Of a DNA stretch of 64,000 nucleotides, positions 1-64,000 are shown one piece after another (position 1 is the stretch's first letter; each line of letters starts with the position of its first letter). Source of the DNA: Candidatus Zixiibacteriota bacterium (GTDB lineage Bacteria; Zixibacteria; MSB-5A5; SM23-73-2). The stretch is taken from the NCBI GenBank assembly GCA_030615745.1, contig JAUWYR010000001.1, positions 35,010 to 99,009 of the forward strand, read 5' to 3'. The position numbers were made by a program, and so were the translations under genes. The notes below the pieces were generated by a model. It worked only from the letters and a program-made list of their open reading frames with translations. It was not told where the DNA came from and searched no databases.

Positions 1-292
1 AAAAGTTTTTTTATTTTTCAAATGTTACAGGTAAAGCTAAGACTTTTCCCTCCAGAAAAAATAGTATTGTAATCTGTTTTTCAAAGACTAATTTAAAAGG
101 CTTGACTTTTCCTTATGAATATTTATATCATTATTTTGAGATATTGAAAATTCTTGGATGTAAATAGAAACGACTGATTGGATATAAAAAAGATCTTATT
201 AAAAAATTTTATTAAGGATTTTGATCTAAAGAGCACTTGAAAAAAGGCTTTTTGTCAATGTAAATTTTAAATTATAAAAAGAGGTAAACAGC

Positions 293-499
293 ATGAACCA
301 GATTATAGAAGGAATGCTTACAATTGTAAGTGGATTAAAAAAGAAAGAACGACGCGAATTCCTTACTCGACTCATCACCTCAGGAGTTCTGAGCGAGGAT
401 GAACAGGACATATTAGTGATTGAATCGAGGAGAGGTGAACCAACTCGACCATTAGATAAATTCGTGAAAGAGATGAGAAAGAAAGGTTGCCTCAGGTGA
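293..499 (+). CDS. Putative antitoxin of a RelE-type pair
   Basis: This 68-residue acidic/basic helical protein lies directly upstream of a RelE/ParE-fold toxin. Its TGA stop overlaps the GTG start of the toxin (GTGA), the usual translational coupling of toxin-antitoxin pairs. A Shine-Dalgarno-like AGAGG lies 8-12 bases before the ATG. I do not recognise a named antitoxin family: no clear ribbon-helix-helix, Phd or HTH signature is visible, and the sequence is mostly predicted helix (LKKKERREFLTRL, then EDEQDILVIESRR). The antitoxin role is inferred from gene order and size only. A weak promoter-like TTGTCA/TATAAA pair at 252-278 could drive both genes. Confidence 0.6.
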   Translation: MNQIIEGMLTIVSGLKKKERREFLTRLITSGVLSEDEQDILVIESRRGEPTRPLDKFVKEMRKKGCLR

Positions 500-750
500 G
501 CTGGGAAGTTGAGCTTAATACTCATGCAGAACGGGAGCTCGAGAAACTTCCCGATATGATAATTCAACCGATAGTAGATCAACTAATTCGTTTAAAGAAA
601 AATCCTTTTCCCAAAGGTGCCAGAAAACTTAAGGGACATACCGGGTACAGGCTAAGGATTGGTGAATACAGAGTCCTCTATGAGGTTGATCAAAAAGCGA
701 AAAAAGTTATTATTTATTCCATCGGGCATCGAAGGCAAGTCTATCGATAA
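496..750 (+). CDS. RelE/ParE-family mRNA interferase toxin
   Basis: This 84-residue protein of the RelE/ParE toxin fold probably cleaves mRNA at the ribosome and is neutralised by the preceding gene product. Family features are visible: an N-terminal helix ending in EREL-EKLP, the central KLKGHTGYRLRIGEYRVLYEV strand region (read in two parts, GHTGYRLRIG and EYRVLYEV), and the C-terminal basic GHRRQVYR typical of RelE enzymes. The GTG at 496 is preferred over an in-frame TTG at 487 because it overlaps the antitoxin stop by four bases. Full length for the family. The mRNA-cleaving activity is inferred from the family and not from mapped catalytic residues. Confidence 0.85.
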   Translation: MSWEVELNTHAERELEKLPDMIIQPIVDQLIRLKKNPFPKGARKLKGHTGYRLRIGEYRVLYEVDQKAKKVIIYSIGHRRQVYR

Positions 751-939
751 TATCTGCTTTTTTTGAATTAAAAAATTTACAGCAAGCAGAGGATAAATAG
801 CTTTAAGCGTTTTTGTAATTTTAAAGTTTTTTTTAAAAAGCCAAATTTATAAGAGGAAACTTAGAAGTAGAAAGCTTCGGCTCTACCTTTAAGACCTTCA
901 AAAAAGATTTCGTCTGGCAAACCTCAAAAGGTTTGGATG

Positions 940-1013
940 CCCCATGTTGAGGGCAACATGGGGTTACCGATAAGAATGGAAGATAGTTGCGCAACCTGCC
1001 TGCCCGGCCAGGG
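940..1013. repeat. Hairpin and dispersed GC-rich repeat core
   Basis: A perfect inverted repeat CCCCATGTTG (940-949) and CAACATGGGG (954-963) with a 4-base loop is followed at 998-1013 by the core GCCTGCCCGGCCAGGG, which recurs three more times in the window. There is no T tract, so this is not a standard intrinsic terminator, although it lies at the 3' end of the leftward metal operon. No gene is visible in 751-1041. Confidence 0.7.
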
Positions 1014-1041
1014 ATAACATCTACCCCGAACAGAAAAAAAA

Positions 1042-1347
1042 CTAAAGCCTCTGTTTATATTTTTCTGTCACAACAGGATTTTTTTTAATATCGATTATAG
1101 AGCAGAACTTTTCGAATAATTTTCCGATTTCTGGATTCTGGTCAACTTTTTTCCTTATCTTTTCAAAGTGCTTTTTATCTTTAAATTTATTGATCTCCAT
1201 CCAGATATTTTCTCTTCCTTGTTTTTTGTAAACCTCATAGGCAATGCATCCAGTTTTTACATAAATAGCTTTAACTGTTCTTTGTAATTTAATATAATCC
1301 TTTATCTTACTCTTGGGAACTTTATAAGTATATGTAACGATAAACAT
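1042..1347 (-). CDS. ABM/Dabb-fold small protein
   Basis: This 101-residue protein resembles antibiotic-biosynthesis-monooxygenase (ABM) or dimeric alpha-beta barrel proteins. It opens with a strand (MFIVTYTYKVP), has the helix typical of the fold, then TGCIAYEVYKK, a strand with NIWMEINKFKDKKHFEKI, and a closing helix. The ATG at 1347 is chosen because AAAAGGAG lies just upstream. The open frame extends further 5' but overlaps the preceding YHS gene in another frame. It is the last gene of the leftward metal-resistance operon. Whether it is an oxygenase, a stress protein or a binding protein cannot be read from the sequence. Confidence 0.6.
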   Translation of the reverse strand: MFIVTYTYKVPKSKIKDYIKLQRTVKAIYVKTGCIAYEVYKKQGRENIWMEINKFKDKKHFEKIRKKVDQNPEIGKLFEKFCSIIDIKKNPVVTEKYKQRL

Positions 1348-1378
1348 ATTTTCTCCTTTTTGTCCCCGAAGCTTGAGC

Positions 1379-1540
1379 TTATTTTTTTCTTTTCTTATCA
1401 AAAATATACTTCTTAGGTTCTTTTTCAAACTCCGACTGACATAAAGGACAACAGAGATAGTAGATCTCACCTTGATAAAAAATCTTAGCATAGGCTTTAT
1501 TGGGATTCATTCTCCTTTTACAAACTGGATCATAGTGCAT
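1379..1540 (-). CDS. YHS-domain metal-binding mini-protein (copy 1)
   Basis: This 53-residue protein consists almost wholly of a YHS/TRASH-type domain: it begins MHYDPVCKRRM, has a central YYLCCPLCQSEFEKEP and ends with KKYIFDKKRKK. The DPVC start, the CCPLC centre and the EFEKEPKKY tail are hallmarks of YHS domains, which bind copper or other soft metals and occur in P-type ATPases and metal chaperones. AAAGGAGAAAG precedes the ATG. It lies 45 bases downstream of a paralogous gene (1586-1750) in the same operon as CusA/CusB. Its start is separated from the next gene's ATG by about 190 bases. Confidence 0.8.
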   Translation of the reverse strand: MHYDPVCKRRMNPNKAYAKIFYQGEIYYLCCPLCQSEFEKEPKKYIFDKKRKK

Positions 1541-1585
1541 AACTTTCTCCTTTAAGTTTTATTATGTAAGCTTACATCAAATATC

Positions 1586-1750
1586 TTAATCTTTTTGTTC
1601 TTTTGGTTTTTTCATATATTTCTCTGGCTCTTTCTCGAATTCAGATTTACACAACGGACAGCAGGCTAAATAATCCTTTCCTTTATATTTCAGAGAAAGG
1701 TAAGCTTTCTCTTTATCAATCTGGGCATTGCAAACTATGCATCTATCCAT
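1586..1750 (-). CDS. YHS-domain metal-binding mini-protein (copy 2)
   Basis: This 54-residue protein has the same architecture as the neighbouring 53-residue YHS protein: MDRCIVCNAQIDKEKAY, then LACCPLCKSEFEKEPEKY and a Lys-rich tail. The two products share the CCPLC-x-SEFEKEP block, so the pair arose by tandem duplication. GGAGGTG lies about 9 bases before the ATG. Predicted small cytoplasmic soft-metal binder or chaperone, given the CusA/CusB neighbours. The binding role is inferred from the domain; no metal specificity can be read from the sequence. Confidence 0.8.
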   Translation of the reverse strand: MDRCIVCNAQIDKEKAYLSLKYKGKDYLACCPLCKSEFEKEPEKYMKKPKEQKD

Positions 1751-1776
1751 AAAAATACACCTCCTTTCATTAAATA

Positions 1777-2115
1777 TCAGAGTGCGGCTTCGCCTTTTTC
1801 TCCAGTGCGGATTCGAATAGCTGTCTCCACCGGGGAGATAAAAATCATGCCATCTCCCTTAGAGCCGGTATAGGAACTACCGCTGATCACCTGCACCAGA
1901 CGGTCAACATCTTTGTCCGCACAGACCACCTCTAACTTAGTTATATCCCAGTATCTTTTGGTGATACTCTCATCGGTGGTAAAATAGTTGGGATCGAATC
2001 CATAGCCCACAGGGTGCACGGTGACCACAGTGATTCCCGGCGCTTTTGCCTCCTCCAATGCCTTTACCGTTCTTTCTAAGACCTCTGTTCGGATATAGGC
2101 TTTTATCTCTTTCAT
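1777..2115 (-). CDS. P-II-like signalling protein of the metal-efflux type
   Basis: This 112-residue protein has the P-II (GlnB/GlnK-like) ferredoxin fold. It starts MKEIKAYIRTEVLERTVKAL (typical beta-1/alpha-1), and has VCADKDVDRLVQVI in the second half and TGSKGDGMIFISPVETAIRI, the C-terminal P-II signature block. The T-loop (residues about 37-60, GYGFDPNYFTTDESITKRYW) differs from GlnB and does not show the usual uridylylation context. This fits the divergent P-II group known to sit beside heavy-metal RND pumps rather than beside amtB. GGAGG lies before the ATG. No amtB or glnA is nearby, so a role in sensing for the efflux operon, not nitrogen control, is inferred. Confidence 0.8.
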   Translation of the reverse strand: MKEIKAYIRTEVLERTVKALEEAKAPGITVVTVHPVGYGFDPNYFTTDESITKRYWDITKLEVVCADKDVDRLVQVISGSSYTGSKGDGMIFISPVETAIRIRTGEKGEAAL

Positions 2116-2241
2116 TTGTTCCTCCTGTTAAAGCGTAATGTAAATTTTCATCTTAACCATGATTTTGATTTCTGGTTTTTTCTTCTTTGAATCTTAAGCT
2201 ACCAGAGGCTCAAATTTTTAGGTCGAAAGAGTAGGAAATGT

Positions 2242-2640
2242 TCAGAAATATTTTTTTTCAATCAATAGTTTTATCTGCTCCAAGCTCTTTCCCTGCACAA
2301 ACCAGTTGAAGGCATCACGGCCCTCGTCATTACATTCTCTTCAGGTGGGAGGACATCTTCCCTTGTAGCAAACATCCAGATACTCTCCACAACAAGGGCA
2401 GGGAATCTCAGATACGATATCTGGAATCTCTTTTAGAAGGAAGCTATATAGTTCTGAGCCATCCGGTGGAAGTGTCAATCGGGAGAGACGTTCCCTCCGG
2501 TTATCAAGACCGTCAGCATTTTGAAAAAGATACAGAGTTAAAATTACGATCGCAAAAACTCCCAGAAGGCTCAATAGGGTAAACATTTTTCGCCTTTTCC
2601 CTTTTTTAAAGCCTTTCTTTTTTTCTTCTTTGAAATTCAT
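2242..2640 (-). CDS. Membrane-anchored Cys-rich protein, candidate selenoprotein (UGA at 2341-2343)
   Basis: Conventional translation gives 99 residues. The same frame continues through the TGA at 2341-2343 for 32 more codons (RECNDEGRDAF... to IEKKYF) before a second TGA at 2242-2244, giving 132 residues. The N-terminus is basic and followed by one membrane segment (residues about 19-40). The outer part has CPCCGEYLDVC, GRCPPT, then U-R-E-C. The continuation resembles the C-terminus of PCYCGC-type zinc/redox proteins, in which CxxC is followed by DE-x-x-DA and GKS-x-x-x-I-x-x-x-I-x-x-KY. The UGA sits exactly at the first Cys of that CxxC. A stem-loop follows (separate entry). UGA is an ordinary stop in neighbouring genes. 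AGGAG lies upstream of the ATG. The alternative is a sequencing error or a mutated Cys codon. Confidence 0.65.
2308..2325 (-). promoter_or_regulatory. Bacterial SECIS-like stem-loop after UGA
   Basis: Reading the minus strand, 15 bases after the UGA (2341-2343) there is a stem GAGGGC (2325-2320), a six-base loop CGUGAU (2319-2314) and GCCUUC (2313-2308), six pairs including one G-U. The apical loop has G at its second position followed by U. The loop begins about 22 bases after the UGA, within the 16-37 base distance known for bacterial SECIS elements such as fdhF. Its function is inferred; selA, selB, selC and selD are not in this window. Confidence 0.5.
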
Positions 2641-2710
2641 TATAAAGACAGTTCACTCCTTTCTTTGATGTCATCACAAAAGATAGATAAACAGATCCTA
2701 ATTTGCCTTG

Positions 2711-2736
2711 AGGGAGGGTCGTTTCCGGCCCTCCCT
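2711..2736. other. Stem-loop in the operon spacer
   Basis: Perfect inverted repeat AGGGAGGG / CCCTCCCT with a 10-base loop, in the 108-base spacer between the DUF3347 gene and the candidate selenoprotein gene. No U tract follows on either strand, so a role in mRNA processing or stability is more likely than termination. Confidence 0.5.
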
Positions 2737-2748
2737 TAAAGTCAAAAT

Positions 2749-3336
2749 CTATTTACCTTCCATTTCCTTCATATGCATTGCGGGCTCGGATTCGCCACCA
2801 GCTTCTTCGATGAATTTCCCGTTCTGCGTCATCCCGGTCATTTCTCCACACTTATACATCTTGGAGCCGTAGTAGGGGTTGCCTATCTGATCATTTTCCT
2901 GTAGCCAGCTTTCTTTTATCATGGAGCAGTGAAAACTGTAAGCTTTGCCTGAAAAACCGAACCATTTGACATAATCTATCGTAGCCTGTGAAAGGGAAGC
3001 AAATCCTTTACGCGCCTCTTCCAGATTACCAGCTTTCAAATTAGATGAGCTGGTTTGAATCCGCTCTAAAGCTTTAATCAGGTTTCCCAGCTGGACTGAC
3101 ATCTCCTGAGCATGGGTGCTCACCTGGTCGACTTTATCCTGGGCTAAAAGCTCCCGAATGGCAAAATAGTGTTTGAAAATTTCAGCCATCTCATCTGATG
3201 TGGTGACTTCTTCTTTTGCCGAAGCTTCCAAAGGCTTTTCCTCAGATTTCTGATCTGCCAAAACGGGACTTGAAAAAATTCCCAAAATGAATAAACCCAA
3301 GGTTAAAATGACGGTTAATTTAATCTGTTTTTTCAT
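2749..3336 (-). CDS. DUF3347-type secreted copper-associated protein
   Basis: This 195-residue protein has a signal peptide (MKKQIKLTVILTLGLFILGI, cleaved near VLADQ). It continues with a helical DUF3347-like domain: residues 45-120 are amphipathic helices (YFAIRELLAQDKVDQVSTHAQEMSVQL), followed by YSFHCSMIKESWLQ and NPYYGSKMYKCGEMTG. The H-C-x-M and GSKMYKCG elements are characteristic of DUF3347 domains, which occur alone or fused to CusB adaptors and are thought to bind Cu or Ag in the periplasm. It is the gene after cusA in the operon. The tail is Met/Glu-rich (MHMKEMEGK), a plausible extra Cu(I) site. Metal binding is inferred. Confidence 0.8.
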   Translation of the reverse strand: MKKQIKLTVILTLGLFILGIFSSPVLADQKSEEKPLEASAKEEVTTSDEMAEIFKHYFAIRELLAQDKVDQVSTHAQEMSVQLGNLIKALERIQTSSSNLKAGNLEEARKGFASLSQATIDYVKWFGFSGKAYSFHCSMIKESWLQENDQIGNPYYGSKMYKCGEMTGMTQNGKFIEEAGGESEPAMHMKEMEGK

Positions 3337-3440
3337 CTTTTTTCCTCCAGGGATAAAAGATTAACGGTTTACATGCATTTAAGCGAGACAAAACTTCAGA
3401 TATCTGCTTTGTTGATTTTCACATAGCACACCTCCTTGAT

Positions 3441-6400
3441 TTAATCAGATTTAGTATCTTCTTTTTCTGTCTCCTCTTTTAAACTCCAGCCCTTGACAAT
3501 TGCATATATGGCTGGGATTATTATCAAAGTCAGGACAGTGGAGCTAATTAGTCCCCCTACCATGGGAGAGGCCATTCGCTTCATCACCTGTGAGCCGGTG
3601 CCATGTCCGATCATTAAAGGAAGAAGACCGATCATGGTGGTAACCACAGTCATAAGCTTTGGTCTAACCCTTTCCACCGCTCCCTCGATTATGGCTGAAT
3701 GTAAATTAGATAGGGTATTAAGTTTTCCTTGTCGCTTAAAACGATGATAAGCTTCTTCCAAATATACCAACATCACCACACCCGTCTCGGCTGCCAGTCC
3801 ACCCAGAGCGATAAAACCCACATACACAGCTACACTGGTATTGAACCCCAAAAAATACAACAACCACACTCCACCCACCAGAGAAAAAGGTAAGGAAAGC
3901 ATAACTGTCAGGCTGTTGGTCATATTTTTGAAATGGAAGAACAAAAGTAAAAAGATGATGATGATAGTAATAGGAATAACAATTCTGAAACGCTTAGCAG
4001 CTGCCTGCATATATTCGTATTGTCCACTCCAGATGATATTATAGCCGGCTGGGATGTCTATCTCTTGGGCTACCACCTGCTGAGCTCTTTTGACATAAGT
4101 TCCCACATCGATTCCCTTAATATCAACATAAACCCAGGCAGTTCGCCGGGCGTTTTCTGATTTGATAGCAGGTGGTCCCTTTTTTATCTCGATATCAGCT
4201 ACCTGAGTGATGGGGATTTGTGCTCCGGTTAGCGTGGGTATTAAGATCCTTTTTAAGCTGTTGAGGTCGTCGCGCAGTTCTCGAGGGTAGCGAACGTTAA
4301 CCGGGTAGCGTTCCAACCCCTCAATGGTATAGGTCACATTCATACCCCCAACCGCAGACATGATCACATCCTGAACATCCCCTACCGTCAGTCCATACCT
4401 CGCTGCCTCCTCCCTTTTGATCTTATAATCCAAATAATTGCCGCCCACTACTCTTTCAGAGTAAACAGAAAGTGTCCCTGGGACTTTTCTCACTACGGCT
4501 TCTATTCGTTCCCCTATGGCGGATAGGGTGTCAAGGTTTGCGCCCATTATCTTGATTCCCACAGGGGTCTTGATCCCAGTGGAAAGCATGTCAATCCTGG
4601 TTTTAATAGGCATAGTCCAGGCATTGGTTAGTCCCGGAAACTGTATAGCCTTATCCAGCTCATCCACCAATTTTTCTGGAGTCATCCCGGGACGCCACTC
4701 TTCCTCTGGCTTTAACATTATGGTAGTTTCAATCATGGTCAAAGGAGCTGGGTCGGTTGCAGTCTCTGCTCTTCCGATCTTGCCGAAAACAGTTTTTACC
4801 TCAGGAAATGAAGCAATGATTTTATCCGTCTGTTGGAGGAGTTCCTTTGCTTTGGTGATTGATATTCCGGGAAAAGTCGTAGGCATATAAAGTAAATCGC
4901 CCTCATAAAGTGGAGGCATGAATTCAGAGCCCAACTTGGAAGCGGGATAGAAGGTTATGCCTAAAATGATTATAGCCGCTAAAATGGTTAGCCACTTGAA
5001 ACGTAGCACCAATTTGATGAAGGGCATATAAAGGGCTATGAAAAAACGGGAGATGGGATTTTTCTTCTCCGGCAGGATTTTCCCCTTTATCACCACCACC
5101 ATCAGAGCAGGAATTACGGTGATGGCAAGCAGAGCTGCGGAAGCCATAGCAAAGGTCTTAGTATAAGCCAGCGGCTTGAACAGCCTTCCAGACTGCTCCC
5201 CTAAGGCAAAGACCGGGAAGAAGGAGACGGTTATAATTAAAAGTGCATAAAAAAGGGCTGGACCCACCTCTTTGGCCGCATCCATTATAATTTGCCAGTG
5301 CTCCTTTTTCCCCTTATCCCGTTCCAAATGTTTATGAGCATTTTCCACCATCACCACTGAAGCATCCACCATCACTCCTATGGCAATGGCAATTCCTCCC
5401 AAGGACATGATGTTGGCATTTATTTTCAGATAGTTCATGACGATGAAAGACATCAAGACCCCGGCTGGTAGGGTGAACATAGCTACTAAAGCGCTTCGGG
5501 CATGTAATAAGAAAATCATACAGATCAAGGCTACCACGAGGATCTCCTCGATCAGCTTTCCTTTCAAGTTGTTTATAGCCCGATATATGAGCCCGGAACG
5601 GTCATAAACCGGTTTGATCTTCACCCCAGGAGGCAAACCTGGTTTCAGTTCGTCTAACTTCTTTTTAACGTTTTTGATCACCTCTAAGGCGTTTTCGCCA
5701 AAGCGCATCACAATTATTCCCCCCACCACCTCCCCTAAGCCATCCTTTTCCGCAATTCCTCGACGAAGCTCAGGACCAATTTTGATCTGAGCAACGTTTC
5801 TTAATAGAATTGGGGTCCCGTCCTGGTCTATTCCCAAAGGAACATTTTTTAAATCCTCAATGGATTGAATATAGCCCAATCCTCTCACCATGAATTCGGC
5901 CTCGGCCATCTCTATCAAACGGCCGCCCACATCGCTGTTAGACCTCTTTATAGCCATCTTCACTTTGGAAAGTGGAATGTTATATGCTAAAAGCTTGTTC
6001 GGATCAACCTCCACCTGGTATTGTTTAACATATCCCCCTACCGAGGCGACCTCAGAAACACCTGGAACAGAGGTTAGCTCGTATTTTAAATACCAGTCCT
6101 GAATGCTGCGCAGATCAGAAAGATCCAGATTCCCGCTTTCATCCTCCACCGTGTATTCATACACCCACCCCACCCCGGTAGCATCGGGTCCTAGCTGAGG
6201 AGTTACCCCTGGGGGCAGACGCCCAGAGATAAAGCTTAAATACTCCAAGACCCGAGAGCGAGCCCAATAAAGATCGGTGCCATCCTCAAAGATGATATAG
6301 ACAAATGAGAAACCAAAGAAGGAGTATCCTCTGACTACCTTGGCATAGGGAACAGAAAGCATAGCGGTGGTCAGAGGATAGGTAACTTGATCCTCCACCA

Positions 6401-6578
6401 CCTGAGGAGCTTGACCCGGGTATTCGGTATAAATTATCACCTGCACATCCGAAAGGTCAGGGATGGCGTCTAAAGCGATGTTTTGGATTGCATACGCTCC
6501 TCCCAGAAAAACGAATATCGCTACAAGGAAGATGATATACTTATTCCTGATCGAATATTCTATGACCTTTTCAACCAT
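3441..6578 (-). CDS. cusA: CusA/CzcA-family heavy-metal RND efflux pump
   Basis: This 1045-residue inner-membrane RND transporter has the usual size for the family and the duplicated layout of one TM helix, a large periplasmic loop and six TM helices. The N-terminus VIEYSIRNKYIIFLVAIFVF is typical. The TM4 region at about 393-412 reads GGIAIAIGVMVDASVVMVEN with a single Asp, matching CusA-type monovalent Cu/Ag pumps better than divalent CzcA pumps, whose segment carries extra acidic residues. Predicted to export Cu(I)/Ag(I) by proton antiport through CusB and the TolC-like channel. The ATG lies 3 bases after the cusB stop and AAGGAG lies within the end of cusB, so translation is coupled. Metal specificity is inferred. 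Confidence 0.95.
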   Translation of the reverse strand: MVEKVIEYSIRNKYIIFLVAIFVFLGGAYAIQNIALDAIPDLSDVQVIIYTEYPGQAPQVVEDQVTYPLTTAMLSVPYAKVVRGYSFFGFSFVYIIFEDGTDLYWARSRVLEYLSFISGRLPPGVTPQLGPDATGVGWVYEYTVEDESGNLDLSDLRSIQDWYLKYELTSVPGVSEVASVGGYVKQYQVEVDPNKLLAYNIPLSKVKMAIKRSNSDVGGRLIEMAEAEFMVRGLGYIQSIEDLKNVPLGIDQDGTPILLRNVAQIKIGPELRRGIAEKDGLGEVVGGIIVMRFGENALEVIKNVKKKLDELKPGLPPGVKIKPVYDRSGLIYRAINNLKGKLIEEILVVALICMIFLLHARSALVAMFTLPAGVLMSFIVMNYLKINANIMSLGGIAIAIGVMVDASVVMVENAHKHLERDKGKKEHWQIIMDAAKEVGPALFYALLIITVSFFPVFALGEQSGRLFKPLAYTKTFAMASAALLAITVIPALMVVVIKGKILPEKKNPISRFFIALYMPFIKLVLRFKWLTILAAIIILGITFYPASKLGSEFMPPLYEGDLLYMPTTFPGISITKAKELLQQTDKIIASFPEVKTVFGKIGRAETATDPAPLTMIETTIMLKPEEEWRPGMTPEKLVDELDKAIQFPGLTNAWTMPIKTRIDMLSTGIKTPVGIKIMGANLDTLSAIGERIEAVVRKVPGTLSVYSERVVGGNYLDYKIKREEAARYGLTVGDVQDVIMSAVGGMNVTYTIEGLERYPVNVRYPRELRDDLNSLKRILIPTLTGAQIPITQVADIEIKKGPPAIKSENARRTAWVYVDIKGIDVGTYVKRAQQVVAQEIDIPAGYNIIWSGQYEYMQAAAKRFRIVIPITIIIIFLLLFFHFKNMTNSLTVMLSLPFSLVGGVWLLYFLGFNTSVAVYVGFIALGGLAAETGVVMLVYLEEAYHRFKRQGKLNTLSNLHSAIIEGAVERVRPKLMTVVTTMIGLLPLMIGHGTGSQVMKRMASPMVGGLISSTVLTLIIIPAIYAIVKGWSLKEETEKEDTKSD

Positions 6579-6580
6579 AG

Positions 6581-8335
6581 CTATTTGCTCCTTTTTTTAG
6601 ATTCCAGTTTTATTAACTCCATGCCGCACTCCGGGCATTTCCCTGGCACATTAGAAAGGATATGATGATGCTCCTCCATGGGACAGGTATAAACATCTCT
6701 GTCCGTTTCGGTGATTGGCACCAAATCCATCCCGCATTCAGGACATTTACCCGGTCCTACCTGAAGTATATGACTATGCTCATCCATTGGGCAGGTGTAG
6801 ACCTCCTCGGCATACTCTGCCTTTTTTTCAGGGGTAAGATTCAGATTCTTGACCTCAAGCTGTGCACCCTCATGAACATGCTCCTCTTCTTTTTTTATAA
6901 CCGGTATCCTTTCCACTTCAACCTCTTTTGAAGTGTCCATCTTAGCCTTAATCATCTTTTGAATTGCTTCTTGGGTCTTGCTTTCAGAATCGAGCATGAA
7001 CTGAGCGGAGACTACCACCACTTCATTCGGAAGAAGTCCTTCTTTAACCGCCAGGACCCCTCCCTCACCACTAACTCCGGTTATGATTTCTCTGGGTGTA
7101 TATTTCCCCTCACCTATATCCACAAAAACTATCTCCCTTTTACCTGACCGAATCACCGCCTCCTCGGGAATCAGAGTTCTTTCCCCGGAGAGCTCAGATT
7201 CAATTACCACATTAGTATACATATCCGGCTTGAGTTTGAATCCGGGATTGGAAAACTCCAGGCGCACCTTTACATCACGTGTCTTTTGACTTAAATAAGG
7301 ATAGATGTAGGTTAATTTTCCCTCGAAGGTCTCACCTGGAACATAGGGCAAAGTTATGGTGGCTTTCTGTCCCAGCTTTATATAGGGGAGCTCATATTCA
7401 TAGATCGTGGCTAACACCCAAACGGTTGAAAGATCAGCTATCCGGAAAAGATCTGATCCTGCTTTAACATAACCTCCTTCGATAGCGTTTTTATGGATCA
7501 CTACCCCTTTTGTTAGTGAATAGATGGTCAAAGTTTTTTTGACCTCCCCGGTTTGTTCCAATCTTCTGATCTGGTCTTCATTGATATCCCAGTATTCTAA
7601 CCGCCTGCGTGAGGAATTCAGAAGTTCTAAGGCACCCTCTCTGGCTTCCTTAAAGGGGCTATCTTTAAGTTCTTGATAGCCCTTCAAAGAGGTTAAATAT
7701 TCTTCCTGAGTGCTGACCAACTCCGGTGAATATAATTCCAGAAGTGGTTGCCCTTTTTCCACCACCTCCCCAGTGGTGTTTACATAAAGTTTCTCGATCC
7801 AACCTGCGATTTTGGTGTTAATGATGTAAAGCTTCTTCTCATCGTAATCGATATGTCCCACAGTTCGGATGGTGCGGGTCAAATTACCGGTTTTAACCGG
7901 TGCAGTTCTGAGACCCATATTTTGAACAGTAACAGGGTCTATAAAGATAGCACCCTCTGCTATCTCATCTTCATAAACAGGTATCAAATCCATTCCCATG
8001 GGAGATTTGCCTGCCTTATCCGAAATATAAGTTGGGTCCATGGGCGCTCGCCAGTATTTGATTTTTCGCTCTCCTTTGGGTTTAGTGGTGCCAGCAGAGG
8101 CACTTTTAATGGGGGTCAACTTCATTCCACAGACAGGACAGTTCCCTGGTCCCTCTTGAATTATCTCTGGATGCATACCACAGGAATAAAGTTGCTTAAC
8201 AGAAGCCTCTCCCATTTGGACCAAATCCTTCGGACCAGAGGATCTTTTTCCCATTAAGAAGCCTAAAGCAACCCCAACGGTCAAAGTTAGAATTGCCACC
8301 AAAATGATTGTAAGCAATTTTGTTTTCTTTTGCAT
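6581..8335 (-). CDS. cusB: CusB-family periplasmic adaptor with four HMBD-type modules
   Basis: This 584-residue membrane-fusion protein has an N-terminal TM/signal anchor (LLTIILVAILTLTVGVALGF). A heavy-metal-binding domain follows at about 49-76 (YSCGMHPE, CPVCGMKLTPI), then a degenerate second one at about 92-123 (YWRAPMDP, SPMGMDLIPVY). Next come the barrel-sandwich hybrid and helical hairpin, and a beta-barrel region typical of CusB. Unusually, the C-terminus has two more intact modules at about 513-541 and 549-577 (YTCPMDEHSH, YTCPMEEHHH, each with CPECGM). The ATG at 8335 is chosen over one 48 bases upstream because GGAGAG precedes it and the signal anchor then starts properly. It links CusA to the outer-membrane channel and delivers metal. 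Confidence 0.92.
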   Translation of the reverse strand: MQKKTKLLTIILVAILTLTVGVALGFLMGKRSSGPKDLVQMGEASVKQLYSCGMHPEIIQEGPGNCPVCGMKLTPIKSASAGTTKPKGERKIKYWRAPMDPTYISDKAGKSPMGMDLIPVYEDEIAEGAIFIDPVTVQNMGLRTAPVKTGNLTRTIRTVGHIDYDEKKLYIINTKIAGWIEKLYVNTTGEVVEKGQPLLELYSPELVSTQEEYLTSLKGYQELKDSPFKEAREGALELLNSSRRRLEYWDINEDQIRRLEQTGEVKKTLTIYSLTKGVVIHKNAIEGGYVKAGSDLFRIADLSTVWVLATIYEYELPYIKLGQKATITLPYVPGETFEGKLTYIYPYLSQKTRDVKVRLEFSNPGFKLKPDMYTNVVIESELSGERTLIPEEAVIRSGKREIVFVDIGEGKYTPREIITGVSGEGGVLAVKEGLLPNEVVVVSAQFMLDSESKTQEAIQKMIKAKMDTSKEVEVERIPVIKKEEEHVHEGAQLEVKNLNLTPEKKAEYAEEVYTCPMDEHSHILQVGPGKCPECGMDLVPITETDRDVYTCPMEEHHHILSNVPGKCPECGMELIKLESKKRSK

Positions 8336-8351
8336 AAAGCTCTCTCCTTTT

Positions 8352-9629
8352 TTATAGTAATGATTTGCCCACCATCTCCTCAAGTCTGGCGATGGTTTTG
8401 AAATAAGAACTCAAAGCCTGATGATGGGCTATCTCATAATTGAAAAGGGTCACCTGATTGTTTAGCAAAGTCAGAAAATCGACTTTATTCACCTGATAGC
8501 CAGACTTGGCGGACTCAAGGGACTGCCGAGCTTGAGGCAGGATAGCGGTCTGGTAAAGTTGGACTTCTTTTTTGAATTTGTTCAAGGAATAAAATAACTT
8601 CGACACCCCAAGCTTCACATAATTTTCGCCACCCTCATATTCTTGACGGGACGATTCTAAATCTAAAGATTTTTCCTGAACCTTTTTTTTCTGTTTAGAC
8701 CAAAAGTAAAGCGGGATATTTATACCCGCAGAAAAAGAGACGAAATCCTTTCCTTTTACTGGATCCATCTTTACCTCATCTCTGATCCGGTAACTGGCTG
8801 ATAAGGTGAAATCGGGCCAATACTCCCGGAGAGCTAAATCATAAGCTGACTGAGATGCACTCACAAAAAACCCTTTTCCCTTTAAATAAGGATTGGTTTC
8901 TAAGGCTAAGCTTTGCAACTTCTCCTCGGAATAAGGGAATTCTTGGAAAGTTAAATCTGAAGCTTTCCCTAATGAATCCTGCGGATTCCGATTGAGCAGA
9001 ATGTTTATCTTGGCCTGAATGATTTTTCTCATCTCCTCTAAGGAAATAAGTTTATCTATCATCTTGGAGACCTCCACTTGAGCTTTCAGAACATCCTGCT
9101 GGATTCCTCTGCCTACCGAATATTTGGTGGAAGCTATGCGAGCAAGATCTTCTATTAGCAATTTGTTCTTCTGGGTAATCTCAATCGATTTCTGCAATAG
9201 GTAAAGTTGATAGTAATTTTGTTTCAGTTCACTCAGGATGAAGTTTTTAGTGGATTTATAGCCTTCCTTTGTTTTTTGGGCTAAACTTCTGGTGGTTTTC
9301 TCGGCAAGCCCCAGCTTTCCCGGGAAGGGGATTTTCTGAGTTAGCATCAACTCCAGTCCGCTCATGGGAGTCTGATCGAAAGACCAGGAATCTATGGGTA
9401 GATTGGAGCCTACCATTTTGAAAAAAGGATCGGGAAGTGATCCAGCCTGAGGCACCTTTGCCTCAAAGGCTTTGTAGCGAAGTTCAGCAGCTTTCAGGTC
9501 CGGATTGGCTCTGAGAGCTTCAGTGATCAGGGAATCTAAGATTAGCTCTTGTGCCAGGCTCGGCTGCGACATTAGTGTGAGAAGGCTCAAACAAATTGCC
9601 AGCCCACACCTAAAAAAAGATAGTCTCAA
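8352..9629 (-). CDS. TolC/CusC-family outer-membrane efflux channel
   Basis: This protein of about 425 residues has an N-terminal signal peptide (CGLAICLSLLTLMSQPSLAQ) and two outer-membrane efflux repeats. Helical coiled-coil stretches include LRYKAFEAKVPQAGSLPDP early, GRGIQQDVLKAQVEVSKMID near the middle, and YQVNKVDFLTLLNNQVTLFNYE near the end; this is the common TolC-like pattern in metal efflux operons. A TTG at 9629 is the best start because AAGGAGG lies 5 bases before it; an upstream ATG at 9677 lacks a ribosome site and would spoil the signal peptide. Completes the tripartite CusCBA pump with the next two genes. Confidence 0.9.
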   Translation of the reverse strand: MRLSFFRCGLAICLSLLTLMSQPSLAQELILDSLITEALRANPDLKAAELRYKAFEAKVPQAGSLPDPFFKMVGSNLPIDSWSFDQTPMSGLELMLTQKIPFPGKLGLAEKTTRSLAQKTKEGYKSTKNFILSELKQNYYQLYLLQKSIEITQKNKLLIEDLARIASTKYSVGRGIQQDVLKAQVEVSKMIDKLISLEEMRKIIQAKINILLNRNPQDSLGKASDLTFQEFPYSEEKLQSLALETNPYLKGKGFFVSASQSAYDLALREYWPDFTLSASYRIRDEVKMDPVKGKDFVSFSAGINIPLYFWSKQKKKVQEKSLDLESSRQEYEGGENYVKLGVSKLFYSLNKFKKEVQLYQTAILPQARQSLESAKSGYQVNKVDFLTLLNNQVTLFNYEIAHHQALSSYFKTIARLEEMVGKSLL

Positions 9630-9704
9630 TTTAACCTCCTTAAGTAAAAGACAAAAACACCCCCAAAGGGGCAACAAAGCATTGCCTCTTAGCTTAAAGA
9701 GGTA

Positions 9705-10100
9705 TTAAATAAGAAAAGATGAATTAAGAAGATATAAGGGTGGGTCTCTGTTAAGGAGCACAAAAGGATAAGGATACAAGTTCGTAAGCTGGCTGGAATG
9801 ATATTGGGTAATAAGTTCGACCTCCGATGTCAGCAAAATGGTCTTAGGTTTACCATCCTGGTGGGAAACAAGAACTGCAGGGGGACTCTCTTGTTTAGGA
9901 TTTTCACTCATCTGACAGGGGCATTCGTTCTGCTCCATACCATTAGTTGGTGAGGGCTGAAAATAGCTCTCACAGCAGCAACAGGTGTTTTGCGATATGT
10001 CAGCTTTTTCGCAGGGGTCTCCAGAAACAGGTACAAAAAATAAAATGCTAACTATTAGAAGCAGTGCGATTTTTCCCACCATTTTTCTTTGTATCCTCAC
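9705..10100 (-). CDS. Secreted Cys-rich protein of unknown function
   Basis: This protein of about 131 residues is the first gene of the leftward metal operon. It has a signal peptide (KIALLLIVSILFFVPVSG) followed by a Cys cluster: DPCEKADISQNTCCCCES and ECPCQM, seven Cys in about 40 residues. The second half has no Cys and ends in RDPPLYLLNSSFLI. The start is GTG at 10100 or ATG at 10082; neither has a strong ribosome site. I do not recognise a named family. Position ahead of tolC/cusB/cusA and the Cys clusters suggest periplasmic metal sequestration or sensing, which is inference. Confidence 0.65.
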   Translation of the reverse strand: MRIQRKMVGKIALLLIVSILFFVPVSGDPCEKADISQNTCCCCESYFQPSPTNGMEQNECPCQMSENPKQESPPAVLVSHQDGKPKTILLTSEVELITQYHSSQLTNLYPYPFVLLNRDPPLYLLNSSFLI

Positions 10101-10465
10101 TTTCTATTCCCCGCTCTCAAAAAATTATCCTTGAACGTCAAAAACATATACCTATTCTATACGAAAAACTTCATCCTATTTGTTTGAAATATTGCTCATC
10201 TTGCAGAAATAGATTTTTTATTCTCATCGAAAAAGAAGGAATGCAAAAACTTGTTTTTGCAATGTAGGGGAGCCCCTTGCCTGCCCGGCCAGGGTGGGCT
10301 CCCTTGCAGAGTGATAAAAGAAGTAGGTCGAAATTCCAATTTCGACAAGACAGATGTCGATTTTGGAAAATCGACCTACGAACTTTTGGACGGGAGGGGT
10401 TCCCCCGCCAGAGGCGGGGGAATTCGCCAGGCTCAACAAGCCCCTCTCCTAATTGTTTTTGCATT

Positions 10466-10547
10466 GTCATTGCGAGGAACGAAGTAACGAAGCAATCTCA
10501 TGAAATTTTCGCTACTTAGAGATTGCTTCGCTAACGCTCGCAATGAC
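10466..10547. mobile_element. 82-bp palindromic MITE-like element
   Basis: The ends are GTCATTGCGAG and CTCGCAATGAC, a perfect 11-bp inverted repeat. Internally CGAAGCAATCTC pairs with GAGATTGCTTCG. This type of GTCATTGCGAG...CTCGCAATGAC palindrome is a known class of short dispersed repeat found across many unrelated bacteria. A related copy lies at 13159-13223. No coding capacity. Confidence 0.7.
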
Positions 10548-10597
10548 GTTTCAAAAAGAAAGAGACGGGAGGGGATAAACCCCTCCCCTACAGTGTG

Positions 10598-10674
10598 CGT
10601 TTACTGTTTACCACCTACTGTTTACCGTTTACTGTTTTCTGTCTACCGTTTACCGTTTACTGTCCACTGTCTAC
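10598..10674 (-). repeat. Heptanucleotide-phased tandem repeat (11 units)
   Basis: On the minus strand this is 11 consecutive 7-base units of the form GTARACR (for example GTAAACG, GTAAACA, GTAGACA, GAAAACA), in constant 7-base phase over 77 bases. The same unit family occurs at 51603-51707 and 58538-58572. Confidence 0.85.
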
Positions 10675-10828
10675 TAATCCGTTTCATCTGTTCCTCAAGG
10701 ATGTTATCATCCTTGAGGAAATAGGTTGGGTGGGTACCTCTGCCTGGCCAGGGATAACATCCACTCTGAACGGAAAACGTTCCGTTGGGGCAGAAGTTCA
10801 ACTTCTGTCCTAACATATTTATTGATTT

Positions 10829-12964
10829 TTAAAAATGAATTCTTTCCTTTTTCTCAGGTTTTCTTTCCATAACCCGGAATTTTAATGTATCTGCTCCCTG
10901 AGCCAAAGGAGGTCCTGAATGAAGTCTGCAATACTCTTTGGGAACCGTCTGTTCGGTAAAGACCTCGGTGATCACCTTTGGGCACTCCTCGGTGGCAAGG
11001 TCTCCTGATTCTAAACATACTGTTCTGAAGACAATTCCAGGTGGAATCTCGAAATCTTTTTCGTCCAGACCAAGGTGGGCGAACTTCATGAACTCGGTCC
11101 ACACAGGAAGTGCAGTTACTGCACCTGTTGAGTTTTCCCCGATTTTAGTTTTATCATCAAACCCTATCCATACACTGGAGGTTATCTGAGGTGTAAAGCC
11201 AATAAACCAGTTATCCATACATTCATCCGAGGTGCCGGTTTTTCCACCTGCGGTGCGATTAAACCCCCATAGCCTTACTCCCCTTCCAGTTCCAAAATCT
11301 ATCACTGTCTGAAGCATCGTTGTTATTATGTAGGATGTCTGTGCAGACAATATCTCTTCTTTTTTTGGGGTTGTGGTCTCCTCTAAGAGATTACCATATC
11401 TGTCAACCACCTTTAAAATGAATCTCGGTTCCACTCTGATCCCATGGTTGGGAAAGACTGAATAAGCATTGGTTATCTGAAGCAAAGTTACCTCAGAGGT
11501 TCCGATAGCTAAAGAGGGAACAGGTAAAAGAGGGGTCTTTATTCCCATCTTAGAGCCATAAAAAACAGCCTGCTGTGGACCTATTTTCTGAAGAAGCTTA
11601 ATTGAGATCAGATTCCTTGAGACCCTTAAAGCTTCTCTTAAGGTCATTGGTCCTCTGAAGGTGTGGTCGAAATTCTCAGGTCGCCACTCCTTACCATCTC
11701 CCCCGATCAAGATTATCGGAGTATCGTAGATTATATCCACAGGTGTATAGCCATTTTCAATGGCAGCAGTGAAGACAAAAGGCTTGAATGCTGAGCCGGG
11801 CTGGCGAAGCGCCTGAACCGCTCTGTTGAATTCGCTCTCTTTAAAATCTCTGCCTCCAACCATTGCGATGATGTCGCCAGTCTCATTGTCTAAAGCAACT
11901 AAAGCACCTTGAATTTTTTTATACTCCCTTATCTCATTTGATAAACTGTCTTCATAAACTATGGTATAGTCCTCCTCATCGATTCCGTGGGTGTTTTCTA
12001 TTTTCTTCTGGAGGGTATCAAGCTGAGTGGTTAATATTTTCTCCGCCTCATTTTGCAGATTAGCCTTTAAGGTGGTGTAAACAGATAGTCCACCTGAATA
12101 GAGAATTTTCTCTCCATATTTTTCTAAAAGATATTGCCTTACCATCTCGGCGAAATATGGGGCATGATTAGAGGAGCCGATATTTAGGTTGATCTCGAGG
12201 GGAAGAGCTTTCAGGCTGTCGCACTGCTCTTTAGTCAGCTTCCCAAAAATTTTTAAAGAATTCAAGACCAGATTCCTTCTATTCAAAGCCAACCTCGGAT
12301 GATTAACAGGTGAGTAGCGACCTGGAGATTTCAAAAGTCCTATCAAAAGGGCACACTCAGAGAGGTTTAATTTGTCCACATTTTTGTTAAAATACATCTG
12401 AGCTGCTGCCTCAACACCATAGGTTCCTTTCCCAAAATAGCACTGATTCAGATACATCTCTAAAATCTCATCCTTGGAATAGTTCCTCTCGATCTTTATT
12501 GCTGTTAAAATCTCTTTGATCTTTCGTGCGATTGTTCTTTCCGGGGTTAAAAACAAAATCCTTGCGAGCTGTTGGGTGATTGTGCTTGTTGCTCTGATTT
12601 TCTTCATATTCACCAGGGCAACAAAGGATGCACGTGCTAAAGAGTAAATATTTACACCCCAGTGCGAATAGAATTTCCGGTCCTCTGTGGCTAAAAGTGC
12701 ATCTAATAAATAGGGCGGCATATTTTTTAGAGGAACATAAATTCTCCTCTCAGAGAAAAATTCCTGCAAAAGCTCTCCATCAAAAGAATAGATTTTAGTG
12801 GATAAGCTGGGCTCAATATTTCTAAGTTGTGCTAATGATGGAAGGTCTTTTTTATAAACAGAATAGGTCTTTAAAACTGCAAAGACTGCAAGAGCAAAAA
12901 AAATAGAAAGAATTAAAATACTTAGCTTTCTTTTGCTTTTAAAAAAGGATTTTTTTGAGTTCAT
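10829..12964 (-). CDS. mrcA: Class A penicillin-binding protein (PBP1A-like)
   Basis: This 711-residue bifunctional peptidoglycan synthase is anchored by one TM helix (about 13-32). The GT51 glycosyltransferase domain (about 55-230) has EDRKFYSHWGVN at about 92, TITQQLARI and EILEMYLNQCYFGKG. The transpeptidase domain has the SxxK active site (GSAFKP, Ser near 390), SxN (SRN near 451) and KTGT near 575. It polymerises and cross-links glycan strands on the outer face of the inner membrane. The length and motif order are those of PBP1A. It stands alone between the repeat cluster and the divergent tyrS. The last 50 residues include extra Cys (CLESGDLATEECP, EYCRLH), as in several PBP1A proteins. 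Confidence 0.95.
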   Translation of the reverse strand: MNSKKSFFKSKRKLSILILSIFFALAVFAVLKTYSVYKKDLPSLAQLRNIEPSLSTKIYSFDGELLQEFFSERRIYVPLKNMPPYLLDALLATEDRKFYSHWGVNIYSLARASFVALVNMKKIRATSTITQQLARILFLTPERTIARKIKEILTAIKIERNYSKDEILEMYLNQCYFGKGTYGVEAAAQMYFNKNVDKLNLSECALLIGLLKSPGRYSPVNHPRLALNRRNLVLNSLKIFGKLTKEQCDSLKALPLEINLNIGSSNHAPYFAEMVRQYLLEKYGEKILYSGGLSVYTTLKANLQNEAEKILTTQLDTLQKKIENTHGIDEEDYTIVYEDSLSNEIREYKKIQGALVALDNETGDIIAMVGGRDFKESEFNRAVQALRQPGSAFKPFVFTAAIENGYTPVDIIYDTPIILIGGDGKEWRPENFDHTFRGPMTLREALRVSRNLISIKLLQKIGPQQAVFYGSKMGIKTPLLPVPSLAIGTSEVTLLQITNAYSVFPNHGIRVEPRFILKVVDRYGNLLEETTTPKKEEILSAQTSYIITTMLQTVIDFGTGRGVRLWGFNRTAGGKTGTSDECMDNWFIGFTPQITSSVWIGFDDKTKIGENSTGAVTALPVWTEFMKFAHLGLDEKDFEIPPGIVFRTVCLESGDLATEECPKVITEVFTEQTVPKEYCRLHSGPPLAQGADTLKFRVMERKPEKKERIHF

Positions 12965-13124
12965 AATAAGAAAATTAACTTATCCATCTGAGGTGTCAAG
13001 GAAAATATTTTTGCACAGATGGATTCTATTTCTACAACTCTTCTGAAGTGCAAAGCTTCAGCTTTGCTTGTAAACCTGAAGGTTTATCGTCAAGATGCTT
13101 TGCACACTCCAAATTTTTTATCAC

Positions 13125-13254
13125 TAGTGTAGTGTCTCACAAATAGCTTTACTATCCTGTCATTCCGGGCAAAGCGAGGAATCTCGGCAAGAGATTGCTT
13201 CGCCCACATGGGCTCGCAATGACAGTGTAAAGAAATGTTAGAGACACCACACTA
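13125..13254. mobile_element. 130-bp MITE-like element with terminal inverted repeats
   Basis: Terminal inverted repeats TAGTGTAGTGTCTC (13125-13138) and GAGACACCACACTA (13241-13254) match in 13 of 14 positions. Inside is a diverged copy of the GTCATT...CAATGAC palindrome (13159-13223) also seen at 10466-10547. The surrounding stretch 12965-13412 holds no gene; it carries two related GCACAGAT-GATTCT segments (from about 13014 and 13286), the second forming GCACAGA/TCTGTGC. Confidence 0.65.
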
Positions 13255-13412
13255 TTTTTTAGGCACAAATTTATTCGTGCATTTTTTGCACAGATAGAAT
13301 CTGTGCCTACAAGTTTTTCTCAACTCTGAGCGTTTTTAAATTAAAATTAGCTTGCATTTATAAGTTGAATAATTATAATATAATCAATATTTTTACGAAT
13401 TTCGGAGGTTGG

Positions 13413-14627
13413 ATGTTAGGAGTAAAAGAGCAGATGGAAGTGATCAAAAGGGGAGCAGTGGAGATAATTCCAGAGGAGGAGCTTTTAAGGAAAATAAAAA
13501 ATTCGATTAAAAGTGGAAAGCCCTTGAGGGTGAAACAGGGATTTGATCCGACTGCACCGGATATTCATCTTGGTCATACTGTGGGATTAAGGAAATTAAG
13601 GCAATTCCAGGAGCTGGGTCACAAGATTATTTTAATTATTGGTGATTACACCGGGATGGTTGGGGACCCATCGGGCAGGTCTATAACCCGACCTCAGCTC
13701 AGCTACAAGGAAGTGAGAGAAAATGCAGAGACTTACCAGAAGCAGTTTTTCAAGGTTATCGATAAGAGCAAAACCGAGGTTCATTTCAATGGCGAATGGT
13801 TCTCCAAGATGAGCTTTCAGGGAATCATCCAACTCGCTTCTAAATTCACTTTGGCTCGAATGCTGGAAAGGGATGATTTCTCCAACCGATATTCTAAACA
13901 GGTCCCTATAAGTTTACATGAGCTTTTTTATCCTTTGATGCAAGGATACGATTCAGTGGCTATCAAGGCTGATGTTGAAATAGGAGCAACAGAGCAAAAG
14001 TTCAATTTATTGACCGCAAGGCAAATTCAACAGGAGTATGGTGTGAAGCCTCAGGTTATTTTGACTTTACCGGTTTTGCCAGGAACTGATGGTGTGCAGA
14101 GGATGAGCAAATCAACTGGAAATTATATCGGTATCGATGAATCCCCAAAGCAAATCTTTGGAAAGATAATGTCAGTTCCGGATGATTTGATCTACCCCTA
14201 TTTTGAGCTTTTGACAGATGTTTCATCTGAGGAGTTAAAAGAAATTAAGAATGATCTGGAGAAAAAAGAGAAAAATCCTATGGATTTTAAAAAGAGATTA
14301 GGAATAAAAATTGTTTCGATGTACCATTCAGAAAAAGAAGCTTTAGAAGCAAAAAAAGAATTTGAGAAAGTCTTTTCAAAAAAAGAGCTTCCAGAAGAAA
14401 TTCCTATTTACGAATTGAGATATGAAAAGCCTAAGATCTGGATTGTAAAACTTTTAACTATGACAGGATTGGTTTCCTCATCCAGTGAGGCCCGAAGGTT
14501 AATCAGACAGGGAGGAGTTTATTTGAATGGTAAAAGGGTGGATGATGAGAACTTGGAGATAAGTGTTGAAGAAGAAAAAGTTTTGAAGGTGGGGAAAAGG
14601 AAGTTTTTAAAGGTCATTAGTGCCTAA
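13413..14627 (+). CDS. tyrS: Tyrosyl-tRNA synthetase
   Basis: This class I aminoacyl-tRNA synthetase of 404 residues charges tRNA-Tyr. The HIGH-type motif is HLGH at about 52-55 and the KMSKS-type motif is RMSKS at about 229-233. Between them lie GDYTGMVGDPSGRS and QGYDSVAIKADVEIGATEQKFN, which bind tyrosine and ATP. A C-terminal S4 RNA-binding domain (about 345-404, SSSEARRLIRQGGVYLNGKRV) is present. This combination matches the TyrZ-like bacterial form. The ATG at 13413 is chosen because GGAGG lies 4 bases upstream; a TTG at 13365 is weaker. I see no T-box leader in the 450 bases upstream. Confidence 0.96.
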   Translation: MLGVKEQMEVIKRGAVEIIPEEELLRKIKNSIKSGKPLRVKQGFDPTAPDIHLGHTVGLRKLRQFQELGHKIILIIGDYTGMVGDPSGRSITRPQLSYKEVRENAETYQKQFFKVIDKSKTEVHFNGEWFSKMSFQGIIQLASKFTLARMLERDDFSNRYSKQVPISLHELFYPLMQGYDSVAIKADVEIGATEQKFNLLTARQIQQEYGVKPQVILTLPVLPGTDGVQRMSKSTGNYIGIDESPKQIFGKIMSVPDDLIYPYFELLTDVSSEELKEIKNDLEKKEKNPMDFKKRLGIKIVSMYHSEKEALEAKKEFEKVFSKKELPEEIPIYELRYEKPKIWIVKLLTMTGLVSSSSEARRLIRQGGVYLNGKRVDDENLEISVEEEKVLKVGKRKFLKVISA

Positions 14628-14694
14628 AGTAATAATTTAAGTCAATAAACTAATTGCTTAGTGCATATAGCTTAAAAAATTTCCAATTTTTTCC

Positions 14695-14723
14695 TTGACA
14701 AAATAATTTTAACTTATTAATTT
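14695..14723 (+). promoter_or_regulatory. Sigma70-like promoter before the giant secreted protein
   Basis: TTGACA (14695-14700), a 17-base spacer and TAATTT (14718-14723). It lies 327 bases before the ATG at 15050, leaving a long leader. The leader holds a small hairpin CCTGAA/TTCAGG (14910-14926) and nothing I recognise as a riboswitch. The gap 14628-15049 contains no gene. Confidence 0.5.
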
Positions 14724-15049
14724 AGTCTAAAATATTAGGGCAATGAGGGGGTACCCTATTTTTCAAGACCTTAAAATTTTCGTGATTTTGCATTATTTTA
14801 GGGATGATAATGATTTATTATCTTCCTTCTCTAAAAAAGTTAAATCTTTTTAACCAGGGGGTGAAATATGCATTCGCCTTAAGCTATTTTTTTTAAAGGT
14901 TTGAAGCTACCTGAAAACGCTTCAGGGAGTTAATCAGGGATGAGAAAAATTCTTTTACTTAAGAAAGGAGGAATTGCCAAAAGTTACTATTATTAGGTTT
15001 CTCTTTTAATCCAAAATAAGAATTCAACTTTAAGTAGAAAGGAACTGAA

Positions 15050-18000
15050 ATGAACTGGAAAAAATTTAGGGCAATTATTTTATCCTGTTTTTTGGCTTTT
15101 CTTATTATTGGTTTGAATAGTGAGACTTTATCTGCTGAAGAGGAGGAGGTTTCGCCACCGCATGAAGCGGTGAATTTTCCAATGGATGAGGATCTGACCC
15201 TCCCATCTATTCTTTCCTCTCATAAGATCATAAAATCTCCTACCTCTGCTGAACTTTCCACCTGGCTTAAGGATTCGAAAGCTTCCCCTGTTACTCCTTT
15301 TGAGTTCCCCAGTATCCAGAAATTGGGCTTGGATACCTTCAAGCCACCATCTGATAGAACCGGTGTTTCTGCTCCTAAAGTCTCGGTCACCTCCCCTGAT
15401 TACACTTCGGCTCTTTCAGCTGGTGCCTATCGTCTGGTTGGACTTCAGGCTGATATAACCGAGGATAATGCTGGAAATGGTGACCCGGATGTGGACTTAG
15501 AGGATGGAGGCTGGGATTGGCAGGTCGATTCCACTATCACTGCACATAGTGGTTCACCAAGTCCTACCAACACCTATGGGGTAACTGCTGGAGGAGTTTT
15601 AGGTGCTTATATAGCACTGGGTGGAAAGCCTTTTCCTCCTGACCATAGCGTTCTTACTTCTTTGGAAGATGCCTATGCTGGAATGTTGGCTGATACCACA
15701 ATTGATAGCGGTGGTGATTTTCAATTCTTGGTCAGGCTCTCAGAAAAAACCGGGGACAGCAAATATGCCGATTTAGCTAAGGCGAGATATGATGCTAAAA
15801 AAACTCTATTGGGTGGTTCTAAAGCTTGGGCAGATAGTATTTTTGCCTGGAGAGCCGGACTACAAAATGGTATAATCCCTTTTGATATTAACTTATTGGC
15901 TGTGGGAGCTGCAAAACTAAATGATTATTTCCCAGGACAGGGGTATGATTTCGATGCAGATACTTTCGCTCAAGCTATCTATGATGATATCTACAACGAT
16001 ACTCCCGGATATTTCGATGAGACCGATAAGACTGAATGGTGGTGGACTTTGGGTATTGCTGGAGCTTTGGAGGCTTTTACCGTTTCCGGAACTCACCCTA
16101 CTGAAAGGGATGAACTGGCTGATACCCTTTTAAATTATCAGAATGATGGGATCACCAAAACACCCAAAGGCGCCTGGGACTGGAATGATACTTATACCGG
16201 TGGAGATTATCAGACCACAGCCTATGCTATTATGGCTCTTATGACTTATGGAGGAACTCAAGCCGAATCTGCCTGTATAGAGGGTGTGAACTGGCTGGTG
16301 AGCGAGCAGAGGGCAAATGGCGGGTGGTATTGGGATGGTGGAAATGAATGTACCGAAGAGGTAGGAGAGGTTCTCTGGGCTATCTCCCTTGTGGTTCCCA
16401 CCGAAGTCTGGGTGGATGATGATTTTAATTCTTCCACTCCGGGATGGAGTTATGACCATTTTGATAAGATCCAGGATGGAGTGGATGCAGTTGCTGCTGG
16501 TGGAACTGTGCATGTGGCAGATGGAAACTACGATGCTACCACGAGTCCCTTTGTTAGAATCACTAAACCCTTGACCCTTCTTGGTGAGAGTCGGGATGGT
16601 GTCATCCTCGATGGCACAGGAACCAGCACAATTTCTTGGGCTAAAGGAATCCACGTCACCGCAGATAGTGTTACTATCAAAAATCTCACAGTTCAGAACT
16701 TCGGTGCACCCGGCTATTGGGGATATGGAGTTTTGTTCCGCGATTATGCTCATGATACTCCTGGCGAAGGCTATATTTTCTATTATGGTTGTGTAGCAGA
16801 GAATGTCAAATCGCAAAATAATTGCTATCCTATGTATGCTTTGGTTAATCGGAATTTAACGGTTCGTAACTGCCTTATTCAGGATAATCTTGGCGATGGG
16901 ATGTTCATCGCGCGGGAATGCGATAACGTCATAATCACAGAGAACACGGTTTTGAATTCAGGAGATCATGGGATCTGGGTTGGAAAATGTTGGACGGGAC
17001 TTGGTCCTTCTGATACTGCAACGATTACAGATAATTTCATAGATGGTGCACGCGAGGGTGGAATCACCTTCTGTGCGAGCGATAGCGCTTTCATTTCAGG
17101 CAACGCCATCACCAATGTGAAGGGAGAAGAACCACCTGCCGGCTGGTCTGTGGGAGCTCTGAGCTTGAAGGACGGTGTGTCTAATGTGACCGTCTCCAAT
17201 AACTATATCCATGGCAACGATGGTCTTGGCACTGGTTGCGGTCGTGGAGTTGGAGTGGATGGAACCTCATCTAATATCACTATTTTCGACAATATCATAA
17301 GTGATAACGCAGGTGAAGGTATCAAGGTGATTGGGTCTACTTCAGTTTGGAGTTGCAATTCTAACTATATCTGTTGCAATACCGGTTATGGAGCTGAGAA
17401 CACTACTGGCACAACCTTGGATTTTGAGAACAACTGGTGGGGTGCATCTGATGGACCAAGTGGAGTAGGACCTGGCTCAGGTGATTCGGTCAGCACTAAC
17501 GTGGATTATGACCCCTGGATGACTGTTTCTGTTGTCTGGGTGGATGATGATTGGGCTGGAACTACTTGTGGTGATTCGGTTGGTGGACATCTTTTTGGCT
17601 ATGATGCTTTTGCTACTATTCAAGATGGTATAGATGCGGAGGCTGTTGGTGGTGTTGTTTATGTGCATTTGGGCAACTATACCGAACAACTCATCATTCA
17701 AAAGGGTATAACTCTGGAAGGGATGACAAGCTCACCCAAGCCAAAGATTATAGCACCAGCAGTTCGAGCCCCTGCTTTCCAGATCGCAGAATCTGGAAGG
17801 TGGTGGGATCCGGTTATCTTTATGGGTCTTAAAGCTGGGGCAGGAACTGCTAATATCACCGTTAAAGGATTTGAAATCGATGGACTTAACCTTGGGACAG
17901 CTGGCAACACTTTTGTTGCTATTTTGGCACGCAATGCCAATCCAGGCTTGATTAGAGACTGCGACATTCATGATTTTCACAACACGTTCAATTCTGATAT

Positions 18001-21000
18001 GGGCAGTGGCATCATGATTTATGGCAACAGCAATGTGGCGGTGAAGAATAATGGGGTGAGCGCTTTCTCCAAAAACGGAATCACCGCAAATGGTGATTTT
18101 GGTCCTTCAGTTGATCCAACGGTCACGATCGATAGCAACACCGTGATTGGGGACGGCTACATCACCACAGTGGCTCAGAACGGCATTCAGGTTGGGTTTG
18201 GAGCAGGAGGCGTGGTTCATGCAAATACTATTTCTGATATTGGATGGATCTGGGATGGGACCGGAACCCATTGGGTATCATCTGGAATCTTACCAGCAGT
18301 ATATAACAATTACTATGCTCCTGGCCCAGTTGTGCATTGCACTGATAATATTATCACCGATGTTCAGTGTGGGATATATTACTCTGATGGAAATGGGAAT
18401 GCAATTGGAAATTCTTACACCATGACAAATTCTGATGGATTGGATGCTGGTGATCCAGCATATGCATATTATGTTGGTATTCTTGGATGTGACCCTGTAG
18501 AGGGTGCACCGATTCCTAAAGTTTCGCCTTTTGAGGATCAGGGCACAGGTGAAGGAGTTGGTCCTCCACCCCTTAGGAAGCCGGCAGCTATTTTGACCTA
18601 TGATTTCAGCAATAATATATTGATTGGAGATTCCAAAAATACAAGTGAAGGAATATACTTTTACAATTGGTCAGGAGGTGCTCATACCTTAGTGGGGACT
18701 GCCACAAACAATACTGTAAAATACTTTAGCTGGGGATTGAGTAGCGATTCGGATGGATCAACTGTGAACGTAACGTTCAATGACAACACCGTAGCTTGCA
18801 ACACTGTTTTGGGAATTTACATTGGTGGTGGAACCACAGCCAGCTTGCTCTACAATAACTCTCTTTTTGGTAATGCACAGAATGCCCAGGATGATGGAAC
18901 TCCTCCAAATGCATGGGATGATGGCTCTGTTGGGAACTTCTGGGATGACTGGGCTTCTAATTCCGGATATCCAACTATCTATAATGTCCCCGGAACAGCC
19001 GGCAGTGTGGACAATTATCCTCAAGCTCCTTCTGTTGTCTGGGTAGATGATGATTGGGCAGGAACTGCTTGCGGTGATTCGGTTGGCGGACATCTTTTTG
19101 GCTATGATGCTTTTGCTACTATTCAAGATGGTATAGATGCGGTGGCTGATGCTGGAATAGTCAAGGTCTTAGAAGGAACTTATAACCCATTCATTGTGGA
19201 TGCCAAGTCGGTTACAGTGGAGGGGCAAAGCGATGTGATAGTAACCGGAAACCAGACCGTCACTACCGCCTATGGTGATAGGAGCACCATCATCTTCGTT
19301 AAGAGTTCTACTGATGTTACACTGAAAAATCTGAATGTTCAGGGACCAGTTAGTGGAACTCCTCGATACGGTATTATCTTCCAGGGTGTCACCGGAGAGT
19401 TTATCCAAGGAACTGTTTCCCCCAATAATGTGGATGAATGGAGTAATGGATGCGGTATCGGGATTTGGGGAACCTCAGATGTGGATATAAAAGAGTCCAC
19501 AGTGAGAAACTTCGGTAAGGTTGGAATTTTCTATTATGCTGCCAGCGGTCAGATTCTGGACTGCACCGTGGAGGGAGTAGTATTTAATGACTCTCTCAGG
19601 CTTACCAATGCTATTGAGCCAGATTATGGTTCGAGCGTTGATATTATTAACACCGAGGTTTACAACAGCCGCAATCTCCATCCCAATCCTGCCTGGGCAT
19701 CGATCGGTATTCTAAGTTATGGATGGGGTGTCCCCACGACTGTGAATGTCTACGATTGTAATATCCACGACAACGATTATGGGATATGGACTGCATTAGG
19801 TTCTGCAGCCAACAGTCACTTCAATTTCAACGACATTTTGGGAAATTACCAATATGGCTTTTATAACGCTGAAGGAGTCTTGGCAGATGCTAATCTGAAC
19901 TACTGGGGTGATTATAGTGGTCCAACTCTTCCTGGCGATGGAGATCTGAGAGGAACTTCTGTTTTGGCTTTGGCTTCACCAATGGTTCTTGAGAAGGGTT
20001 TAAAGAGCGGTTCTGTGACTCCTATTAACTCAAGCCAGACTGAGGGCGATGTCACCTTGTCCAAAACCTCAGGGGTCTTGGGCACAGGTGATGCAATCAG
20101 CGATTCCGTAACTTATAGTCCCTGGCTAGGCTATCCTGTAGGGACTGTACCTATGACCTATCATGTGGATACCACCGGTAAGATCCAATTAGCTATTGAT
20201 ACCAGCTCTGCTGGAGATACGGTTAAGGTGCATGAGGGTGCTTTCAACGAGAATCTGGTGATAAACCAATCGATTGCCCTTTTGGGCTCTGGTCAATCCA
20301 CAACAACCATCTATCCGGATAGCTCAGACATAGGCATTCCAAATCCAGAGGTGGGACCTAGTTTTAGAGGTTCACAGATGGTTGTGGTTGAGGCTACTGA
20401 CGTTTTAATTGATGGATTTATCTTCGACGGAGATAGTCCTACTTTAACCCCACCTGGAACCATAGATGCTCGCAATGGAATCATAACTAACTATAATACT
20501 GGAAACTGGAATAACCTAACTGTTCAGAATTGCACTGTTAAAAATATCTATTTCAGAGGAATCTATGCTTCAGCTATGACAGCTAATAATCTCACCGGGA
20601 TAAATTTCAACCACAACACAGTGGATAATGTAAATGGCTCGTCCTTTGAATCCTTGGGTCTGATGTTCTGGGGTGCATCTGGAACCATAACCCATAACAC
20701 CATCACCAATTCATCTATCGGTGCTATGTTTCACTGGTATTCGGATGGTAATCTGGATTCTAATATTGCTTCTGGTTGCGAACTCGGGTTTGCGGTGAAC
20801 AGCAACGACCAAACTACCACCCTTTCTAGCAATACTATTACAGATTCAGATCAAGGAATCCAAACAATTAGCGTAGATGCTTTAGCAACTGTTTCCGATA
20901 ACATCATCACCGACTGTAAAGAGGGTATAGTATTGTATGGTGGAGGACCTGGATTAACTGATGTGGTGAATAACCTGATAGATGGTCCAGAGGCTTATCC

Positions 21001-21637
21001 TGCTATTGGTCTTTATGCATCCACTGATCTCGGCATCTGGGGAATGGGAGATGTATTTGCCACTCTCAGGAAAAACACCATCACAGGCAATTTCTATGGG
21101 ATGGTCTTTAATGAGCCGGATACCATTAGAACTCAGTTGGTATCGATAACTGTCAGCGGTTCTGCGGATGACCGAAACTTCATTTATGATAACAGCAGTT
21201 TTGAGCTTCTGATGGAATATTGCGATAATGATGTGAATGCTACTTATAATTACTGGGGTAAATCTTTGCTTTCGCAAATTGAGGATGAGATCTACCATCA
21301 AGTGGATCAATCAGATCTTGGTCTGGTGGATTTTGGTAATCCACTACTGCACGGAGATGTGAACTTAGATGGAGAAATCAATCTTGGAGATGTGATCTAT
21401 CTTGCAAATTACCTTCTTAAAAGTGGCCCAGAACCCCCAATCTTTTTAATTGCAGATGTGAACTGCGATGACAAAATTAATTTGAGTGATGTCATCTATT
21501 TAGCAAATTATCTGCTCAAGGGTGGTCCTGCTCCATGTGGTGGCGCACTTGCAAAGGCTACTGTTCAGACTCAAAAGAAAGAGATGGAGAAGGTTGAAAT
21601 TGTTAAACCTGCTTCAGTACATTCTCTCATTCAGTAA
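15050..21637 (+). CDS. Giant secreted protein: alpha/alpha toroid, four beta-helix modules, dockerin
   Basis: This 2195-residue protein has a signal peptide (ILSCFLAFLIIGLNSETLSA). Residues about 110-450 look like an alpha/alpha toroid (prenyltransferase/squalene-cyclase-like repeats: GGDYQTTAYAIMALMTYGG, WLVSEQRANGGWYWDGG). Four right-handed parallel beta-helix modules follow, each starting with an IQDGIDA-type block: about 455, 827, 1329 (VWVDDD, FATIQDGIDA) and 1702 (TTGKIQLAID). They are full of SNN, DNTI and GI turns typical of pectate-lyase-like carbohydrate proteins. A type I dockerin pair lies near 2100-2165 (GDVNLDGEINLGDVIYLANY and DVNCDDKINLSDVIYLANY). AAGGA precedes the ATG and a terminator follows the stop. 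Probably a cell-surface glycan-binding or glycan-cleaving protein; no catalytic residues could be assigned. Confidence 0.88.
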   Translation: MNWKKFRAIILSCFLAFLIIGLNSETLSAEEEEVSPPHEAVNFPMDEDLTLPSILSSHKIIKSPTSAELSTWLKDSKASPVTPFEFPSIQKLGLDTFKPPSDRTGVSAPKVSVTSPDYTSALSAGAYRLVGLQADITEDNAGNGDPDVDLEDGGWDWQVDSTITAHSGSPSPTNTYGVTAGGVLGAYIALGGKPFPPDHSVLTSLEDAYAGMLADTTIDSGGDFQFLVRLSEKTGDSKYADLAKARYDAKKTLLGGSKAWADSIFAWRAGLQNGIIPFDINLLAVGAAKLNDYFPGQGYDFDADTFAQAIYDDIYNDTPGYFDETDKTEWWWTLGIAGALEAFTVSGTHPTERDELADTLLNYQNDGITKTPKGAWDWNDTYTGGDYQTTAYAIMALMTYGGTQAESACIEGVNWLVSEQRANGGWYWDGGNECTEEVGEVLWAISLVVPTEVWVDDDFNSSTPGWSYDHFDKIQDGVDAVAAGGTVHVADGNYDATTSPFVRITKPLTLLGESRDGVILDGTGTSTISWAKGIHVTADSVTIKNLTVQNFGAPGYWGYGVLFRDYAHDTPGEGYIFYYGCVAENVKSQNNCYPMYALVNRNLTVRNCLIQDNLGDGMFIARECDNVIITENTVLNSGDHGIWVGKCWTGLGPSDTATITDNFIDGAREGGITFCASDSAFISGNAITNVKGEEPPAGWSVGALSLKDGVSNVTVSNNYIHGNDGLGTGCGRGVGVDGTSSNITIFDNIISDNAGEGIKVIGSTSVWSCNSNYICCNTGYGAENTTGTTLDFENNWWGASDGPSGVGPGSGDSVSTNVDYDPWMTVSVVWVDDDWAGTTCGDSVGGHLFGYDAFATIQDGIDAEAVGGVVYVHLGNYTEQLIIQKGITLEGMTSSPKPKIIAPAVRAPAFQIAESGRWWDPVIFMGLKAGAGTANITVKGFEIDGLNLGTAGNTFVAILARNANPGLIRDCDIHDFHNTFNSDMGSGIMIYGNSNVAVKNNGVSAFSKNGITANGDFGPSVDPTVTIDSNTVIGDGYITTVAQNGIQVGFGAGGVVHANTISDIGWIWDGTGTHWVSSGILPAVYNNYYAPGPVVHCTDNIITDVQCGIYYSDGNGNAIGNSYTMTNSDGLDAGDPAYAYYVGILGCDPVEGAPIPKVSPFEDQGTGEGVGPPPLRKPAAILTYDFSNNILIGDSKNTSEGIYFYNWSGGAHTLVGTATNNTVKYFSWGLSSDSDGSTVNVTFNDNTVACNTVLGIYIGGGTTASLLYNNSLFGNAQNAQDDGTPPNAWDDGSVGNFWDDWASNSGYPTIYNVPGTAGSVDNYPQAPSVVWVDDDWAGTACGDSVGGHLFGYDAFATIQDGIDAVADAGIVKVLEGTYNPFIVDAKSVTVEGQSDVIVTGNQTVTTAYGDRSTIIFVKSSTDVTLKNLNVQGPVSGTPRYGIIFQGVTGEFIQGTVSPNNVDEWSNGCGIGIWGTSDVDIKESTVRNFGKVGIFYYAASGQILDCTVEGVVFNDSLRLTNAIEPDYGSSVDIINTEVYNSRNLHPNPAWASIGILSYGWGVPTTVNVYDCNIHDNDYGIWTALGSAANSHFNFNDILGNYQYGFYNAEGVLADANLNYWGDYSGPTLPGDGDLRGTSVLALASPMVLEKGLKSGSVTPINSSQTEGDVTLSKTSGVLGTGDAISDSVTYSPWLGYPVGTVPMTYHVDTTGKIQLAIDTSSAGDTVKVHEGAFNENLVINQSIALLGSGQSTTTIYPDSSDIGIPNPEVGPSFRGSQMVVVEATDVLIDGFIFDGDSPTLTPPGTIDARNGIITNYNTGNWNNLTVQNCTVKNIYFRGIYASAMTANNLTGINFNHNTVDNVNGSSFESLGLMFWGASGTITHNTITNSSIGAMFHWYSDGNLDSNIASGCELGFAVNSNDQTTTLSSNTITDSDQGIQTISVDALATVSDNIITDCKEGIVLYGGGPGLTDVVNNLIDGPEAYPAIGLYASTDLGIWGMGDVFATLRKNTITGNFYGMVFNEPDTIRTQLVSITVSGSADDRNFIYDNSSFELLMEYCDNDVNATYNYWGKSLLSQIEDEIYHQVDQSDLGLVDFGNPLLHGDVNLDGEINLGDVIYLANYLLKSGPEPPIFLIADVNCDDKINLSDVIYLANYLLKGGPAPCGGALAKATVQTQKKEMEKVEIVKPASVHSLIQ

Positions 21638-21657
21638 AGGGATTATGATCTGAAAAA

Positions 21658-21684
21658 GCCCCGCCTTCTGGGCGGGGCTTTTTT
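21658..21684 (+). terminator. Rho-independent terminator
   Basis: GCCCCGCC / GGCGGGGC stem with a 5-base loop followed by TTTTTT, 20 bases after the stop of the dockerin protein. Confidence 0.95.
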
Positions 21685-21786
21685 ATTTTTAAACTTAAGT
21701 TTTTTATCACTTGACTCCCACTTTTTTAAGCGTAATATTATTGGAAAGTTTTCTGTTAAACCTTCCAGATAGCGAGTTATCTAATT

Positions 21787-23790
21787 ATGGCTAAATTCAG
21801 ATTGGTTTCAGACTACAAACCCACAGGCGACCAGCCCAAGGCGATTAAGGATTTGACTGAGGGGATAAAGCAAAAGGAGAAATTTCAAACTCTTCTGGGC
21901 GTTACCGGGTCCGGGAAAACTTTTACTATGGCTAATGTTATAACTAACTGCGGAAAACCAGCTCTGGTTATCTCTCATAATAAAACACTGGCAGCTCAGC
22001 TTTACGGAGAGCTCAAAGGATTTTTTCCAGAAAATGCAGTGGAGTTCTTTATCTCCTATTATGATTACTATCAGCCAGAAGCTTATGTTCCGGTAACAGA
22101 TACCTATATTGAAAAAGATACCTCGATAAACGATGATATCGATAGACTGAGGCTAAGGGCAACTTCATCTCTCTTGGAAAGGAATGATGTGGTTATAGTT
22201 GCATCTGTGTCCTGCATTTATGGAATAGGTTCTCCTAAGGATTATCAGGAGCTTATGGCTTTTATTCAAACAGGAGAAAAAATAGAAAGGGATAAACTTT
22301 TAAAACAATTAATAGATATTCACTATACCAGAAACGATATCGATTTTGGCAGAGGAACATTCAGGGTTAGAGGTGATGTGGTTGAGATTCACCCTGCTTA
22401 TGAGGAAACAGGAATAAGAATTGAACTTTTCGGAGATGGGGTTGAGAGGATAACAGAAATAAATATCCTTACCGGTGAGATTTTGGAAGAGAAAAAAAAG
22501 ATCGCTATCTATCCTGCCAAGCATTTTGTAACCTCATATCCGAGACTGGAACAGGCGATAAAAAATATTGAGAAGGAGCTTGAGCAGAGGTTGAAATGGT
22601 TCAGGTCACAGAATAAACTCTTAGAGGCTCAAAGATTGGAATCAAGAACCAGATATGACATCGAGATGATGAGGGAGATCGGGTATTGTCCGGGAATAGA
22701 GAACTATTCCAGACATCTTTCCGGAAGAAAGCCAGGGGAAAGACCTTATACTTTGATTGACTTTTTTCCGAAAGACTATTTGGTAATAATCGATGAATCC
22801 CATCAGACAGTCCCTCAGATCAGGGGGATGTATGCAGGAGATCGTTCAAGAAAAGAGACTCTGGTTGAATATGGTTTCAGATTACCCTCTGCTCTGGATA
22901 ACCGTCCACTTTTTTTTGAAGAGTTTGAGTCACTTATAAATAAGGTGATTTTTGTCTCAGCAACTCCTGCTGAATATGAGCTGAAAAAGTCCAAAGGGGT
23001 GGTGGTTGAACAGCTAATTAGACCAACTGGCTTGATCGACCCTAAGATCACGGTAAAGTCATCAGCTCACCAGGTGGATGACCTTTTAGATGAGATAAAA
23101 ATTCGAGCACAAAGAAAAGAGAGAGTTTTAATCACTACTTTGACTAAAAGGATGGCTGAGGATTTAGCTGATTATCTTTCCCAGATGAATATCAGGGTGA
23201 GATACCTTCACTCGGAGATAGATGCGATTGATAGGGTGGATATATTAAGGGATCTGAGGTTAGCTGAGTTCGATGTCCTGGTAGGGATAAATCTCTTAAG
23301 AGAGGGATTGGATCTCCCTGAGGTATCTTTGGTTGCTATTCTGGATGCAGATAAGGAGGGGTTTTTAAGATCTGAGACATCCTTGGTTCAGGTAGCGGGA
23401 AGGGCAGCAAGAAATTTAGCTGGCGAGGTGATAATGTATGCTGATAATATCACCGATTCGATGAGAAAGGCTATTGAGGAGACAGAGAGAAGAAGGAGAA
23501 TTCAAAAAGAATATAATGAAAAGCATAAGATCAAACCAAGAACAATATATAAATCAAGAGAGGAGATATTAAAGGCCACCACTTTTGCAGACTCAAGGTC
23601 CACACCACAAGTTAAAGAGGAGAGGATGGACTATCTAAAGGAGATGGGTATAGAGGATCAGGTATCCTATTTAAAAAAAGCCATGAGGGAAGCAGTAAAA
23701 AACTTAGAATTCGAGAAAGCAGCTTTTTATCGAGATGAAATACAAAAGATTAAAAAGAAAAGGCAGAGAAAAAGGTCAAGATATAGATGA
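21787..23790 (+). CDS. uvrB: Excinuclease ABC subunit B
   Basis: This 667-residue helicase-like subunit of the UvrABC nucleotide-excision repair nuclease receives damaged DNA from UvrA and recruits UvrC. Walker A is GVTGSGKT at 38-45. The DNA-clamping beta-hairpin region is visible as [17 protein letters not shown], the DEAD-like box as IIDESHQT, and later helicase motifs as [13 protein letters not shown] and QVAGRAARN. The C-terminal UVR domain ([15 protein letters not shown]) that binds UvrC is intact. Length is standard. The stop overlaps the start of the next gene as ATGA, so the two are co-translated. Confidence 0.98.
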
Positions 23791-24608
23791 GAGCAAACAA
23801 AATGGGAAAAACTTTTAAAGTTTTTATCTTTATTCTCCTTATCTCAATCTTAACAGGTTGTGAGGAGAAGATAATCAAATCTGAAAGTGATTTTGAGGCA
23901 ATAAGAGCTATAACCTTGGATGAGAATCCAAGCATTTTCAAAAGCGACATCTTCGATACTTTACAGGATACGCTATTTTACAGGGAGATAACAAAAAGAG
24001 ACTTTTGGATCAGTCATCCTATTACCGAAGCACCACCCGAATCAAATTATACTCATGAGGTTAATGTTGAGATCGTGGATAGCATTAAGGGTGTTTTTCA
24101 CCATTTTTTAAATGGGGTAGAATATGTTGATAGTTTTGAAGCCACATCTATAACAAAAGGGTATTTAGTTAGATGGCCAGAGATTCCTCGCCACCGCGGC
24201 TGGATTTTGAAAAAAGTATCAGGTAATAAAATTTTCACCATACCTGGTGCATCTAGTTTTTCTAGCGTAATTATTACCTCTCCTGCTGGAAAAAATACTT
24301 TGCTTCGCTCAGGGATAACATCTTTAAAATCTTTTAAAGACATCTTAAGTTTTAACTCAGGCGACTCCATCACTCTGGAGTTAAGTCCGACGAAATCCAC
24401 TGACTACTTATATCTCCATTATGATGATGGAACAAATTACATAAAGCGTCCATTTATTAAAGAAAATGGGAAATTTATATCTGGCTGTAAAATTGATGGA
24501 AAAGGATACCAGCACATTTTCATCGATATCATTGACAAAAGCTCGATAGATGATAGCACAGCTTCTTATAAATCTAACGCATGGGGGATTTTGATTCAGG
24601 TTGAATGA
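23787..24608 (+). CDS. Hypothetical lipoprotein coupled to uvrB
   Basis: This 273-residue protein has a lipoprotein signal ([15 protein letters not shown], Cys near residue 26). The mature part has no domain I recognise. It contains beta-rich segments such as [43 protein letters not shown] and [17 protein letters not shown], with many Ser and Thr, and may be Ig- or carbohydrate-binding-like. The ATG overlaps the uvrB stop by four bases; a second ATG lies five codons later. Being downstream of uvrB looks incidental. Confidence 0.7.
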
Positions 24609-25037
24609 TGAATTTAGGTGGATGATATTTAAAAAATAGTTTAGAGGAGGAACTTCCAGCTGCGACGAGCCCCGACTTATTTTTTAAAGTTCGAGGTAAG
24701 GTACCCCGAACTAACGGAAGTCTTTTCTCTATTTGGGTTAATCTTTGTTTAGCACAGGTTGCTTGCCCGGCCAGGGGGATGACCTGTGCTACCTGTTATT
24801 TATGACATTATTCAGTTGATAAAAAAATGTCTTGGGATAACGTAAATAGCTTTCTCTTTTCAAAAAATTCTGATTTATACCGATAAGAAAAATAATGAAA
24901 AAGCTTATGGATTTATAAAGCTCTGTAAAGAGGTTGAACTTTCTGAAATTCTCCAGTTTGGTTTGAAAAAATGTTTGTTTTAATTTTACCCTCAAATATT
25001 TCAGTTTAGCTTTCGTTTAGAGGAAAAGGAGAGTGAA
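24609..25037. repeat. Intergenic hairpin repeats, no gene
   Basis: No convincing gene in 429 bases. AGCACAGGT (24751-24759) and ACCTGTGCT (24782-24790) enclose the dispersed core GCTTGCCCGGCCAGGG (24761-24776), the same nesting seen at 10268-10303. Upstream, GTTCG/CGAAC arms around GGTACC form another hairpin (about 24690-24710). Confidence 0.7.
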
Positions 25038-25238
25038 TTGATCTCGACAGAAAAATTATTTATCGAGGGAATCAAAGCTTTGGAGGATGAGAATTATTCT
25101 GAGGCTGAAGAGAAATTAAAAAAAGTTGCTAAAACTAAAACTGACAAATCAAAAAAAGCTCAAGTTATCTTAGCTGCTCTGTCTTTGAAAGAGGAGTGTG
25201 AGAATTTATTAAAAAAGCTCAAAAGCTCTGGAGGTTAA
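25038..25238 (+). CDS. Small TPR-like hypothetical protein
   Basis: This 66-residue protein starts at TTG, with AAGGAGAG seven bases upstream. The sequence FIEGIKALEDENYSEAEEKLKKVAK followed by SKKAQVILAALSLKEECENLL looks like one and a half TPR-type helical repeats, mostly charged. It precedes a zinc-ribbon gene by one base, so the two are co-translated. I do not recognise a family. Confidence 0.6.
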   Translation: MISTEKLFIEGIKALEDENYSEAEEKLKKVAKTKTDKSKKAQVILAALSLKEECENLLKKLKSSGG

Positions 25239-25239
25239 A

Positions 25240-25431
25240 ATGGCAAGGAAAAAAAGAACTTTTGCAGATAAGATGAAGAGAGAGAAAAAGGTGATGGTGT
25301 GTCCGGTTTGTAATAGCCCGATTCAAAATATTTTTCTTGTGAAGTCGGTTAAGACAGATAACGGTTTTTGGAAATTTAAGCAAAGGCATATATCCGTTTG
25401 TAAGTGTAATCAGAAAGAAGTTTACTCTTGA
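25240..25431 (+). CDS. Small zinc-ribbon protein
   Basis: This 63-residue basic protein (MARKKRTFADKMKREKK) has CPVCNSPIQ near residue 21 and CKCNQKEVY near the C-terminus, giving a two-knuckle zinc ribbon with about 33 residues between the knuckles. The size and basic N-terminus resemble ribosome-associated or L33-like zinc-ribbon proteins, but I cannot assign it to one. Coupled with the preceding small gene and followed by an intrinsic terminator. Confidence 0.7.
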   Translation: MARKKRTFADKMKREKKVMVCPVCNSPIQNIFLVKSVKTDNGFWKFKQRHISVCKCNQKEVYS

Positions 25432-25465
25432 TTTTAATAAAATTTAGCTGAAACTTTTTGAAAAA

Positions 25466-25500
25466 GCCGACGCAAAAACTTGATTGTGCCGGCTTTTTTT
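25466..25500 (+). terminator. Rho-independent terminator
   Basis: AGCCG / CGGCT plus an inner GCA / TGC pairing (2-base bulge), followed by TTTTTT, after the zinc-ribbon gene. Confidence 0.8.
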
Positions 25501-25569
25501 CTGTAAAAATCGAAGCGACCAAGTTATATAAGCTAACAAAAGGTTAAAAATTAGTTAAATTTAAATTTT

Positions 25570-25788
25570 CACCTGTCTGAGACCCAAGGGAGAGGTTACT
25601 CTACCATCCTGCAAAGGGGGGATAAAGATGTTGAAAATCTCAACAAAGATGGATTCATGGAACCCTTTGACTGAAAGGGGAAAACAGAGGAGCCATTCAT
25701 CTCTGAAGCTCGGATACTAAAATATGATCCAAAAACAGAGGGTGAGTTTTGGAAAATTAGCAATATTGCAAAAGTGGAAAGAAAATGA
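25570..25788 (+). pseudogene. Possible decayed coding fragment
   Basis: This frame reads as protein-like sequence (TQGRGYSTILQRGDKDVENL, then KDGFMEPFD) up to a TGA at 25672 and continues in the same frame (KGKTEEPFISEARILKYDP) to a second TGA at 25786. No start codon with a ribosome site is visible. It may be the remnant of a lost gene in the 660-base gap before the Ig-repeat gene; no family recognised. Confidence 0.25.
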
Positions 25789-25797
25789 AAAAAATCC

Positions 25798-25825
25798 TTG
25801 ACAATTATTTATATATAATTATATT
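25798..25825 (+). promoter_or_regulatory. Sigma70-like promoter
   Basis: TTGACA (25798-25803), a 16-base A/T-rich spacer, TATATT (25820-25825). It lies about 270 bases before the Ig-repeat gene at 26094 and probably drives it. Confidence 0.6.
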
Positions 25826-26093
25826 AGGAGTAGAAAATAAGTGGAGTTTACCCCTTCGCTTAAGGTAAAGAATATATCATCCATATTAAATTTTAAATGG
25901 GTGAAATACATCTTGTTTTGCATTAGGAAGGATTCCTCTTGGAGGGGGGAATTACAGAGTAGATTTTTGATTTTGTACGGTAGGAAGAGTTAAAAACTTC
26001 TTCCTTATCTAAAAATGTTTAGAATACTAAAGTGCACACAAGAAAAGTGGCAGAAGCCAATAGTTCCAAAAAATCCAGAATAAAGGAGCGTAT

Positions 26094-28679
26094 ATGGGCA
26101 TAAAAAAGGTCTGCTTTTTTCTTTTGATATTTTCAACTATTTTGAGTCTTCCTGTAAGTGGTTTAGCCCAGGTTGACAGCACTTCGGAATTTGACTTGAA
26201 GTTCACTGAATTCACGCAGGCGGCAAACGAAGACCCCACCATGGGCGCCATCCACTGGATCGGTTCCATCCTCCAGCAGAGCAACTCAAGGTACTACGAG
26301 GGTATGTCCGTGTGCCAACGGCTTATATTTAACGATATTCCTTCTACCCCAGGGGACACCCATACATTGACGCTGAGCCATGAGGCGACAAAAGGTGGTG
26401 TTCACGCCTATGATTTTCTTACCTCCTGGGACAATGCCATACCAGCTGCAGATTCGATAGCTCCCGGGCAGAATCTTCTCGTGGATTTGTTTTCCGACAA
26501 GTGTGGTCCCGAATTTTGGGGGTCAACTCAGGCAATTTGTGATTCCATCCACAACCTGGGGCTTTACGACGAGGCTGATTTAGCAGTTCTGGATATGGAC
26601 AGTGTAGGCGGGCATAACGTAAAACTCAGAGCCGATAACTATGATACTTTTTTTGGAATCCCCCGCACGATCAAGATTTGGGGTAGCGACTCAGTTTTTT
26701 CAGCATATGTAACATTTGATGGCTACACCGGGAGTGCCGACAATAAGTATGCCAACTACACCCTCCACTGGACCTCAGCTTCGGATACCGTAATAATCGA
26801 GATGGCTGGTCACCTTTCGGTTGGCGTAGATCCTTTGGAGGCTGGTATTGGTTATGGCGAAGGCTTCGGGGCTGCTGACATCAGTGGCGGACCATACCAT
26901 TTCAAGCTGTCCAAACTTGATGGTTCTTCTTTGGGTTCACAAGATAACCAGATAAAAGGTGCGGATGTCCTTTTGCCAGCCTTAGAATGTCGTGTAATTC
27001 CTGACAGTCAGGCGGTATGTGTTGGAGGTTCAGCCACCTTTACAGACAGCAGCAGGGGCGGCACACCGCCCTACAGTTGGTCTTGGACAGGGCCTAATGG
27101 TTTTACAGCCAGTACTCAATCCATTACCATTAACAATGCCCAGCTTGTTAATGCGGGCACATATCAGGTAATAGTGACGGATGATAATGGTTTAGCAGAT
27201 ACTTGTTATGGGGAGTTAGTGGTCTGGTTGCCACCGGTATGTTCCATAGATCCGGCCAGTGCTGAGATTTGCCAGGGAGATTCAGCGGAGTTCTGTGTGG
27301 TACCCAGTGGTGGGACTGCACCTTATACTTATCAATGGAATCATGGTCCTACGGATTCCTGCGTGTGGATAAGTACTGCTGGTACCTATCCAGTTTTAGT
27401 AACCGATGCCAAGGGTTGTACCACCAGCTGTCAGGCAACTTTGACCGTTAATCCTGTTCCAAGCTGTTCCATAGAGCCACCCAGTGCTGAGATTTGTGAT
27501 GGTGATTCCCAGAAGTTCTGTGTGGCTCCCAGTGGCGGAACTCCGCCATATACTTACCAGTGGAGTCACGGACCCACCGATTCCTGCATCTGGGCAAGTG
27601 ACACTGGCACCTATACAGTTGTGGTCACTGATGACAAAGGGTGCACCACCAGTTGCCAGGCGACTTTGACCGTACATCCGCCACCGGACTGTTATATTAC
27701 CGGGGATAGTGTAATTTGTGAAGGATCTACTGCAGAGTTTTGTGCCACACCAGGTATGGCCAGTTATTCTTGGACTGGACCGGGAGGATTCAGTGCCAGT
27801 ACTCAGTGTACAGGTGCGATAGGGGATTCCGGATATTATCAGGTAGTCATCACCGATACCAATGGATGTGTGGACAGTTGTGGACGGACATTGGTGGTTA
27901 ATGACAAGCCGGACTGTTCTATTACCGGGGATAGTGTGGTATGTGAGGGCTTTACTGCGGACTTTTGTGCTACTCCGGGTATGGCCAGTTATACCTGGAC
28001 TGGGCCAGGAGGATTCAGTGCTAATACTCGTTGTACAGGTGCGATAGGGGATTCCGGATATTATCAGGTAGTCATCACCGATACCAATGGATGTGTGGAC
28101 AGCTGTGGACGGACATTGGTGGTTTATCCTCAGCCGGCATGTTCCATAGATCCACCCAGTGCCGAGATCTGTCAGGGCGAGTCCCAAGAGTTCTGTGTGA
28201 TCCCCAGTGGTGGGACTCCTCCATATACCTACCAGTGGAACCATGGGCCTACGGATTCATGTGTGTGGGTGAGTGTGGCTGGCCTATACTCAGTTGTAGT
28301 CACGGATGCCAAAGGATGCGCGAACACTTGCGGTCGGACATTGGTGGTTTATCAACCGGACTGTTATATTACCGGGGAAAATGTAATACCTGTAGGATCC
28401 ACCACGGAGTTTTGTGCTCCCCCTGGTATGGCCAGCTATTCCTGGACTGGACCAGGAGGATTCAGTGCTGATACTCGTTGTACAGGTCAGATAGGAGAGG
28501 AAGGGTGGTATACGGTGACTATCACGGATGAGAATGGATGTGAGAACACCTGTAGTCTGAAATTGACGGTGACGGATCATGTTTCTTCAATGACCCGGTT
28601 GGGCCTGGTTCTCTTAATACTTGCTATGGCTGGTGTCTCCATATATCTGATCTCTAAGAGAAGGAGAGCTGCGGCGTAA
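26094..28679 (+). CDS. Secreted Ig-like repeat protein with C-terminal anchor
   Basis: This 861-residue protein has a signal peptide (VCFFLLIFSTILSLPVSGLA). A unique N-terminal domain (about 30-300) is followed by seven Ig/PKD-like repeats of about 75 residues with paired Cys. Two subtypes are visible: A (PPSAEICQGDS, YTYQWNHGPTDSC, VTDAKGC) and B (ITGDSVVCEG, SWTGPGGFSA, VVITDTNGC). After a first divergent repeat the order is A-A-B-B-A-B. Repeat 7 lacks the first Cys. The end, MTRLGLVLLILAMAGVSIYL then SKRRR, is a hydrophobic stretch plus basic cluster like IPTL/PEP-CTERM sorting tails. GGAG precedes the ATG. Likely surface adhesin; codon use looks richer in G+C than the flanking genes. Confidence 0.85.
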   Translation: MGIKKVCFFLLIFSTILSLPVSGLAQVDSTSEFDLKFTEFTQAANEDPTMGAIHWIGSILQQSNSRYYEGMSVCQRLIFNDIPSTPGDTHTLTLSHEATKGGVHAYDFLTSWDNAIPAADSIAPGQNLLVDLFSDKCGPEFWGSTQAICDSIHNLGLYDEADLAVLDMDSVGGHNVKLRADNYDTFFGIPRTIKIWGSDSVFSAYVTFDGYTGSADNKYANYTLHWTSASDTVIIEMAGHLSVGVDPLEAGIGYGEGFGAADISGGPYHFKLSKLDGSSLGSQDNQIKGADVLLPALECRVIPDSQAVCVGGSATFTDSSRGGTPPYSWSWTGPNGFTASTQSITINNAQLVNAGTYQVIVTDDNGLADTCYGELVVWLPPVCSIDPASAEICQGDSAEFCVVPSGGTAPYTYQWNHGPTDSCVWISTAGTYPVLVTDAKGCTTSCQATLTVNPVPSCSIEPPSAEICDGDSQKFCVAPSGGTPPYTYQWSHGPTDSCIWASDTGTYTVVVTDDKGCTTSCQATLTVHPPPDCYITGDSVICEGSTAEFCATPGMASYSWTGPGGFSASTQCTGAIGDSGYYQVVITDTNGCVDSCGRTLVVNDKPDCSITGDSVVCEGFTADFCATPGMASYTWTGPGGFSANTRCTGAIGDSGYYQVVITDTNGCVDSCGRTLVVYPQPACSIDPPSAEICQGESQEFCVIPSGGTPPYTYQWNHGPTDSCVWVSVAGLYSVVVTDAKGCANTCGRTLVVYQPDCYITGENVIPVGSTTEFCAPPGMASYSWTGPGGFSADTRCTGQIGEEGWYTVTITDENGCENTCSLKLTVTDHVSSMTRLGLVLLILAMAGVSIYLISKRRRAAA

Positions 28680-28843
28680 GATGAGCCTGCAGTGACCTGA
28701 AGTTATAAACACATCCTCTGGATTCTATACCCAGGGGAGGTGTTAAAATTATTTAAGTTCTTATAGAAAATATTCCGCTACCAAAAAGATGCTTCTGGGG
28801 AAATAGAGATAAGTAACTTAAAACAAAAGCTTTGAGAGTTAAA

Positions 28844-28873
28844 AACATGGAGAGAAATCTCCGTGTTTTTTTT
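28844..28873 (+). terminator. Rho-independent terminator
   Basis: AACATGGAGA / TCTCCGTGTT stem with a GAAA loop followed by T8, about 165 bases after the Ig-repeat gene. The 28680-29179 gap also contains CCCCGCA / TGCGGGG (28998-29014), a 3-base-loop hairpin with no T run, and no gene. Confidence 0.85.
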
Positions 28874-29179
28874 ATTTTCGAAACTTAAGGGATGAGAGTA
28901 TCTGTAGTCATCAGACGTTTTAAATAAATATCCAGTAATTATCCCTCTTGCTTGATCTTTTAACTTTTCAGGGAAAATCATCGCTGGAGTTAAAGCCCCC
29001 CGCAAAATGCGGGGAATCTACGACTTCAGCTTTACTTAAAAGCGACTGAAAAGAGATAAAAAAAATAATGTTGAAAAATAACCATTATAAAAGTGGATGT
29101 AATTAAAAGAGGATAAAGAATTGAGATAATTGGGTCGATTATTTTATAGAGGCGATTCTGATTTAAGCAAGGGAGGAAA

Positions 29180-30412
29180 ATGAAGGTCAAAAGTTTGTTT
29201 TTTGGATATTTTTTTTGTTTATTGTTTTTTTGGTTTAATTTGGGGTTATGTTTTGATCCATGTGATTTAGGTCAGCCAGACACAGTTTATTTCACACCGT
29301 TCAGTCCCCATTCCGAGAATGAGGAGACTTTATATATATCCTGCAATGTCGATTCAGCTTTTGTGATAATAGACCTTAATTTTTGGAACGATTATGAATT
29401 TCAGGGTTTTTTTATCCCCTTGGTGGATCTTTGTTACTATGGAAGTGCAAAAGCTTATTTGGATTCAGCCAAAAATGAAAGTTGTTTTGTGGGATCGAGG
29501 GTAGAGGACTTCGATATTCTTTCTCTGAATTTAGAAGGCGATTCTATTAAATCACCGATACCTCCCAATTTCTTAGCAGGAGGAGTGGACTTCACAGATA
29601 GTATTCCCGGTGGAAATGGACTTCTATGCAGATTGAAATTCACAGTGGAAGATACGGGTTCTATTAGTTTGGATACTTTACATGGTTTCTATCCACCCAT
29701 AGATGGTGCCTATTATTCATTTACTCGACCAGATGCGTTCACCTACTATCCGGTATTTCAAGCCAAAACCTTTATTGTAGCATACTTTCCGAATAATCCT
29801 CCTTTAGTTTCAGCTCCAGGACAAGATTCTGGTTATGTTGGAGATACTATAAAATATCTCTTTTTTGCATCTGACCCGGATAGTGATGTTTTGCTGAATG
29901 AGGCTTTAGCCCAGTTGGTTCCGGATTGTGGGGTCTATTCTGCTTTGAGAACCACTGGCGCAGGAACTGATACCGGAACCTGGGAGGTTACTTTTGATGC
30001 CTCAGGATGCTCCGGAGGTTCATATTCTTTGATAGTAGGAGTAAAGGATAGCTGTGAAAATACAGGATATGATACTACTGTTATAGACCTAAAAGAGGTC
30101 TCAGGAACAGCTGAGCAAGAAAAAAAGAACTCTTTTAGATTCTCGTTATCCCAGAACTATCCTAACCCTTTTAATCTTGGCACTCAGATTCTGGTTGAAC
30201 TTCCAAAAAGCTGTGAAGTCAGTTTAAAAATCTATAACTTGGTTGGACAGGTGGTAAACACTTTGGTTGAGGGGAGGATGAGAGAAGGTGTGTGGGTTCT
30301 TTTCTGGAATGGAGAGGATGAATCCGGAAGGGAAGTTGCTTCAGGGATATATTTCATCAAGCTTACGACCAAAGATTATGTCAGCACAAAAAAGATGCTT
30401 TTGATCAAATAA
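29180..30412 (+). CDS. Secreted protein with type IX-style C-terminal sorting domain
   Basis: This 410-residue protein has a signal peptide (YFFCLLFFWFNLGLCF). The N-terminal region (about 25-215) is beta-rich and ends LLCRLKFTVEDTGSISLDTL, reminiscent of cohesin-like or Ig domains, but I cannot name it. A second beta domain (about 220-320, GYVGDTIKYLFFASDPDSD) is cadherin/Ig-like. The C-terminus (about 325-410) begins FSLSQNYPNPFN and ends VASGIYFIKL, STKKMLLIK, the FlgD-Ig-like/Por sorting domain used by type IX secretion in FCB bacteria. Expected at the cell surface or secreted; the secretion apparatus is not in this window. AGGGAGG precedes the ATG. Confidence 0.85.
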   Translation: MKVKSLFFGYFFCLLFFWFNLGLCFDPCDLGQPDTVYFTPFSPHSENEETLYISCNVDSAFVIIDLNFWNDYEFQGFFIPLVDLCYYGSAKAYLDSAKNESCFVGSRVEDFDILSLNLEGDSIKSPIPPNFLAGGVDFTDSIPGGNGLLCRLKFTVEDTGSISLDTLHGFYPPIDGAYYSFTRPDAFTYYPVFQAKTFIVAYFPNNPPLVSAPGQDSGYVGDTIKYLFFASDPDSDVLLNEALAQLVPDCGVYSALRTTGAGTDTGTWEVTFDASGCSGGSYSLIVGVKDSCENTGYDTTVIDLKEVSGTAEQEKKNSFRFSLSQNYPNPFNLGTQILVELPKSCEVSLKIYNLVGQVVNTLVEGRMREGVWVLFWNGEDESGREVASGIYFIKLTTKDYVSTKKMLLIK

Positions 30413-30442
30413 ACTCAGTTGCTCAGCAAAAAAAAGCAAAAA

Positions 30443-30470
30443 AAACCGCCTTTTTGAGGCGGTTTTTTTT
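30443..30470 (+). terminator. Rho-independent terminator
   Basis: AAACCGCC / GGCGGTTT stem with a 7-base loop followed by a T tract, 30 bases after the sorting-domain protein. Confidence 0.95.
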
Positions 30471-30508
30471 CTTTCCTTTTAGATTCTATCAGTTTATTTT
30501 AGATTAAA

Positions 30509-31984
30509 ATGAAAAGGGCATTCACTAAAAGAAAAGTTTTGTTTTTTATCGGTCTGGTAGGAGTGATTTGTTTTCTACCATCACTTTTCTTCTTTTTTTG
30601 TGCAGACGATTTTGTCTGGATAGAGAAGTCTAGAAATATTTGCCTATCCACGATTCCCGATCTGGTTAAGGAGTATAATTTCACACTAAGATTCAGGCCA
30701 GTGATAAATTTAGTCTTTAGGCTTAATTATTACATCTTTAGTCTAAAACCATTATGTTATCATCTCATTAATGTGATACTCCACATATTCAATGCTTTTT
30801 TTCTATATCTTCTTCTCTCTCATTTTAGCAAAGATTCTAAGTTCAATTTATTTATCACTTTTGTTTTCTTGAGCCATTTTATCCATGAGGAATCGGTCTT
30901 TTGGATTTCATCTTTGTCCACCTTATTGGGTGCCTTTCTTTATCTTGCTTCACTTCTTCTTTTTATGAATTATCAAGACAAAAGAAGAAAAAAATCAATT
31001 TACTTTCTTTCGATTTTTTTATTTACAATCGCTCTTTTTTCAAGAGAGGATAGCTTCACCTTACCTTGTGTTATTTTAATCTTTTTTTATTTAAAATCTG
31101 CTAATTGGTCAAACTCTATTACTAAGTTAAAAAAGCAGATAGGTTGTCTTTCCCCTTTCATTATTATTTCAATTCTTTATTTGATTTTCCAACTTTTTAT
31201 TTTTCAGCGTCCTTTATTTTCGAAAATGTTTACCACAAGCCCTTCGATCTGGATGAAAAATCTATTTTACTTTCTCGGCAATTATCTGTTTCCAGTAAGA
31301 TTGATTTTTGACCTTTCCGAATATAAACTGCATAGTTTTCTTCTGAATTTTTTTGAACAGAACTTGAAATTTTCTCTTTTGGGTCTGATCTTTTTAGTTT
31401 TGAGTATTGGTTTTCTGATTTTCATAATAAGATTATTTAGAAGAAAAAATCCACTTTTTAATTTTGGTATTTTATTTTCTTTTTTAACTATTCTACCTTA
31501 TCTTTTCTTAAACGCAAACGGTCAGAGGTTTTGCTATCTTCCAGCTATTGGATTTTCCTTATCCTTAATGGGTGTTATACAAATGTTTTTTCAAAAAAGA
31601 GAAAAAGGATATCTTGCGAAAGTATATAAACGTTTGACTTTAGTGATTAGCACAATAATTATTCTTAATTTTTTAATACTTTATGAAAGAGGGTATTGGT
31701 GGTATAAAGGAGGAAACATAGTTAAAAATATTGTTAAACAGACAGAGGGAACATTATCCAAGGTTCCGCAAAAAGAGACTGTTTATTTTGTGGATTTGCC
31801 CAGAAGAATTCATGGGGCTTATATTTTTCACTTAGGCTTTTCTGAGGCAATTAAGTTATTCTATCCAGAATTAGAATTTGAGATTAAAGAGATCGATCAA
31901 TCCGATCTAAAGAAAATAGGGGGGTTAGCGGATAAATATGTTTTCATATATGAAAATGGGAAGTTAATTAAGCTTGATGATTAA
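30509..31984 (+). CDS. GT-C-type membrane glycosyltransferase
   Basis: This 491-residue polytopic membrane protein has about ten predicted TM helices. The acidic motif just after the first TM (FCADDFVWI, DD near 32-33) matches the catalytic Asp placement in the first external loop of GT-C enzymes such as Pmt/TMTC and ArnT. The next blocks, LRFRPVINLVFRLNY and LCYHLINVILHIFNAFFLYLL, are typical of the TMTC-like group. The C-terminus is a soluble tail ending KYVFIYENGKLIKLDD. Predicted to use a lipid-linked sugar; acceptor unknown. It follows a terminator directly and stands alone. Confidence 0.7.
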   Translation: MKRAFTKRKVLFFIGLVGVICFLPSLFFFFCADDFVWIEKSRNICLSTIPDLVKEYNFTLRFRPVINLVFRLNYYIFSLKPLCYHLINVILHIFNAFFLYLLLSHFSKDSKFNLFITFVFLSHFIHEESVFWISSLSTLLGAFLYLASLLLFMNYQDKRRKKSIYFLSIFLFTIALFSREDSFTLPCVILIFFYLKSANWSNSITKLKKQIGCLSPFIIISILYLIFQLFIFQRPLFSKMFTTSPSIWMKNLFYFLGNYLFPVRLIFDLSEYKLHSFLLNFFEQNLKFSLLGLIFLVLSIGFLIFIIRLFRRKNPLFNFGILFSFLTILPYLFLNANGQRFCYLPAIGFSLSLMGVIQMFFQKREKGYLAKVYKRLTLVISTIIILNFLILYERGYWWYKGGNIVKNIVKQTEGTLSKVPQKETVYFVDLPRRIHGAYIFHLGFSEAIKLFYPELEFEIKEIDQSDLKKIGGLADKYVFIYENGKLIKLDD

Positions 31985-32047
31985 GATATTTTGCGTTGTG
32001 TCAAGACCTCAGTCCTGACGCAACTATTTAAAATCGAAGAAGCTAAT

Positions 32048-32134
32048 CAACTTGCTCTTAAGATAATTGGAAACTTAAGCAAGAGATATGTTTTCAAATA
32101 TGAAAATGAAAAGTCAATTAAGCTCGATGATTAA
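32048..32134 (+). pseudogene. Duplicated C-terminal tail of the GT-C gene
   Basis: In one frame, 29 codons read QLALKIIGNLSKRYVF then KYENEKSIKLDD and stop. This mirrors the last residues of the GT-C protein immediately upstream (DLKKIGGLADKYVF, IYENGKLIKLDD). The DNA also matches across the stop codon (GATGATTAAGATATT in both). A partial tandem duplication or the remnant of a lost paralogue. Confidence 0.75.
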
Positions 32135-32152
32135 GATATTATTATCCTGTAG

Positions 32153-33895
32153 TTACACCACCTGCGAGGGTATCTTTTTTTCCTTTTCCACCTTATACTT
32201 CTTAAAATAGACAACAAAAACAGAACCTTTGCCTAACTCAGATGTGAATTCGATTTTTCCACCTAAATTGTTAACCAACCTCTGGACAATTGGTAATCCT
32301 AATCCTGTCCCGTCCTTTTTAGTAGAATAAAATGGATAAAAAAGCCTTTCCTTTTGCTCTCTGTTCATCCCCTTACCGTTGTCAACAACAGCCATGGGAA
32401 TCCAATCATCATCTTCCTCATCCACCTCATCTTCAAAATAAAATTCCTTTAACTTTTTCAAACTTTTTTTAGCAATAATAAGTCTGTTCCCCTTTTCCTC
32501 CATCGCCTCCAAAGCATTAACTAAAAGGTTTAAAAGAAGCTGTTTTATCTGATTTTCCTCACCCCAAACCCACAGTGATTGGTCGGGTAGTTCTTTTTCT
32601 ATTTTGACCCCCTCTCTGAAGGAAGGATGTTTTTTCACTATCTCGATCCCTTCATTTATGATAGATGTAAGCTCAACTTTGGACAAAGTGGTCTGTTTTA
32701 TTTTTGCATATTGTAAAAACTCATTTAGTATCGAATTTAGCCTTGATGATTCTTTTAAAATTAGCTCCATAAGTTTTTGATTCTTATCGGTGAGTTTAAG
32801 CTCCCCTTTTAAAACTTCAACTGAGCCGGAGATAGAAGCTAATGGATTACGTATCTCATGTGCAATTCCAGCTGAGAGTTCACCCACAGCAGCAAGTCTA
32901 TCCTTAATCCTCATCTCCTCTTCTATTTTTTTAACACCAGTTAAATCCTGAAAAATTGCGATCAATCCTCTCTTGCTTCCATCTTTGTCAATCAATATTG
33001 ATGTACTCATTCCGATAGGGAACTTTCTTTTGTTCAAAGAGGTAATATAAAGCTCATAGCGGGAATGCATCTTCTCAGATTCTAACGCTTCAGAGAACCT
33101 CTCCGCAAACTCCGGCATTCTATTAAAAAAAACCTCTGTGAATTTCTTTCCCTTTATATCTTTTTCCTTATAGCCTAAGATCTCTTCTGCTGCTTTGTTA
33201 AAATATATTACATTTCCATAGTTGTCCACTGTCAGCACTCCAGACCTTAAATGTCTTAAGATGTCATCTGTGTCCATCTTCACTCGATCCAGCTCAGCAG
33301 AGGTGGACAAAAGCTTTTCACCTTCCTTTTTTAACCTCTGCGCCAGATAACCGCTGATAAAAGCTATTAAATAAAAAGAACAGAAAAACAAAAAAAGCTT
33401 GTAAAAAGATGCTTCATCTAAACTGTTAAGAGCTGAAAAAACCTTTCTAAAAGAAACAAAGGTAAGCTCTTTTCCTTCCAAAAGAAAAGCCCATGAGCAA
33501 AAAAAACTTGCCAATGTGGCTACCAAGACTGTGCCGGATAGATGATAAATGAGGCTGGCTGAGACGATGGTGATTAGGAAAAGGAGAAAAAATTCACTTG
33601 CCTGTCCTCCGGTTGAGTGAACAATTTCGCTCTCTATATATAGTTCGCAGATTATCTGTAATGCAATAATTGTATTGAAAAGCAAAGGGAGCTGAAGGTG
33701 AGTTCTTAAAAGAAAAAAGATAAGAAATCCTAAGGTTAAAAAACCATAGATTAAAAAGGAGGGGATTAAAAAGTCAGGACTTTTCAGAATAAAAAGGACG
33801 ATAGATAAAAGGAGTAAAAAGACCAAAAGCTTCAAAAATAAAAGCCAGTAGATCTTGGATGGTCTTTTTGGGCTATCTTCTAAAGAGATCTCCAT
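32153..33895 (-). CDS. PAS-domain sensor histidine kinase, PilS-like
   Basis: This 580-residue kinase has six or seven predicted TM helices (about 18-195), including an IVHSTGGQASEFF segment in a TM loop that resembles PilS. A PAS domain lies at about 210-325 (ILRHLRSGVLTVDNYGNVIYF). HisKA has GIAHEIRNPLASI (His near 343). The N box NLLVNALEAM (about 455-465), G1 box DNGKGM (about 501) and G2 box GTGLGLP (about 527) follow. It is the last gene after pilB, pilT and pilC on the same strand, so control of pilus expression is a good guess. The response regulator (PilR) is not seen in this window. Confidence 0.85.
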   Translation of the reverse strand: MEISLEDSPKRPSKIYWLLFLKLLVFLLLLSIVLFILKSPDFLIPSFLIYGFLTLGFLIFFLLRTHLQLPLLFNTIIALQIICELYIESEIVHSTGGQASEFFLLFLITIVSASLIYHLSGTVLVATLASFFCSWAFLLEGKELTFVSFRKVFSALNSLDEASFYKLFLFFCSFYLIAFISGYLAQRLKKEGEKLLSTSAELDRVKMDTDDILRHLRSGVLTVDNYGNVIYFNKAAEEILGYKEKDIKGKKFTEVFFNRMPEFAERFSEALESEKMHSRYELYITSLNKRKFPIGMSTSILIDKDGSKRGLIAIFQDLTGVKKIEEEMRIKDRLAAVGELSAGIAHEIRNPLASISGSVEVLKGELKLTDKNQKLMELILKESSRLNSILNEFLQYAKIKQTTLSKVELTSIINEGIEIVKKHPSFREGVKIEKELPDQSLWVWGEENQIKQLLLNLLVNALEAMEEKGNRLIIAKKSLKKLKEFYFEDEVDEEDDDWIPMAVVDNGKGMNREQKERLFYPFYSTKKDGTGLGLPIVQRLVNNLGGKIEFTSELGKGSVFVVYFKKYKVEKEKKIPSQVV

Positions 33896-33935
33896 TAGGT
33901 CGTGGATTTTTTTTCAGATTCTCGATTTTTAACTT

Positions 33936-35135
33936 TTAGCCGATCTTTCCGATGATATCGAACATTGGAAGATACATAGCAATAAGAATTCCACCTATGA
34001 CAGCCCCCATCACCACGATAATTACCGGCTCGATAATCGAAGTTAAAGCAGATACTGCTGCATCCACTTCCTCCTCATAGAAGTCAGCAATTTTTTGTAG
34101 CATCTCATCTAATCCTCCGGTCTTTTCACCAACTGAGATCATCTGACAGACCATTGGTGGAAAGACCCCGGTCTCTTTTAGAGGTTGGGTGATGGTTTCT
34201 CCCTCAGCTATGGAGACCACTGATTTGCGGATAGCATCCTGAATCACTCTGTTGCCCGATGTTTTCGCTGTGATCTCGAGGGCGTCCAAAATGGAGACCC
34301 CGGAAGAGATCAAAGTGCCTAATGTACGAGTGAACCTCGCGATGGCACTCTTTCTTATGAGGTTTCCGAGCAAAGGAGCTTTTAATTTGAGTTTATCAAT
34401 GGTCAACCTTCCACGGGGTGTTTTGGAGTAATAACGGTAGAAAATAAAAAGACCGATCAAAAGAATAAATCCGGTAAGAATATTGTGCCTAAGAAAAGCA
34501 CTTATGCCTAAGACTATCTGAGTCGGTCCAGGAAGTTCAGCACCTAATCCCTCAAACATTTTGGCAAACACAGGAACAATATAGGTGAGCATAACAAAGG
34601 TGACTAAAGCAGCAACGGCGACAATAACTGAGGGATAGACTAAAGCCCCTTTTACTTTTCGGGCTAAAGCATCTGCTTTTTCTCTGTAAGTAGCTAATCT
34701 TGAAAGAATCTGGTCTAATGCTCCACCAATTTCTCCTGCATTAACCATGCTGACATATAGGTCATCAAAGGCTTTTTTATGCCGAGACAATGCATCAGCT
34801 AATGTGCTACCTGACTGAACGCTATCCTTTACTTTTTCAATCACCTCTTTGAATTGAGGAGTTTCTGCCTGCTGAGCCAATATCTCAAGACATTGAATCA
34901 TTGGAAGCCCAGCTCCTATCATAGTGGAAAACTGACGGGTGAATCTCGAGATATGGATTTTTTTGATTCTCCTACCAAATCTGATATTTATCTGAGAGGG
35001 CTTGCTGGAAACTGATGTAACTAATATCTTATTTTGTCTTAAAATCCTTTCAAGCTCGGCTCTATTTTTCGCCTTCAGCTCTCCTGAGACCATAGCTCCT
35101 GCTAAGGTCTTACCTTGGTATTCGAATAAAGGCAA
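33936..35135 (-). CDS. pilC: Type IV pilus inner-membrane platform protein
   Basis: This 399-residue GspF/PilC-type protein has two repeated T2SF domains with the usual three long hydrophobic helices (ALVYPSVIVAVAALVTFVML, TGFILLIGLFIFY, VIIVVMGAVIGGILIAMYLP). The N-terminus MPLFEYQGKTLAGAMVSGEL is a PilC signature, and QRPL-like and GE-x-TGGLDEML motifs are present. It forms the platform on which the PilB and PilT motors act. Its start lies 14 bases after the pilT stop. Confidence 0.95.
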   Translation of the reverse strand: MPLFEYQGKTLAGAMVSGELKAKNRAELERILRQNKILVTSVSSKPSQINIRFGRRIKKIHISRFTRQFSTMIGAGLPMIQCLEILAQQAETPQFKEVIEKVKDSVQSGSTLADALSRHKKAFDDLYVSMVNAGEIGGALDQILSRLATYREKADALARKVKGALVYPSVIVAVAALVTFVMLTYIVPVFAKMFEGLGAELPGPTQIVLGISAFLRHNILTGFILLIGLFIFYRYYSKTPRGRLTIDKLKLKAPLLGNLIRKSAIARFTRTLGTLISSGVSILDALEITAKTSGNRVIQDAIRKSVVSIAEGETITQPLKETGVFPPMVCQMISVGEKTGGLDEMLQKIADFYEEEVDAAVSALTSIIEPVIIVVMGAVIGGILIAMYLPMFDIIGKIG

Positions 35136-35149
35136 TTTCTACCTCCTTT

Positions 35150-36229
35150 TTAACTTGAGGAGACAAGCTGTTTTTTTCTGGATAGGATCTCATTTAACTC
35201 CTGGATATTAGTGCTTCTGCCCAAGGCATCGCCCAAGGTGATTTTGTGGGATAGATATAAATCAGCTAAGGATTGGTTCATGGTTTTCATACCATACTTT
35301 TGTCCGGCTTGAATCATCGAGTAAATCTGGTGAATTTTGTCATCTCTTATTAGAGCACGGATTGCTGGAGTGCAGATCATTAACTCCAAAGCTAATAGCC
35401 TTCCTCCTCCGATTTTTGGGACCAGCTGCTGGGTTGCCACTGCTTGAATCACGAAGGAAAGTGTTACCCTTATCTGTTCCTGCTGGTGTACTGGAAAGAT
35501 ATCTATAATCCTATTTATTGACTCAGCGCATGAGTTGGTATGTAGGGTGGCAAAGACTAAATGGCCAGTCTCTGATATATTCAATGCTGCCTCAGTAGTC
35601 TCAAGATCCCTCATCTCACCTATAAGCACCACATCTGGATCTTCCCTTAAGGCATATTTTAATGCTGATGCAAAAGAAGATGTATCTGAATAGACCTCCC
35701 TCTGGTTAATAAGGGAACAGTTATGTCGGTGAAGATATTCGATGGGATCCTCAACTGTTAAGATGTGATCATGTCTGGTTTGATTTATTCTGTTGATTAT
35801 AGATGCCAGAGTTGTTGATTTACCACTTCCAGTAGGACCGGTTATCAAAACCAGACCTTGAGGTAGCTTAGCAAAGTCAGCTACTACCTTGGGAAGACCT
35901 AATTCTTCAAAGCTTCTGATTTTGAAAGGGATCATCCTGATTGCTACTGCGACATTCCCCCTTTGCATAAAGACGTTGCATCTGAATCTGGAGAGATTCT
36001 CAATTCCAAAAGATAAATCAAGCTCACTTATTTCCTCAAATTTCTGTCTTTGCCTTTCATTCATAATACTATAAGCCAACTTTCTTGTGTCCTCTGGGGT
36101 CAAAGGCTCATAATCTGCGCGAGTCAATTTCCCATCAATCCTTAGTTGAGGTGGAGTTCCCACTGTCAGGTGAAGGTCCGAGGCGTTCTTTTTCACCATT
36201 AATTCTAAAAGTTCTCTAAGGGTAACCAT
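35150..36229 (-). CDS. pilT: Type IV pilus retraction ATPase
   Basis: This 359-residue hexameric ATPase drives pilus retraction and twitching. Walker A is GPTGSGKST near 131-139. The Asp box is ALREDPDVVLIGEMRD, and the His box TGHLVFATLHTNS is intact. The N-terminus (MVTLRELLELMVKKNASDLH) and the AIRALIRDDKIHQIYSMIQ stretch are typical of PilT, and length is standard. It lies between pilC and pilB in the same leftward cluster. A 384-base gap separates it from pilB, so it may have its own promoter. Confidence 0.97.
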   Translation of the reverse strand: MVTLRELLELMVKKNASDLHLTVGTPPQLRIDGKLTRADYEPLTPEDTRKLAYSIMNERQRQKFEEISELDLSFGIENLSRFRCNVFMQRGNVAVAIRMIPFKIRSFEELGLPKVVADFAKLPQGLVLITGPTGSGKSTTLASIINRINQTRHDHILTVEDPIEYLHRHNCSLINQREVYSDTSSFASALKYALREDPDVVLIGEMRDLETTEAALNISETGHLVFATLHTNSCAESINRIIDIFPVHQQEQIRVTLSFVIQAVATQQLVPKIGGGRLLALELMICTPAIRALIRDDKIHQIYSMIQAGQKYGMKTMNQSLADLYLSHKITLGDALGRSTNIQELNEILSRKKQLVSSS

Positions 36230-36613
36230 ATCTCTTGATGCTTCCGCATTTCCTTTCGAGTAGTTTTAAAGAAACTTTTGAACCAAAGAGTTTCTATAAT
36301 ATTATCGACTTTAAAATGAAATTCTTAAATTAGAGAGATAAAAAGAGTTTTTTAATAGATAAAAGATTTTATCGAGATTAATTATCCGCAGCGAACTTTT
36401 TTAGTTAAGAAAATAATTTGCAATATCAGAACTATTGGAGTATTCAAGAAACAGAATTCAAAGTTGGATAAGTCTTTGGAAATCAATGCAATATGTTTTA
36501 AGTTTAAAGTCTTCGCCTGCCTGATTTGAATTTTTTTAAAAAACTTGTTAAATATGTCTGAACTAAGATACTAAAAATAAAAGGGAAGATCAAATTCTTA
36601 ATATCCATATAAA
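36230..36613. other. Intergenic gap between pilT and pilB
   Basis: 384 A/T-rich bases with no credible gene, RNA or strong hairpin. On the minus strand a promoter for pilT may lie here, but I could not fix one. Confidence 0.6.
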
Positions 36614-38308
36614 TTACAGATTGGTCTCAGCCAAGACCTCCTCAACTGTGGCTATTCCTGCTTTTATCTTCTCTATCCCTGCATCTCTTAATGTTAGCAT
36701 TCCATCTTCTACAGCTTTTTCTTTTATCATCTGGCTGGAGGCACCATCTAAGATCATCTTCTCTATCTCCGGGATAATGGGCAATACCTCAAAAAGACCA
36801 GTCCTTCCGGAAAAGCCTGAGTTGTTGCATTCAGAACACCCTTTTCCACGAAAAAACTTCATTTTCTTCGCTTCCTCTTCAGATAACCCTAACATCTCTA
36901 TTGTAGCAGGAAGAACTTTCACCTCCTCTTTGCACGCGCTGCAGATTTTACGAACTATCCTTTGAGCCATAATTAATCTGACCGCAGAAGCAACCAGATA
37001 ATGTGGAATTCCCATGTCGACCAACCTGTTTATAGTGCTCGATGCGTCGTTGGTGTGTAGTGTAGAAAAGACTAAATGTCCTGTTAAAGCAGCACGAATC
37101 GCTATCTCAGCGGTCTCCTCATCTCTTATCTCCCCAACCATTATTATGTCGGGGTCCTGACGCAAAAAAGATCTTAAACAGGTGGCAAAAGTGCGTCCGA
37201 TATCTGATTTGACCTGAACCTGATTGATACCATCGAAGTTGAACTCCACCGGGTCTTCAGCTGTGAGAATATTGACATCTATGCTGTTGAGCTGTTTTAA
37301 AGCGGAATATAGGGTAGTGGTCTTGCCACTTCCAGTTGGTCCGGTTACAAGAATCATTCCATAGGGGAGTTTGATAGCTTTTGTGAACTTCCCCAGTCCC
37401 CTTTCAGGAAAACCGAGTCTGGTCAAATCGACCATCAAGCTTTTAGGGTCAAGTATTCGCATGACAACTTTTTCACCATATATAGTGGGTAAAATCGAGA
37501 GCCGAATATCAATAGCACGATCTCCTATTTTAACCTTGATTCTTCCATCCTGAGGCAATCTCCTTTCTGAGATATCTAAGTCCGCCATTATCTTCACCCT
37601 CGAGATAATAGCAGCACGGTATTTGAAAGGTAGAGGAGCCATCTCATGAAGGATTCCATCTATTCTATACCGCACCCTTATCCTCTTTTCATAGCATTCG
37701 ATGTGAATATCAGATGAGCCCCTTCTGATTGCATCTGTGATAATTCCATCAACTAATTTGACCAAGGGTTTGTCCTGAACCTGAGATTGAAGGTCTTGCT
37801 CAGAAGGGGTGTCTTCTTTTTCCTCGATAACTTCCAATTCCTCATCCTCCAATCCCTTTAAAATCTCACTTATTCCAGAAGTATCTCGATAGTGGGTATT
37901 TATTGCTTTCTGGATTGCTTTTTCCGGACTGATAACTGGTTGGATACCGCAGCTGGTTATAAATTTAATTGCATCCAGAACATAAATATTATTTGGGTCG
38001 GATATAGCCACCACCAGGGTTTTTCCTAATTTGGTGATCGGGATGACATTGAACTTTCTGGCTATATCTAATGGAATGGTTTTGATCACCTCGGGATTGA
38101 GCTCTATATCAGAAAGGCGTAGGGTCCCGATGTTAAGCTGTTTTCCAACGAATTCTGAAAGCTCCTCCTCACCCCCTAAAGCACCTATCTCGATCAAGAT
38201 ATCACCGAGCTTGGAATTCGCCCTCTTCTGTAGCTCTAAAGCTTTGTCCAGCTGGTCCTGGGTGATTTTGCCAGCTTTGACCAGCATCTTCCCGAGTTCA
38301 GTGCTCAT
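36614..38308 (-). CDS. pilB: Type IV pilus assembly ATPase
   Basis: This 564-residue PilB/GspE ATPase extends the pilus. The N-terminal MshEN-type domain (ELGKMLVKAGKITQDQLDKA, then NLDIAR-like and FNVIPI) is followed by the ATPase core. Walker A is GPTGSGKTT near 321, the Asp box is FLRQDPDIIMVGEIRDEETA and the His box is TGHLVFSTLHTND. A zinc knuckle has CSACKE near 454 and CSECNNSGFSGRTG near 491, as in PilB. Length is standard. It follows the roadblock gene by 10 bases, so the polarity proteins and the motor are one transcription unit. Confidence 0.97.
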   Translation of the reverse strand: MSTELGKMLVKAGKITQDQLDKALELQKRANSKLGDILIEIGALGGEEELSEFVGKQLNIGTLRLSDIELNPEVIKTIPLDIARKFNVIPITKLGKTLVVAISDPNNIYVLDAIKFITSCGIQPVISPEKAIQKAINTHYRDTSGISEILKGLEDEELEVIEEKEDTPSEQDLQSQVQDKPLVKLVDGIITDAIRRGSSDIHIECYEKRIRVRYRIDGILHEMAPLPFKYRAAIISRVKIMADLDISERRLPQDGRIKVKIGDRAIDIRLSILPTIYGEKVVMRILDPKSLMVDLTRLGFPERGLGKFTKAIKLPYGMILVTGPTGSGKTTTLYSALKQLNSIDVNILTAEDPVEFNFDGINQVQVKSDIGRTFATCLRSFLRQDPDIIMVGEIRDEETAEIAIRAALTGHLVFSTLHTNDASSTINRLVDMGIPHYLVASAVRLIMAQRIVRKICSACKEEVKVLPATIEMLGLSEEEAKKMKFFRGKGCSECNNSGFSGRTGLFEVLPIIPEIEKMILDGASSQMIKEKAVEDGMLTLRDAGIEKIKAGIATVEEVLAETNL

Positions 38309-38318
38309 TTTAACCTTT

Positions 38319-38807
38319 TTAATCTTTGAAGATGTCGTCCAGCTTGTCTTCAGCTGATTGGGTGAACTCAGTTCCGAGACTCAAATTTTCCTTATCTTCG
38401 GATTTTTTTGCTTGAGAGAGAATCGAGACTATACTTTCTCCTATCTCTTTGGCATATAGCCTGACCATCCCAATGGTAGTGCGATCATCGAAGATCACAG
38501 CTAAGATGGTTCTATCACCTACCAGGGTGAGATGGATATGGTCTCTTTTTCCCTGATGGAAAAGGATTGAGAACTCCGGCTCCCCTACAAGCCTAGCTAT
38601 CTCTTTAGTGGATGCGAAGCTTCCAGCTAAAAGCGCAGCCAAAGCAGTTGTATCAAGAGTATGAGTAAAGCCCTGACGGGTGATGAGATAACCATCTTTG
38701 TCTACCAGAAGAGCACATTTCGCCTCAGCTCCCTTGATGAGCTTTTGAAGGGTTTGATTAATCCTCTCGATCTGCTCCTCGTAAATTATGAGTTTGTCAT
38801 CGCTCAA
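38319..38807 (-). CDS. Roadblock/LC7-domain protein
   Basis: This 162-residue protein has a roadblock/LC7 fold: INQTLQKLIKGAEAKCALLVDKDGYLIT, then DTTALAALLAGSFAST, HIHLTLVGDRTILAVIFDD and a final GMVRLYAKEIGESI. Roadblock proteins act as GAPs or partners of MglA-type GTPases. The C-terminal tail is charged. It sits between an MglA-like gene (18-base gap) and pilB (10-base gap), so it probably links the GTPase to the pilus motor. Confidence 0.85.
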   Translation of the reverse strand: MSDDKLIIYEEQIERINQTLQKLIKGAEAKCALLVDKDGYLITRQGFTHTLDTTALAALLAGSFASTKEIARLVGEPEFSILFHQGKRDHIHLTLVGDRTILAVIFDDRTTIGMVRLYAKEIGESIVSILSQAKKSEDKENLSLGTEFTQSAEDKLDDIFKD

Positions 38808-38824
38808 TTTTTTTCCCTCCCTAT

Positions 38825-39769
38825 CTATTTGAAAACATTTTTTATCCAGCGTAAAAGAAAGAAATCCTTGTTTTTTTTTGCTTTTGCTACTATTATCTTT
38901 TCTTTTTCAAAAGAGGGCTTTTTAATTTCAGGGGTAGTCTTTTTTTTCTTTTCAATTTCTTCTTTTTGTTTTTTTATATCATCCTCTTGAATTTGAGTTT
39001 TTGCTTTAGGAGATACCTCCATTACTGCTACTTCCTGTTGCTTTTGTTTGTATTTCACTTCTTTCTTTTCTTCTGGCTTCTCAAATACTACCGGGGATAA
39101 GACTTTCCTTTTTTCCTCTAAGGTTTTTATCATCTTTTTTTCTTCAACAACTTCTTGGTAGAGTTTTTCCTTCTTTTTTATCTCAGGTTTTCCTTTTGCT
39201 TTATCCAAAACCTGTTTGATTATACATTTTAGCGTATCAAATACACCCTCTCCTTTTATGGCAACAGCCTCGAAATAGGGTAATTTTCGAGGATTCAAAA
39301 CATTTTCCAATTCCTCAATCTCGAATATCTCTAAAAGATCTCTTTTGTTATATTGGAAGACCATTGGAAGGTTTTCTAACACATACCCATACTCATTCAG
39401 ATTTTCTATCAAGTTATTCAGGCTTTCGATATTTTCATCCATCTTTGATCTCTGTGAATCAGCCACGAAAACCAGCCCGTCTACTCCTCTTAAAACCAGC
39501 TTCCTTGTAGCATTGTAAAAGACCTGACCCGGAACAGTATAAAGTTGAAATTTGGTAGAAAAACCGTGGATCTCACCTATGTTTAAAGGCAAAAAATCGA
39601 AATATAAAGTTCTATCAGTATCTGTTGCCAAAGAGATCAATTCTCCTTTGGAGGTATTTGGGATTTTTTTGTGCACATATTGTAGATTAGAGGTCTTGCC
39701 ACTCATACCCGGTCCATAATAGATGATCTTACACGAGATCTCTTTAAACGCGTAGTTTATCGATACCAT
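38825..39769 (-). CDS. mglA: MglA-like polarity GTPase with charged C-terminal extension
   Basis: This 314-residue protein has a full MglA GTPase domain (1-195). The P-loop is GPGMSGKTS near 19-27. The switch regions read TDRTLYFDFLP and TVPGQVFYNATRKLVLRGVD, and NKRDL lies near 141. Residues about 195-314 form a Lys/Glu-rich extension (LEEKRKVLSPVVFEKPEE, then repeated EKKK, KQKE), absent from the usual 195-residue MglA. MglA sets cell polarity and recruits motility machinery. Here it is followed by roadblock and pilB genes. Its ATG lies 9 bases downstream of the preceding roadblock stop. Confidence 0.9.
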   Translation of the reverse strand: MVSINYAFKEISCKIIYYGPGMSGKTSNLQYVHKKIPNTSKGELISLATDTDRTLYFDFLPLNIGEIHGFSTKFQLYTVPGQVFYNATRKLVLRGVDGLVFVADSQRSKMDENIESLNNLIENLNEYGYVLENLPMVFQYNKRDLLEIFEIEELENVLNPRKLPYFEAVAIKGEGVFDTLKCIIKQVLDKAKGKPEIKKKEKLYQEVVEEKKMIKTLEEKRKVLSPVVFEKPEEKKEVKYKQKQQEVAVMEVSPKAKTQIQEDDIKKQKEEIEKKKKTTPEIKKPSFEKEKIIVAKAKKNKDFFLLRWIKNVFK

Positions 39770-39778
39770 TTTTTCTTC

Positions 39779-40126
39779 TTATAAGGATTCTTTAGCTTTT
39801 ATCCTCTGAGCTGCATTTTTTATCTCCAATCTTACCAACCCGATGTTAACCGTTGGCTCAGCAGTTACCACAATTATACCTATCCCAGCATCCGCCATAA
39901 AAATTTTTCCCTTCTCCGCCTCAATTGTCACTTGTTTGAGAGGAGAGCTTTTGAGTTTCTTTAAAGATTTTTCCACGGTTGAAGTTATCGAGGCTGCTAT
40001 TGCCCCCACTGTCTCTTCATGGAAACGGGTATCGAGGTCAGCGGCAATGATTATGCCATCTTCCCCTACAATAAGACTTCCCGTAACCCCTGTGGTCTTG
40101 TTAAGCTCCTCTAAGATTTGATACAT
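39779..40126 (-). CDS. Roadblock/LC7 protein, MglB-like
   Basis: This protein of about 115 residues has a compact roadblock fold: MYQILEELNKTTGVTGSLIV, EDGIIIAADLD, ETVGAIAASI, GKIFMADAGIGIIVVTAE and NIGLVRLEIKNAA. The ATG at 40126 is preferred to one at 40174 because GAGGAGG lies just before it. Its 5' end overlaps the 3' end of the membrane roadblock gene by 26 bases. Probable MglB-type regulator (GAP) of the adjacent MglA. Confidence 0.88.
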   Translation of the reverse strand: MYQILEELNKTTGVTGSLIVGEDGIIIAADLDTRFHEETVGAIAASITSTVEKSLKKLKSSPLKQVTIEAEKGKIFMADAGIGIIVVTAEPTVNIGLVRLEIKNAAQRIKAKESL

Positions 40127-41048
40127 ATTTTTCCTCCTCGGGTAATAAAATCTTTTGACCGTATCTTTGTTCAAGATATTTTTTAATGTTCTCTTGCGCT
40201 TTTGATATTCGGATATTCAAAAGCTCATCGGTATGACGATCAGCCAAAGTTAGAAGACAAAACTTTCCAATACTTGTAAGATTAATCCACAACTTATCTG
40301 ATAAGATCTGTATTCTTTCTATTTTTTCTTCATTTAATCTTTTAAGTAGCTGAGTGTTGACCTCTCTGAAGGTCACTCCAAAAGGTGCGAGTTCATCCTC
40401 ATCTAAACTTTGCGAAAGGCTTTTTGCCACAACTAATCCATCAGAGTCAACAAGAATTACCCCAAAAACCCCAGGATACTCCTTTAAATAGTGGATCGCA
40501 TCCTCGATAGAGACCTCCAAGGATATCTCCTTGCCTTTTTGGATAGGTTTTTCTTTCCCAACTTTTTTAGCTAAAGTTTTTTTGCTTTCCTTGTAGCTAA
40601 CTTCACCTATCTGACCAAGAAAGCTCGGTTTTTGCCTTTTTTCCCTCCTGAAACTTTTAAGTGTATCTCCTAAGGAGTGTCTAACTATAAATGGGAGCAA
40701 AGATACCTGAAATATAAAAGCTGGAAAATAATTTAGGACTCCTAAACTAAAAGCTTTTCCTATCTCAATTGGAAACATAACGAAAAGGAAAAATCCAAAC
40801 ACAAGCCCCAAGGTTAATCTGAACAAAAATGTTGAAAAACTATAAAGAACCAGTAAAGCGGAAGGAAGGGAAGGAAAAAGGAAAGATAAAGCTAAAAAAT
40901 ACCAAACAAGTTCAAAAAGAAAAATAAAAAAAGGGTTAAACTCAACTCTTACCCCGAAATTTTTTGGGAAAAAGACCAATGGAACAATAGCTAAAAAAAA
41001 GCCTAAAAGAATAAGCTGTCTTATCTCTTTAGTATGGGAGGGGATCAT
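40101..41048 (-). CDS. Membrane-anchored roadblock protein
   Basis: This 315-residue protein has four or more TM helices in residues 10-130 (LILLGFFLAIVPLVFF, FIFLFELVWYFLALSFLF, TLGLVFGFFLFVMFP, YFPAFIFQVSLLPFIV). A soluble roadblock/LC7 domain follows at about 190-295 (VFGVILVDSDGLVVAKSL, LAPFGVTFREVNTQLLKRL, KFCLLTLADRHTDELLNIRI). I know of no characterised protein with this fusion. It could tether an MglA/roadblock complex to the membrane. Gene spacing to its neighbours is 3 bases upstream and an overlap downstream. Confidence 0.75.
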   Translation of the reverse strand: MIPSHTKEIRQLILLGFFLAIVPLVFFPKNFGVRVEFNPFFIFLFELVWYFLALSFLFPSLPSALLVLYSFSTFLFRLTLGLVFGFFLFVMFPIEIGKAFSLGVLNYFPAFIFQVSLLPFIVRHSLGDTLKSFRREKRQKPSFLGQIGEVSYKESKKTLAKKVGKEKPIQKGKEISLEVSIEDAIHYLKEYPGVFGVILVDSDGLVVAKSLSQSLDEDELAPFGVTFREVNTQLLKRLNEEKIERIQILSDKLWINLTSIGKFCLLTLADRHTDELLNIRISKAQENIKKYLEQRYGQKILLPEEEKYVSNLRGA

Positions 41049-41051
41049 TTT

Positions 41052-41903
41052 CTACTCCTCATCTATTTTTTCTAAAAGCTTGTTAATTCGTATCCTCAGA
41101 TATCCGAAATTTATCTTTTCTTTACATCTTAAAACCAAAAAATTTTTCTTAAGCTTTATTATCCATAATAAGAAATCTTCGGACTCAATTATAACCTGTG
41201 AGAGATTACCGAATTCAACTTTTGAAAGCTCTTTTTGTATGGAGGTAAAGATATAGGTTGAAGATGGACCAACTGCTTCATCTTCTTTTTCTGCGGAAGC
41301 ATCAAGAGATTTTGACCTTCTTTGCGTGACAAGGTCATCCATTCCAACCACTGAAGCATTCATTATATTTGGGAAAAGGATTAGTTCTTCCAAAGCAGAG
41401 GAGAAGGTGACTTTTTCCTCAGGCTTTTTACCTTTGTCAGCAATTGGCGGTGGTATAAATGAAACGGATTCTTTTTTTGCCTCTTTTAACTTCTCACCAG
41501 CTTCCTTTAGTAATTTTTTAACCAAAGAGCTCTGAGGATCTGTGGAATAGAGTTTTTTAAGAATAGATTCTGCTTTTTTGATTTCACCTTTTTTTAAAAG
41601 TATTTGAGACAATAAAAGTTCAATTGCTCTTGTCCTTCCATCAGCTTGAATGGCTAACATAAGTTCCTTTTCTGCTTCAGAATATAATTTTTTATCGAAG
41701 TTTATCTTAGCCATAATCAGATGTGCTGGACCATAGTCATGATGTTTGGCTAATCCCCTCTGGCAAACAAAACTTGCTTTGTCCAAATCTCTCTTTCTCC
41801 TTAAAGCTTCAGATAAAGCTGCAAAAAGTTTAGAATCAGGGTCTTTTTCCAATATTTTTAGGCACTTAATTATTCTCTCATCCAAATCTTGTAGGTCTAC
41901 CAT
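41052..41903 (-). CDS. TPR plus roadblock-like protein
   Basis: This 283-residue protein has TPR-type helical repeats at about 10-140 (ALSEALRRKRDLDKASFVCQ, YSEAEKELMLAIQADGR, KKAESILKKLYSTDP). After a linker with PPPIADKGKKP, a C-terminal domain (about 170-280: SSALEELILFPNIMNASVVGM, NLSQVIIESEDFLLWII, INFGYLRIRINKLLEKI) follows the roadblock pattern but is divergent. TPR plus roadblock suggests a scaffold in the MglA cluster. The roadblock call is moderately sure. Confidence 0.65.
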   Translation of the reverse strand: MVDLQDLDERIIKCLKILEKDPDSKLFAALSEALRRKRDLDKASFVCQRGLAKHHDYGPAHLIMAKINFDKKLYSEAEKELMLAIQADGRTRAIELLLSQILLKKGEIKKAESILKKLYSTDPQSSLVKKLLKEAGEKLKEAKKESVSFIPPPIADKGKKPEEKVTFSSALEELILFPNIMNASVVGMDDLVTQRRSKSLDASAEKEDEAVGPSSTYIFTSIQKELSKVEFGNLSQVIIESEDFLLWIIKLKKNFLVLRCKEKINFGYLRIRINKLLEKIDEE

Positions 41904-41985
41904 ATCTTTTCCGAAAGTAAGGTTATTTTTAATTATATCGACAAAAAATACAAATTTTCAACTTTTACTTATCTTGATTTTTAGC

Positions 41986-42246
41986 TTAACTCAAAGCTTT
42001 TTTTATATATAAAAAACCTAAGGCTAAAAGAGACAACCCTCCGAGCTTCAAAAGCCCAACTAAAGTTTGACTTATTTGAGTAAAAAGGTCAAAAATAAAA
42101 CCTAAGCTTAATAATCCAAAAGATATTGAAATCAAAAGCCAAGGAGAGGAGAGCTCCCCTCCTTTGACCAAAGAGTTTATTTTAAATGCGAGAAATAAAC
42201 ATCCCCAAACCACAATCACAATCAATACGTTAATCAAGGTGCTCAA
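41986..42246 (-). CDS. Small membrane protein
   Basis: This 86-residue protein has a first TM (INVLIVIVVWGCLFLAFKI) and two further hydrophobic stretches (LLISISFGLLSLGFIFDLF, KLGGLSLLALGFLYIKKAL), three in all. No family recognised. Its placement in the polarity cluster suggests a role there but nothing in its sequence supports one. The stop is 82 bases before the ATG of the TPR gene. Confidence 0.55.
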   Translation of the reverse strand: MSTLINVLIVIVVWGCLFLAFKINSLVKGGELSSPWLLISISFGLLSLGFIFDLFTQISQTLVGLLKLGGLSLLALGFLYIKKALS

Positions 42247-42306
42247 AAAACCCCCTAATCTTTAAAATTTCCTCATTGTTTTTCTTTTAGCTTTTTTCTA
42301 AAAAAT

Positions 42307-43491
42307 TTATTGAATTTCCCTTAATGTTCTATAAAAATCCTGGTCGAGATTATATTTTTTTACCACATACTTATTTTGATCAAAGACAAGTGCTGTCTCT
42401 TTTTTTATTAAAAATATAGTTTTTTTTGTTATGTTTTTCCCTAAAAATGCTTCTACATTTTTCAGATGAGTTAAAAGCAATGCATTTAGCCCTTCTAAGA
42501 CCTGATGTAATCTTGTTTCTTTTGGAATGGAGAAACAAGCTTTTAAAAAATTCTTTCTGTTGAATATCCCATCGTGCATTAAATCAGCTAAGATAGGATA
42601 TTGTGTCTTTTTAGAAATAAAGCCCTGGTTAAAAATCTTCTCTTTGCTTTTCCCTAATTTTCTTTCCAAGATATCCTCGATTAGAAGAAAAGAGGTTGAA
42701 AAGATTTTATAAGAATTCTCAAATAAAAGCTCCTCCTCTTTTTTCTTCTCAAGAACAGTTTTTTTCTTTTCACCGGTAAGAACAAGCTTATCCGTTAGAA
42801 GACGGTGTAACGATTTATAAGTAGCAAATTCACCTAAAGGGGTTAGCTCTACTATTTCTGGAAGTGTTCTTTCGCCATTAACCAACAAAAAAGTCTGCAA
42901 CTCTTCTGAGAAAAACTCTATTTTATTCGAAATCACCTGTGCACTCAAAAAGAGAGGAAAGGGATTGACCTTCAAAGCTACATCATCTGGAGGCAGAAGT
43001 TTTTGCATCTGGGTCAACTCATCTATTCTTCTTACCCCCTCCATTATCATGTTCATTGTATTCAATTCAGTTATCAGTTGATCTTTATCCGGAAGTCGTC
43101 CATCCAGAAATTCAAAATCTCCTTGGTTCCAGCTGAATATACTATATACTATCTCCTCCGCCTGTAACTTAATTACGCCAACAAACTCAAGTTGTGTAAG
43201 AACTCCTAACTCCAACAATGTCTTTGTTATTTTTTTCTTCTGTGCTTTATACAAAAACAAAGCCCTTTCAAAATCCTTTTGGGAGATTTTGCCCTTTTTT
43301 AAAAACAACTTACCCAAAAGCTCCTCCCACTTGTCTCCAGAGGAGGCGAAGACGATATTCCCCTCAACAAAATAAATCCTTTTTTGTTGAGTCTGTCTTT
43401 TCAACTGCAGGAGCCCGGTCTTTTTTCCAGTGAAAATAAGTTGCAAAAGATCAGAAAAGGGAACAGTTTTTAAATTTCCAGTGAAGCTCAT
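42307..43491 (-). CDS. DUF4388/PATAN-domain regulator
   Basis: This 394-residue protein starts with a PATAN (DUF4388) domain at about 1-115: MSFTGNLKTVPFSDLLQLIF, TGLLQLKRQTQQKRIYF, VEGNIVFASSGDKWEELLGK. PATAN proteins occur in response regulators and in Deinococcus/myxobacterial MglA-linked sets. A middle part (about 115-260) has WNQGDFEFLDGRLP and GERTLPEIVEL, and the tail (about 270-394) is helical and unassigned. First gene of the 42.3-43.5 kb end of the polarity cluster, read leftward. Function is inferred to be signalling to MglA. Confidence 0.75.
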   Translation of the reverse strand: MSFTGNLKTVPFSDLLQLIFTGKKTGLLQLKRQTQQKRIYFVEGNIVFASSGDKWEELLGKLFLKKGKISQKDFERALFLYKAQKKKITKTLLELGVLTQLEFVGVIKLQAEEIVYSIFSWNQGDFEFLDGRLPDKDQLITELNTMNMIMEGVRRIDELTQMQKLLPPDDVALKVNPFPLFLSAQVISNKIEFFSEELQTFLLVNGERTLPEIVELTPLGEFATYKSLHRLLTDKLVLTGEKKKTVLEKKKEEELLFENSYKIFSTSFLLIEDILERKLGKSKEKIFNQGFISKKTQYPILADLMHDGIFNRKNFLKACFSIPKETRLHQVLEGLNALLLTHLKNVEAFLGKNITKKTIFLIKKETALVFDQNKYVVKKYNLDQDFYRTLREIQ

Positions 43492-43712
43492 TTTACCTAA
43501 ACTTTATCTTTTAAATTTTCTCAGATAAAATCCACACCCACTATGCCTTAAAAAGGCGAAAAAATTTCTATACGTTTTCCTCACTTCTTAAAAGATTTTT
43601 CTTTTACCATCCACCTTTTTTTATCGGGACAATGATGTGAAATCTTTACAAGACTTAAATTAAGGGGTATTTTACTTGTCGGAACGATCAAGAGATTAGA
43701 AAATAATCTTTT

Positions 43713-45320
43713 TTAAAAATTAAGCGTAAGTTTTAAGAAAAGATAAATTCCTAAAATAAATAGAGTTAAAAATCCAAATCTTTTTGTTTTTTGGTTTTTC
43801 CATCCAGCAAAAAAAGATAGTATAAAAAGGTAAAAAAAGATTAAAAATAAATAAGTAGGGGAGCTAACTTTAACTGTTGAATAAGGAAGATTGGAAAAGA
43901 AGCTGACTGATTTCAAAGTTAAACTTAAACAAAGCCAGTTAAATGCGGAAAATAATCCTGAAAGGGTGGAGCTTAGAAGGGCTACTATCACAGTGGTGCT
44001 TCCAACGATGACTGATAGACTCACCAAAGGGACCATAATCAAATTAGCCGAAAATGTATAGATGCTTATTTGATTAAAGTAATATGCGATTATGGGATAG
44101 GTTGAAAGTGTTGCTGTTAAAGAGACCAGTGAGGGCAAAACAACCCAGTTTTTTATAATCCCTTTGAATCTGTTAACTATTTGAGAAAATAGGCTATCCG
44201 GATTAACGATAAGAAGTATAATCCCAGCGGTGGCGGCATAAGAGAGCTGGAAACCAACATCAAAAAGGCTCAAAGGAGAGAATAATAATATTAAAAGGGC
44301 GGAGAAGGCTAAGATATTAATTAATTCTTTTTCTTTCTCCCAGAAAAAAGCTAAAAGAAAACAACTCGCCATAACAGATGCACGCACAACTGAGGGCTCG
44401 TTGTTGGTTATATAGGAGAAGATCACTACAGCTGGAATAGTTAGAATGTAGCTTGATTTTCGAGGAATCCTTAATAGGAGGAAAAAATAAAAACAGAAAA
44501 GCACCACTAATCCCACATTGGAACCAGATATAGCCAGGAGATGGAGAGTCCCGGTGTTGGTGAACATCTGATAGATTTCTTTGGGGATTCCCCTCCTTTC
44601 TCCCAAGACAAATCCCGAGAGTAGGGCATGATGTGGGTCTTTTAAATTTGAGCCGAATACTTTCAGAATAAAATACTTTACAGGAAGGACTATTTTAGAG
44701 ACAAAGATACTTTTATTTTCCTGAAAAAGAATATTTATATATTTAGGGGATCTTATGCTCATAAGAGCAAAAATATCCTTTCTCTCAAGATATTTTCTGT
44801 AATCGAATGCCTTCGGGTCTTGAGGAATAAATGGCTGGTACAAAAATCCTCTTACTCTGATGAAATCTCCATAGTTGAAAAGGTTGGTCTGCCTTCTTAT
44901 CTTCAAAAGGATTTTGCCTGAAGTTAGGAGTGATTTTTCATCTAGTATGATGCTTTTTGTCTCAACTGTAAGGAAAGTTTTGTCCTTTCGGATGTCTGGA
45001 GCTTTTATCAGATTCCCGCTAATTATAACTGACTTTTTTAGATTTGCGTATGCATCAAGAGATAAGAAATTTTTGATATGGTTTGGAGGAAAAACCTTTG
45101 TTTTTAACTCATACTGGAAAAAACCAGCTACCACCAAAGTTGAGATTATAACCAGACTGGATGCAGAATGTCTTTTGATAATAAGAAAAATAAGGCAGAG
45201 AAAAAATCCAAAGAGTAAAAGGATGAGAAGTAGAGTTAAAGATAAATCAAAGTGGTTACCCAAGACGATACCAAAAATATAAGCTATGCACACAAAAAGA
45301 GCTGGTCTTCTTTTTGCCAT
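43713..45320 (-). CDS. comEC: ComEC/Rec2 competence channel, without nuclease domain
   Basis: This 535-residue polytopic protein has a ComEC competence core. Its N-terminal OB-like DUF4131 region (about 30-180, VIISGNLIKAPDIRKD, FIRVRGFLYQP) is followed by the signature HLLAISGSNVGLVV (about 258) and about ten TM helices. ComEC transports single-stranded DNA into the cytoplasm. The C-terminal metallo-beta-lactamase domain found in many 750-800 residue ComEC proteins is absent here, as in the shorter form. Its ATG lies 5 bases after the murJ stop. Confidence 0.9.
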   Translation of the reverse strand: MAKRRPALFVCIAYIFGIVLGNHFDLSLTLLLILLLFGFFLCLIFLIIKRHSASSLVIISTLVVAGFFQYELKTKVFPPNHIKNFLSLDAYANLKKSVIISGNLIKAPDIRKDKTFLTVETKSIILDEKSLLTSGKILLKIRRQTNLFNYGDFIRVRGFLYQPFIPQDPKAFDYRKYLERKDIFALMSIRSPKYINILFQENKSIFVSKIVLPVKYFILKVFGSNLKDPHHALLSGFVLGERRGIPKEIYQMFTNTGTLHLLAISGSNVGLVVLFCFYFFLLLRIPRKSSYILTIPAVVIFSYITNNEPSVVRASVMASCFLLAFFWEKEKELINILAFSALLILLFSPLSLFDVGFQLSYAATAGIILLIVNPDSLFSQIVNRFKGIIKNWVVLPSLVSLTATLSTYPIIAYYFNQISIYTFSANLIMVPLVSLSVIVGSTTVIVALLSSTLSGLFSAFNWLCLSLTLKSVSFFSNLPYSTVKVSSPTYLFLIFFYLFILSFFAGWKNQKTKRFGFLTLFILGIYLFLKLTLNF

Positions 45321-45325
45321 TTAAC

Positions 45326-46894
45326 TTATTTCCCTTTTAAGCTCTTAAAGATATCTAAGACCTTTTTGAGCTCCTCAGCCTTAAAAACTAAGGAAGCTAA
45401 GATGTAAGATAAAAGGCCGCTCAAAAGCATTCCTGACAAAAGAAAAACTTTTTGTTGTAAACTCGCTATTTGCAAATCGAATTTAAGAAGAAATTGTGCA
45501 ATAAATACAACTCCCCCCATAAAAAGGGAGGCAAGAAGGAATTTGAAAAAAGAACTTGTTAAATTTTTTCTTTCCAATGGACCAATTTTTTTGTCAATCA
45601 TAAACAAAAGCAAAGACATATTAACCATTCCGGCTAAAGAGTTAGCTAAGGCTAAGCCTTTATATCCTAAAGGTCCCATTAAAATCAGATTCAAAATGAT
45701 GTTTATGACTACAGATATGGCGGTTATTTTAACAGGTGTTTTAGCATCCCCTAAGGTATAAAAAATAGGTGCGGTCACCCTGACCACAGCAAATGCAAGA
45801 AGACCAAAAGCATAAAGGACTAAAGCATTTGAGGTAGCCTGGGTATCGAGATATGTGAATTTGCCATACTGGTAAATAACAGAGATGATAGGTTCAGCTC
45901 CTACAATCAAAAAAACAGATGAGGGAATCACCAAGAATAAAACCAGTTTTAAAGATGAACAGAGCGTTGAGACAACTTTTTTCATTTCCTTTTGAGCGAC
46001 ATATAAGGAGACAGCTGGCAGGGTTACAGTAGCAACTGCAACTCCGAAGACCCCTAAGGGAAGGTGCATTAATCTGTAGCTATAATTGAGATAGGAGACG
46101 CTTCCTTGAGGAAGGAGTGAGGCTAAGTTTGTGGTTACGAAAATATTTATCTGGGTTGAAGCAACGCCAAAGATGGCCGGGGTCATTAAAAGAAGGATTT
46201 TCTTTACCCCGGAATGATGGAGATCCAAAACGGGCTTATAAGTAAACCCACGCTTTTTCACTTGCGGAATTTGAATTATAAGTTGCCCCAATCCACCTAA
46301 AAGTGCTCCAATTGCCATTCCGATTATAGGAGGGTTAAAAAAAGGGCAGATAAAAAATCCGGAAAGTATCATCCCGGTATTAAAAAGGGTGGGTGCCAAA
46401 GCCGGTGTTGCAAAATGTCCAAATGAGTGTAAAATTCCCATTGTCACAGCTGCCAGAGAGACTAAAAGAAGAAAAGGGAACAGTATTTGTGCTAAAAGAG
46501 TGGTGAGCTCCAACTTGCCCGGAACCTCATCAAATCCGGGCGCTATCAATTTAGCTAAAAAAGGTGATAAAAATATACCAATTATGATAATAAGAGACAA
46601 AACTATAAGGAGAAGGTTTATCACTAAATTAGCTAAATGAAATGCCTTCTCTTTCCCCTGATTAGTCATATGATTTGTGAAAACAGGGATAAAGGATGTA
46701 GCCATCACCCCTTCAGCGAAAAGCTCTCTTAAAAGATTAGGAATTCTGAAAGCGGCAACAAAAGCGTCAGTGTAAAGCCCTGCTCCAAAAAGGTAGGCGA
46801 ATACCTGCTCCCTTACCAATCCGAATATCCGCGAAAGCATAATAGAGGAGCTTACTATCCCGGTCGATTTGACTATTTTATCCTGCTGACTCAT
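45326..46894 (-). CDS. murJ: Lipid II flippase
   Basis: This 522-residue member of the MATE/MOP superfamily flips lipid II across the inner membrane. The N-terminal MLSRIFGLVREQVFAYLFGAG (read SRIFGLVREQVFA), DAFVAAFRIPNLLRELFAEG and FIPVF form the canonical MurJ signature. Fourteen TM helices fit the length. Its start is near the promoter region shared with rpsT on the other strand. Downstream comEC is closely spaced. Confidence 0.95.
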   Translation of the reverse strand: MSQQDKIVKSTGIVSSSIMLSRIFGLVREQVFAYLFGAGLYTDAFVAAFRIPNLLRELFAEGVMATSFIPVFTNHMTNQGKEKAFHLANLVINLLLIVLSLIIIIGIFLSPFLAKLIAPGFDEVPGKLELTTLLAQILFPFLLLVSLAAVTMGILHSFGHFATPALAPTLFNTGMILSGFFICPFFNPPIIGMAIGALLGGLGQLIIQIPQVKKRGFTYKPVLDLHHSGVKKILLLMTPAIFGVASTQINIFVTTNLASLLPQGSVSYLNYSYRLMHLPLGVFGVAVATVTLPAVSLYVAQKEMKKVVSTLCSSLKLVLFLVIPSSVFLIVGAEPIISVIYQYGKFTYLDTQATSNALVLYAFGLLAFAVVRVTAPIFYTLGDAKTPVKITAISVVINIILNLILMGPLGYKGLALANSLAGMVNMSLLLFMIDKKIGPLERKNLTSSFFKFLLASLFMGGVVFIAQFLLKFDLQIASLQQKVFLLSGMLLSGLLSYILASLVFKAEELKKVLDIFKSLKGK

Positions 46895-47028
46895 TTGCGT
46901 TCAAAAAGCTCTGAGTAAGAAAACTTTTCTCTATACGTTATCCAGCAGAGAAAATCTTCCAACTTAAGAAAGCTTTTAGTAGTATATTTATTTTAAAGTT
47001 TTTATAGTTAAAATTAAAAAAACTACTA

Positions 47029-47057
47029 TTGACAAAAAAAGGATTTTGGCTTAAATT
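47029..47057 (+). promoter_or_regulatory. Sigma70-like promoter for rpsT
   Basis: TTGACA (47029-47034), a 17-base spacer and TAAATT (47052-47057), 28 bases before the TTG start of rpsT. Confidence 0.65.
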
Positions 47058-47084
47058 GCAAAAGTTAAGAAAAGGAGATAAAAT

Positions 47085-47345
47085 TTGCCAATTCATCTTT
47101 CAGCAAAGAAAAGATTAAAACAATCCCAAAAGGCTAAACTTCGAAATAAAGCTATAAAATCCAATCTTAAAAGTTTGATAAAAAAAGTAAAACGCTCAAC
47201 TGATCCCAAGGAGGCTGAGTCTAATTTCAAAGCCATGCAAAGTCTTTTGGATAGAGCTACAAGATTTAAGATTATTCATAAGAACAAAGCCTCCAGGCAA
47301 AAGGAAAAATTAGCCAAACTGATTAACCAAAAATTCAAAACTTAA
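47085..47345 (+). CDS. rpsT: Ribosomal protein bS20
   Basis: This 86-residue, very basic protein begins with a TTG start (AAGGAGAT 6 bases upstream) and reads MPIHLSAKKRLKQSQKAKLR, then NKAIKSNLKSLIKKVK, matching bS20. It binds 16S rRNA in the small subunit. TTG starts are common for S20 and can limit its translation. It meets the flavoprotein gene tail to tail, three bases apart, with no terminator visible between. Confidence 0.93.
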   Translation: MPIHLSAKKRLKQSQKAKLRNKAIKSNLKSLIKKVKRSTDPKEAESNFKAMQSLLDRATRFKIIHKNKASRQKEKLAKLINQKFKT

Positions 47346-47348
47346 GTT

Positions 47349-48533
47349 TTACCATATCACGTTCTTTAAAATTCTTAAAAGAAAAGGATTTTGTTTTAAG
47401 ATAACTTTTACCAAACCAATTATATCTATTTTTTCCACTTTTTTGCTTCCGAAATAGTCTTTGAGAAATAGGACTATCGAGTCATAATCTGAGTCCGACA
47501 TCTTTAAAAAAACTTTTCTACAGAATGAGAAAAATCTTAAGTATCTCCCCCTTTTTCCCATAAATTTTTTTTCATATTCTTTTAAATACTTTTGTGGATG
47601 GTTTTTTTTAATAAACTCACTTGTTACCTCACCAGCGATTTTACCAGAAAGTATAGCATTAGCTATTCCTGCTCCGGATAAAGGGTCAGCTAACCTGGCT
47701 GCATCCCCGACCAAAAGTAAATTATCTTTTACCAAAATACTTTTTCTCGAAAAGAATGGAACTCCTCCTGACATCATCTCGACTTTGCTGTATTTAGAAA
47801 ATCTTTTCAGAATGAACGAGTCCAGAAAATCTTTGGCTTTTTTACCATCAGCTAAATTGGGAGTTATACCTAAACCGACATTAGCACAGTCTTTCCCTTT
47901 AGGAAAAATCCAGGCATACCCTCCCGGAGCTAATTTTTTTCCTACCCAGAACTCCACACAATCGGGCACAATTTCTATTCCTGCTAAAAGGTATTGGGCG
48001 CAGGAAGAAACTTGGTTTAATTCCAGAGTTGTATCAACTCCTGCAAATTTTGCAGTTTTGGATTCAATCCCATCAGCGCAGATTATCATCTTTGCTTTGT
48101 ATTCAATTTCTTTTCCATCCTCTTTTACCTTGACTCCGTAAACTTTGTTTTTTTTATCCTTTAGTATTCCGACTACACAAGCATTTACATTCACCTCTGC
48201 CCCTTCAGAGGATGCTGAAATCGCCAAGTCTTTGTCAAATATCTTCCTTTCCAAAACCACAGCACAATCAGGATGAAAAAGGTTAAATCTGGTGCTTTCT
48301 GGGCTTACCAGAACTACCTTGTGGATAAGATTTGAGATCCACTTTGGGTTTAAATCAAAATGTTGGGAGAAGAAAAAAAGACTTACAGCTTCTGCACAAC
48401 ACAAAGGAGAGCCGACCACCGGAGCTTTTTCCAAAAGGAGAACGTTGAGCTTGTTTTTAGCCATTACCTTCGCGGCAGAGCACCCGGCAGGACCTGCTCC
48501 TACAACTATCGAGTCATAATCATCTTTTTTCAT
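47349..48533 (-). CDS. Geranylgeranyl-reductase-family FAD protein
   Basis: This flavoprotein of about 394 residues has an N-terminal Rossmann motif YDSIVVGAGPAGCSAAKVMA and KLNVLLLEK. Later features of the family are GGYAWIFPKGKDCANVGLGI and LLVGDAARLADPLSGAGIANA. Members reduce isoprenoid double bonds of lipids or quinones. The ATG at 48533 is preferred to one 45 bases upstream because GGAG lies before it and the motif is then near the start. A ferredoxin gene overlaps its 5' end by 14 bases, suggesting it supplies the electrons. Substrate is unknown. Confidence 0.85.
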   Translation of the reverse strand: MKKDDYDSIVVGAGPAGCSAAKVMAKNKLNVLLLEKAPVVGSPLCCAEAVSLFFFSQHFDLNPKWISNLIHKVVLVSPESTRFNLFHPDCAVVLERKIFDKDLAISASSEGAEVNVNACVVGILKDKKNKVYGVKVKEDGKEIEYKAKMIICADGIESKTAKFAGVDTTLELNQVSSCAQYLLAGIEIVPDCVEFWVGKKLAPGGYAWIFPKGKDCANVGLGITPNLADGKKAKDFLDSFILKRFSKYSKVEMMSGGVPFFSRKSILVKDNLLLVGDAARLADPLSGAGIANAILSGKIAGEVTSEFIKKNHPQKYLKEYEKKFMGKRGRYLRFFSFCRKVFLKMSDSDYDSIVLFLKDYFGSKKVEKIDIIGLVKVILKQNPFLLRILKNVIW

Positions 48534-48699
48534 CTTGCTCCAATGCACCCATTGGACAAAACTTAACACATTTATCACACAAAATGCACAATTCTTTTTT
48601 AATCAAAAGGCTATTAGAAAAAAGCTCCAAGGCATCAGATTGACATAATGCTACACAACCACCACATTTTAGACAGAGAGTTTTTTTCAACCTGAGCAT
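48520..48699 (-). CDS. 2[4Fe-4S] ferredoxin
   Basis: This 59-residue protein has two ferredoxin clusters: Cys9-x2-Cys12-x2-Cys15-x3-Cys19 (CLKCGGCVALCQ) and Cys38-x2-Cys41-x2-Cys44-x3-Cys48 (CILCDKCVKFCP). The second cluster is followed by MGALEQD. A stand-alone bacterial-type ferredoxin, whose stop lies 14 bases inside the flavoprotein gene. A minus-strand hairpin with a T tract lies directly upstream of the ATG. No clear ribosome site. The sequence proves two clusters; the donor role for the flavoprotein is inference. Confidence 0.85.
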   Translation of the reverse strand: MLRLKKTLCLKCGGCVALCQSDALELFSNSLLIKKELCILCDKCVKFCPMGALEQDEKR

Positions 48700-48701
48700 A
48701 T

Positions 48702-48734
48702 CGAAAAAAAATGCTGGAGTAATTTAACCCCAGC
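48702..48734 (-). terminator. Terminator-like hairpin upstream of the ferredoxin
   Basis: Reading the minus strand: TGCTGG, a 12-base loop, CCAGCA, then a run of T. It lies between the probable promoter and the ferredoxin ATG. No minus-strand gene lies between it and the divergent nuoA, so it may act as an attenuator rather than an end-of-gene terminator. Confidence 0.5.
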
Positions 48735-48910
48735 AGAAAAAATTTTCAAGTCTTTTTTTGAAATGCTTTCCATATTTATTGCCTTGATATAAGTCCAAGT
48801 TAAATTTTTAAGTCTTAAAGTAATATATTTTCCAAAATTAGCAAAAACTATTTTAATTCATTGGTTTTTCATTATCTAAAAATTGGAAAAGGAATTGGAG
48901 AAGAATTGTG

Positions 48911-48938
48911 TTGACAATTTTTCTTAATTTGTTATTTT
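48911..48938 (+). promoter_or_regulatory. Sigma70-like promoter for the nuo operon
   Basis: TTGACA (48911-48916), a 16-base spacer and TATTTT (48933-48938), about 42 bases before the nuoA ATG. The -35 is perfect, the -10 weak. Confidence 0.5.
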
Positions 48939-48980
48939 TTTCACAAATTTTTTAAATGCTTTTTAAAATAGTTTTCACTT

Positions 48981-49337
48981 ATGTTCAAGACGTATTTTCC
49001 AATAGCTTTGCTTTTGATTTTGGTTTTGGGGATGGCTTTTGTGATTGTTCTTTTATCGAGGTTTTTAGGAAGAAGAATTCCTTCAAAGGATAAACTTTCA
49101 ACTTATGAATGTGGGATCGAACCAACAGGGGATGCCCGAGGTAGATTTCCTGTTAAATTTTTCCTGATCGCCATTCTTTTCATCATCTTCGATATTGAGA
49201 TTGTATTTTTATATCCCTGGGCAGTGGTTTTTAAAAAATTAAAAGTTTTTGGTTTAATTGAGATGGGTATTTTTCTTTTTATCCTTTTAATAGGATATTT
49301 TTATATCGTTAAAAAGGGAGCATTGAGATGGGAATAG
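48981..49337 (+). CDS. nuoA: NADH-quinone oxidoreductase subunit A
   Basis: This 118-residue, three-TM complex I membrane subunit includes the family signature [21 protein letters not shown] and the segment [20 protein letters not shown] with the acidic residues found in NuoA. First gene of the complete nuo operon. It overlaps nuoB by 10 bases, so they are co-translated. No strong ribosome site precedes the ATG. Confidence 0.97.
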
Positions 49338-49804
49338 AGGAATATCTTAAACGGGGAATACTTTTTACCAATTTGGAGAAGATGGTTAACTGGTCTCGGA
49401 AGTCCTCTATGTGGCCTTTACTTTTTGGATTAGCCTGTTGTGCGGTGGAGATGATGTGCACATTTGCCTCGAGGTTTGATTTAGCAAGGTTCGGGATGGA
49501 AGTTTACCGCGCTTCTCCTCGTCAGGCTGATCTGATGATTGTTTCTGGAAGGGTTTCGACTAAGATGGCACCTGTTTTAAGAAAGCTTTACGACCAGATG
49601 CCTGAGCCAAAATGGGTTATCGCTATGGGCGCCTGTGCCTCTTCTGGAGGGGTTTTTAATAATTATGCTGTGGTGCAAGGGGTGGATAAAATAGTCCCGG
49701 TTGACATCTATATTCCCGGATGTCCTCCCCGACCTGAACAGCTAATTGAGGGAATTATGAAATTACACCAGAAGGTGATGAAAGAATCTTTGGTAAAAAA
49801 ATAA
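49328..49804 (+). CDS. nuoB: NADH-quinone oxidoreductase subunit B
   Basis: This 158-residue hydrophilic subunit carries cluster N2, the last electron carrier before quinone. The ligand Cys are visible: tandem Cys37-Cys38 ([10 protein letters not shown]), Cys103 (GACASSGG) and Cys132 (GCPPRPEQ). Length and order are standard. A 97-base spacer with a dispersed repeat separates it from nuoC. Confidence 0.97.
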
Positions 49805-49901
49805 AGGAGTGTGCGAAGTCTTTTGACCTTCGGCATCTTGATGATAAAGCTTTAACTTTACCAATTGAACAAACTTAAAAGTTTACAACCCAAAATTGCC
49901 C

Positions 49902-50402
49902 ATGGATAGCGTCACTTTAAAAAAACTTAAAGAAAAATTCTCGGATTTGATACTGGAGGTAATTGAGTTTCGAGGTGAGCTCACATTTATAATAAAAAAA
50001 GAGGATTTGATTAAGGTCTGTCAATTCCTGAAATCCGACCCAGAACTAAAATATAATTTTCTCTCAGATGTTTGTGGGGTAGATTTTCCTCAAAAAGAGA
50101 AAAGGTTTGAAGTTGTTTATAATTTATATTCTGTTCCCAACAGATGGAGGGTCAGGCTCAAAGTTAGGGTAAGGGAGGGTGAATCTGTTCCCTCAGCAAC
50201 CTCTGTTTGGAGCGCTGCTAATTGGATGGAGAGGGAGGTTTATGATATGTTCGGGGTCAAATTCGACAATCATCCGGACTTAAGAAGGATACTTATGCCC
50301 GATGACTGGATAGGTCACCCTTTGAGAAAGGATTTTCCCCTGACTAAAGAGGAGATAACCTTCGGTTATAACAAGGATGAAAAACCTGAGATTTTGGAGT
50401 AG
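49902..50402 (+). CDS. nuoC: NADH-quinone oxidoreductase subunit C
   Basis: This protein of about 166 residues is the 30-kDa connecting subunit. The signature block lies near the C-terminus: NWMEREVYDMFGVKFDNHPD, LRRILMPDDWIGHPLRKDFP. The ATG at 49902 is chosen; a TTG at 49896 is possible and neither has a good ribosome site. The stop and the nuoD ATG are adjacent. Confidence 0.95.
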   Translation: MDSVTLKKLKEKFSDLILEVIEFRGELTFIIKKEDLIKVCQFLKSDPELKYNFLSDVCGVDFPQKEKRFEVVYNLYSVPNRWRVRLKVRVREGESVPSATSVWSAANWMEREVYDMFGVKFDNHPDLRRILMPDDWIGHPLRKDFPLTKEEITFGYNKDEKPEILE

Positions 50403-51602
50403 ATGAAAACAAAACAATATGAAATTGAGCCAATCTCAGAGGATACCTTAATTGTAAATATGGGTCCTCAACACCCTGCTACACACGGAGTTTTAAGGGT
50501 CGTTGTGGAATTAGATGGTGAGACTGTGGTTAAGGCTACTCCGGTTATAGGGTATCTGCATACCGGTATCGAAAAAACCATGGAAAGCAAAACCTATTCT
50601 CAGGTGATTCCTTTGACCGACAGGATGGATTATGTTGCAAATCTATCCAACAATTTAGGATATTGTCTGGCAGTGGAGAAACTCTTAGATATTGAGTCTC
50701 CTCCTAAAGCTCAATTCGTGAGAGTATTATTAACTGAGCTAACCAGAATAGCAAGCCATTTGGTCTGGGTAGGTTCACACGCTCATGATATCGGTGTGGC
50801 AACTATGTTTTTATATGCTTTTAGGGAAAGGGAGCTCCTTTTAGATTTATTTGAGCTGGTCTCCGGACAGAGGATGATGACCTCCTATTTCAGGATAGGA
50901 GGTTTGGCAAAAGATATTCCAGATGGTTTTGATTCAAAAGTAAAAGAGATTTCGAGAGTTTTTCCTGAAAAAATCGACGATTATGAGTCCCTTTTAACTA
51001 AAAACAGGATATGGCTTATGAGGACAAAAGGTGTGGGAGTGATCTCAAAGGAGGATGCTTTAGATTGTGGCTTATCAGGACCTATTTTGAGAGGTTGCGG
51101 AGTGAGATGGGATTTGAGAAAATCAAATCCATATTCTGGTTATGAAAGATTTGAATTCGATGTCCCAACAGGGACAAGTGGAGACATTTTCGACCGGTAT
51201 TTGGTGAGAGTTAATGAGATGAGGCAGAGTTTAAGAATTGTCAAGCAGGCTCTGGAAGGAATCCCGGAAGGAGATTTCATAGCAAGAGTTCCCGGAGTAA
51301 CCTTGCCTCCAAAAGAGGAGGTCTTCGAGAGTATGGAGGCTTTGATCTTTCATTTCAAGACTATCGTAGATGGTTTCTGTGCACCAAGAGGAGAGGTTTA
51401 CCATTCGATTGAATCGCCAAAAGGTGAATTAGGCTTTTATATAGTTTCAGATGGGACACCCAAGCCCTATCGGGTGAAGGTGAGACCTCCGTGTTTTGTT
51501 AATTTAAGTGCTTTAAATAAGTTAGTTTCTGGAAGGCTTCTTGCTGATATGGTTGCAACGATCGGGAGTATTGATATTGTCTTAGGAGAGATTGATAGGT
51601 GA
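50403..51602 (+). CDS. nuoD: NADH-quinone oxidoreductase subunit D
   Basis: This 399-residue 49-kDa subunit forms the quinone site with NuoB. Family motifs are intact: GPQHPATHGVLRVV, YLHTGIEKTMESKTY, DRMDYVANLSNN, LVWVGSHAHDIGVATMF, EFDVPTGTSGDIFDRYLVR and C-terminal GSIDIVLGEIDR. The quinone-site His pair sits in HPATHG. Not fused to NuoC. A heptamer repeat starts directly after its TGA. Confidence 0.98.
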   Translation: MKTKQYEIEPISEDTLIVNMGPQHPATHGVLRVVVELDGETVVKATPVIGYLHTGIEKTMESKTYSQVIPLTDRMDYVANLSNNLGYCLAVEKLLDIESPPKAQFVRVLLTELTRIASHLVWVGSHAHDIGVATMFLYAFRERELLLDLFELVSGQRMMTSYFRIGGLAKDIPDGFDSKVKEISRVFPEKIDDYESLLTKNRIWLMRTKGVGVISKEDALDCGLSGPILRGCGVRWDLRKSNPYSGYERFEFDVPTGTSGDIFDRYLVRVNEMRQSLRIVKQALEGIPEGDFIARVPGVTLPPKEEVFESMEALIFHFKTIVDGFCAPRGEVYHSIESPKGELGFYIVSDGTPKPYRVKVRPPCFVNLSALNKLVSGRLLADMVATIGSIDIVLGEIDR

Positions 51603-51707
51603 GAAAACGGTAAACGGTAAACAGTAGACAGAAAACAGTAAACGGAAAACAGTAAACGGTAAACAGTAAGCAGAAAACTGTAAACGGAAAACGGTAAACA
51701 GTAAACA
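51603..51707 (+). repeat. Heptanucleotide-phased tandem repeat (15 units)
   Basis: Fifteen 7-base units run without phase break from the base after the nuoD stop: GAAAACG, GTAAACG, GTAAACA, GTAGACA, GAAAACA and so on; consensus G(T/A)(A)AACR. A 10-base tail then leads to the nuoE ATG. Same family as 10598-10674 (inverted) and 58538-58572. Confidence 0.9.
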
Positions 51708-51717
51708 GAAATAAATA

Positions 51718-52194
51718 ATGATTTCGAAAAAGATAAAAGGTCGGATCGTTGAATTGAAGGAAAAGTTTCCACAGAGGAAATCTGCTATTTTACCAGCTCT
51801 GCATTTGGTTTTAAAGGAGAAAAATTATGTGGAAAAAGAAAGCCTAAAAGAGATTGCCGGGCTTTTGGAATTGCCACCAATTGAGGTTTTCGAGACTGCA
51901 TCATTTTACACAATGTTTCCTCAAAAAAAAGTTGGCAAATATCATATTCAAGTTTGCACTAATTTGTCTTGTTCTCTTCTTGGAGCAGAGGAATTAGTCA
52001 AATATCTTGAAGAAAAGTTGAAGATAAAGGTAGGAGAGACCACACCTAACGGGATGTTCACTTTAAGCACAGTTGAATGTTTAGGCTCCTGCGGAACCGC
52101 ACCTATGATGCAGATTAATGAAGATTATTATGAGAACTTAACAAAAGAAAAAGTAGACAGAATACTTGATGATCTGTTAAAAAAACAAATCTAA
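51718..52194 (+). CDS. nuoE: NADH-quinone oxidoreductase subunit E
   Basis: This 158-residue thioredoxin-like subunit carries [2Fe-2S] cluster N1a, with ligands Cys80 and Cys85 (VCTNLSC) and Cys121 and Cys125 (VECLGSCG). The N-terminal helical part (VELKEKFPQRKSAILPALHL, EVFETASFYTMF) matches the family. No clear ribosome site because the repeat occupies the spacer. Confidence 0.96.
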   Translation: MISKKIKGRIVELKEKFPQRKSAILPALHLVLKEKNYVEKESLKEIAGLLELPPIEVFETASFYTMFPQKKVGKYHIQVCTNLSCSLLGAEELVKYLEEKLKIKVGETTPNGMFTLSTVECLGSCGTAPMMQINEDYYENLTKEKVDRILDDLLKKQI

Positions 52195-52237
52195 CTATAG
52201 AGACGGTTCAAAATACCTGTCCCTGCTATAATCAAAT

Positions 52238-53518
52238 ATGGAGAAGATATTATTTAAACACATCGATTTTCCTGAGCAATACAAAATCGATGTTTATATA
52301 AAAAATGGCGGTTATATTGCTCTATCTAAAGCATTAAAAGAATTTACTCCGGATGATTTAATTGAGATGGTCAAAAAATCCAATCTGAGGGGAAGAGGAG
52401 GAGCTGGATTTCCCACCGGGGTTAAATGGGGATTTGTGCCCAAGGATTCTCCAAAGGCAAAATATCTAATCTGCAATGCAGATGAGGGGGAGCCCGGGAC
52501 TTTTAAGGATAGGTGGCTTTTAGAAAAAGACCCTCATCAACTTTTGGAAGGTATTATTATCTCAAGCTACGCCACAGGAGCACATCTTTGTTTTATCTAT
52601 ATTCGAGGAGAGTTTTCCTTTGGAGCAAAAAGACTTAAAGGTGCGATTGAAGAGGCTTACCAAAAGGGATTTTTAGGTAAAAATATATTGGGCACCGGTT
52701 TTGATCTGGATATAATCTTATATCGAGGTGGTGGGGCTTATATCTGCGGAGAGGAGACATCCTTAATGAACTCGATCCAGGGAGAAAGAGGTCTAACCAG
52801 GCTGAAGCCTCCTTTTCCTACTTCTGCGGGTGTTTATGAGTGTCCCACTGTAATAAACAATGTGGAGACATTATCCAATATCCCACATATCGTTTTGAAT
52901 GGTCCGGAATGGTTTTCCAGCATTGGAACACCGACATCTCCAGGACCCAAGATATATTCTGTTTCAGGGCATGTTAAAAAACCCGGAAATTATGAGCTTC
53001 CCATGGGAACTACTTTAAAAGAGATCATTTATGAGCATGCTGGCGGAATAAAAGATAACAAAAATTTGAAAGCGGTCATCCCGGGTGGAATATCAACCCC
53101 GGTTCTGACCCCGGATAAGCTCTTTGCTAAGATGGATTTTGACTCGATGTGCGATGTGGGGTCGATGTTGGGAAGTGGTGCGGTGATTGTGATGGATGAG
53201 ACAACCTGCATGGTGAAATCAGCACAGAGGATGGTTAAATTTTTTGAACATGAATCCTGTGGAAAGTGCACTCCTTGTAGAGAGGGAACCTATTGGCTTT
53301 CGAGAATACTCGAAAGGATTGAAAATGGAGGTGGAGAAGAAGGGGATATCCAACTTCTTCTGGATATCTGTGATAATATCTGTGGAAAAACTTTATGCCC
53401 TATGGGTGATGGTGCAATTATTCCGGTTTTAAGCACTATCGAAAACTTCAGAGAGGAATACGAGTACCATATCAAAAACAAAAAATGCATGGTAACTCCT
53501 GTGAGAAGGTTTGATTAA
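52238..53518 (+). CDS. nuoF: NADH-quinone oxidoreductase subunit F
   Basis: This 426-residue subunit is the NADH- and FMN-binding protein. NADH/FMN elements are LRGRGGAGFPTGVKWGF, CNADEGEPGTFKDR and GGGAYICGEETSL. Cluster N3 Cys appear in ESCGKCTPCREG, with a further Cys in CGKTLCPMGDGA. Length and motif order are standard, so electrons enter this complex from NADH. Separated from nuoG by 3 bases. Confidence 0.98.
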   Translation: MEKILFKHIDFPEQYKIDVYIKNGGYIALSKALKEFTPDDLIEMVKKSNLRGRGGAGFPTGVKWGFVPKDSPKAKYLICNADEGEPGTFKDRWLLEKDPHQLLEGIIISSYATGAHLCFIYIRGEFSFGAKRLKGAIEEAYQKGFLGKNILGTGFDLDIILYRGGGAYICGEETSLMNSIQGERGLTRLKPPFPTSAGVYECPTVINNVETLSNIPHIVLNGPEWFSSIGTPTSPGPKIYSVSGHVKKPGNYELPMGTTLKEIIYEHAGGIKDNKNLKAVIPGGISTPVLTPDKLFAKMDFDSMCDVGSMLGSGAVIVMDETTCMVKSAQRMVKFFEHESCGKCTPCREGTYWLSRILERIENGGGEEGDIQLLLDICDNICGKTLCPMGDGAIIPVLSTIENFREEYEYHIKNKKCMVTPVRRFD

Positions 53519-53521
53519 AAG

Positions 53522-56113
53522 ATGAAGATAACAATTGATAACAAAGAAGTTGAGGTAGACCCTGGCACTACCATATTAGAGACGGCAAAAAAAGCAGGGA
53601 TTGAAATCCCTACTTTTTGCTGGCATGAGAAGTTGGATGTTTATGGAGGATGCAGGCTGTGTCTGGTAGAAGTTGACGATCTGCCCAAATTACAGCTTGC
53701 CTGCGCAACCTATGTTTGCGATGGTATGAGGGTGAAGACCAATTCACCTAAGGTGATTAAGGCAAGAAAAGGGAATTTGGAGTTTTTGTTGATAAATCAT
53801 CCCTTGGATTGCCCCACCTGTGATAAGGCTGGTGAATGTGAGCTTCAGGATTACGTTTTCAAATATGGCTCGGATAAAAAAAGATTTAAAGAGAAAAAGA
53901 GAAGATTTATAGTTGATAGGTCCCAGACATTTGATGATTTAAAAATTGGTCCCCAGATAATAAGGAATCAGAATCGATGCATTATTTGTGCGAGGTGTAT
54001 AAGGTTTATAAAAGATATTGCAGGAGAAGATGAACTTGGAGATTTTAACAAGGGATACAGATCTGAGATAAATTCTTTGCCTGAAATACCCATTGCCAAT
54101 CAATATGCAGGGAATGTTGTTGAGCTCTGCCCGGTTGGAGCTTTAACCTCAAAAGCTTTCAGATACAAGATCAGGGTCTGGCTTACTAAAAAAATTGAGA
54201 GTGTCTGTCCTTTTTGCGGTGATGGATGTAATCTTTTCTTGTGGGTTAAGGATAATAGGATTTACAGAGTTACATCGAGAAGAAATGATAAAATAGATGA
54301 AGGTTTTTTGTGCGATAGGGGGAGATTCGGATATGATTTTGTCAATCATCCGGATAGGTTGAAAACTCCCTTGTTAAAAGAAAACAATGATTTTATCCCA
54401 GTTAGCTGGGAGGAGGCATTTGAGACAATAGCAAAGAGATTTGAGAAGATAAAAAAAGATTATGGACCAGATTTTTTAGCTGGTGTAGGCTCACCTAAAT
54501 TAGCCAATGAGGATAATTATATTTTCCAGAAGTTTTTCAGAACTGTTATTGGAACAAATAATATTGACCATCGAGTGAATATTAAAAATCCCTTGCCCGG
54601 CTCTGATTTTAAAGATTATAAGAATTTCTTTGGAATGAGCGACTCGATTGAGGATTTGGAGAACTCTGATTTGATTTTCATCTTAGGTTGCGATATGAAT
54701 TTGGAACATCCAATAATCGCTTTAAGAATCAGAAAAACACAGAGAAAAAATGGCACTTTTGTTATTTTAGCGAATCCAAAAAGGACTAAACTGAAAAATA
54801 TTGCTACCTATGAGCTTTTGTATAAATATGGAACTGAGGTGGCTTTTTTAAACGGGATTTTGAATCAGATAATTGATGAAAAGCTTTATAGAATAGAAGA
54901 AAATAAAATAAGAGAATTGAAAGATTGGGTCAAAGAATATGATTTGGATAAAGTGAGTGATATTACTGGAGTACCTGCTGAGAAGATAAAAACAGTGGCT
55001 AAATTTATTTCTCAAAAAGAAAGAGTGATTTTCCTTCTTGGCAGGGAGATAATTCTGCATCATCAAACTCAGGATGTTGTTGATTCGGTAAATAATTTAA
55101 TTCTTCTTTTAGGGAATGGGAGAAAAGGCAGTTTGAATCTTTTATGGGAATATAATAATTCTTGCGGAGCTTTAGATATAGGAATTTTGCCTGATAGACT
55201 CCCTGGTTATTTGCCTGTAAATGATTTGGAATCCAAAAAAAGATTTGAAAATTTCTGGAAAGAAAAATTGTCTGAAAAGCCTGGCAAAAGTTTTAATAAG
55301 ATGCTTGAAGCTATACTTCAGGGCAGTTTAAAAGCTATGTATATAATGGGTTCTGACCCTGTAAGAGAGTTTCCTGATAGGAATTTTGGCTTGAAAGCTT
55401 TGAAGAAACTCGATTTTTTAGTGGTTCAGGATATTTTCTTAACTGAAACCGCTAAAATAGCAGATGTAGTCCTACCAGGTGCATCTTTTGCTGAAAAGGA
55501 TGGGACTTTTACCAACTGTGAAAGAAGGGTTCAAAAGTTAAAAAGAGGATTTAAGCCTCTTTATGACTCAAAAGCTGATTGGGAGATAATCTGTGAATTA
55601 GCGAATTATTGGGGATCCGATTTCGATTACCCTCAGGCAAAAGATATAACTTCTGAGATAGCGGAAGTCGTTCCAATTTACTCAGGCTTCAAGTGCGAAC
55701 AAATAGATGAAAATAGAAAACGATTAGATTTGAGTTTTGAGAAAGAGAAAGTGAGATTTAAAAGAGCAGATTATAAAAAAATACCGGATGATAAGGAGTA
55801 TCCGTTTGTTTTGATAACTGGAAATACTTATTATCATTTTGGAACATTGACTCAAAAAGGAGAAAACTTAAATTCGATCGTTTCTGAAGGATTCTGTGAA
55901 ATCAACCCTGAGGATGCAAAAAATCTCGATATTTTTGATGGAGATTTAATTAAATTGGAGTCTTTATCCGGAAAAATTGAGATTAAGGCAAAGCTTAAGG
56001 GAAATATTCAAAAGGGGACGGTTTTTGTTCCCATAAACTTCGAAAAGATAAGATATAATCTTCTAATGGATAAGGATAAGTTAGTTGATAGAGTTAGAAT
56101 AAGAAAATCATGA
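53522..56113 (+). CDS. nuoG: NADH-quinone oxidoreductase subunit G
   Basis: This 863-residue electron-wire subunit has an N-terminal [2Fe-2S] domain (CWHEKLDVYGGCRLC, C-x10-C-x2-C, then CATYV), the His-Cys3 cluster N5 (HPLDCPTCDKAGECELQ), then N4 and related ligands (CIICARCIRF, CPVGALTS). The N7-type cluster CPFCGDGCN with a downstream Cys (FLCDRGRFGYDF) is retained. The rest (about 270-863) is a molybdopterin-oxidoreductase-like domain, including TAKIADVVLPGASFAEKDG, that does not need a molybdopterin in complex I. Long form, like the E. coli protein. Confidence 0.95.
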   Translation: MKITIDNKEVEVDPGTTILETAKKAGIEIPTFCWHEKLDVYGGCRLCLVEVDDLPKLQLACATYVCDGMRVKTNSPKVIKARKGNLEFLLINHPLDCPTCDKAGECELQDYVFKYGSDKKRFKEKKRRFIVDRSQTFDDLKIGPQIIRNQNRCIICARCIRFIKDIAGEDELGDFNKGYRSEINSLPEIPIANQYAGNVVELCPVGALTSKAFRYKIRVWLTKKIESVCPFCGDGCNLFLWVKDNRIYRVTSRRNDKIDEGFLCDRGRFGYDFVNHPDRLKTPLLKENNDFIPVSWEEAFETIAKRFEKIKKDYGPDFLAGVGSPKLANEDNYIFQKFFRTVIGTNNIDHRVNIKNPLPGSDFKDYKNFFGMSDSIEDLENSDLIFILGCDMNLEHPIIALRIRKTQRKNGTFVILANPKRTKLKNIATYELLYKYGTEVAFLNGILNQIIDEKLYRIEENKIRELKDWVKEYDLDKVSDITGVPAEKIKTVAKFISQKERVIFLLGREIILHHQTQDVVDSVNNLILLLGNGRKGSLNLLWEYNNSCGALDIGILPDRLPGYLPVNDLESKKRFENFWKEKLSEKPGKSFNKMLEAILQGSLKAMYIMGSDPVREFPDRNFGLKALKKLDFLVVQDIFLTETAKIADVVLPGASFAEKDGTFTNCERRVQKLKRGFKPLYDSKADWEIICELANYWGSDFDYPQAKDITSEIAEVVPIYSGFKCEQIDENRKRLDLSFEKEKVRFKRADYKKIPDDKEYPFVLITGNTYYHFGTLTQKGENLNSIVSEGFCEINPEDAKNLDIFDGDLIKLESLSGKIEIKAKLKGNIQKGTVFVPINFEKIRYNLLMDKDKLVDRVRIRKS

Positions 56114-56203
56114 ATGATAGAGCTGGACATTTAGTCCAACTTTTAAGCGGAGCTAAAAGCTCTGCCTATCAAAGGTTGAACATATAGAGAGTATCTTGAT
56201 TTT

Positions 56204-57187
56204 ATGCTGACTGTTGTAATCATAGCTTTGATCAAAGTGGCTGTGGTTCTTGTCGTTTTGCTTTTGATGATAGCCTATCTCACCTGGCTTGAGAGAAAGC
56301 TTTTAGCTCATTTTCAGGTGCGGTTAGGTCCAATGAGAGTGGGACCTCATGGGCTTTTGCAACCTATTGCAGATGGACTGAAGCTTTTATTCAAGGAGGA
56401 TGTTACACCATCTGGTGTTAACAAAGTGATCTACACTTTAGCTCCGATCCTCTCATTTGTTCCAGCTTTTATGGTTTTCGCTGTTATTCCGTTTGGAGAT
56501 AAAATATTCCTTTTCGGACGCTCCATCGATTTAGTTATATCAGATTTCAATATGGGTATTTTATACATCTTTGCTGTTGCCTCCTTAGGGGTGTATGGCA
56601 TAGTTTTAGCTGGATGGTCTTCGAACAATAAATACTCTCTTTTAGGTGGACTTCGCTCCTCTGCGCAGATGGTAAGCTATGAGGTTTCTTTGGGTCTATC
56701 TGTAATTGGGGTTTTGATGTTATCTGAGAGTTTAAGCCTTGTGGATATAGTAAGATCACAGGACACAATCTTCAACTGGTATATCTTTCGTCAGCCCTTA
56801 GGTTTTATAATCTTTTTAATCTGCGCCATAGCAGAGACCAATCGTTTGCCCTTCGACCTTCCAGAGGCGGATAATGAGCTGGTAGCTGGATATTATACTG
56901 AGTATTCGAGCATGAAGTTCGCAATGTTTTACTTAGGTGAGTATGCTAATATGATCAATGCCTCAGCTATTGCCACCACCCTGTTTTTAGGAGGATGGCA
57001 GGGACCCTGGTTACCACCGGTGGTATGGTTTTTCTTGAAACTTTTTACTTTTCTTTTCCTTTTCATCTGGTTAAGAGCAACCTTACCCAGATTTCGATAT
57101 GACCAGCTGATGAGATTCGGCTGGGGTATTTTATTGCCTTTAGCCCTTTTAAATATTTTCATCACCGGAATTGTCATGGTCTGGTGA
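56204..57187 (+). CDS. nuoH: NADH-quinone oxidoreductase subunit H
   Basis: This 327-residue membrane subunit has eight TM helices and forms the quinone chamber with NuoB/D. Signature elements are [40 protein letters not shown] and [19 protein letters not shown] (the charged loop), with [19 protein letters not shown]. Preceded by a 90-base spacer with two hairpins (TGGAC/GTCCA and GCGGAGCT/AGCTCTGC). Confidence 0.97.
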
Positions 57188-57206
57188 TTCGAAGAATGTT
57201 TCGCAT

Positions 57207-57644
57207 ATGTTTAGATATTTAAACACAATATTTGCCATACCCAAAGGGTTGTGGGTCACTTTCAAACACCTGTTCAAAAAAACTGTTACCTTGAGGTATC
57301 CTGATGTTAAAAGAGAAACACCAGAAAGGTATCGGGGTCTTCACTATCTTTTAAGGGACGAGAATGGAAAAGAGAAGTGCGTTTGTTGTGGTCTGTGTGC
57401 ATTAGCTTGTCCATCTGGATGTATATATATGGAGCCAGAAGAAAATGAAAGAGGAGAAAGATACGCAAAAGTTTATGAGATAAATGAATTAAGGTGCATT
57501 TTTTGTGGTTTTTGTGAGGAAGCCTGCCCGGTTGGCGCGATATTTTTAGGTAAAGAATATGAATTCTCAAAAGATAAAAGGGAGAAGTTTATCTATACCA
57601 AAGAGGATTTGTTAGTTCCCTTTCTACAAAATGTGAAAAAATAG
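57207..57644 (+). CDS. nuoI: NADH-quinone oxidoreductase subunit I
   Basis: This protein of about 145 residues carries two [4Fe-4S] clusters (N6a and N6b): Cys58-x2-Cys61-x2-Cys64-x3-Cys68 (CVCCGLCALAC is part of the block) and Cys97-x2-Cys100-x2-Cys103-x3-Cys107 (CIFCGFCEEAC). The ATG at 57207 is chosen; a TTG at 57171 would overlap the nuoH end. Bridges NuoG to NuoB. Confidence 0.96.
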   Translation: MFRYLNTIFAIPKGLWVTFKHLFKKTVTLRYPDVKRETPERYRGLHYLLRDENGKEKCVCCGLCALACPSGCIYMEPEENERGERYAKVYEINELRCIFCGFCEEACPVGAIFLGKEYEFSKDKREKFIYTKEDLLVPFLQNVKK

Positions 57645-57657
57645 GTAAAGAAACTTT

Positions 57658-58161
57658 ATGCAGTTTTTTATTTTCTTAATAGTATCAATTATTTTGGTGG
57701 TTGCCTCAATTCTGGTGATTGTTCAAAGAAATCCTGTGGTCTCAGCTTTGTTTTTGATAGCAGCTTTGTGCGCCCAGGCAATTTTGTATTTGCTTTTAAA
57801 TGCTACATTTTTGGCTGTTATCCAAATAATAGTTTATGCTGGTGCAATAATGGTTTTATTTTTGTTTGTGATAATGCTTTTGAATCTAAGAAAAGATGAG
57901 TTCGGTTTTGAGAAAAGAAAAGCTCAGAGGTTTTTCGGAATTTTGTTTGCAATTTTATTATTGGTGGAGTTAGGTGTGGTGATTAAAATTGGTTTGTCAA
58001 AAATACCGTCTACTGAATTTAGTTTGGACCCAGATTTTGGAGGCGTTCAGTCGATAGGAAAAGCGCTTTTTACCGATTACCTTCTTCCTTTTGAATTAAC
58101 GTCTGTCCTTTTGCTGGTGGCGATGGTAGGAGCGATAGTTCTGGCGAAGAAAAAGTTATAA
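57658..58161 (+). CDS. nuoJ: NADH-quinone oxidoreductase subunit J
   Basis: This 167-residue membrane subunit has five TM helices, with YAGAIMVLFLFVIMLLNLR, the conserved block after TM2-TM3, and a final TM ending AMVGAIVLAKKKL. Close to nuoI (13 bases). Standard length. Confidence 0.96.
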   Translation: MQFFIFLIVSIILVVASILVIVQRNPVVSALFLIAALCAQAILYLLLNATFLAVIQIIVYAGAIMVLFLFVIMLLNLRKDEFGFEKRKAQRFFGILFAILLLVELGVVIKIGLSKIPSTEFSLDPDFGGVQSIGKALFTDYLLPFELTSVLLLVAMVGAIVLAKKKL

Positions 58162-58230
58162 CAGAATGCATAGCCTGTGATTTATGACTCCAAAAAGGAA
58201 AAACGTTTAACTTAAGCGAGAATATAAATT

Positions 58231-58533
58231 ATGGTTCCTTTATCATATTATCTTTTTTTGAGCGGTTTGATTTTTTCCATAGGAGTTTTAGGCTTTCTTA
58301 TCAGAAGAAATCTTTTGGTGATGTTTATGTGCATTGAGCTGATGTTAAACGGTGTAAATTTATTTTTAGTCACTTTTGCTAAAAAGTTCAGCTCTCTGGA
58401 TGGTCAGATATTCGTTTTTTTGATTATGACTGTTGCTGCTGCTGAGGCAGCAGTTGGACTTGCTATTATTATCGCTTTTTTCAGAAATAAAAAATCAGCT
58501 AATGTGGATGACTTGAACTTGATGAAATGGTGA
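58231..58533 (+). CDS. nuoK: NADH-quinone oxidoreductase subunit K
   Basis: This 100-residue, three-TM subunit contains the two conserved Glu residues of NuoK in [18 protein letters not shown] and [16 protein letters not shown], which are needed for proton movement. Ends in the TGA that opens the third heptamer-repeat copy. Confidence 0.97.
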
Positions 58534-58537
58534 GGCG

Positions 58538-58572
58538 GTATTCAGTAGGCAGTATTCAGTAGGCAGAAAATG
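58538..58572 (+). repeat. Heptanucleotide-phased repeat (5 units)
   Basis: GTATTCA, GTAGGCA, GTATTCA, GTAGGCA, GAAAATG follow the nuoK stop in unbroken 7-base phase. It is a shorter, diverged member of the family at 51603-51707. Confidence 0.8.
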
Positions 58573-58595
58573 GTAAAATATTAGGGTAAATAAAT

Positions 58596-60515
58596 ATGAT
58601 CGATTATTGTTGGTTGGTTCCATTTTTACCCCTTTTAGGTTTTTTACTTAATGGTCTTTTAGGAAAGAAGATAGGAAAAAAGTTAGCTGGGTGGGTTGGG
58701 TGTGGTAGTGTTTTTTTCTCATTCCTTGTTGCTTTAAAAATATTTTCTGAGCTTTTAAGTTATCCAGCCTCCGAGAGATTTTTCCAGAAAACTCTTTTCA
58801 CCTGGGTTGTCTCAGGTAATTTCAATATAAATATAGGGTTTCAGATAGACCCTCTTTCGACTGTGATGATGCTGGTTGTCTCAGGTGTCGGATTTGTGAT
58901 TCACCTCTATTCTGTCGGTTATATGGGAAAAGACCCGGGGTATTTTCGATACTTCTCATTTCTTAATCTTTTTGTTTTCTCGATGTTGACTCTGGTCATG
59001 GCTGATAATTTCCTTTTGCTCTATTTGGGATGGGAGGGGGTTGGGCTTTGTTCCTATCTTTTAATAGGGTTCTGGTATGAGAAAAGGTCTGCTGCTGATG
59101 CCGGTAAAAAAGCTTTTATTACCACGAGGATCGGAGATTTAGGATTCGCTCTGGGGATTATCCTTCTGTTCTGGACTTTTGGAAATCTTAATTATACCCA
59201 GGTCTTTTCTCAGGCACCTTCTGTCCTTTCTCACGGTGGCGCTTTAATAACTGCTATCACTTTGCTTTTGTTCTTGGGAGCAGTTGGAAAATCCGCACAG
59301 ATTCCTTTATATGTATGGCTTCCAGATGCTATGGAAGGACCCTCACCTGTGTCAGCATTGATCCACGCTGCCACTATGGTCACAGCAGGCGTTTACGTGG
59401 TTGCGAGATGTCATGTTTTATATGAGCTGGCACCTCTGAGTATGGGAATAGTGGCGGTGATCGGTGCGGCGACCGCCATATATGCTGCCTCTATTGCTCT
59501 GGTGCAGAACGACATAAAAAGAATCTTGGCATACTCTACTATAAGTCAGTTAGGCTATATGTTCTTAGCCTGCGGAGTGGGCGCCTTTGCCTGTGGGATT
59601 TTCCATCTTTTCACCCATGCATTTTTCAAAGCATTGCTTTTCTTAGGAGCTGGTGCGGTTATGCACGCCCTTTCAGGTGAGCTCGATTTAAGAAAAATGG
59701 GTGATTTAAAAAAGTATCTTCCTGTTACCTTCTGGTGTTTTCTTGCCGGGGTTTTGGCTATCTCAGGAATACCCTTTTTCTCAGGATTTTTCTCCAAGGA
59801 TGAGATTTTATGGAAAGCTTTTTCCTCTCCTCACGGAGGATTTTTGCTCTGGCTTATTGGATTTATAACCGCTGGAATGACCGCATTCTATATGTTCAGA
59901 TTATTCTGCTCTATTTTTTTAGGAAAATCGAGGGTAGAGGAAGAAGTAAAGCCTCATATTCATGAGGCACCGAAGTCAATGACTATACCAATGATTGTGC
60001 TGGCAATACTCTCTGTTATTGGGGGATGGATCGGGATTCCACATGTTTTGGGCGGAAAAGAGCATTTCGGGAAATTTTTATCTGTGGTTTTTGAAAAAGG
60101 TCCAGAAACACATGGGATAATTCACTCTGCGAAAGCAGAGTCTCTTTTGATGATTCTTTCGGTGTTAGTTGTTTTAATCGGAATAGCTGTTGCTTATCTG
60201 TTTTACATTTCCAGACCCCAACTGCCTAAAAACTTAGCTGAGAAATATAAAGGTCCTTATAAAGTTCTTTTGAACAAATATTATGTGGATGAGTTTTATA
60301 ATAAAGCCATAGTTGGTCCATTTATAAACTTAGCCTTGTGGTTCTGGAAATTTATTGATGTTGCGATAATCGATGGTTTTGCAAATGGGTCAGCATATAT
60401 TTTGGGATGGATCAGCGGAGTTGCAAGAAAAGTCCAGACCGGCTATGTTAGAAACTATGCCTTGTCTTTGCTTTTAGGCGCTGTCGTGATTTTAGCCTAT
60501 TTTGTTTTGAGATAG
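58596..60515 (+). CDS. nuoL: NADH-quinone oxidoreductase subunit L
   Basis: This 639-residue antiporter-like subunit has the core MnhA/NuoL fold (about 100-420: DNFLLLYLGWEGVGLCSYLL, GKSAQIPLYVWLPDAMEGP, ALIHAATMVTAGVYVVARCH, HAFFKALLFLGAGAVMH). The long C-terminal lateral helix region (about 520-600) is present. Standard proton-pumping subunit. Confidence 0.98.
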   Translation: MIDYCWLVPFLPLLGFLLNGLLGKKIGKKLAGWVGCGSVFFSFLVALKIFSELLSYPASERFFQKTLFTWVVSGNFNINIGFQIDPLSTVMMLVVSGVGFVIHLYSVGYMGKDPGYFRYFSFLNLFVFSMLTLVMADNFLLLYLGWEGVGLCSYLLIGFWYEKRSAADAGKKAFITTRIGDLGFALGIILLFWTFGNLNYTQVFSQAPSVLSHGGALITAITLLLFLGAVGKSAQIPLYVWLPDAMEGPSPVSALIHAATMVTAGVYVVARCHVLYELAPLSMGIVAVIGAATAIYAASIALVQNDIKRILAYSTISQLGYMFLACGVGAFACGIFHLFTHAFFKALLFLGAGAVMHALSGELDLRKMGDLKKYLPVTFWCFLAGVLAISGIPFFSGFFSKDEILWKAFSSPHGGFLLWLIGFITAGMTAFYMFRLFCSIFLGKSRVEEEVKPHIHEAPKSMTIPMIVLAILSVIGGWIGIPHVLGGKEHFGKFLSVVFEKGPETHGIIHSAKAESLLMILSVLVVLIGIAVAYLFYISRPQLPKNLAEKYKGPYKVLLNKYYVDEFYNKAIVGPFINLALWFWKFIDVAIIDGFANGSAYILGWISGVARKVQTGYVRNYALSLLLGAVVILAYFVLR

Positions 60516-60521
60516 AAAAAA

Positions 60522-62105
60522 ATGGATCAAAATATACTGACCATAATAACCTTTTTACCCTTAGCTGGTGCTTTTATTCTTCTTTTCATAAACAGGGTTT
60601 TTGCCAATACTATAAAGGCAGTTGCTTTTTTAGTATCCCTTTTAAATTTTTTGCTCTCCTTATACATCTATTTTAATTTCAATTCTAAAATTTCCGGGAT
60701 GCAGTTTGAGATAAATCTTCCCTGGATAGAAAGCTTGGGAATAAGCTATCATCTGGGAATTGATGGGATAAGCTTGTTTTTGGTTTTGTTGACCACATTT
60801 TTAACCTCTATAGCTATCTTGTCCTCCTGGACTGCGATCAAGGAGAAAATAAAGGGGTATATGGTCTCGATGCTTTTTCTGGAGACCGGGATGATAGGGG
60901 TATTTGTCTCTTTAGACTTGGTTTTGTTCTATTTTTTCTGGGAGGCAATGCTTGTTCCTATGTATTTTCTCATCGGGATATGGGGAGGTCCCAGAAAAAT
61001 TTACGCTACAATTAAATTTGTTCTGTTCACCATGTTCGGAAGCTTGCTGATGCTGGTTGCTATCCTGGTATTGTATTTCATCAACTACAATAACACAGGA
61101 TTTTACACCTTCGATTTGCTTCAGATTCTGAAAACCCCTGTTCCCCTGGGAGCTCAATTCTGGCTGTTTTTAGCTTTTGCATTAGCCTTTGCCATAAAAG
61201 TTCCACTTTTTCCTTTTCACACCTGGTTGCCCGATGCTCATGTTGAGGCTCCCACAGCTGGCAGTGTGCTTCTGGCTGGAGTCTTGTTAAAGATGGGGAC
61301 TTACGGTTTTTTGAGATTCTGTTTACCACTTTTCCCAAATACATTCTATGATTTTGTTCCGCTGTTTTCAATTTTAGCAATAATAGGTATAATCTACGGC
61401 GCTATGGTTGCGATGATACAAAAGGATGTGAAAAGCCTGGTTGCATATTCATCTGTAAGCCATCTCGGATTTGTTATGTTGGGCATTTTTGCACTTAACG
61501 TCCAATCGGTTGAAGGTGGAATATTGCAGATGGTAAATCACGGACTTTCAACTGGAGCGCTCTTTTTACTCGTGGGAATGATATATGAGAGAAGACACAC
61601 CCGAATGATCTCAGATTTCGGTGGATTGGCAAAGCAGATTCCAAAATTTTCTGCCTTTTTCATGATAGTTCTCCTTTCCTCCATCGGTCTTCCAGGGACC
61701 AATGGTTTTGTTGGGGAGTTTCTTATTATATTGGGAACTTTCAAATCTAATATTCTCTATGCGGTCTTAGGTATTACCGGGGTGGTTCTGGCTGCAATCT
61801 ATATGCTCTGGATGTATCAGAGGATGATGTTCGGAAAGTTGGACAAGCCTGAGAATAAAAAGCTTTTAGATTTGAATCTAAGAGAAAAGGTAGTATTAGT
61901 ACCCATAATCCTTTTAATCTTCTGGATAGGGATTTATCCCAAGCCCTTTTTAAGCAGAATGGAGCCCTCAGTTGAGTTGGTCTTGAAGCAGGCAAAGGCA
62001 AAATATGAACTTACAAATAAAAATAAGATTTTAGATGAAAAGTTCTGTATCCAAAATAAACCACATAAAAAAATAATCGATGAAATTTATATAAAGGATT
62101 TTTAA
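60522..62105 (+). CDS. nuoM: NADH-quinone oxidoreductase subunit M
   Basis: This 527-residue antiporter-like subunit includes [60 protein letters not shown] and [20 protein letters not shown]. The TM5 Glu and the Lys of the channel are seen in WEAMLVPMY and [10 protein letters not shown]. The last 40 residues are a charged tail ([11 protein letters not shown]) that is longer than usual. Confidence 0.97.
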
Positions 62106-62133
62106 ATATTAAAACCAAAGTAATTATAAACTT

Positions 62134-63573
62134 ATGAGTTGGCTTACACCTGATATAAACTTTAAGATTATATCCCCCGAGTTAATTATTTTAATAGTTG
62201 CTCTTCTGGTTCTGATTTTAGAACCTCTTTTAAAAGGGAGGTCAAAAAATATCCTGCCTCACATAAGCTGGATCGGGGTTGCTTTAGCTTTGGTAAGTGT
62301 CATTACTCTATGGAACAGAGAAGAACTTGGTTTCAACCAGATGTTCATATTGGATAACTTTTCCTGCTTTTTTAAGATCATATTCCTCTCAGGAACATTA
62401 CTGGTGATTTTGTCCTCTATCTCTTACTTAAAGGAAGAAAAGATTTTTCATGGCGAATACTTCAGCCTGATTTTGTTTGCCACTTTTGGAATGATGCTTA
62501 TGGCATCGAGTCTGAATCTGATCGTTATTTTCTTAGGACTTGAGATAATGTCATTGTGCCTGTATATACTTGCGGGTTTCAGAAGATATGACTTGAAATC
62601 CAACGAGTCCTCGATGAAATATTTTCTTATCGGAGCTTTTGCCTCAGGGTTTTTGTTATATGGGATTGCCATGCTCTATGGTGCTACCAATTCCACCAAT
62701 TTAAAAGAGATTTTGATTTTTACCCAGGGATTTGAAAATCCTCTTTTCCTTTTTATAGGGTTAGGATTGATTTTAGTAGGATTGGGCTTTAAGATCGCCT
62801 CTTTTCCATTTCATATGTGGGTTCCTGATGTTTATGAGGGGGCTCCAACTCCGATAACAGCATTCATCTCCTCTGGCCCAAAGGCTGCTGGGTTTTCAGC
62901 TTTGTTAAGGATTTTGCTTTTTGCTTTTGGTAGCTTACATATCGATTGGTCTTTTGTTTTGTGGATTTTGGCTGTTTTGACTATGAGCTTTGGAAATGTG
63001 ATAGCCCTCTCACAGACGAATATAAAAAGGCTTTTAGCTTATTCCTCAATAGCACATGCCGGATATGTTCTGGTCGCTTTAGTTGCAGGCGGTGATTCCG
63101 GGATCTCTTCTGCGATGTTTTATCTTTTAGCCTATACATTTATGAACATCGGAGCCTTTATCATCATCATTTTTCTTGGTGAGAAAAAAGTTAACTTAGA
63201 TGATTATTCAGGTTTAGTAACAAAATATCCTATTTTGGGAATTACTTTGGCGCTTTTTATGTTCTCTTTAGCCGGGTTTCCTCCCACCTCAGGGTTTATG
63301 GCGAAATTCTATGTTTTCTCCTCTGCTATAAAATCCGGATATACCGGTCTTGCTATAATAGGGGTTCTGAACAGTTTTGTCTCGGTGTATTACTATTTGA
63401 GAGTTGTGGTGATAATGTTCATGCGAGCTCCAGTTGATGAAGTTCAAAAAGTTCCGATTCCTTTCTTTTTAGGATTAGCTTTACTTTTTTCAGTATGGGG
63501 AACTTTGCACTTAGGGATTTTACCCCAGAGTTTTTTGACTTTGGCTCAAAATTCTATCTTTTCACCCTTTTAG
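62134..63573 (+). CDS. nuoN: NADH-quinone oxidoreductase subunit N
   Basis: This 479-residue third antiporter-like subunit closes the operon. It includes LGLEIMSLCLYILAGF, KIASFPFHMWVPDVYEGAPT, TPITAFISSGPKAAGFSALL and QTNIKRLLAYSSIAHAGYVL. Standard length. No terminator is visible within about 150 bases after the stop. Confidence 0.97.
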   Translation: MSWLTPDINFKIISPELIILIVALLVLILEPLLKGRSKNILPHISWIGVALALVSVITLWNREELGFNQMFILDNFSCFFKIIFLSGTLLVILSSISYLKEEKIFHGEYFSLILFATFGMMLMASSLNLIVIFLGLEIMSLCLYILAGFRRYDLKSNESSMKYFLIGAFASGFLLYGIAMLYGATNSTNLKEILIFTQGFENPLFLFIGLGLILVGLGFKIASFPFHMWVPDVYEGAPTPITAFISSGPKAAGFSALLRILLFAFGSLHIDWSFVLWILAVLTMSFGNVIALSQTNIKRLLAYSSIAHAGYVLVALVAGGDSGISSAMFYLLAYTFMNIGAFIIIIFLGEKKVNLDDYSGLVTKYPILGITLALFMFSLAGFPPTSGFMAKFYVFSSAIKSGYTGLAIIGVLNSFVSVYYYLRVVVIMFMRAPVDEVQKVPIPFFLGLALLFSVWGTLHLGILPQSFLTLAQNSIFSPF

Positions 63574-63742
63574 TCTTCAGAGTTACCCTTTGATGTCGAT
63601 AAAAATAAAATAATAAAAGAAAAGACGTTTTGTAAGGGGTTAAAATGTTGAGTAATTTTACTATATTACGTTCAACGAACAACTTCGCAAATGGAATTTT
63701 TTCTAAAAAACTAACCACTATCAAAATAAAAAAGAAAAGTTG

Positions 63743-63771
63743 TTGACTTTAATTCAAAAGTTTTTTAATTG
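63743..63771 (+). promoter_or_regulatory. Sigma70-like promoter for the aminopeptidase gene
   Basis: TTGACT (63743-63748), a 17-base spacer and TAATTG (63766-63771), 32 bases before the ATG at 63804. Confidence 0.55.
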
Positions 63772-63803
63772 AGTTTTAAAATTAACTTCTAAAGGAGAAT
63801 TCG

Positions 63804-64000
63804 ATGGAGATAACGGTTAAAACAAAAGCTTTAGAGGAAGTAGAGGATGAGGCTTTATGCTTTTTCCTTTCAGAGGGGGAAAAACCTCAAGGGAAAAGAG
63901 CAAAAAAATTAGATTCTATTCTTTCTAAGGCTTTGTCTTTTTTGTTTAGCTCGGGCGATTTTGTTGGGAAGCTTAATCAAACAGCGGTTTTATATCCTGA
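63804..64000 (+). CDS. pepA: Leucyl aminopeptidase, N-terminal part (cut by window end)
   Basis: The first 65 codons are present. MEITVKTKALEEVEDEALCF and the later SSGDFVGKLNQTAVLYP match the N-terminal macro-like domain of cytosol (M17) leucyl aminopeptidase. AAAGGAG lies before the ATG. The catalytic zinc domain lies outside the window, so the call rests on the N-terminus alone. Confidence 0.65.
   Translation, partial: MEITVKTKALEEVEDEALCFFLSEGEKPQGKRAKKLDSILSKALSFLFSSGDFVGKLNQTAVLYP

Follow-up and report, generated by a model that had tools for sequence, protein, structure and literature searches.

The minus-strand gene at positions 2242..2640 of the window, the 64,000-nucleotide stretch of DNA analysed here, is a candidate selenoprotein gene of 132 codons and a terminal TGA, as indicated by its reading frame and family matches. 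Its in-frame UGA is predicted with high confidence to be decoded as selenocysteine (Sec), and its product to be a divergent relative of the OS_HP4/CYCXC (PCYCGC-like) proteins.

An ATG at 2640 opens a frame of 99 codons that reaches a TGA at 2343..2341, beyond which the same frame contains 32 further sense codons (RECNDEGRDAFNWFVQGKSLEQIKLLIEKKYF) before a second TGA at 2244..2242. The predicted read-through product has 132 residues with Sec at position 100, in the context U-R-E-C, and is organized as a Lys/Arg-rich start followed by one hydrophobic helix and a small domain rich in cysteine. The helix is a predicted membrane anchor at approximately residues 19–39 (2524..2586; MFTLLSLLGVFAIVILTLYLF), recognized from the sequence and falling within helix 15–53 of the predicted model, with the topology inferred. 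The Cys/Sec cluster, delimited by family alignment, spans residues 80–103 (2332..2403) and comprises PCPCC (C81, C83, C84), C91, C96, U100, and C103; C96 is an extra residue outside the six invariant Cys columns of the family. UGA is also an ordinary terminator in the window, as the initial annotation had stated, with five of the 29 non-overlapping open reading frames of at least 200 amino acids ending in TGA. Gene calling that treats every TGA as a stop yields a truncated 99-residue protein and loses the UxxC part.

The only NCBIfam model matched by the extended protein is NF041379, 'CYCXC family (seleno)protein' (OS_HP4), with a value of 1.9e-7 across residues 70–131. The score of 31.1–33.2 bits is below the curated cut-off of 90, and none of the family members found in Chloroflexota reaches 90 either, the best scoring 83.7 bits. 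Neither the window protein nor its aligned core matches PF13798 (PCYCGC; gathering cut-off 25 bits). An independent profile was constructed from 62 family homologues from other phyla, with the window protein left out and no bait sequences included. The full product scores 24–27 bits against this profile (24.4 with the 62 homologues) and the 99-residue form 4.1 bits; the stretch following the UGA scores 18.7–21.4 bits on its own, compared with 9.9 bits for the best of 1,943 scored shuffles of the extension (2,000 made) and no more than 3.3 bits when the window's 238 other stops are read through in the same way. At the level of sequence, the post-UGA homology to the PCYCGC/CYCXC family is more than chance, and the coding character first noticed in the 32 codons past the TGA is borne out. 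When aligned to 19 homologues, the window protein retains each of the six invariant Cys positions, one of them as Sec (C20, C22, C23, C30, C39 (U), and C42 of the aligned core), and has a gap at the column of the family's near-invariant His between the Cys groups. Because it keeps the Cys and Sec positions but misses the NF041379 and PF13798 cut-offs and the His motif, the protein is placed as a divergent relative and not as a formal member of either model.

Homologues were collected by a genome scan followed by family searches in Chloroflexota and Gemmatimonadota (phylum names inferred), which contain the family in 37 of 400 and 106 of 395 genomes, respectively. The bait alignment of the genome scan had no use beyond the design of search patterns; every homologue described here was read from genome DNA. 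The UGA of the window gene (2341..2343), the proposed Sec codon, aligns with the first Cys of the invariant CxxC, and 17 other family genes have a TGA at this first position of the C-terminal [C/U]xxC while 51 have Cys. The proposal that the UGA occupies the first Cys of a conserved CxxC is thus upheld, with Sec and Cys homologues both aligning through the site. Both forms occur within a few kilobases of each other on one Chloroflexi contig (L023), the Cys copy reading HAATCDLC and the UGA copy HAYTUDMC; the Sec and Cys paralogues lie at 1119–1688 and 5818–6309, near genes identified by eye as radical-SAM-like and polyferredoxin-like. One Chloroflexi genome (G132; contigs C30 and C27) has three genes of the family, of which two contain an in-frame TGA.

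Homologues with TGA or Cys at this site, which were to be looked for in related genomes, occur in other phyla, as counted above; in the window's own phylum the family is present in one of 132 genomes. The other 131 yielded no relative, so there is no close homologue in which the frame could be seen to be conserved. A direct search of plasmids for relatives found nothing. Seven viral contigs (L015–L021) among the apparent relatives were set aside, the match being restricted to IPCPCCGEY-like stretches; the matched proteins are presumably phage terminase proteins. Weak matches in three genomes (G010, G033, and G108) were dropped as chance, their translations being without the family signature. 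The window gene extends a known selenoprotein family to another phylum.

The gene lies in a Cus-type cluster encoded on the minus strand, in agreement with the copper-related setting originally proposed. Upstream are genes for an outer membrane efflux protein (TolC/CusC-like; 8352..9677), a CusB-like membrane fusion protein with heavy-metal-binding domains (6581..8383), a CusA-like RND efflux pump (3441..6578), and, as the immediate neighbour, a DUF3347 protein (2749..3336). Downstream are a P-II-like protein (1777..2115), which may be a metal-related P-II relative rather than a nitrogen regulator, and two small YHS-domain proteins (1586..1750 and 1379..1540); a DUF1428/ABM-like protein is also encoded downstream. 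On the plus strand at 293–750, a small gene overlaps by a few bases with the gene after it, which encodes a ParE-like toxin (PF05016, 39.3 bits), and the two are likely a type II toxin-antitoxin pair. Genome G101, from the same order, encodes the end of CusA and a DUF3347 protein 62% identical to that of the window, followed by a gene that by eye is aldo/keto reductase-like, and no selenoprotein gene at this CusA-DUF3347 locus; the selenoprotein gene is therefore accessory. Domains encoded near the homologues include cupredoxin, COX2 periplasmic, Fer4_5, DsbD_TM, and thioredoxin, a set that fits extracytoplasmic copper or thiol chemistry but includes no fixed partner. The position of a CYCXC relative beside Cus-type efflux genes provides a concrete hypothesis for function.

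The predicted structural model, derived from four sequences (mean pLDDT 77.7, pTM 0.60), has the long N-terminal helix (residues 15–53) and, beyond it, a small helical domain in which the Cys and Sec residues cluster. Given Sec decoding, a tentative possibility, held with less than even confidence, is that the protein does not bind metal but is a thiol reductase like CcmH, whose three-helix bundle bears a redox CxxC. This would accord with the DsbD_TM and thioredoxin domains among the neighbours of the homologues and with the alignment of the model to the N-terminal domain of CcmH (2kw0; Z 4.7, rmsd 3.2, 60 residues), although the match is weak, comes from a model of four sequences, and has a Z of a size common for helical bundles. 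Foldseek gave no match at E 0.001 with the model, and a profile search of solved structures returned only chance-like matches with no CcmH among them. Among natural thiol proteins the CcmH domain alone gives a suggestive match, and as a comparison with a predicted model it is too weak to decide the matter.

The UGA is followed by a bSECIS-like hairpin (2308..2325, minus strand; GAGGGC-CGUGAU-GCCUUC) that starts fifteen nucleotides 3′ of it and has a 6 bp stem and a 6-nt loop, CGUGAU, beginning at +22, such that the loop G lies 23 nt after the UGA. The published bSECIS model sets limits on stem, loop, spacing, and energy (−7.5 kcal/mol or lower; PMC13188914), and the loop, stem, and spacing are within them. 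The sequence CGTGA is present at +22 to +26 in 17 of 18 UGA genes (window included), with CGGGA in the eighteenth, and in none of the 51 Cys genes; the UGA-gene counts are not independent because the other UGA genes are related to one another. The stem of the window gene differs in sequence and its loop is one base longer, so that the gene adds one independent case for the loop but none for the stem register. Covariation of the stem in 16 sequences includes changes on both sides at five of seven pairs, with a score of 0.346 versus 0.145 in shuffles, and no shuffle of 500 reaches this score. Among the 133 stops in the window only one, the proposed Sec TGA, has the loop at the +22 place; CGTGA has a frequency of 1.6e-4 per position, and CGT accounts for only 6.9% of Arg codons.

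The isolated hairpin has an energy of −7.2 kcal/mol, just short of the published −7.5 limit, and a larger 72-nt fold has −16.6, neither value reproducing the exact energy measure of the model. Taken as a whole, the 72 nt that surround the hairpin do not fold better than shuffled sequence, and for five of 71 ordinary stops the hairpin energy is at least as good. Hairpin energy fails to separate the proposed Sec TGA from ordinary stops and is therefore not used as evidence; the SECIS evidence is the loop sequence together with its spacing. A CGUGA loop fixed at +22 offers a simple test for calling Sec in the CYCXC/PCYCGC family.

The source genome (2.28 Mb, 98.55% complete) contains selA, selB, selC, and selD, the four genes whose presence was to be checked. 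A tRNA-Sec gene (selC) with anticodon UCA is located at C32:3204–3297 (66.9 bits), and selD, selA, and selB follow consecutively, directly downstream; the SelA match is 469.7 bits. The selD frame has its own in-frame UGA (SSFGUASKC). In other organisms SelD has been verified to be a selenoprotein (PMC9312934). This UGA is near L001:269 (on C32 of the source genome, G000), and because of it a gene caller would start selD late, at an ATG at L001:299. Given this machinery and the UGA-bearing selD, the organism very probably inserts Sec at the UGA of certain sites, UGA elsewhere terminating, a conclusion drawn from gene content.

It is very improbable that the product is instead a true 99-residue Cys-rich protein ending at the TGA, with the downstream similarity being the remnant of a truncated (pseudogene) Cys form. 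The frame does reach a TGA, and the protein is divergent, with no other member in its phylum; however, a fresh nonsense mutation would not bring the family's CGUGA loop at exactly +22, the TGA sits in precisely the alignment column that holds UGA in other genomes, and the genome has a full Sec system. Still more improbable is a sequencing or assembly error at a real TGC or TGT codon, for although the assembly is in 74 contigs, the SECIS loop of the window gene is absent from every Cys gene and an error would need to coincide with a chance SECIS loop.

The preferred reading is that the gene encodes a selenoprotein, 132 residues long, of OS_HP4/CYCXC (PCYCGC-like) type. The N-terminal helix would anchor the protein in the membrane, with the small helical domain probably outside the cytoplasm and carrying five family-invariant Cys residues and one Sec. 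SelA, SelB, SelC, and SelD would decode the UGA at 2343..2341 as Sec, directed by the putative bSECIS hairpin with its CGUGA loop starting 22 nt past the UGA. The gene position, the Cys content, and the neighbours of the homologues suggest two most likely roles for the UxxC: a redox couple for fast thiol/selenol chemistry, or a soft-metal ligand pair for Cu(I)/Ag(I), serving the upstream Cus-type pump. The two roles appear about equally probable. A more specific proposal, which seems rather unlikely, is that the protein represents a separate compact CYCXC-like branch in which the His motifs have been lost and the protein now serves Cus-type efflux as a dedicated accessory, its Sec being a Cu(I)/Ag(I) ligand or a reductant that keeps a periplasmic site as Cu(I).

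Of the known systems, the N-terminal domain of CcmH resembles the window protein in its helical arrangement, as far as the weak structural match goes, whereas the window protein has more Cys; no cytochrome maturation genes are seen adjoining the selenoprotein gene within the window. Described PCYCGC proteins include a Bacillales lipoprotein (PMC13068155). The window protein shares the C-terminal CxxC...GKSxxxI pattern of PCYCGC proteins, and although it gains no PF13798 match itself, the homologues that link it to the family are PF13798 members (55.6–113.1 bits). The PCYCGC-type relationship that had been suggested from the sequence is upheld.

The protein had also been put forward as a new selenoprotein, and this does not stand: OS_HP4 with a UxxC is tabulated among predicted prokaryotic selenoproteins in one review (PMC9312934), and OS_HP4/CYCXC is tabulated in another with assignment to PF13798 and credit to Zhang & Gladyshev 2007 (PMC13188914), in addition to its NCBIfam entry. 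By sequence comparison the window protein does not found a new family but is a divergent relative of one that was described in 2007. It differs from OS_HP4/CYCXC proteins (NF041379) in being without the GHxS/HA His motifs, in having PCPCC in place of CYCxC, and in its much shorter middle, but it is homologous to them at residues 70–131 and has the same Sec (or Cys) opening the UxxC, the same six invariant Cys columns, and a SECIS loop and spacing as in the other UGA genes found.
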